DNA of 28,844 nt from positions 1-28,844 of IMG/VR virus record IMGVR_UViG_3300042691_004832; one strand, given 5' to 3'. The translations under genes and the position numbers were made by a program. This document shows positions 1 to 28,844 of the stretch, piece by piece; position 1 is the first letter of the stretch; each line of letters opens with the position of its first letter. The notes below the pieces were generated by a model that made no database searches, was not told where the DNA came from, and saw only the letters and a program-made list of their open reading frames with translations. Origin of the DNA: a virus.

Positions 1-8808: not shown

Positions 8809-10143
8809 CTAACTAATTGCTAGACCAGACTTGCCATCTCTAACTTCTCCCCATGTAAGACCAGGAAGAGCAGCAGAGATGTTTGTCCCGTTAATTTTAT
8901 AAGATTTGCCAGATGCTAGGCTGATGTGCTCAGACGAACTCCAAGAGTCATTTGAGTCTGTCCAAGTAAAGGTTTTATCTGATGCACCTTTTAAGGTTAT
9001 ACCGCCACCGTCTGCAGCAACATCAGATGTATTACCATCTGCAAGAACAATATTTTTATCATCTATCGATAACGTAGTTGAGTTAATTGTAGTTGTTGTT
9101 CCATTGACTGTTAGATCTCCAGTTACAACAAGATGCTTATTAACTGTAACGGTGCTAGTGGCAGATCCAATAGAAATAACATCTGCTGCACCACCAAAAT
9201 TAATGGTAGTTGCCGTGGTATTCAAAAGATTAAACGATGTGCTTGCTGTAGTAATTTGAGTATTAATTGCTGGGCTAGTTAATGTCTTATTGGCAAGTGT
9301 TTCGCTTCCAGACAAAGTAGCAAAGTCTGCATCTGTAAGCGCTGTATTAAACTCTGCAATAGTTCCCGATATGGTATTTGAACCAAGGGCAATTGTTTTT
9401 GTTGTTAGAGTCTGAGAATCTGAAGTTCCAACTATTGCACCAGTTACTCCATGTGTTGAAGTTAGCGCTGCGTGGCTAGATACTGAGTTTCCTACAAACG
9501 AGGTCGTAGCAAAGTTAGCAATAGCAGTACCAACATAAGAAGTAGTTGCTAAGGCAGCAGTATCTGTAATACCATGAACATTTGTAGTAAGAGCATTATG
9601 GCTAGAAACAGAATTACCTACATAAGATGTAGTTGCTATAGTTCCGTCTACTGCAATTGTAATTGTATTAGCGTTATCGTTGTATGTTTTTGAAATACCA
9701 GTTCCAGCAGTTAAGGCAGTATTTACTGCATCTTGTGCCATTTCATCAAGGGTTGTATCAAGAACGATAGTTCCTGTTGAATCTGGAATTGTTATAGTAC
9801 GATCTGCTGTAGGGTTTGTGACCGTAAGAGTTGTTTCATATTCATCTGCAGAAGAACCTTCAAAAATAATACTTGAGTTAGGAACTAACAAATTTCTATT
9901 GCTATCAAGTTCTGCAACACCGCTTGTTGAACCTTTTTCGACAAGTTCAATATAATCTCCAAGGCTAGTGCCAAGGCTTCCGTCGGTAACTAAATAATCT
10001 AAATTAGTCCAAGAAGTAGTGCCATTACCAATTTTAAGTTGACCTGCGGTGGTATCAAAACCAAACTCGCCCTCTGCAAGAACTGGGTTTGTAGCATTCC
10101 AAGATGTGGCAGCGCCACGACGCATTTGAATTCTTACTGCCAT
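8809..10143 (-). CDS. Tail fibre protein with Mtd-like N-terminal segment
   Basis: 444 residues, rich in Thr, Ser, Ala and Ile, no Cys, as in trimeric beta fibres. Residues 1-51 (VRIQMRRGAATSWNATNPV, then GEFGFDTTAGQLKIGNG) match the short N-terminal segment common to phage fibres and major tropism determinants, which usually docks the fibre. The middle repeats SSHxALTxxxHGxT / TTSYVGxxI at roughly 150-240. ETLANKTLTSPAIN follows, a linker found in three other fibres of this window. From about 340, GDLTVNGTTTTINSTTLSI matches the module in the fibre at 10621-12180. It probably takes part in host recognition. It has its own promoter and a GGAGG ribosome-binding site about 8 bases from ATG 10143. 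Confidence 0.82.
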   Translation of the reverse strand: MAVRIQMRRGAATSWNATNPVLAEGEFGFDTTAGQLKIGNGTTSWTNLDYLVTDGSLGTSLGDYIELVEKGSTSGVAELDSNRNLLVPNSSIIFEGSSADEYETTLTVTNPTADRTITIPDSTGTIVLDTTLDEMAQDAVNTALTAGTGISKTYNDNANTITIAVDGTIATTSYVGNSVSSHNALTTNVHGITDTAALATTSYVGTAIANFATTSFVGNSVSSHAALTSTHGVTGAIVGTSDSQTLTTKTIALGSNTISGTIAEFNTALTDADFATLSGSETLANKTLTSPAINTQITTASTSFNLLNTTATTINFGGAADVISIGSATSTVTVNKHLVVTGDLTVNGTTTTINSTTLSIDDKNIVLADGNTSDVAADGGGITLKGASDKTFTWTDSNDSWSSSEHISLASGKSYKINGTNISAALPGLTWGEVRDGKSGLAIS

Positions 10144-10167
10144 TTGATAGCCTCCGTATTAAATCTC

Positions 10168-10176
10168 ATTATACCA
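10168..10176 (-). promoter_or_regulatory. Extended -10 promoter TGGTATAAT
   Basis: TGGTATAAT on the minus strand, 24 bases before ATG 10143, with GGAGG between. One of the recurrent TGnTATAAT sites. Confidence 0.6.
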
Positions 10177-10183
10177 AACTTTG

Positions 10184-10591
10184 TCATGCTACCGCTCCAC
10201 CATCAATTGTAAGATCAAACGATGTTGTTGCTGGTGTTCCTCCATCAAGAGATTCCCAAATAAATGCTGGAAATTGAGGGCTATTGCCATCGTATGGGTA
10301 TGTATCTTTTAAGAATCCACCGCCACCAATTGACGTATCGTGAGTGTGATTAATAACATCTTTAGTATCATCATAATTTGCTAAAGCAATCCACTCAGAA
10401 TTGTAATAATAATATAATTTATTTGTTGTTGTATTATAGTGCATTTGCCCATTGCTTGGGCTTACTGGAAAAGAACTGTTAACATTTACTGCAGTTGCAG
10501 CACTTGTTTGAACTGATCCATCTGGGAAGGTAACTCCAGTGGCAACCTTAAGTCCTGCCTTTACGACAAAATCTTTATTTGTTGTTGCCAC
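10184..10591 (-). CDS. Short tail fibre-related protein
   Basis: 135 residues from GTG 10591. The start NKDFVVKAGLKVATG parallels the start of the next fibre upstream (DKAFRIKNGLVVEGS), so both probably use one attachment segment. The middle, GQMHYNTTTNKLYYYYNSEWIAL, is a motif common in phage fibres and virion proteins. The C-terminal 45 residues hold a Gly-rich loop and a short beta tip. It ends 40 bases before the next gene start. It may be a short fibre, a fibre tip or a remnant of a longer fibre; the frame is intact. The GTG start has only a distant GAAGGGAT upstream, so the start is less sure than the frame. Confidence 0.7.
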   Translation of the reverse strand: MATTNKDFVVKAGLKVATGVTFPDGSVQTSAATAVNVNSSFPVSPSNGQMHYNTTTNKLYYYYNSEWIALANYDDTKDVINHTHDTSIGGGGFLKDTYPYDGNSPQFPAFIWESLDGGTPATTSFDLTIDGGAVA

Positions 10592-10620
10592 TGAAGTTCA
10601 CTTATCCCTTCGTGGTCACA

Positions 10621-12180
10621 TTACGCTTCAATAAGCGTCTTGTGTACCTTTACTGCTGTACCCTCGGCTGCTGCTGTAACTAGCAAACGAACGTTGCCTG
10701 CGTTATAATCAGCGTCGGTAGTTCCAAGAGAAACGTTGCTAATAACATCAGCATATTCTGTAATATAAACGTTGTTATTTCCATCAACATTTACAAGAAC
10801 CTCAAGAGTTTCAATATCATTGTCTTTTTTCATTTGAACAAGATACTTAGCGCTTCTGTATGTTGTTGCAGACCATGAATCTACTGCGGAAGTAGATGTT
10901 CCAGCGGTTGCTGTTGCAGAACCAATAAGGGCTTCTGCAAGAGTTACAGAACCTGCTGTAACTGATCCAGATCCTACTGAGAGTGCTGCGAACGTTGGGC
11001 TTGCTGTACTTGCAATGTCCTGTGGTAGAGACAAGGTTACAGCACCAGTTGAAGCAGAAACAATAACCTGTGAGGTGGTTCCTGTTAAACCTGTAACACC
11101 TACGTTTGTAATTGTTAGAGTATCTGATCCTGCATTAACTGCAGCAGTTATACCAGTACCTGCACTAAATGTGAAAGTATCTGAAGATGAATCTGGTGTA
11201 GCACTATTTGAACCATCTGTGAATGTTGAGAAGGTATTAAATGTTGCATCTCCAACCAAAGCAATTGCCTTAGAAGTAGTTGAATCATTTACTGTCCACT
11301 TATCTGTTGATTCATCCCAGAATAGAGACGCATTTGCAGAAGTACCACGCTCAACTTCAATACCAGCGTTAGTTGATGGGGTGCTTGTTACGTTGCTATT
11401 TAAAAGAACAATGTTATCTTCTACTGCAAGAGTTTCTGTATTAAGAACAGTAGAAGTTCCATTTACAGTTAGATCTCCAGATACTATTAAATTCCCGCCA
11501 ACTGTTACATTGTCTGGAAGACCAATTGTGACTGATCCAGTTGCAGCAGAAACTTCAATTTCATTTGCTGTTCCTGTAATTGTATGAACACCAAGATTGT
11601 TAACTGTAATTGTGTCTGTTGATGTAGCAGCAGTTAGTCCAATTCCAGTTCCAGCAGTAAATGTAAGAGTGTCATCATTTGAGTCTGCTACAACTGTTGC
11701 TCCGCCAGTAATTGCAATATTTTTGAAAATGTTTTGTGAAGAACCTTTATCGTCGTTGGTTACTACAATTGCAGAATTTTCTGCAATAGAACCAGTAACT
11801 GAGATTCCTGAGCCAGATGTAACAGATGCTACGTAGTTACCTGTTGTGTCTGTGCCAAGTGCAACAGAGTCTGCTGCAATAGATGCGGTAAGAGTTGCAT
11901 TTGCAAGATCTGTAATTGTTACAGAACCTGAAAGATCTCCACCTAATGTGATTGTAAAATCTGCAACATCAAAATCTAGTGTATTGTCTGCATCTTGGTA
12001 GGTTACTGTAATACCAGATTCAGTATTGCTTGTTACCATTGCGCCTACGGTATCAGCAACATACTCTGCCAGAAATGACGTTGATGCTTCTGTAAGAACG
12101 TTTGAGCCATTAACGGTAGCCGTACTACCCTCAACGACTAAACCATTCTTAATGCGGAAGGCTTTGTCGACTGTCGCCAT
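10621..12180 (-). CDS. Large tail fibre protein with C-terminal ITEY domain
   Basis: 519 residues, almost all Thr, Ser, Ala, Val, Asn, Asp and Gly, with many beta repeats of the type GSGISVTGS and AGTGIGLTAATSTDTITVNN. The start DKAFRIKNGLVVEGS is a fibre attachment segment. GDLTVNGTSTVLNTETLAV near residue 230 matches the module in the fibre at 8809-10143. The last 90 residues (YRSAKYLVQMKKDN ... VYITEYADV ... NVRLLVTAA) form a distinct domain shared with the downstream-shifted paralogue at 12199-12636. AAGGAG precedes ATG 12180. Probably a virion fibre that carries a receptor-binding or capping domain at its tip; similar long proteins occur in T4-like and cyanophages. Confidence 0.8.
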   Translation of the reverse strand: MATVDKAFRIKNGLVVEGSTATVNGSNVLTEASTSFLAEYVADTVGAMVTSNTESGITVTYQDADNTLDFDVADFTITLGGDLSGSVTITDLANATLTASIAADSVALGTDTTGNYVASVTSGSGISVTGSIAENSAIVVTNDDKGSSQNIFKNIAITGGATVVADSNDDTLTFTAGTGIGLTAATSTDTITVNNLGVHTITGTANEIEVSAATGSVTIGLPDNVTVGGNLIVSGDLTVNGTSTVLNTETLAVEDNIVLLNSNVTSTPSTNAGIEVERGTSANASLFWDESTDKWTVNDSTTSKAIALVGDATFNTFSTFTDGSNSATPDSSSDTFTFSAGTGITAAVNAGSDTLTITNVGVTGLTGTTSQVIVSASTGAVTLSLPQDIASTASPTFAALSVGSGSVTAGSVTLAEALIGSATATAGTSTSAVDSWSATTYRSAKYLVQMKKDNDIETLEVLVNVDGNNNVYITEYADVISNVSLGTTDADYNAGNVRLLVTAAAEGTAVKVHKTLIEA

Positions 12181-12198
12181 TTTATCTCCTTATAAGGG

Positions 12199-12636
12199 TC
12201 ATGCCTTAAGACCAGTGCGGTAGTACCTTATGGTCATAGGCGTTAAGACGGGGGTAACCGTCATGCTAATTGTACCAGAATTTAGCGCTGCTGATATTGT
12301 TCCAACATCGCTATTAGTGTTCTTAACAGAGCCGTACTCTGTTATGTTTTGATCGGTACCATCAAAAACCAAGTTTATCTCAGTGCTTCTATAGGACGAA
12401 GATCCAGCATGAGACATTTGAATTAAATACTTTATAGTTCTCCAAACCGTAGTATCTATTGTGTCAAATACTAATGGAGTTTCTATGCCATTGATTGTTA
12501 CGGAGTTATTTCCATCCCCGCCCAAAGAATCAGCACGGTAGGAAGTAGTGTCAATTAAATCTACGAAATCCTGTTGCGTTGGTCTATCGCCAGTTTCAAA
12601 TTTAGTCTTAAGTTGGGTAATAGGGACAATGGCCAT
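12199..12636 (-). CDS. Small fibre protein made of the ITEY-type domain
   Basis: 145 residues. Residues 1-40 (PITQLKTKFETGDRPTQQDF) form a helical docking segment. From about 65, WRTIKYLIQMSHAGSS, INLVFDG, ITEYGSV and TPMTIRYYRTG line up with the last 90 residues of the neighbouring long fibre (YRSAKYLVQMKK, VLVNVDG, ITEYADV). So this gene looks like the same tip domain on a short stalk. No Shine-Dalgarno sequence is visible; TGATATAAT ends 7 bases before the ATG, so it may be translated from a leaderless mRNA. Role inferred: a tail or baseplate appendage. Confidence 0.7.
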   Translation of the reverse strand: MAIVPITQLKTKFETGDRPTQQDFVDLIDTTSYRADSLGGDGNNSVTINGIETPLVFDTIDTTVWRTIKYLIQMSHAGSSSYRSTEINLVFDGTDQNITEYGSVKNTNSDVGTISAALNSGTISMTVTPVLTPMTIRYYRTGLKA

Positions 12637-12643
12637 AATGTTG

Positions 12644-12652
12644 ATTATATCA
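12644..12652 (-). promoter_or_regulatory. Extended -10 promoter TGATATAAT, leaderless layout
   Basis: TGATATAAT on the minus strand, 7 bases before ATG 12636, no Shine-Dalgarno sequence between. A candidate terminator hairpin (12663-12681) lies 10 bases further upstream. Confidence 0.6.
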
Positions 12653-12662
12653 CAAAATAAGG

Positions 12663-12681
12663 TTTCTATCTGATATAGAAA
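12663..12681 (-). terminator. Candidate terminator overlapping a stop codon
   Basis: A perfect TTTCTAT, 5-base loop, ATAGAAA hairpin, followed on the minus strand by CCTTATTTT. It covers the stop codon of the 65-residue gene upstream. AT-rich, so of modest strength. Confidence 0.4.
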
Positions 12682-12863
12682 TTAGTGCCAATAATAGCAA
12701 CACCGATACCAGCAGCACCTGATCCACCAGCAAGGGACAAACCAAGAGTTTCAAACTGTACTCTAAATGGCAGTATTTGTTTTGGTTTTACTCTTGGAGA
12801 TAGATCTTTTAATTTAACTATCCTGCGTGTTTCCCAAGTTTGTTCAAATGTTGCATTTCTCAT
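12666..12863 (-). CDS. Small protein of unknown function, translationally coupled
   Basis: 65 residues. The start overlaps the stop of the upstream gene in an ATGA, so it is probably real and coupled. The N-terminal half is basic and polar (RRIVKLKDLSPRVKPKQ); the C-terminal third is Gly/Ala-rich and apolar (LSLAGGSGAAGIGVAIIGT), short for a full membrane helix but possible. No family recognised. It sits in an operon with a GDT-type beta protein and a small virion-like protein, so a virion or assembly role is the best guess. The frame on the opposite strand is a shadow. Confidence 0.6.
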   Translation of the reverse strand: MRNATFEQTWETRRIVKLKDLSPRVKPKQILPFRVQFETLGLSLAGGSGAAGIGVAIIGTNFYIR

Positions 12864-13258
12864 GATGTTGGATCTGCTGTAATATCATCAATAATAATCA
12901 TTTTACCTTTAGCAAGAGTCCAAACACGGTCAGTATCAGAAATCTGAATATCAAATTCATCATCAGTTTCTAATGCTTGAGAATCAGAACTTGAAAGAGA
13001 AACTGTAAAACTACCAGTAGCATCATCATCTTCGGTAATTGTTGGAGTTAGAGCAACTATGGTTTCTGTACTAGTTGTACCAGTTCTAACAATGTCCATA
13101 GCAAGTGTCCAGGTAGATAAATCTAATGGATTACGGTCATCATCTTCTACGTATACACGAAACGAAGCAGTGTCTCCACTAACTACCGTCCAAGTAATCG
13201 TAGGTGGCTCAGAGCCAATTGAATAAGCGCTGCTACCAGTATTTCTATAACTTGTCAT
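12860..13258 (-). CDS. GDT-motif small beta protein (BppU-like), paralogue 1
   Basis: 132 residues, acidic and beta-rich, no Cys. The core pattern PPTITWTVVSGDTASFRVYV, then DLSTWTLAMDIV, matches the type found in BppU-like upper-baseplate N-terminal domains (from family knowledge), where RGDT or SGDT is followed by a strand and DL(T/S). Two further copies lie at 25254-25604 and 25696-26106. Both ends overlap neighbours by 4 bases (ATGA), forming a three-gene operon. A baseplate or adhesin-connector role is likely but not proven. Confidence 0.65.
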   Translation of the reverse strand: MTSYRNTGSSAYSIGSEPPTITWTVVSGDTASFRVYVEDDDRNPLDLSTWTLAMDIVRTGTTSTETIVALTPTITEDDDATGSFTVSLSSSDSQALETDDEFDIQISDTDRVWTLAKGKMIIIDDITADPTS

Positions 13259-13782
13259 GACAAACCATCCTTAAGTGCACCCCATGTGCCATTGCCTTTA
13301 TTTGCACCAACAATAATTATACCTGATATTGCTGCTTTTGCTACCACGCCAATTACGCCACCGCCACTTGTTGGTTGTGTATTTGTAAGTCCTCCACCTG
13401 CTGCAACATAAAGTCTATCTCCAGCGGCATATGAAGAAGTATTAACATCACTAAAAATTCCATTTACTAAAACAACACCGTCAGATCCATTTGTAATTGC
13501 TGCCTGTGTTAATCCAACTACAGGAAATGTTGCAGATGTATTTGCATCACATTTTGCAACACGTGGTTTAGTTGCACCAAACCCAGAAATATAAACTGGT
13601 GATGCTTTTGCAATTGTTGAGCCAGTATTATTAACAACTTCTAATGTATGATACGGAAGTCCGAGGGTAGGCAAAATAGCATCAATTGCTTCTGCCAATC
13701 CTTGTATATCTTCATGTACATTTACTGGATCAGATGCAACGGGATACGGTAAATCATATGTAATTGTTTCGCCAGATGCCAT
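13255..13782 (-). CDS. Small virion-like beta protein, unknown function
   Basis: 175 residues from ATG 13782 (the frame extends 9 codons further, to 13809). It begins ASGETITYDLPYPVASDPVN, has a short helix (LAEAIDAILPTL), then beta-rich repeats with TGSTIAKASPVYISG and GDRLYVAAGG, of a type I recall from capsid-decoration and fibre-linked proteins. No signal peptide. The start choice rests on TGCTATAAT, which ends 9 bases before ATG 13782. No Shine-Dalgarno sequence is present. It is first in an operon with two ATGA-coupled genes. Confidence 0.65.
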   Translation of the reverse strand: MASGETITYDLPYPVASDPVNVHEDIQGLAEAIDAILPTLGLPYHTLEVVNNTGSTIAKASPVYISGFGATKPRVAKCDANTSATFPVVGLTQAAITNGSDGVVLVNGIFSDVNTSSYAAGDRLYVAAGGGLTNTQPTSGGGVIGVVAKAAISGIIIVGANKGNGTWGALKDGLS

Positions 13783-13791
13783 AGTTCTTAT

Positions 13792-13800
13792 ATTATAGCA
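13792..13800 (-). promoter_or_regulatory. Extended -10 promoter TGCTATAAT, near-leaderless
   Basis: TGCTATAAT on the minus strand, 9 bases before ATG 13782. It is divergent from the endolysin promoter, whose -35 hexamer begins 11 bases to the right. Confidence 0.6.
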
Positions 13801-13810
13801 CTTCCGCAAC

Positions 13811-13840
13811 TTGACTAAATAGCATTTTTTGTGTTATACT
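13811..13840 (+). promoter_or_regulatory. Endolysin promoter, TTGACT-18-TATACT with TG extension
   Basis: TTGACT at 13811-13816, an 18-base spacer, and TATACT at 13835-13840 preceded by TGT (so TGTTATACT). One of three promoters in the window with a good -35. It drives the single plus-strand gene in the structural block. Confidence 0.7.
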
Positions 13841-13841
13841 A

Positions 13842-13870
13842 GGTGCATAGCACCGTTAAAATGGTGCTAT
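13842..13870 (+). promoter_or_regulatory. Overlapping inverted repeats in the endolysin leader
   Basis: GGTGC (13842-13846), GCACC (13850-13854) and GGTGC (13863-13867). GCACC can pair with either flank: a 5-bp hairpin with a 3-base loop, or an 8-bp perfect hairpin ATAGCACC/GGTGCTAT with an 8-base loop. The two are exclusive. They lie at and just after the expected transcription start, before the AAGGAGG at 13880-13886. An operator or a small RNA switch are both possible. Confidence 0.5.
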
Positions 13871-13893
13871 TGCGTTTCTAAGGAGGAAAAAAC

Positions 13894-14451
13894 TTGAGAG
13901 ACAGAAAAATACTATCGGGGGTTCTTGCAACTATGTTTGGAATTGTAACACTTTTAGGTGCTATTCCAAATGCCGCTGCCAAGAATAACTTGTCTTATAA
14001 AACTAACGAACCAGCAGTCGCTGCCGCCCACAAGGCGGCTCTTTTGCTATCTAAGGCCAATAATGACAGGGTACTTGAAAAATATAATAATGCTACAGGT
14101 TTAACTGACAGCCAGTTGGTTGAATTACTTAAGGCAGTAGGGTTCAAAGGAAAGGCTTTAAAGACTGCTTGGGCAGTTGCTAAGGCTGAATCCAATGGTC
14201 GTCCATTTGCTTTTAATGGAAACATCAAAACTGGAGACTCCTCATTTGGCGTCTTTCAAATTAATATGCTAGATGTTCTTGGAGAAGATCGCCGTGAGCG
14301 ATTTGATCTAGAGCATAATGCTGATCTTTTCAATCCCGTCATAAATGCACAAATTGCATATCGTATGACTAAGGGCGGGGAAGATTGGAGTTCATGGTCA
14401 TCTTATAATAAAGGTGCTGTGAATAAGTGGCTTCATAAATTCCCTGGTTAA
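13894..14451 (+). CDS. Exported lysozyme-like endolysin (transglycosylase/lysozyme fold)
   Basis: 185 residues from TTG 13894, with AAGGAGG 7 bases upstream. Residues 1-29 form a signal peptide (basic start, apolar core ILSGVLATMFGIVTLLGAI, then NAAA before the cut). The catalytic domain is at about 75-185: AWAVAKAESNGRPFAFNGN with the likely catalytic Glu99, GDSSFGVFQINM at 114, and a Tyr/Trp-rich end (WSSWSSYNKGAV), as in SLT/lysozyme-like peptidoglycan hydrolases. It should be secreted by the host Sec system and cut peptidoglycan glycan strands at lysis. Unlike canonical endolysins that need a holin, it carries its own export signal. It is the only plus-strand gene in the structural block, with its own promoter and terminator. 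Confidence 0.85.
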   Translation: MRDRKILSGVLATMFGIVTLLGAIPNAAAKNNLSYKTNEPAVAAAHKAALLLSKANNDRVLEKYNNATGLTDSQLVELLKAVGFKGKALKTAWAVAKAESNGRPFAFNGNIKTGDSSFGVFQINMLDVLGEDRRERFDLEHNADLFNPVINAQIAYRMTKGGEDWSSWSSYNKGAVNKWLHKFPG

Positions 14452-14469
14452 TTTTAGGGAATAAAAATG

Positions 14470-14501
14470 CCCCTAGGCTTCAAAGTCTGGGGGTTATTTT
14501 T
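14470..14501. terminator. Bidirectional terminator
   Basis: A 10-bp stem (two G-T wobbles) with a 4-base loop, arms 14470-14479 and 14484-14493, followed by TTATTTTT on the plus strand. A-rich sequence at 14461-14468 gives a T-run on the minus strand, so it can end both the endolysin transcript and the convergent glycosyltransferase transcript. Confidence 0.85.
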
Positions 14502-15498
14502 AATCTTCTCCAAAACGACAGATAAAGTCTGGTAATATAACTTTTTCTTTATTTCCAGGACTATAATACTCTTCTGCTATTTTTGCAAGCCTATCTACTA
14601 TATTATATTTTGTTAAACAAAGATTTCTTGCTTCATATAGAACTTCTTTATTTTTTTTATATACATCTGATTTTATTGTTTCTTTTATTATGTTTAGTGA
14701 TTCTTCTATATTGTCTATATCAATAGGAATAAAAGATTCTTTTGGAAAAAAGGTGTCTAAATTATCTGCACCATAGTATATTGGATATGAAAGCGCAATA
14801 TATGAATCTATAAGTTTTTCTGTAAAAACATAACTATCTTTTTTATTTTCTATTGCTAAGTTATATTTATATCTTTTTAGTATATCTAACTTATTTGATC
14901 CATTTGGAATATTTTCTAATTCATAATCTTTTTTTATAAAATCATTGATACCTACTCCAGCACCAAACCAGTGAATATTCTCTTTTAATTTATCTTGTAT
15001 ATTATTTAAAAAATCTACTCTTTTTTTGTGCCCTGGAATATTGATTCTGTTTGAATGCAAAACACAAAAATTTTTATCTTTAATAAAACTACTATTTTTG
15101 TGATAATTTATACCAATATTATTTTTCTTAAACTGTGACAGTCCATGAAATCCATTTATAGTCCAATATTGAAAAGGTGGACTTTTAATAACATTATTTC
15201 TATCTATATTATAGAAAGAAAATATTTTACTAAAATTATCCAAAAAATCAGATCCTTCTTTTTTTAACCACCACTCAGTAAAAAATCCAGTTTCAGAGGA
15301 TAGAAAAAAAACATTTTCTTTGTTTATATAACATTCATAATCATCATGGAATGGAAAGTCAACTATAAACCAAACATCAGCATTTTTTATATCAGAGTTT
15401 ATAAAAAACTCTAAATCTTTATAAAAATTACCAGTTCCTGTATATTCGTCTAAATTATAATTTTTAGGTAGGCTATTAATAGTTACTTTTATTTTCAC
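14500..15498 (-). CDS. Family 10 glycosyltransferase (alpha-1,3-fucosyltransferase-like)
   Basis: 332 residues from GTG 15498. Family GT10 transfers fucose or a related sugar from a GDP-sugar to an acceptor. Seen: the donor-binding region RYKYNLAIENKKDSYVFTEK at 209-228 and the following LIDSYIALSYPIYYGADN and FFPKESFIPID, the GT10 C-terminal signature. The N-terminal half (1-150) is divergent, probably acceptor binding. No signal peptide, so it acts in the cytoplasm. It is clearly more AT-rich and richer in Lys, Asn and Ile than the genes around, suggesting recent transfer. No Shine-Dalgarno sequence is seen at the GTG. It lies last in an operon with a glycine-rich adhesin and a small fibre-associated protein, so virion glycosylation or host-glycan change are the obvious options. 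Confidence 0.88.
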   Translation of the reverse strand: MKIKVTINSLPKNYNLDEYTGTGNFYKDLEFFINSDIKNADVWFIVDFPFHDDYECYINKENVFFLSSETGFFTEWWLKKEGSDFLDNFSKIFSFYNIDRNNVIKSPPFQYWTINGFHGLSQFKKNNIGINYHKNSSFIKDKNFCVLHSNRINIPGHKKRVDFLNNIQDKLKENIHWFGAGVGINDFIKKDYELENIPNGSNKLDILKRYKYNLAIENKKDSYVFTEKLIDSYIALSYPIYYGADNLDTFFPKESFIPIDIDNIEESLNIIKETIKSDVYKKNKEVLYEARNLCLTKYNIVDRLAKIAEEYYSPGNKEKVILPDFICRFGED

Positions 15499-15513
15499 AA
15501 TAAAAGTATTTTT

Positions 15514-15735
15514 TTATTCTGCTGCTGGTTCTTCTGCTAGTTCCTCTAACATCTCTGCTGGAGGTGTTGGTGGACTATATTTTTCTCCATCCCATATCCA
15601 ACCAAATACAGCGCCATTTGCTGCTTCTGCATCTACTAAACTACAGTTTAAATCAATTTCAGATTGTTCTTTGTTATCTGTAAGAATAATATTAATAACT
15701 TCATTAGCCCTACTTAATACTGCATATCTTGTCAT
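15514..15735 (-). CDS. Small fibre-associated protein (tail-fibre chaperone-like)
   Basis: 73 residues: TRYAVLSRANEVINIILTDN, then CSLVDAEAANGAVFGWIWDG, an acidic Pro-rich end. The pattern (A-x-L-x-x-x-N-x-V-x-N-hydrophobic, then a G-W-x-W-DG end) is common in small genes beside phage fibre genes and is shared in outline with the protein at 21583-21975. It may be a fibre-assembly helper. AAAAGGAGC precedes the ATG. It lies directly after the glycine-rich adhesin. Confidence 0.65.
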   Translation of the reverse strand: MTRYAVLSRANEVINIILTDNKEQSEIDLNCSLVDAEAANGAVFGWIWDGEKYSPPTPPAEMLEELAEEPAAE

Positions 15736-15746
15736 ATTTGCTCCTT

Positions 15747-16943
15747 TTAATAATATATGTAGATAACGCCATTACCACCAGCACCACCAGCACCGCCAGC
15801 ACCGCCGTTATATCCGTTGTTTGGGGCAGAACCAGCACCAGCACGTACACCGCCAGCACCTCCGCCGCCGCCTCCACCAGCACCATATCCATTTGCAGCG
15901 TTTCCTGCAGTTCCACTGTCAGCATTGTTATTCATAGATCTGCCGCCAGCACCGCCGCCGCCATTTCCTCCAGAAGAATTACTTCCACCAGTTCCAGTTC
16001 CACCAGTTCCACCAGCAGTTGCTCCTTCAGCATTAAAGTTATTATCTGTTTGTCCTCCACGACCACCGCCGCCGCCTCCGCCGCCTGGACAGTATCCAGA
16101 TCCACCATTGGTACCACCTCTAGCAATTCCGCCGCCAGCGCCGCCTGCGCCGCCACCACCTGATATCACACCATTTCCACCTGCACTACTGTTTCCACTA
16201 GTATGATTACCACCAGAGTTTTGAGTTCCTGAGCCACCTGCAGCCCCGCCTCCAGCCGCTACTGAAGAAACACCAGAACTGTCAGAATTAGCAGCCGTTC
16301 CTCCTGCTGTGGCTCCAGCACCTGCAGGAGAACCAAAATACCCAGCAACTCCAGAACTTCCTGAGCCACCAGCAGCGCCAGTTCCACCAGCATTATCATA
16401 TCCAGAACCGCCAGGTCCACCACCACCTCCGCCAGCAGCAGAAGGACCATTTGCACTACTTCCATCCCTGCCATTTACGTTAACACTTCTATTAGTAGCA
16501 CCTGCACCACCTGAGCCAGATCCTCCGCCTCCGCCGCCGCCAGCGCTCATCCATCCATATGTTGTTGATCCACCAGAGGTTCCTGAGTTTCCAGCGTTTC
16601 CAGAAGTTCCTAAACTGTTACTACCATTGCCACCATTGCCAGCAGCACCTGCTGCGCCTATAGCGCATACTGAAGATTTTGAAATCCATCCATATGTAAT
16701 TCCGCCACCGCCACCACCTGCGCCTCCACCACCGCCGCCACTAAGACCAGAATAAGTAGAATTACCAGATCCGCCACCACCTCCGCCGCCTCCGCCGCCG
16801 CCAACTAAAACAACATAAACCCAGTTAACTGTTGATGGAATTCCAGTAACTGTTGTTCCAGATGTGATTGTTTGTTGAAGAGTTACCTTAGAAGGGTCGT
16901 ACCCTCCCGCTGCTGCTTGTGGTGGAAATAGTGAAATGGCCAT
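15747..16943 (-). CDS. Glycine-rich tail adhesin
   Basis: 398 residues. The first 50 (AISLFPPQAAAGGYDPSKV, then VNWVYVVLVGGG) are ordinary; the rest is runs of Gly, often GGGGGGG, broken by Ser, Asn, Ala and aromatic motifs such as TYGWISK and TYGWMSAGG, and it ends GVIYIYY. This is the phage glycine-rich adhesin type, comparable in composition with the polyglycine sandwich of T-even gp38. Its loops would be receptor-contact sites. The region is GC-rich and repetitive in DNA, prone to slippage and to false frames on the other strand. Its next gene is the fibre-associated small protein, then the glycosyltransferase. AAGGAG is present upstream of ATG 16943. Confidence 0.82.
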   Translation of the reverse strand: MAISLFPPQAAAGGYDPSKVTLQQTITSGTTVTGIPSTVNWVYVVLVGGGGGGGGGGGSGNSTYSGLSGGGGGGAGGGGGGITYGWISKSSVCAIGAAGAAGNGGNGSNSLGTSGNAGNSGTSGGSTTYGWMSAGGGGGGGSGSGGAGATNRSVNVNGRDGSSANGPSAAGGGGGGPGGSGYDNAGGTGAAGGSGSSGVAGYFGSPAGAGATAGGTAANSDSSGVSSVAAGGGAAGGSGTQNSGGNHTSGNSSAGGNGVISGGGGAGGAGGGIARGGTNGGSGYCPGGGGGGGGRGGQTDNNFNAEGATAGGTGGTGTGGSNSSGGNGGGGAGGRSMNNNADSGTAGNAANGYGAGGGGGGGAGGVRAGAGSAPNNGYNGGAGGAGGAGGNGVIYIYY

Positions 16944-16953
16944 TACTTACTCC

Positions 16954-17280
16954 TTATGAAATTTCAATTCCAGAAATATGGAATGTTACTGCTGTGGTTA
17001 CTGCACTTGCTGTAATTTGCATATTTGAAGTTGTTGCATTGTACTCAAGTACTTGTTTAAGATCAATTAATTGTGTTGTATTTGGGGCTACCGCCGAGGT
17101 AGCAGCAAAATTAGTTCCACCAATATTTAAAGTAAAAGTAGATGTTGATGCAAGTGGGTTACATACTGCAATGTTTGTAATTACCGCTGTTGTTCCTGTT
17201 GCTGGCACGGTATATAAAGGTGCAGCAGTTCCTGAAGTTGTTGCAGCACCACGAAAAAGTGCTTTAGTTGTTGTAGCCAT
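16954..17280 (-). CDS. Small beta virion-like protein
   Basis: 108 residues: ATTTKALFRGAATTSGTAA, a beta-rich core with TAVITNIAVCNPLASTSTFT, and a second half with NTTQLIDLKQVLEYNATTSN. I recall this general type from phage and cyanophage virions (small beta-sandwich, one per cluster) but cannot name the family. GGAGG lies 8-9 bases before ATG 17280. It is first in the operon that continues into the glycine-rich adhesin, the small fibre helper and the glycosyltransferase. Confidence 0.7.
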   Translation of the reverse strand: MATTTKALFRGAATTSGTAAPLYTVPATGTTAVITNIAVCNPLASTSTFTLNIGGTNFAATSAVAPNTTQLIDLKQVLEYNATTSNMQITASAVTTAVTFHISGIEIS

Positions 17281-17300
17281 TAGTTACTACCTCCAATAGT

Positions 17301-17311
17301 ATTATATAGCA
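17301..17311 (-). promoter_or_regulatory. -10 element TATAAT within TGCTATATAAT
   Basis: TGCTATATAAT on the minus strand before ATG 17280, with GGAGG between. TG is two bases further away than in the other sites if TATAAT is used, or TATATA is the hexamer at normal TGn spacing. Confidence 0.5.
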
Positions 17312-17313
17312 TT

Positions 17314-17883
17314 TTATAGTGCTCCCATTAGGATAAGCATAAATTCGTCTTTGATACTTCCTACATGCCCCGCACCAGTCATAACAATATCACCTGTTGA
17401 GGTTACTGCACCAGTAAGAATTGGAGCAGTTAAAGTCTTATTGCTCATTGTCATTGTATTGCTTGTGGTAGCAACGAATGTTGTATCTACCGACAAAGTT
17501 ACGCTGCCAGCGGTTCCGCCTCCGCTTAAACCTGTGCCTGCTGTAACTCCAGAAATATCTCCATCATTAGCAACCCATGAAGATCCATTGTAATATTGCC
17601 ATTGGTTAATTGTGCTACCGCCAGCATCTTGACGCAAAAATGCAACTGTTCCATGAACTGGAGATGTAATTGCTGCGTCACGTGCAGCGGGATTTAAAAA
17701 GTTATTAATACCTTCTCTAGATGTAAGCGAATCTGCGAAGGTAACGTCACTGGAAAAATTATTTACACCTGTCCATGTGTATCCTGCAGAGGTATCTATT
17801 GCACCGCCTAGTTGTAGCCATACATCAGTTTCCTGATCGTACATGAAGGCTGGTTTGCCAGAGTAGTTAAATGTAGTAGGCAT
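17314..17883 (-). CDS. Short tail fibre protein
   Basis: 189 residues. The start PTTFNYSGKPAFMYDQETDV resembles the start of the fibre at 20583-21545 (NTDTPKPGYVYDSSDDTWYP), a shared docking segment. Then fibre repeats: WTGVNNFSSDVTF, YNGSSWVANDGDISGVTAGT, and TMSNKTLTAPILTGAV, the linker also seen in three other fibres. It ends in GHVGSIKDEFMLILMGAL, an apolar tip. No Shine-Dalgarno sequence; TGCTATAAT ends 7 bases before the ATG, with a second TGGTATAAT 37 bases upstream. Confidence 0.75.
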   Translation of the reverse strand: MPTTFNYSGKPAFMYDQETDVWLQLGGAIDTSAGYTWTGVNNFSSDVTFADSLTSREGINNFLNPAARDAAITSPVHGTVAFLRQDAGGSTINQWQYYNGSSWVANDGDISGVTAGTGLSGGGTAGSVTLSVDTTFVATTSNTMTMSNKTLTAPILTGAVTSTGDIVMTGAGHVGSIKDEFMLILMGAL

Positions 17884-17890
17884 AGTGTTT

Positions 17891-17899
17891 ATTATAGCA
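17891..17899 (-). promoter_or_regulatory. Extended -10 promoter TGCTATAAT, leaderless layout
   Basis: TGCTATAAT on the minus strand, 7 bases before ATG 17883. The 18-base stretch 17889-17906 recurs at 21561-21578 before a paralogous fibre. Its 3' half overlaps an inverted repeat TAGCAG/CTGCTA. Confidence 0.6.
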
Positions 17900-17927
17900 G
17901 GTTTCTTACTGCTACCCTCTCACGAAA

Positions 17928-17936
17928 ATTATACCA
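17928..17936 (-). promoter_or_regulatory. Second extended -10 element TGGTATAAT
   Basis: TGGTATAAT on the minus strand, 37 bases upstream of the first element, so the fibre gene may have tandem promoters. Confidence 0.4.
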
Positions 17937-17940
17937 TAAA

Positions 17941-18651
17941 TCAACGGTATTCTTTGGGCTGTCTGAACTGTCTCTTATAAGAATCAAAAAATACAGACCT
18001 TAGTTTATTTGTTACCTTTGCCTGTTGTTGGAATTCTTCATTGCTACCTATTTCCATTTGGAACTCATCTCGTTTAAATGGAATAACTTGCATTATTGGA
18101 GTACCCGCTGGAATTAGGCCATCCATTTTTGGATCCCGCAAAACAAAGGGGAAGTTAACAGGAGCATTATAAGTATCAGTATCTACAACTGCAGGCAAAA
18201 CAATAATAGGTGTTTCTCTATGAAGCGGGGATACAAAAAGAGACGAATACCCTGGAGGAGTTGTTATAGCCCAAGCATTATTCCATTTAGGATAACTAAA
18301 TTCATGCCCTGCTCCATCTGGATGTTCTGGTAATTGATGTTTAGGATGAAATGAAATAGCACCAAAGTTAGCCCATTCATAATATGGTGCAACATTTCCA
18401 TTTTCGTCGGGGCGTTGAGAAACCCATAAATCAACATGAGTAGAAATAATATACCCACCAGTTATAGCATCAAAGATAGGCATACAACGTTTTGCTGTTG
18501 CTGTTGTACCTGCATTGCCGTCTGGTCTTTTTTCTCCCCCGACATAAGAATCTAATTTCTTATACCACTCAGGAATTATTTTTGAAGCGGGTACTGGACG
18601 ATATTCTTCTGGTACCCCAATAGTATCTGTAAATTTAATTATTTGTGTCAT
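17941..18651 (-). CDS. Conserved phage protein of unknown function
   Basis: 236 residues, soluble, with one internal Cys (KRCMPIFDAI). Seen: KFTDTIGVPEEYRPVPASKI, IPEWYKKLDSY, TATAKRCMPIFDAITGGYII, and a Pro-rich middle with PGYSSLFVSPLHRETP. From memory, similar proteins (EYRPVPASKIIPEWYKKL, KRCMPIFDAI) occur in marine and freshwater phages near tail genes without assigned function. It has its own TGTTATACT promoter and an unusual run of six G before the ATG as the ribosome-binding site. It is flanked by fibre genes but is not fibre-like: it has more charged and aromatic residues and no low-complexity beta repeats, so an enzyme or host-interaction role is possible. Confidence 0.75.
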   Translation of the reverse strand: MTQIIKFTDTIGVPEEYRPVPASKIIPEWYKKLDSYVGGEKRPDGNAGTTATAKRCMPIFDAITGGYIISTHVDLWVSQRPDENGNVAPYYEWANFGAISFHPKHQLPEHPDGAGHEFSYPKWNNAWAITTPPGYSSLFVSPLHRETPIIVLPAVVDTDTYNAPVNFPFVLRDPKMDGLIPAGTPIMQVIPFKRDEFQMEIGSNEEFQQQAKVTNKLRSVFFDSYKRQFRQPKEYR

Positions 18652-18670
18652 TTAACTCCCCCCAAATATT

Positions 18671-18679
18671 AGTATAACA
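18671..18679 (-). promoter_or_regulatory. Extended -10 promoter TGTTATACT
   Basis: TGTTATACT on the minus strand, 19 bases before ATG 18651, with the G-rich ribosome-binding site between. Confidence 0.55.
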
Positions 18680-18688
18680 CAAAGTTTA

Positions 18689-18922
18689 CTATTTTACTAG
18701 TGCGTTGGCTTCTTCTTCAGTTAGGCCAAGGGCTAGTAGTTTTGCTATACCACTGGCTTTGACGGCTGCTGCTGCCTCTGCTGCTGCAATACGCTCTGCT
18801 TCTGCTACAGCAAATGCTGCTGCATCTGCCTCACGCTGTGCGATTTCTTCGGCGGTAAGCGGAACAATTGTTTGTTCTTTAGTTTCACAATTGATCACTA
18901 ACTTAGTTAATGGTTCTGACAT
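18689..18922 (-). CDS. Small Ala-rich helical protein
   Basis: 77 residues: a short beta start (SEPLTKLVINCETKEQTIVP), then an Ala/Glu-rich helix (about residues 25-60) and a C-terminal helix LGLTEEEANALVK. I recall this layout from small genes within tail clusters, possibly an assembly helper; the family is not named. AAAGGAGG stands 6 bases before the ATG. It follows the three LYGIK paralogues and ends just before the promoter of the next gene. Confidence 0.65.
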   Translation of the reverse strand: MSEPLTKLVINCETKEQTIVPLTAEEIAQREADAAAFAVAEAERIAAAEAAAAVKASGIAKLLALGLTEEEANALVK

Positions 18923-18961
18923 TATTTCCTCCTTTGTTTTTATTTAATTTCATGATTTGCC

Positions 18962-19480
18962 CTATGATTTCTTAATGCCGTAAAGTGTAGCAATGGTGCC
19001 AGTGTTATAATTTTGAAGATTGTCAGTTTTCAAAACAATAGAAGTAATAGCGCTTGTTTGCGACCATAACCCTGCTATCATATGTATATATGCTAGTGTT
19101 GCGTTAGTTTCAGAAGCCGAATCTACCGAATATGCTTTATAGTTACTAGAAGTGTATTCTGGTATATAGACCATTTTATTGCTATAAGTGTTAGCAGTTG
19201 CGCCATTGCCAGGCATACCGCCAATAAAGCCGCCTTGACCTGAATAAGCATTACTCCCCTGAAGCGCACTACTACCATTACCGTATGCATAAATATTACT
19301 ATAATCTTGGTCAACATTATTAAAACTCATTGTCTCATCTGAAAATGTTCCTGCCACTACGCTTCTTGCTGAAATCATAAGGCATAAATCAGTATAAGTT
19401 TGTGGTATAGAAGAAAAAGTTATACTTCCTGTTGGTGAAGTTACCGTGACTGTTGCTATTGGTTCGAAAGTATTTGCCAT
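18962..19480 (-). CDS. LYGIK-type small virion beta protein, paralogue 3
   Basis: 172 residues. Begins ANTFEPIATVTVTSPTGSIT, FSSIPQTYTDLCLMISAR, and ends IATLYGIKKS, the same frame of landmarks as its two tandem neighbours (PIAT...TFS(S/N)IPQTYTDL ... (L/A)YGIK). The middle differs freely: Tyr, Ser and Gly-rich loops. A beta-sandwich with variable loops, a plausible tail or fibre-tip protein. It ends the three-gene tandem set, 4 bases after the previous stop. Confidence 0.75.
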   Translation of the reverse strand: MANTFEPIATVTVTSPTGSITFSSIPQTYTDLCLMISARSVVAGTFSDETMSFNNVDQDYSNIYAYGNGSSALQGSNAYSGQGGFIGGMPGNGATANTYSNKMVYIPEYTSSNYKAYSVDSASETNATLAYIHMIAGLWSQTSAITSIVLKTDNLQNYNTGTIATLYGIKKS

Positions 19481-19483
19481 TTT

Positions 19484-19984
19484 TTATGCCGCCTTAATTC
19501 CATACAAAGTCCAAATAGACCCAGTTTCAAAACTTCCTGATTCTCCTGCGGGTCTATTAAAATTTAATTGAGTAATTGCCGCAGTATTACGCCACATTCC
19601 TACAATGGCTCCTGCATCAGGCGCAGGTCCACCCATAGTTCCCCATCTGCTTAGCCAAGTTTTGAATGTAGTTGTATTTGAATAATTCATAAAATTTATC
19701 ACATACCAAGAACGACTTGTTCTGTTGAATGAACCTATATAACCACCATTATTATTAACGCCTCTACCTGTTATAGCGCCAATGTTTATCCAAGTAGAAG
19801 AATAATTATTGCCGCCATCGCCATTTATATCTACTTCGCCTGTCATAGCAACAGTGCTAGTGGTATTTTGTCCCATACAAACAACAACTAAATCTGTATA
19901 TGTTTGAGGTATGTTAGAAAAAGTAACTGCTGAAGTTGCGCTACCTAATGTTGTAGTTGCTATTGGTTCGTATGTTGCTGGCAT
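19484..19984 (-). CDS. LYGIK-type small virion beta protein, paralogue 2
   Basis: 166 residues. PATYEPIATTTLGSATSAVT, FSNIPQTYTDLVVVCMGQ, then a variable middle with Gly/Asn loops (INGDGGNNYSSTWINIGAIT) and SIWTLYGIKAA at the end. It shares the frame of landmarks with the genes on both sides, so the three arose by tandem duplication. Its start overlaps the upstream stop by one base (TAATG), which indicates coupled translation. Role inferred as for its neighbours. Confidence 0.75.
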   Translation of the reverse strand: MPATYEPIATTTLGSATSAVTFSNIPQTYTDLVVVCMGQNTTSTVAMTGEVDINGDGGNNYSSTWINIGAITGRGVNNNGGYIGSFNRTSRSWYVINFMNYSNTTTFKTWLSRWGTMGGPAPDAGAIVGMWRNTAAITQLNFNRPAGESGSFETGSIWTLYGIKAA

Positions 19985-20574
19985 TATGCAACCGTCTTGA
20001 TTCCGTATAGGGCGAAGTGTGAATTATTTGTAAATAAAGTTCCGTCGCCTGGTGTAATTGTCATACTTGATATAGCAGTATTAGAAACCAAATATATACT
20101 AGAATTGTAATAAATTTGTCCTTCGGTGCTTCCATTCCAATCAACACCACCAAGAGAACGAGTAACTTTATTTTTATTCGTAGATGTGTAATCTAAAATA
20201 TCAAAAATAACTGCTCCAAAAAAACCATTAACTGTTGAATTACCAATACGTTGCCCTACTGTGAAGTTTCCAGTTCCGCTATTTGCAGTCATGCTTGTTC
20301 CATTACCAAATAATTGATGGTATCTGTTAGTTGTTGTCGTATCGCCATTAAATCTTACTAAAGTGCCATCGCTACCAGGATAAGAATAATTGCTTTGAGC
20401 AAACATTCTTAATTGTAAATGCGTGTAAATTTGCGGAATAGAACTAAAAGTGATAGTAGAACTTCCGCCACTACCAACAGTTGCAGTAGCGATAGATGAA
20501 AAGTTACCTGCTGCAGCAAAAGATCCCCATCCATAAGCCTTTGCACCACCTATGAGTTCTGTTATTGGACTCAT
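19984..20574 (-). CDS. LYGIK-type small virion beta protein, paralogue 1, with longer N-terminus
   Basis: 196 residues. The N-terminus has about 25 extra residues (SPITELIGGAKAYGWGSFAA) not present in its two paralogues, perhaps its docking segment. Then ATATVGSGGSSTIT, FSSIPQIYTHLQLRMFAQ, a variable middle, and HFALYGIKTVA. The first copy in the operon order, so the extra segment could attach the set to the fibre upstream. Its stop overlaps the next start (TAATG). TAGGTAA precedes the ATG as a weak ribosome-binding site, and the start is 9 bases after the fibre's stop. Confidence 0.75.
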   Translation of the reverse strand: MSPITELIGGAKAYGWGSFAAAGNFSSIATATVGSGGSSTITFSSIPQIYTHLQLRMFAQSNYSYPGSDGTLVRFNGDTTTTNRYHQLFGNGTSMTANSGTGNFTVGQRIGNSTVNGFFGAVIFDILDYTSTNKNKVTRSLGGVDWNGSTEGQIYYNSSIYLVSNTAISSMTITPGDGTLFTNNSHFALYGIKTVA

Positions 20575-20582
20575 GTATTTAC

Positions 20583-21545
20583 CTACGCAAACTTAGTTTG
20601 GGATGCTAGAACTGTGTAAGATGTGGCTGCTGTTTTGATGATGTTATAAACATAGGCATCGATGCTTGATGCATTCCCCGCTGTTGGCGCAGTGCCACCC
20701 TGCCACTTTACGCTTACTGCGCTTGTAGCGCCATCAACTGTAAGAACAGTTGGATAAAAAGCAGTAGCGCCATTAGTATTAAGCCAAACCACAGTAATTG
20801 AATCTCCTGTAGTTAGAACATTATTTAGCGAGGTATTTGAACTATGACGAACATTAATAACATGATTAGAACTTGCGCTATTTGTGTAATATAGTGTTCC
20901 TGATGTTATTGTGTCGATATTTATAGTTCCCGTCGCAGAAGCAGCAGTTACAGTTAAACGCTCTTCTGGTGCAATAAAGATTGGGTTTGTCAATGTTTTA
21001 TTTGTAAGAGTATCTGTTGTATCTGTACCAACAAGAGTTGTAGTTGCATCTGGAAGGCTTACTGTTCTATCTGCAGTCGGATCTGTTGCAACAAGTACTG
21101 TCTCATTTAAATCATCTGTTGTACCTTCAAATGAAATTCCGTGTGTCGCTGGAAGTACAATACCATGAATAACAACAGTTCCACCTGTAGCAGTAATTGT
21201 TCCACCATTAATTGTTGGTGTTGTTAAAGTTTTATTTGTTAAAGTTTGTGTACCAGTTAAAGTTGTAACAGTCGAATCAATTGCAACTGATGGAATTGGT
21301 CCTGTACCGTTTGTTACTGTTATTCCTGTACCCGCTGAAACAGCAGACACGTCTCCAGTCTCGGCGGTATTTACCCAGTTAGTTCCATTATAAACAAGAG
21401 TCTGCCCAGAAGCGGCGGTACTTATAACAACATCGCTCAATCCATCTAAACTCTGTACTGCAATACCAGCAAGGGGATACCAAGTATCATCACTTGAGTC
21501 ATAGACATACCCTGGTTTCGGGGTATCTGTGTTAAATGTTGGCAT
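20583..21545 (-). CDS. Tail fibre protein (shares C-terminal domain with the fibre at 23382)
   Basis: 320 residues. Start PTFNTDTPKPGYVYDSSDDT resembles the short fibre at 17314. Then GDVSAVSAGTGITVTNGTGP and TLTNKTLTTPTINGGT linkers, in the same order as in the fibre at 23382-24656. The last 120 residues (TGTINIDTITSGTLYYTNSA, then SLNNVLTTGDSITV and APTAGNASSIDAYVYN ... QTKFA) align with the C-terminus of that fibre (ATGTIIHNVMDQGSVVYYTS ... QTRFA), so the tip domain was duplicated. Own promoter TGCTATAAT with AAGGAG before ATG 21545. It heads an operon with the three LYGIK proteins. Confidence 0.82.
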   Translation of the reverse strand: MPTFNTDTPKPGYVYDSSDDTWYPLAGIAVQSLDGLSDVVISTAASGQTLVYNGTNWVNTAETGDVSAVSAGTGITVTNGTGPIPSVAIDSTVTTLTGTQTLTNKTLTTPTINGGTITATGGTVVIHGIVLPATHGISFEGTTDDLNETVLVATDPTADRTVSLPDATTTLVGTDTTDTLTNKTLTNPIFIAPEERLTVTAASATGTINIDTITSGTLYYTNSASSNHVINVRHSSNTSLNNVLTTGDSITVVWLNTNGATAFYPTVLTVDGATSAVSVKWQGGTAPTAGNASSIDAYVYNIIKTAATSYTVLASQTKFA

Positions 21546-21562
21546 TATCGCTCCTTATTGTT

Positions 21563-21571
21563 ATTATAGCA
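21563..21571 (-). promoter_or_regulatory. Extended -10 promoter TGCTATAAT
   Basis: TGCTATAAT on the minus strand, 17 bases before ATG 21545 with AAGGAG between. It forms the 3' arm of ATAGCA/TGCTAT, whose 5' arm holds the stop codon of the upstream gene. The 18-base stretch 21561-21578 repeats that at 17889-17906. Confidence 0.65.
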
Positions 21572-21582
21572 GGTTTCTCTTG

Positions 21583-21975
21583 CTATTCCTCAATTTTTTC
21601 TCCAAAATTGTCCCAACTTAAAGTTTCTTCATTCCAACGATAATAGTGATCATTATCTGGCTGTGGAATAGGTGCTTTCCAGGCACAGGTATCTTCATCA
21701 AAAATCCAAGATTCAAAATATTTTATTGGTATAAAGGCATCTCGTTCTTCATCATAAGTGCCACCAACCTGTGCATAATTTTTTCTAAATGGAGTTCCAT
21801 CAAATCTGTGTTGACCTAAATGTGTATTATATGATGTTCTCTTGCACTTCATATTATGAAAATTACCATAATATTCTTCCCAGTCAATAATTTCATCAAC
21901 AACTTCGTCTTCATTTCTACCTACAAGAACATTGACTACTACGTTATTTTCATCTAATAATGCATAATGTGCCAT
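21583..21975 (-). CDS. Small conserved fibre-cluster protein
   Basis: About 130 residues from ATG 21975 (a TTG at 21984 would add 3 codons and overlap the upstream stop). AHYALLDENNVVVNVLVG, KCKRTSYNTHLGQHRFDG, YAQVGGTYDEERDAFIP, SWIFDEDTCAWKAPIPQPD, YRWNEETLSWDNFG. From memory this pattern (AHYA-L-DENNVV; GGTYDEERDAFIP; P-x-SW-x-x-DE-x-x-x-W) is widely found in T4-like and cyanophage fibre regions, function unknown. Soluble and acidic. ATG 21975 begins two bases after the upstream stop and is the likelier start because family members start at AH. The 15514-15735 protein seems to be a truncated or distant cousin. Confidence 0.75.
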   Translation of the reverse strand: MAHYALLDENNVVVNVLVGRNEDEVVDEIIDWEEYYGNFHNMKCKRTSYNTHLGQHRFDGTPFRKNYAQVGGTYDEERDAFIPIKYFESWIFDEDTCAWKAPIPQPDNDHYYRWNEETLSWDNFGEKIEE

Positions 21976-21977
21976 TT

Positions 21978-23369
21978 TTACCAACTCACGTTTCCACTTC
22001 CACCAGTAAATTTATAAACTTTGTATCCAGGCCTAGAGTTGGTATTTAAATTATAACTAAGTCCTCCAGAAACTGTGGCAGATTTTTCATTGCTTGAGTG
22101 GGCTAAAATTACAGTTCCAGATCCACCATTGTGGAATCCCCAACCTCCGCCGCCTGCACCACTATTTGCTGCTCCATCGCTAGCATCTCCATTCGCATTC
22201 CATACCCATGGATAATATCCTTGACCAAATCCTCCACCACCGTATGAATAGTAGTTAGTTCCGCCTTCAATATTTGTTGCTAATGCACCACCGCCACCTC
22301 CAGCCTGTCCTGGCTCTGAATAACCAAACTCATTTCCATTATTTGGATCTATTGCTTTACTTCCATCACCACCTGGCCCACCATATCCACCCCCACCTCC
22401 GCTTGAGCCAGAATGATTAGTTTTACCACCTATATGACCTTGGCCAGCAATTGCGCCTCCACGGCCATTGTTATTAAATACTCCGCAGCCTCCACCAGAA
22501 GCACCAGAATTTCCCTGACCATGTCCACCATTTCCACCAGCGGAAGGCGTAAATGATACAAAGTTAGATGTTCCGCCTCCACCTGCAATAGAAATAGAAT
22601 AATTAGTTGCAGCGCTTACAGATTGGGTTCCAATCATAGCACCACCTGCCCCACCGCCAGCAAAAGATCCAGTTCCACCACCAGAAACAACAACATACTC
22701 AACACTACTTGGTGCTGGCTGATTTGGCATGACTGATCCGCTTGCTGCAGATGCTGCAGATGTTCCATTAGCATTAACTGCTGCAATTGTAAAAGTATAC
22801 GAGGTTCCAGAACCATACGATGCAGTTGCAGTTCTTGGTGATGTTGTTCCAGCATTAGTAGAAACTGATATTGATGGACTGCCTACTATTGTATATGATG
22901 TAATATTTGATCCACCAGTAGCATTAGCAGTAAATGTTAAAGAAACCTGATTGTCTGCTGCTCTTGATGCTGCTCCAACAGTTGGTGCTTGTGGAACAGT
23001 TGTTGCAGTAGCGTTTACGCTAGATGATGCTATAGCAGTTCCTATAGCATTAATTGCTGAAACTCTATAATCGTATCTTTGTGCACTTGACAAACCTGTA
23101 TCTGAATATGTTGATGTAGCAGAACCTGTGTTTGCTACTAATGTAGAAAATGTTGATCCTGAGTTTGTAGATCTTTCAATTAAATACCCAGTAATTGGGG
23201 CACCGTTGCTTGATGGTGCAGTCCAAGAAATATCAATTCGTCCATTATTATAAGCACGACCAGATCCTACATCTGTAGCAGCAATAGTTGTTATTTGGCT
23301 TGGCCTACCTCCACCAAATCTACCAAATCCTCTTACAGATCCTCCACCACGAGTTCCAAGTGTTGGCAA
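21978..23369 (-). CDS. Fibronectin III-like repeats fused to a glycine-rich adhesin
   Basis: 463 residues from TTG 23369, with GGAGG about 8 bases upstream. After a Gly-rich start, two fibronectin type III-like repeats lie at about 27-215: ISWTAPSSNGAPITGYLIER ... YDYRVSAINAIGTA, and VSLTFTANATGGSNITSYTI ... YTFTIAAVNANGTS. From about residue 225 (VEYVVVSGGGTGSFAGGGAG) the protein becomes the same glycine-rich adhesin type as at 15747-16943, ending VYKFTGGSGNVSW. Type III repeats in phage tails often bind surface carbohydrate or space out domains, and the glycine-rich part would expose receptor loops. It is an adhesin carried between two fibre genes. TTG start, no signal peptide. Confidence 0.82.
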   Translation of the reverse strand: MPTLGTRGGGSVRGFGRFGGGRPSQITTIAATDVGSGRAYNNGRIDISWTAPSSNGAPITGYLIERSTNSGSTFSTLVANTGSATSTYSDTGLSSAQRYDYRVSAINAIGTAIASSSVNATATTVPQAPTVGAASRAADNQVSLTFTANATGGSNITSYTIVGSPSISVSTNAGTTSPRTATASYGSGTSYTFTIAAVNANGTSAASAASGSVMPNQPAPSSVEYVVVSGGGTGSFAGGGAGGAMIGTQSVSAATNYSISIAGGGGTSNFVSFTPSAGGNGGHGQGNSGASGGGCGVFNNNGRGGAIAGQGHIGGKTNHSGSSGGGGGYGGPGGDGSKAIDPNNGNEFGYSEPGQAGGGGGALATNIEGGTNYYSYGGGGFGQGYYPWVWNANGDASDGAANSGAGGGGWGFHNGGSGTVILAHSSNEKSATVSGGLSYNLNTNSRPGYKVYKFTGGSGNVSW

Positions 23370-23381
23370 CTACCCCACCTC

Positions 23382-24656
23382 CTAGGCAAATCTAGTCTGT
23401 GCTGCAAAAACAGTGAAAGCAGACGCTACTGTTGATGTATTTGCTACTTTCATTGCTGTTATTGAATAAATATCAATACTAGAAGTGTTGCCAGCAGTTG
23501 GTGCTGTTGCATTTTGCCACTTTGTGGCGGAAGTTACAGAAGAGCCATCAATTTCTATTGAAGTCATATATCTTGCAGCACCTGCACCATTAGTTACAAG
23601 ATTTGCAATCGTTAAAGACTGTCCCGTTGTCATCAAGTTATTGAGAGAAGTTGATGCGCTTCCAGTTACATTCAAAATCCAGTTTGCGCTGGCTGCTGAT
23701 GTGTAATATACAACAGATCCTTGATCCATAACGTTGTGAATTATAGTTCCTGTTGCAGAAAATGAAGTAACTGCTGCAGCCTCTATAATTTCTTCTACTT
23801 TTGTTACTCCTGCAAGAGTTGCATTGTTAATTGTTGGAGATGTTAAAGTCTTGTTTGTAAGAGTTTCTGATCCAGCAATGGAAGCAACATCAGCATCAGA
23901 TACAGCAGTATTTAGTTGTGCAAGTGTTGTTGTTACCGTGTTAGAAGAGAAAGAAAAAGTTTTATTTGTTAATGTTTGCGCTGTATTTAAATCAACAACC
24001 GTTGCTGTATCAATTGCAACAGATGGAATAGGTCCAGCACCATTTGTAACTGTAATACCTGTACCAGCAGAAACTGCGGTTAGATCTCCTGGATCACTCC
24101 ATGCAAGTCCACTTGTTGTACTTGAGTCTGCCTTTAGATATTGTCCATTACTTCCAACTGTCAAAACTGTGACGGTATCATTAGAAACACCTGCAAGCAA
24201 ATCTCCCTTTGCTGCAATAATTGCTGCTGGAATAAATGGGTTTCCAGTTGTAGAAGTAGATGCATCTTTGTCTACCCAGATAACACCAGATGTAATATTA
24301 GATGTAGGAGCATTGTTATTATAAATTGCGGTAGCGCCAATAACAGAACTTGTCATTGATCCATCAAGATCAACCCAGATATATCCGTCTGGAATTCCTG
24401 ATGGTGTAAAGTCTCCAGCAACTGGAGCACTTGATGTTGCATCTCCACCAGATGATGGACGTGCTTCTAGTAATGCAATATCAGATTCAATTTCTTTAAG
24501 CCAATAGGCTAAACCACCAGAACCAATTCCAGCGGTAGTTGCAATAGAAGTATATGCTCCATAGTGATATGCTTTAAACGCATTCTGGATATCTGCTGAA
24601 TCTGTTAAACCTGGTATATTAACACTGTATATCGTGCCAATACTTTCTACTGCCAT
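23382..24656 (-). CDS. Tail fibre protein
   Basis: 424 residues. N-terminus about 1-75 is helical (IPGLTDSADIQNAFKAYHYG, EIESDIALLEARPSSGGDA), a probable docking and trimer segment. Then GYIWVDLDGSMTSS and VIWVDKDASTSTT twice-repeated segments, GDLTAVSAGTGITVTNGAGP, TLTNKTLTSPTINNAT linkers, and a 130-residue C-terminal domain that aligns with the fibre at 20583-21545. Own promoter TGGTATAAT and GGAGAGGTG before ATG 24656. It heads an operon with the type III/glycine-rich adhesin and the conserved small protein. Confidence 0.82.
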   Translation of the reverse strand: MAVESIGTIYSVNIPGLTDSADIQNAFKAYHYGAYTSIATTAGIGSGGLAYWLKEIESDIALLEARPSSGGDATSSAPVAGDFTPSGIPDGYIWVDLDGSMTSSVIGATAIYNNNAPTSNITSGVIWVDKDASTSTTGNPFIPAAIIAAKGDLLAGVSNDTVTVLTVGSNGQYLKADSSTTSGLAWSDPGDLTAVSAGTGITVTNGAGPIPSVAIDTATVVDLNTAQTLTNKTFSFSSNTVTTTLAQLNTAVSDADVASIAGSETLTNKTLTSPTINNATLAGVTKVEEIIEAAAVTSFSATGTIIHNVMDQGSVVYYTSAASANWILNVTGSASTSLNNLMTTGQSLTIANLVTNGAGAARYMTSIEIDGSSVTSATKWQNATAPTAGNTSSIDIYSITAMKVANTSTVASAFTVFAAQTRFA

Positions 24657-24673
24657 AGGATCACCTCTCCAAA

Positions 24674-24682
24674 ATTATACCA
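24674..24682 (-). promoter_or_regulatory. Extended -10 promoter TGGTATAAT
   Basis: TGGTATAAT on the minus strand, 17 bases before ATG 24656, with GGAGAGGTG between. Same spacing as the promoters at 6602 and 21563. Confidence 0.65.
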
Positions 24683-24687
24683 CATTC

Positions 24688-25254
24688 TTACGATTCGCCT
24701 GCTTCGACTATCGTAATAAAAAAGTGGACAACTACTTCCTCGGCCAAATTAGACCAAGTACTACTTACGTATTCAACAGCCTCTAAATCAATCACCAGAT
24801 CATCTCCAGATATGCTTACAAGGGTCATAGCAGAGGCTACAGGGCTGTCGTGAGCAATGCTGTACTGAATACTAAAGTTATCTGCTACAAAGGCTGTTTC
24901 TGCGTCTGTAATGTCTGCAATAGGAATTATTACTTCTGCAGTACCGCCAGCAAATGTGACAGCATAGTTCTTGCTAAAAATAGTTGGATTCATTTTTAAT
25001 ACTTCAATCCAAGTATCTCCACCAGGTTGTGCTACATATTGATATAAATATCCATAATCAGCGCCTGGCGATGTATTTATATATAAATCATTAAGTTCTG
25101 GTGTTTGACCAATTTCTACACTATTTGGATTTCCAACGCCAACAAATACTTGACTACCACGAATTCCTTGTGGACCAATATCAACTAATAATTCAATTGT
25201 AGATGGTGGACCTAGAACTGTAATGTCATCATTAGATAATAATACTTCTGGCAT
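24688..25254 (-). CDS. Tail/baseplate-like protein with a short collagen-like motif
   Basis: 188 residues: an N-terminal beta segment (PEVLLSNDDITVLGPPSTIE), then GPQGIRG, a one- or two-turn collagen-like motif seen in phage fibres, then a beta-rich domain (LNDLYINTSPGADYGYLYQY, FSIQYSIAHDSPVASAMTLV) and a hydrophobic end (EEVVVHFFITIVEAGES). No Cys. It overlaps the upstream stop by one base (TAATG), so it is in the same operon as the GDT proteins. Probably part of a fibre base or baseplate. Confidence 0.7.
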   Translation of the reverse strand: MPEVLLSNDDITVLGPPSTIELLVDIGPQGIRGSQVFVGVGNPNSVEIGQTPELNDLYINTSPGADYGYLYQYVAQPGGDTWIEVLKMNPTIFSKNYAVTFAGGTAEVIIPIADITDAETAFVADNFSIQYSIAHDSPVASAMTLVSISGDDLVIDLEAVEYVSSTWSNLAEEVVVHFFITIVEAGES

Positions 25255-25604
25255 TATACGGCACCCGTAACCTGCTCTGTTACAGATATCGTGCCAGTTA
25301 AAAGTGTGTATACAAGAGAAGCACCAGAATCAACTTGTACGTCATAAACATATGTTCCTGGAGCAAGTTGTTCTCCCACACCTGGCAAAATTGTACATGT
25401 AACTAAATTATTTACTTCATCAACTACGGCTTGTGCTTCATACTGAACAACGCTTGTTGCTGCTCCTCGGGCGGTAGCAATAAAGAAATCCGCATCATAA
25501 CCATCTAAATCAAAAGCAGAACCATCAGAGTTTTTTGGACGAATGACAAATTGGTTTGTATCGCCACGGTAGTAACTAAAATTATATGTTGCTGGAAATG
25601 CCAT
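25254..25604 (-). CDS. GDT-motif small beta protein (BppU-like), paralogue 2
   Basis: 116 residues: AFPATYNFSYYRGDTNQFVI, AFDLDGYDADFFIATARGA, then a second beta half ending YTLLTGTISVTEQVTGAV. RGDT followed by DLDGYDADF corresponds to the BppU-like upper-baseplate N-terminal pattern (RGDT then DLTG-A-x-x). It lies between a 31-residue gene and the collagen-like protein, joined by one-base overlaps (TAATG) on both sides, so the three are translated as a unit. A baseplate-component role is inferred. Confidence 0.7.
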   Translation of the reverse strand: MAFPATYNFSYYRGDTNQFVIRPKNSDGSAFDLDGYDADFFIATARGAATSVVQYEAQAVVDEVNNLVTCTILPGVGEQLAPGTYVYDVQVDSGASLVYTLLTGTISVTEQVTGAV

Positions 25605-25699
25605 TAGCGTGACACCTTATAAATCTTTCCGTCTACTTTAATAACAGGTGGAATATCAGTGCGTGTATCACTGATTTTTACGACGGTAGGCAAAGTCAT
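25604..25699 (-). CDS. 31-residue protein coupled to two GDT-motif genes
   Basis: 31 codons plus TAA. The start overlaps the upstream stop (ATGA at 25696-25699) and its stop overlaps the next start (TAATG). GGAGG lies about 7 bases before its ATG. The product (TLPTVVKISDTRTDIPPVIK, then DGKIYKVSR) is polar with a beta-strand ending. Being placed exactly between two coupled genes, with a good ribosome-binding site and no spacer, makes chance unlikely. It may be a tail or baseplate peptide, or serve only to couple translation. No family recognised. Confidence 0.65.
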   Translation of the reverse strand: MTLPTVVKISDTRTDIPPVIKVDGKIYKVSR

Positions 25700-26106
25700 A
25701 ATGATCCTCCTGGAGTAATATCTCCCAATACTCTAATTGTACCAATAACTGGAGTCCAAGCAGTGTCTTCTCCCGATACTGGAATATGTGCTGTTAAATC
25801 AAAAGGCAGTTCGGCTACGATGGTTTTATATGTGCTACCCCATTTTTCAGTCAGTGATGCGGGGGCAGTAATAGTCACCGATCCAGTAGTAGCAGTAACT
25901 GATAATTCATCTAGCACGTCCCCAGTTGGATCATAAGCAGTTGCTTCAAAAGTCCAAGTAGAAGTATTCCATTTTGTTATTTCATCATCATTTAAAAAAT
26001 CTACCTTTAGCGTAGCGGTGTCGCCACGAACAACATTCCATTGAATATTGGCTGGATTCGCTCCGAATTTATAGGTATCAGAAACAACAAAGGATTTTTC
26101 AGTCAT
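25696..26106 (-). CDS. GDT-motif small beta protein (BppU-like), paralogue 3
   Basis: 136 residues: ANPANIQWNVVRGDTATLKV, WNTSTWTFEATAYDP, then beta segments and HIPVSGEDTAWTPVIGTIRV. The layout with P-x-I-x-W-x-V-V-(R/S)GDT and (L/N)TSTWT matches the protein at 12860-13258 (TITWTVVSGDT, DLSTWTLAMDI), closest of the set. It is first in the operon 26106 to 24688 and has TGGTATAAT ending 8 bases before its ATG with no Shine-Dalgarno sequence, so it may be translated from a leaderless or near-leaderless mRNA. Confidence 0.7.
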   Translation of the reverse strand: MTEKSFVVSDTYKFGANPANIQWNVVRGDTATLKVDFLNDDEITKWNTSTWTFEATAYDPTGDVLDELSVTATTGSVTITAPASLTEKWGSTYKTIVAELPFDLTAHIPVSGEDTAWTPVIGTIRVLGDITPGGSL

Positions 26107-26114
26107 AATGTTTG

Positions 26115-26123
26115 ATTATACCA
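26115..26123 (-). promoter_or_regulatory. Extended -10 promoter TGGTATAAT, leaderless layout
   Basis: TGGTATAAT on the minus strand, 8 bases before ATG 26106, no Shine-Dalgarno sequence between. Confidence 0.6.
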
Positions 26124-26139
26124 CGAAAATAAGGCTGAA

Positions 26140-26182
26140 CCCGTCAGGGGCAGTGGGGGTGGGTAGAGAGCAACCTGACGGG
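26140..26182. repeat. GC-rich 9-bp inverted repeat upstream of the fibre bank
   Basis: CCCGTCAGG at 26140-26148 and its perfect reverse complement CCTGACGGG at 26174-26182, with a 25-base loop dominated by G on the plus strand. It stands out in an AT-rich intergenic stretch (26107-26343). Not followed by a T-run, so a plain terminator is unlikely. It could be an operator, a processing hairpin, or a packaging or recombination site. The rest of 26107-26343 holds only the promoter at 26271 and one 24-codon open frame of doubtful meaning. Confidence 0.55.
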
Positions 26183-26270
26183 CCAGCACGTTTATTCTAA
26201 CATTATTTAGGACATATCGGACAGTTTTATAACGATTTGGTAAATTTTTTAAAAAAGTTGAGTTTTACTC

Positions 26271-26298
26271 TTGACAAGAAAATTTTATAGTGTATACT
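26271..26298 (+). promoter_or_regulatory. Strong sigma-70-type promoter TTGACA-16-TATACT, facing into the holin gene
   Basis: A perfect -35 hexamer TTGACA at 26271-26276, a 16-base spacer and TATACT at 26293-26298. It points rightward into the 3' end of the minus-strand holin gene. A 24-codon open frame starts at 26317, with GAGGG shortly before. The RNA could be antisense to holin mRNA or lead to the plus-strand gene at 26711. Confidence 0.6.
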
Positions 26299-26343
26299 TA
26301 AATATTAAGAGGGTAAATGGTTAAAAGAAAAAAGATATATAGA

Positions 26344-26571
26344 TTACTTATTAACGTGATCTTCAAGATGAATCAACATAGCGTCGTATAGTTTATCTAC
26401 TTTTGATTCAAGCCGAGTTACTTGATCTTTCATGCTAGATCCACTATTTGGCTTTAGTTCGATCATTATTTCTTCAATGTATTTTTTCAAGATCCACCTC
26501 AAAACTAGTCCCACCGAGCCGACGATTCCAATTATCGTTGCAACCAATCCAGCCCATTCTTGTGGTGACAT
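26344..26571 (-). CDS. Holin-like small membrane protein
   Basis: 75 residues with one strong membrane segment at about 7-27 (GLVATIIGIVGSVGLVLRWI), then basic residues (LKK), and a soluble, probably coiled-coil, C-terminal half (MKDQVTRLESKVDKLYDAML). The topology, length and place next to the lysis-type region fit a single-segment phage holin, which makes inner-membrane lesions and times lysis. Other small membrane roles are possible. TGATATAAT ends 9 bases before ATG 26571 with no Shine-Dalgarno sequence, another leaderless layout. The endolysin is 12 kb away, so the lysis genes are not clustered. Confidence 0.7.
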   Translation of the reverse strand: MSPQEWAGLVATIIGIVGSVGLVLRWILKKYIEEIMIELKPNSGSSMKDQVTRLESKVDKLYDAMLIHLEDHVNK

Positions 26572-26580
26572 AATGAAGAA

Positions 26581-26589
26581 ATTATATCA
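26581..26589 (-). promoter_or_regulatory. Extended -10 promoter TGATATAAT, near-leaderless
   Basis: TGATATAAT on the minus strand, 9 bases before the holin ATG. Same spacing as at 970 and 13782. Confidence 0.6.
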
Positions 26590-26674
26590 CGTATTTTCGG
26601 CGGGACGCAAAAAGAATAACAAACCATCAATGACTAACACGAATCAAAGATACGAATAGCGTCAAGATTCTGGT

Positions 26675-26703
26675 TTGCATTCTATAAGCCCATAAGGTAT
26701 AAT
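26675..26703 (+). promoter_or_regulatory. Promoter TTGCAT-17-TATAAT for the Cys-rich gene
   Basis: TTGCAT at 26675-26680, a 17-base spacer, TATAAT at 26698-26703. The hexamer overlaps the first ATG (26702) and leaves 7 bases to the next in-frame ATG (26711). Confidence 0.65.
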
Positions 26704-26710
26704 GGCTGAT

Positions 26711-26923
26711 ATGGATAACCAGAATGACCGTGATGTAAAACCCTGGGATCTATTAAATCCAAATCAGCCAAGGTCTGTTGAGGAATTGCATATAGCCCGA
26801 TTAGAGATATGTAGGGGATGTGAGTTTTTTAAACCAAGGACAGAGCGCTGTAGCAAATGTGGATGTTTTATGAAGTTAAAGACAAAGTTGGAAAATGCTA
26901 AGTGTCCAGTTGGAAAGTGGTAG
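26711..26923 (+). CDS. Cysteine-rich zinc-ribbon phage protein
   Basis: 70 residues from ATG 26711 (73 from ATG 26702). The C-terminal half is a Cys cluster: ICRGCEFF, RCSKCGCFMKLK, AKCPVGKW, that is CxxC, CxxCxC, then CPxGKW, a classic zinc-ribbon layout. I recall similar short proteins (CxxCGCFM ... CPxGKW) across phage genomes with no proven function. The N-terminal half is polar (DVKPWDLLNPNQPRSVEELH). Start choice: the -10 element overlaps ATG 26702, favouring 26711 on a leaderless mRNA, but AAGG lies 4 bases before 26702, so both remain open. It is the first plus-strand gene at the right. Confidence 0.78.
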   Translation: MDNQNDRDVKPWDLLNPNQPRSVEELHIARLEICRGCEFFKPRTERCSKCGCFMKLKTKLENAKCPVGKW

Positions 26924-26947
26924 GGTTTTTTATACCCCGCCGATTTT
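26923..26947 (+). terminator. Weak terminator candidate
   Basis: GGGT, 7-base loop, ACCC, then CGCCGATTTTTT. It overlaps the stop codon region of the Cys-rich gene. The stem is short, so the call is tentative. Confidence 0.3.
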
Positions 26948-27009
26948 TTGCAAATAGGCAAAATAATTTAACAAACCAAATAGCAGGATTAAGAGTGCTA
27001 TAGCGTATT

Positions 27010-27207
27010 TTATATAGACCACCAGCCTCTTATGGTACCGCCCTCTACTGGGCAAATATATTCTTTGTTTTTACCAGATGCATAATATTCTTTAAATAGT
27101 CTTAGATCTAATTCTCTATCAGGCTCATGGGTATACCGCCCACAATGAGGGCAAACCTCGGAATTGACATATTCATATACGTGGATACAGGGAGTGGGGT
27201 TTGGCAT
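27010..27207 (-). CDS. Small CxxC (zinc-binding) phage protein
   Basis: 65 residues from ATG 27207 (78 if the upstream ATG at 27246 is used). PNPTPCIHVYEYVNSEVCPH, CGRYTHEPDRELDLRLF, and a C-terminal ICPVEGGTIRGWWSI. The CIHVYEY ... EVCPHCGR pattern is one I recall from small actinophage genes, perhaps binding metal. TATAAT ends 6 bases before ATG 27207. The longer start lies in an AT-rich direct repeat, so 27207 is preferred. Function unknown. Confidence 0.72.
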   Translation of the reverse strand: MPNPTPCIHVYEYVNSEVCPHCGRYTHEPDRELDLRLFKEYYASGKNKEYICPVEGGTIRGWWSI

Positions 27208-27213
27208 GTATTT

Positions 27214-27219
27214 ATTATA
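27214..27219 (-). promoter_or_regulatory. -10 element TATAAT that sets the start
   Basis: GGGTATAAT on the minus strand, TATAAT at 27214-27219, 6 bases before ATG 27207. GG rather than TG precedes it. Supports the shorter protein. Confidence 0.45.
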
Positions 27220-27224
27220 CCCTG

Positions 27225-27269
27225 GAAAATCTGAATATTTTTTCATTTTGAGAAAATCTGAATATTTTT
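27225..27269. repeat. Direct repeat, two copies of 18 bases
   Basis: GAAAATCTGAATATTTTT at 27225-27242 and 27252-27269, 27 bases apart. AT-rich, one copy inside and one outside the longer frame of the small CxxC gene. May be a slippage duplication or a binding site. Confidence 0.6.
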
Positions 27270-27297
27270 CTAAGATGTATGATGCATGATTTTAAAA

Positions 27298-27342
27298 AAT
27301 AAAATAAAAAAAATAGTGCGACCACTACTAGAGAGATCGCAC
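27298..27342 (-). terminator. Terminator for the small-gene cluster
   Basis: An 8-bp stem (one T-G wobble), arms 27316-27323 and 27335-27342, then a T-rich run on the minus strand (A-rich 27298-27313 on plus). It ends leftward transcripts from the 27353-27933 genes. Confidence 0.7.
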
Positions 27343-27352
27343 CTAGGGGCAT

Positions 27353-27535
27353 TTACCTAACGGGAGCAGTGCCCTGTAAGTATCCGTCAATACCTAATAA
27401 ATCACAAGTAATTTTTACTCTCTGATTTTTCTTTAGAGATTTTTTATACAAATCTATAAAGTAATAAACATTTTCTTTAGTAGGCAAATCCATTGTTGAT
27501 GTGTTGCCTGACATACTAGTTATTGTTAGTTTCAT
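27353..27535 (-). CDS. Small protein of unknown function
   Basis: 60 residues: KLTITSMSGNTSTMDLPTKE, NVYYFIDLYKKSLKKNQRVK, ITCDLLGIDGYLQG. It has a beta start, a basic helical middle and no signal peptide. GAGGT stands about 9 bases before the ATG. It overlaps the end of the upstream 42-residue gene by 20 bases. No family recognised; its place in a run of small genes suggests an early-gene, host-modifying type, which is inference only. Confidence 0.6.
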   Translation of the reverse strand: MKLTITSMSGNTSTMDLPTKENVYYFIDLYKKSLKKNQRVKITCDLLGIDGYLQGTAPVR

Positions 27536-27644
27536 TTTTATCTACCTCGCTTTTTTCGTAATGTGTTCTGTCATAGTTAGCAAGTGTCCCACCATTGGCT
27601 AGGTGGGCTATCCTGCGTAATTGTTCATCTGAGTAAGTAGCCAC
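27516..27644 (-). CDS. Candidate 42-residue protein
   Basis: A GTG start at 27644 shares its first base with the last base of the upstream stop (TAGTG), and the frame then stays open for 42 codons: ATYSDEQLRRIAHLANGG, TLANYDRTHYEKSEVDKNE. Soluble, charged, probably a helix then a polar tail. No ribosome-binding site before the GTG, so it would depend on coupling with the gene upstream. The stop overlaps the start of the 60-residue gene by 20 bases. The frame is seen; expression is inferred. Confidence 0.5.
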   Translation of the reverse strand: MATYSDEQLRRIAHLANGGTLANYDRTHYEKSEVDKNETNNN

Positions 27645-27754
27645 TATGCTACACACTCGCAAGGCTCAACGCCGTAATCATCGTTATCTCCGTAGAAAAT
27701 AACGCCGTGCCCGTAGCACTCATCGCAATTTATTCTTTCTAATGCGTTTATCAT
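27644..27754 (-). CDS. 36-residue Cys-rich protein (CxxC and CxC)
   Basis: 36 codons from ATG 27754. INALERINCDECYGHGVIF, YGDNDDYGVEPCECVA: a CxxC pair at 10-13 and CxC at the end, four cysteines that could bind one zinc. GAAAGGATA lies about 8 bases before the ATG. Its promoter-like site (TGTCAG-N10-TACACT) lies 24 bases upstream, inside the 3' end of the preceding gene. Its stop is coupled (TAGTG) to the next candidate gene. Family not recognised. Confidence 0.65.
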   Translation of the reverse strand: MINALERINCDECYGHGVIFYGDNDDYGVEPCECVA

Positions 27755-27774
27755 TTTTAGTTATCCTTTCTTTC

Positions 27775-27933
27775 TTAAAGTGTAGCAGGGGCTACTGACA
27801 TAGCCTCTACTGTAAATCCGTAAGCCACTAGGCTATCCATAAGGTCATTTATCTGACGCTCATTTATCATCAACATATTTGATGTTGTAAGTATTGTATC
27901 CTCTTTGGATACTGTGTAATTTAGTGTTAGCAT
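27775..27933 (-). CDS. 52-residue protein of unknown function
   Basis: 52 codons from ATG 27933: LTLNYTVSKEDTILTTSNML, MINERQINDLMDSLVAYGF, TVEAMSVAPATL. No Cys; a helical middle. AGGTAG lies before the ATG and a TGTCAG-N10-TAGAAT site 35 bases upstream. The last 9 codons double as the promoter site for the 36-residue gene. Function unknown. Confidence 0.65.
   Translation of the reverse strand: MLTLNYTVSKEDTILTTSNMLMINERQINDLMDSLVAYGFTVEAMSVAPATL
27779..27800 (-). promoter_or_regulatory. TGTCAG-N10-TACACT promoter-like site, copy E
   Basis: TGTCAG at 27795-27800, exactly 10 bases, TACACT at 27779-27784 (minus strand; preceded by TGC). 24 bases before ATG 27754. Lies within the C-terminal codons of the 52-residue gene. 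Confidence 0.6.
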
Positions 27934-27968
27934 TTTTGCTACCTAACCTTTCTTTTTGTTATACTGTA

Positions 27969-27990
27969 ATTCTATCTGTTGCCACTGACA
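27969..27990 (-). promoter_or_regulatory. TGTCAG-N10-TAGAAT promoter-like site, copy A
   Basis: TGTCAG at 27985-27990, 10 bases, TAGAAT at 27969-27974 (minus strand), followed by TACAGTATAA. 35 bases before ATG 27933. No classical -35 hexamer. The stretch from here to 28030 also holds small GC-rich hairpins (GGGGTAGCCCC at 28008-28018, and GTGTGA/TCACAC at 28017-28034). Confidence 0.6.
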
Positions 27991-28029
27991 TTTTGGGGGG
28001 TCTGTGGGGTAGCCCCTGTGTGATTTACC

Positions 28030-28140
28030 TCACACTCTAGAGGCTATTAGCCCCTCTATACACTTATCGCATAGGGCAGGAATACTGCGCTTAGAGACAT
28101 AGGCTTGAGAGCCACAAGTTAGACATGGTTTCTTTATCAT
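28030..28140 (-). CDS. 36-residue double CxxC zinc-binding protein
   Basis: 36 codons from ATG 28140. IKKPCLTCGSQAYVSKRS, IPALCDKCIEGLIASRV: two CxxC pairs (residues 6-9 and 25-28) 15 residues apart, a zinc-ribbon or treble-clef spacing. GAAAGGA lies before the ATG; a TGTCAG-N10-TAGAAT site is 35 bases upstream, the same distance as for the 52-residue gene. It is likely a small metal-bound regulator or adaptor; the family is not recognised. Confidence 0.68.
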   Translation of the reverse strand: MIKKPCLTCGSQAYVSKRSIPALCDKCIEGLIASRV

Positions 28141-28175
28141 GTTGAAATCCTTTCTGTTAATTTCTTATACTGCGT

Positions 28176-28197
28176 ATTCTACACGCTATCACTGACA
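28176..28197 (-). promoter_or_regulatory. TGTCAG-N10-TAGAAT promoter-like site, copy B
   Basis: TGTCAG at 28192-28197, 10 bases, TAGAAT at 28176-28181 (minus strand), followed by ACGCAGTATAAG. 35 bases before ATG 28140. TTGAAA lies 17 bases upstream of TAGAAT, the only copy with a classical -35-like hexamer. Confidence 0.6.
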
Positions 28198-28212
28198 TTT
28201 TCAAGTCTGCCG

Positions 28213-28281
28213 TCGGCGTGTCGCAAGGTATTTTTTGTGGCGTTGCTCACACCCTGCCCACCCCCGAGGTCGGGCGTGTCG
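28213..28281. repeat. Two copies of TCGG(G)CGTGTCG in a GC-rich patch
   Basis: TCGGCGTGTCG at 28213-28223 and TCGGGCGTGTCG at 28270-28281. A third, inverted copy (CGACACGCCCGA) lies at 28742-28753. They stand out in AT-rich DNA and flank the plus-strand small genes. Candidate protein-binding sites. Confidence 0.5.
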
Positions 28282-28439
28282 TGCCCCGGGGATGTCCGTT
28301 TTGCACCATTTGCCTATGTGATTCAATTCACAAAAATAGTTTTTTGCAATGTCCGATTTGTCATACTTACTCGCTAGTAGATGTCAGTGCCCCCTGTTAT
28401 ACTTCCAGTATAGAAAATAAAGAAAGGAGTTCAAAATGA
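28281..28439 (+). CDS. Doubtful 52-residue Cys-rich frame
   Basis: GTG 28281 opens a frame to TGA 28439, overlapping the next ATG as ATGA. The product starts PRGCPFCTICLCDSIHKN and continues SFLQCPICHTYSLVD: two CxxC pairs 15 residues apart and a CLC, a zinc-ribbon look. GAGG lies 11 bases before the GTG. The frame is open further upstream (to GTG 28218), but over a GC-rich repeat patch. It also contains the promoter site at 28382-28403. The Cys pattern and ATGA overlap argue for it, the start and codon use against. Confidence 0.35.
   Translation: MPRGCPFCTICLCDSIHKNSFLQCPICHTYSLVDVSAPCYTSSIENKERSSK
28382..28403 (+). promoter_or_regulatory. TGTCAG-N10-TATACT promoter-like site, copy C
   Basis: TGTCAG at 28382-28387, 10 bases, TATACT at 28398-28403 (preceded by TGT), then TCCAGTATAGAAAATAAAG and the ribosome-binding site GAAAGGAG. 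32 bases before ATG 28436. Confidence 0.65.
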
Positions 28440-28630
28440 ACTTACTAAATAATAACTTCTACAAAGTTCCTAACGGATACTTTCAGATTAGTAATAACAC
28501 TAATCTAAATTGCGACCATAAAGGTTTCGCAGATAAAAAAGGTTTTACTTTCTCTAATGGTAAAACTTCAATAATCAGAACTTGCGAAAGTTGTGGTTCT
28601 GAAAAAAGATTTAGTTCTTACAAAAAATAA
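28436..28630 (+). CDS. 64-residue protein with CxxC motif, unknown function
   Basis: 64 residues from ATG 28436, with AAAGGAG 6 bases upstream. NLLNNNFYKVPNGYFQISNN, LNCDHKGFADKKGFTF, IIRTCESCGSEKRFSSYKK. Asn- and Lys-rich with one CxxC pair near the C-terminus plus Cys26 and His28 as possible further metal ligands. No signal peptide or membrane segment. Own promoter of the TGTCAG type. The gene ends 66 bases before a DnaA-box cluster. Family not recognised. Confidence 0.68.
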   Translation: MNLLNNNFYKVPNGYFQISNNTNLNCDHKGFADKKGFTFSNGKTSIIRTCESCGSEKRFSSYKK

Positions 28631-28649
28631 TAACTAAATAAAAAATTCT

Positions 28650-28669
28650 CTGCTAATAAAAATTAGTAG
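28650..28669. terminator. Hairpin, possible terminator
   Basis: CTGCTAAT, AAAA loop, ATTAGTAG: an 8-bp stem (one G-T). On the minus strand it is followed by AGAATTTTTTATTT, so it fits a leftward terminator. On the plus strand no T-run follows the stem, though it lies 20 bases after the 28436 gene. Confidence 0.45.
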
Positions 28670-28683
28670 AAAATTCCCGGGGG

Positions 28684-28730
28684 CTTTCCACAGGGTTATC
28701 CACAGCCTTAAGATGTGAGGTTTATCACAA
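28684..28730. promoter_or_regulatory. DnaA-box cluster, possible replication origin
   Basis: TTATCCACA at 28696-28704 is a perfect consensus DnaA box. Next to it are CTTTCCACA at 28684-28692 and TTTATCACA at 28721-28729, near-matches in the same direction. They lie in a non-coding, AT-rich stretch (28631-28844). A host DnaA site used for phage replication or for transcription control is possible. Only one box is perfect. Confidence 0.45.
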
Positions 28731-28767
28731 AAAAAGATTTCCGACACGCCCGAAATACAGGGCAAAA

Positions 28768-28789
28768 TGTCAGACCCCCCTGTTAGACT
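28768..28789 (+). promoter_or_regulatory. TGTCAG-N10-TAGACT promoter-like site, copy D
   Basis: TGTCAG at 28768-28773, 10 bases, TAGACT at 28784-28789 (preceded by TGT), then TACAGTATCAAAATT. It points out of the window to the right, so it should serve a gene beyond 28844. Confidence 0.55.
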
Positions 28790-28844
28790 TACAGTATCAA
28801 AATTAAATAGTGCTAAATGAGCCTAGCAAATAAGTCTAGAAATA

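Follow-up and report, generated by a model that had tools for sequence, protein, structure and literature searches.

Putative promoters resembling those of the actinobacterial DNA-damage activator PafBC ahead of small genes in environmental phages

Judged by their sequence, five TGTCAG-N10-TANANT sites near one end of a viral record look like promoters of the type switched on via the actinobacterial DNA-damage activator PafBC. Promoters of this type seem to drive a region of small genes in a large group of environmental phages, often in combination with a CRP-type site placed upstream at a fixed helical spacing. We consider it probable (roughly 85%) that all of these sites are sigma-A promoters of the PafBC (RecA-NDp) class and are used by the PafBC of the host. 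New here is the occurrence of PafBC-type promoters as a dense class in the small-gene region of many viral records, with helically phased CRP-type palindromes upstream.

The window (the whole stretch of DNA that was analysed, 28,844 b, linear, and identical with the searched viral record) contains the following features.

27644..27754, minus strand: small ORF of 36 aa, behind site 27779-27800
27775..27933, minus strand: small ORF of 52 aa, behind site 27969-27990
27779..27800, minus strand: candidate PafBC-type promoter core, TGTCAG-N10-TACACT, TG before the -10; exact match, faces ORF 27644-27754, 24 nt to the ATG, AAAGGA ribosome-binding site (RBS)
27969..27990, minus strand: candidate PafBC-type promoter core, TGTCAG-N10-TAGAAT; exact match, faces ORF 27775-27933, 35 nt to the ATG, CRP-type palindrome at offset -44
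28019..28034, no strand: CRP-type palindrome TGTGATTTACCTCACA, starting 44 b upstream of the box of site 27969-27990, a favoured position
28030..28140, minus strand: small ORF of 36 aa, behind site 28176-28197
28176..28197, minus strand: candidate PafBC-type promoter core, TGTCAG-N10-TAGAAT, TTGAAA 17 b upstream of the -10; exact match, faces ORF 28030-28140, 35 nt to the ATG
28215..28223, minus strand: CGACACGCC box, offset -26 from the box of site 28176-28197, the favoured place of CGACACGCC
28236..28251, no strand: CRP-type palindrome with one mismatch, starting 54 b upstream of the box of site 28176-28197
28317..28332, no strand: CRP-type palindrome TGTGATTCAATTCACA, starting 65 b upstream of the box of site 28382-28403
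28350..28355, plus strand: TGTCCG box, offset -32 from the box of site 28382-28403, the favoured place of TGTCCG
28367..28380, plus strand: TTACTnGCTAGTAA-type palindrome with one mismatch, immediately upstream of site 28382-28403
28382..28403, plus strand: candidate PafBC-type promoter core, TGTCAG-N10-TATACT, TG before the -10; exact match, faces ORF 28436-28630, 32 nt to the ATG
28436..28630, plus strand: small ORF of 64 aa, behind site 28382-28403
28714..28729, no strand: CRP-type palindrome TGTGAGGTTTATCACA, starting 54 b upstream of the box of site 28768-28789
28742..28750, plus strand: CGACACGCC box, offset -26 from the box of site 28768-28789
28768..28789, plus strand: candidate PafBC-type promoter core, TGTCAG-N10-TAGACT, TG before the -10; exact match, 27 nt to the ATG, leader cut by the contig end

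Pattern search verified the coordinates and strands of all five sites as given in the original prediction, and all lie within the last 1.1 kb of the window. Exact TGTCAGN10TANANT matches number 5 against 0.08 expected (100 dinucleotide shuffles, largest count 1), and the reversed control pattern has none; the genome-wide search that had been proposed, run on the whole record, i.e., the window, thus finds a non-random motif. With one mismatch allowed, the window alone yields 7 matches against 3.4 expected, a weak excess, as 6 of 100 shuffles reach 7; the exact matches and the relatives therefore carry the argument. A relaxed sixth site at position 18921 is apparently a mere gene start reading ATGTC[AG]G.

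The distance between the -10 hexamer and the ATG is 24, 35, 35, 32, and 27 b for the sites in coordinate order, within the 24–35 b initially reported; two copies do stand 35 b from their ATG, the correct ones being the second and the third (27969-27990 and 28176-28197). CAGTAT, noted earlier at four of the five sites, is indeed found 2–3 b beyond them. RBSs of the GAAAGG type, ascribed to the sites in general, are present at four of the five, the leader of the fifth being cut by the contig end and containing none. Likewise, the family marks small genes, as had been proposed, except that the fifth site (28768-28789) has no recognisable small gene downstream inside the window. None of the 12 TGnTATAAT sites in the window coincides with a TGTCAG site, in agreement with the suggested distinctness of the two families; the temporal class of the TGTCAG-type promoters, here called 'early', is one that we infer.

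The same arrangement recurs in other viral DNA. In 17 viral stretches, TGTCAG stands 10 b before TANNNT 106 times, each other gap of 0–35 b occurring 0–21 times and 29 of these 35 gaps fewer than 6 times; in the whole of IMG/VR, the gap-10 pattern is found in at least 120 stretches, compared with 8 for gap 11. The promoter set comprises 259 distinct sites from 37 sources (246 with TGTCAG and 13 with TGTCGG). Apparent gene starts that read ATGTC[AG]G by coincidence account for 13 of the 259, the relaxed window site at 18921 included, and two listed sites of G071, at 20457 and 36192, coincide in position with gene starts. Among TGTCNN hexamers at gap 10 with an RBS and an ATG, TGTCAG occurs 184 times, followed by TGTCGG (8), TGTCAT (4), TGTCGC (3), TGTCCC (2), and five others with one occurrence each. 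A strict RBS and an ATG follow within 108 nt at 195 of 259 sites, compared with 6% of random positions; under a looser rule the figures are 219 of 259 and 28%, and the box points towards the served gene.

The gene at 28436-28630 has a TGTCAG-N10-TANNNT site ahead of it in all six loci compared (two of which, L088 and L089, are nearly identical), and the G071 protein matching the window at 27644-27754 has matches in 14 of the 24 groups of sequences carrying the motif, the window included. Larger genes of the G071 small-gene region include DUF932 and GP88. Named phages that share single genes without the promoter class have 0–2 scattered matches each (DSL-LC01 searched whole, and about 50 kb each of Annadreamy, Gaia, TipsytheTRex, Dorin, and NootNoot). 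For relatives identified through RNR, the stored flanks miss the small-gene region, and the 4 non-window matches there are coding-like; the whole records carry the motif.

Being asymmetric, multicopy, and oriented with transcription, the sites recall the repressor-binding stoperators of cluster A mycobacteriophages, as characterized in a passage of PMC9283540, and TGTCAG could be conceived as the operator of a phage repressor that similarly overlaps many promoters. We regard this as very improbable. Outside promoters, TGTCAG occurs 231 times in 37 stretches, against a median of 245 for 6-mers of the same composition, i.e., without excess; unlike stoperators, the sites are not scattered but tied to a -10 at exactly 10 b, a rigidity that a repressor would not need, and 50 kb of TipsytheTRex contain no TGTC[AG]G-N10-TANNNT. 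Some sites are identical over all 22 bases (TGTCAGACCCCCCTGTTATACT in G017, G023, G043, and G044), as might be seen for a functionless copied repeat. This is barely conceivable, since 482 of 680 sites are left by a redundancy filter that removes any site whose upstream stretch is more than 70% identical to a kept one, and these still have the box, the gap, the -10, and the phased palindromes.

A start-like T-A-T consensus, derived from sequence alone, is situated at offsets 27–29 from the box and would place the latter at -28..-23. TG precedes the -10 at 172 of 259 sites, and at least four of the six -35 letters are present at 60 of 259 sites with a spacer of 17 and at 35 of 259 with a spacer of 18, against 0–13 at twelve other spacers. 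By contrast, PafBC promoters are reportedly described in a 2021 paper as having no -35. The initial claim of a promoter family in which TGTCAG is unlike an ordinary -35 is supported, and an activator element beside an often extended -10, one of the options then offered, is the best reading of TGTCAG. Another option, an alternative-sigma element, was not borne out: Sigma70_r4 is above the cut-off in none of 36 phage records, which may be fragments, with 4 weak matches below it.

The motif of PafBC (RecA-independent DNA-damage) promoters, as printed in a passage of PMC8151990, is TGTCGG/TGTCAG/TGTCAC-10xN-TA-3xN-T, and all five window sites match it letter for letter. According to a part of PMC11804915, PafBC is activated by single-stranded DNA (ssDNA) and binds at a '-26' motif, wedged between the DNA and domain 4 of sigma-A; a box at -28..-23 fits this position. 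With mycobacterial PafBC promoters, as presented in these parts of the two sources, the sites share TGTC[AG]G-N10-TA-N3-T, the gene-ward orientation, an apparent box position near -26, and a canonical-looking -10. In contrast to them, they are located in phage DNA and not in chromosomes, form a dense class in one small-gene region, have the frequent TG and the phased CRP-type palindromes, and precede non-repair genes, those in the window being small ORFs without recognised function. Serving DNA-repair genes, which is not observed here, is a trait of the PafBC regulon and not of the promoter. In the open-licence literature, we found no paper linking PafBC promoters to phage genes.

Under the proposed mechanism, TGTCAG at about -28 to -23 would act as the '-26 motif' and TANNNT 10 b on as an ordinary -10, often preceded by TG. 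The host PafBC heterodimer would bind ssDNA in its WYL domains, as in the published mechanism, and would then insert between sigma-A domain 4 and the DNA, PafB reading the -26 motif, so that the housekeeping polymerase could initiate at the PafBC-bound promoter. The phage small-gene region would thereby be placed under the host DNA-damage activator and be turned on by ssDNA from phage replication or host-DNA breakdown, and a host CRP-type protein on the phased palindromes would assist about half of the promoters.

The sites might instead be decoys that pull PafBC (and CRP) off host promoters and blunt the host DNA-damage response, the downstream genes being secondary. Many sites per record would suit this: 28 records hold 324 sites against 10 for the reversed pattern, although counts per record are inflated because the analysed regions were mostly picked for a motif match in their records (these 28 for at least one stricter match). 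It is nevertheless highly improbable, as the promoters are complete, with a -10, often TG, a start-like consensus, an RBS, and an ATG close by, none of which a decoy requires.

With regard to the host PafBC of the preferred reading, the WYL domain is found in none of the 36 phage records; it is present in 4 of 4 and 14 of 14 hand-picked actinobacterial genomes and also in 7 of 14 control genomes. Strong tandem WYL pairs, defined by coordinates, occur in 14 of the 18 picked actinobacterial genomes. For one of these pairs, that of G048, comparison with solved structures gives E-values of 1.8e-23 to 2e-29 against the PafBC chain 6sj9 and, in 7p5x and 9fnd, against the chains named PafC and 'transcriptional regulator-like protein'. 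WhiB is above the cut-off in 21 of 40 records; from this and one record title, our guess is that the hosts are Nanopelagicales-like actinobacteria. As a test for a host-promoter class, TGTCAGN10TANANT was searched in 60 genomes of Nanopelagicales and proved not to be enriched (46 matches against 49 for the reversed control). A genome scan, run without a gap control, gave at least 120 stretches with matches, the 80 viewed holding one match each, as by chance. Some of its actinobacterial matches resemble real promoters by eye, among the 20 of 80 rows inspected.

The WhiB genes bear on a further possibility, a phage-encoded activator that recognises TGTCAG and diverts host sigma-A in the manner of T4 MotA with AsiA; the promoters would then form a 'middle' class, and their likeness to PafBC promoters would reflect convergence or shared sigma geometry. 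WhiB is carried by phage records, and WhiB1, WhiB3, and WhiB7 bind sigma-A region 4, as stated in a part of PMC6282962. The sites are dense in phages and show no enrichment in the 60 Nanopelagicales genomes. T4 middle promoters (MotA/AsiA, sigma appropriation) likewise use the host polymerase and pair a phage box, replacing or beside the -35, with a sigma-70 -10, about half of them having TGn (PMC2988021, in the part cited). Still, we find this reading unlikely. The letters, the G variant, and the exact 10-b gap are those that PMC8151990 prints for PafBC in the passage quoted above, whereas MotA recognises a TGCTT box that is centred at -30 and lies 12 +/- 1 b away from the -10 (from parts of PMC2988021 and PMC6755090). 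DSL-LC01 is annotated with two WhiB genes yet has no such site, and no other phage regulator was recognised among 10 of the 174 predicted G071 proteins (one weak HTH_17 match) and 10 window proteins (one weak HTH match). In contrast to T4, the activator here is most likely the host's. A MotA-like activator, a WhiB/WhiA reading, stoperators, and an alternative sigma were all judged less likely given the spacing, the letters, and the PafBC literature; sigma-54 and a single-subunit polymerase were judged less likely by reasoning only.

Upstream of the putative PafBC-type promoters, a TGTGAN6TCACA palindrome is situated within 260 b of 132 of 226 non-redundant sites, compared with 43 of 2260 random windows from the same regions. 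The palindrome starts have peaks at -65/-64, -54/-53, and -44/-43 from the box, with lesser ones at -49 and -34, and the strongest of 12 periods tried is 10.25 b, in statistics that treat related sites as independent. CRP-type palindromes are found upstream of four of the five window sites too; for site 27779-27800, which lies within the end of ORF 27775-27933, the closest one is more than 200 b upstream. CRP class I promoters likewise have TGTGAN6TCACA upstream, in positions that differ by one helical turn, whereas here the palindrome centres would be at about -64.5, -74.5, and -85 and are joined to a PafBC-type box. These centres are about 3 b off the E. coli class I CRP positions. The cNMP-binding domain is found in none of the 36 phage records, and HTH_Crp_2 is found in all 14 picked actinobacterial genomes (above the cut-off in 13). 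As all 14 control genomes, including archaea, contain it as well, a host CRP is to be taken as likely rather than established.

Two further boxes are overrepresented upstream and have a favoured place, namely, GACAC (at 61 of 226 sites, compared with 264 of 2260 random windows) and GTGTC (90 of 226 against 237 of 2260). The WhiA binding sequence is given as GACAC in a part of PMC3781837, and these boxes may be WhiA sites. More tentatively, and at somewhat less than even odds, environmental actinophages might have wired their small genes into host stress and nutrient sensing, with every promoter switched primarily by PafBC (via ssDNA), roughly half receiving a second, phased CRP-type input, and some carrying LexA-, DnaA-, or other boxes. 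Each small gene would then have an input combination of its own, and phage DNA synthesis or host-DNA breakdown would feed back on expression.

If the PafBC reading is true, a widespread group of environmental phages would drive a whole gene region from the RecA-independent DNA-damage activator of the host, and an actinobacterial sigma-adaptation system would be tied to phage infection. The small genes would then be predicted to have no normal expression in hosts without PafBC, and there would be a sequence-based route to such gene regions and to pairing phages with PafBC-bearing hosts. The phased CRP-type palindromes would provide a natural promoter library for two activators acting on one polymerase.

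The window is an entire record, a linear phage fragment encoding a portal protein, and one of its proteins has named-phage relatives annotated as ribonucleotide reductase. Five TGTCAG-N10-TANANT sites are present at the positions and on the strands given by the original prediction:

27779-27800, minus strand, TGTCAG-N10-TANANT site
27969-27990, minus strand, TGTCAG-N10-TANANT site
28176-28197, minus strand, TGTCAG-N10-TANANT site
28382-28403, plus strand, TGTCAG-N10-TANANT site
28768-28789, plus strand, TGTCAG-N10-TANANT site

Exact matches in the window exceed chance (5 vs. 0.08 expected from 100 dinucleotide shuffles of the 28,844 b, none of which reached five), and the pattern read backwards, used as a control, has no matches. 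With one mismatch allowed, the window alone yields 7 matches vs. 3.4 expected. The distances to the ATG are 24, 35, 35, 32, and 27 b. The GAAAGG-type ribosome-binding sites (RBSs) claimed for all five were found for four; the fifth site, whose leader is cut by the contig end, lacks one. A relaxed sixth site at 18921 is one of those that look like ATGTC[AG]G gene starts.

Six viral contigs encode relatives of the 64-aa ORF behind the site at 28382-28403 (two of the contigs, L088 and L089, are nearly identical), and TGTCAG-N10-TANNNT precedes the relative in all six, with further such sites nearby. Of 46 viral records searched over their full length (40 of 80 RNR contigs plus these six), 16 contain TGTCAGN10TANANT. 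The matches total 67, vs. 4 when the pattern is reversed, and a few of these 67 are coincidental gene starts, e.g., TGTCAGCAAATGTCTATACAAT. Across all IMG/VR contigs, TGTCAGNCCCNNNTGNTANANT occurs in at least 120 stretches, and the version with the gap one base longer in 8. In 28 records above 40 kb from the IMG/VR scan, selected for having at least one match to a stricter motif, 324 TGTCAG-N10-TANNNT sites were observed, lying mostly on a single strand in a given record; the reversed pattern gave 10. WhiB, a key indicator of actinophages according to PMC10202952, scored above the cut-off in 21 of 40 records. The TGTCAG class is missing from the whole genome of DSL-LC01, and Annadreamy, Gaia, TipsytheTRex, Dorin, and NootNoot have only 0 to 2 scattered matches in the roughly 50 kb covered of each; hence, the class is not a general feature of actinophages.

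The histogram of gaps between TGTCAG and the -10 element (15 fetched regions, locus L091, and the window) has 106 counts at 10 bases. Each remaining gap from 0 to 35 has 0 to 21 counts (29 of these 35 gaps under 6), and the 21 at gap 5 are consistent with a TATGnT that overlaps with the TG ahead of the -10. Adding 20 further regions gave 259 distinct sites, to which 31 of the 37 sources contribute one or more. Identical 48-mers and sites close to the ends of a region were left out, and the regions other than the window were chosen for a motif match in the record or for the 64-aa gene. The consensus comprises A/T at -2 and -1, the box TGTC[A/G]G, a C- or G-rich stretch, and TANNNT at 16-21, with TG at 13-14 in 172 sites; 13 sites resemble gene starts of the form ATGTC[AG]G. 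At 27-29, a weak T-A-T resembles a start site, and if its A is +1, the TGTCAG box would lie at -28 to -23. Of the 259 sites, 60 have a hexamer resembling the -35 element (4/6 or better) with a spacer of 17, and 35 have one with a spacer of 18; the other spacers tried give 0 to 13. A strict RBS and ATG follow 195 of 259 sites, vs. 6% of random places. Approximately half of TGTCAG hexamers in the regions (249/480) sit 10 bases before T-A---T, and the remaining 231 show no excess against a median of 245 for 6-mers of the same composition.

The letters, spacing, gene link, and phasing of the sites are established, and on sequence grounds we identify TGTCAG-N10-TANNNT as the PafBC promoter motif. 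PMC8151990 gives the PafBC motif as TGTCGG-10xN-TA-3xN-T, with variants TGTCAG and TGTCAC, and calls its direction essential. According to PMC11804915, PafBC, activated by ssDNA in its WYL domains, sits between the promoter and sigma-A domain 4, PafB contacting a '-26 promoter motif' and PafC contacting sigma-A domain 4. Among TGTCNN boxes at gap 10 with an RBS and ATG, TGTCAG accounts for 184, TGTCGG for 8, and others for 14, including one TGTCAC.

No WYL domain was detected in 36 phage records, which may be fragments. The domain was found in all 18 actinobacterial genomes picked (4/4 from the genome-scan rows and 14/14 from the order of genome G047). By coordinates, 14 of the 18 have a strong tandem WYL pair, and a fifteenth, G106, a weaker one. 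In genome G048, both proteins of the pair match PafBC 6sj9; the first matches the PafC chain of 7p5x, and the second the 'transcriptional regulator-like protein' partner chain of 7p5x and 9fnd. TGTCAGN10TANANT is not enriched in the sampled actinobacterial order, which may not be that of the host (46 vs. 49 in the control). Literature searches among open-licence papers found none dealing with phage PafBC promoters.

As the original prediction proposed, TGnTATAAT appears to form a family apart from TGTCAG: none of its 12 window sites coincides with a TGTCAG site, and they likely represent a separate promoter class. Most directly precede ORFs.

Window 988, 6610, 10176, 12652, 13800, 17899, 17936, 21571, 24682, 26123, 26589, minus strand, TGnTATAAT sites
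Window 19003, plus strand, TGnTATAAT site

The motif-bearing record G071 has 20 TGnTATAAT sites outside the TGTCAG class vs. 11.6 by shuffling. Its small-gene region (locus L400) also encodes the following proteins:

L400:456-1205, GP88 (PF17338) protein
L400:3432-4436, DUF932 (PF06067) protein

Relatives of GP88 occur in 373 named phage records, with Mycobacterium and Streptomyces phages predominating.

Upstream of the TGTCAG box, CRP-type palindromes are frequent. TGTGAN6TCACA with at most one mismatch precedes 132 of 226 non-redundant sites from the 37 sources (43/2260 random windows), and the dyad TGTG-N8-CACA precedes 232 of 482 non-redundant sites (out of 680, pattern-found loci included) vs. 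1.4 expected in shuffled sequence. Palindrome starts cluster at -65/-64, -54/-53, and -44/-43 relative to the box, and to a lesser extent at -49 and -34; among 12 periods tried, 10.25 b gives the strongest signal (R 0.69, from 251 palindromes upstream of 481 sites). In the window, palindromes accompany four of the five sites, at -44, -54, -65, and -54 (three perfect, one with a mismatch), and in G071 all 12 palindromes are localized within the first 40 kb, none in the other 72 kb. The cNMP-binding domain was absent from the same 36 phage records, which may be fragments. HTH_Crp_2 exceeded the cut-off in 13 of 14 actinobacterial genomes, and also has matches in all 14 controls; TGTGAN6TCACA itself was found 30 times vs. 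7 for the control in 20 genomes of the sampled order.

Other boxes also have favoured places: CGACACGCC at -26, GGCGTGTCG at -18, TGTCCG at -32 and -23, TTACTnGCTAGTAA near -22, and TGAGCGTCTCA near -44. Any of four fixed boxes occurs in only 3 of the 114 sites that have no palindrome within 110 b. Enriched without a single fixed place are LexA-like boxes (9/226 sites vs. 12/2260 random windows) and DnaA-like boxes (40/226 vs. 106/2260 on one strand; 27/226 vs. 110/2260 on the opposite strand). LexA-like TCGAACN4GTTCGA boxes lie upstream of sites in loci L250 and L251, and DnaA-box-like TTATCCACA is located at window 28696-28704 and upstream of relatives' sites.

A further element, TGAGCCTAGC[AG]AATAA, short hairpin, TGAGCCTAGC[AG]AATAA, is often situated between a TGTCAG promoter and the next gene start, with 33 distinct cases across loci, including:

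Window 28818-28844, TGAGCCTAGC repeat pair, cut by the contig end
L088 4121, plus strand, TGAGCCTAGC repeat pair
L090 6674, minus strand, TGAGCCTAGC repeat pair
L091 3500, plus strand, TGAGCCTAGC repeat pair

The hairpin letters vary, and many hairpins are weak (down to -0.1 kcal/mol). The pair has no Rfam match in the four sources searched, and is possibly a new leader RNA.

Arthrobacter-type chromosomes (L274, L276, L326, L330, and L333) have in common a TGTCAGCCCC- or TGTCAGTCCC-type site whose downstream sequence is also similar, by eye preceding apparently one gene; this is perhaps a chromosomal PafBC-type promoter. A promoter-like site is also common to L308 (CAMBGL010000012.1) and the bin of L292; the former, titled Bifidobacterium breve and belonging to a genome of about 1.1 Mb, is probably misnamed.

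Taken as PafBC promoters, the TGTCAG sites would be driven during infection by the PafBC of the host, an actinobacterial activator of RecA-independent DNA-damage promoters. The signal would be ssDNA from phage replication or from breakdown of host DNA, a CRP-type protein may assist at the promoters, and the class would be early.
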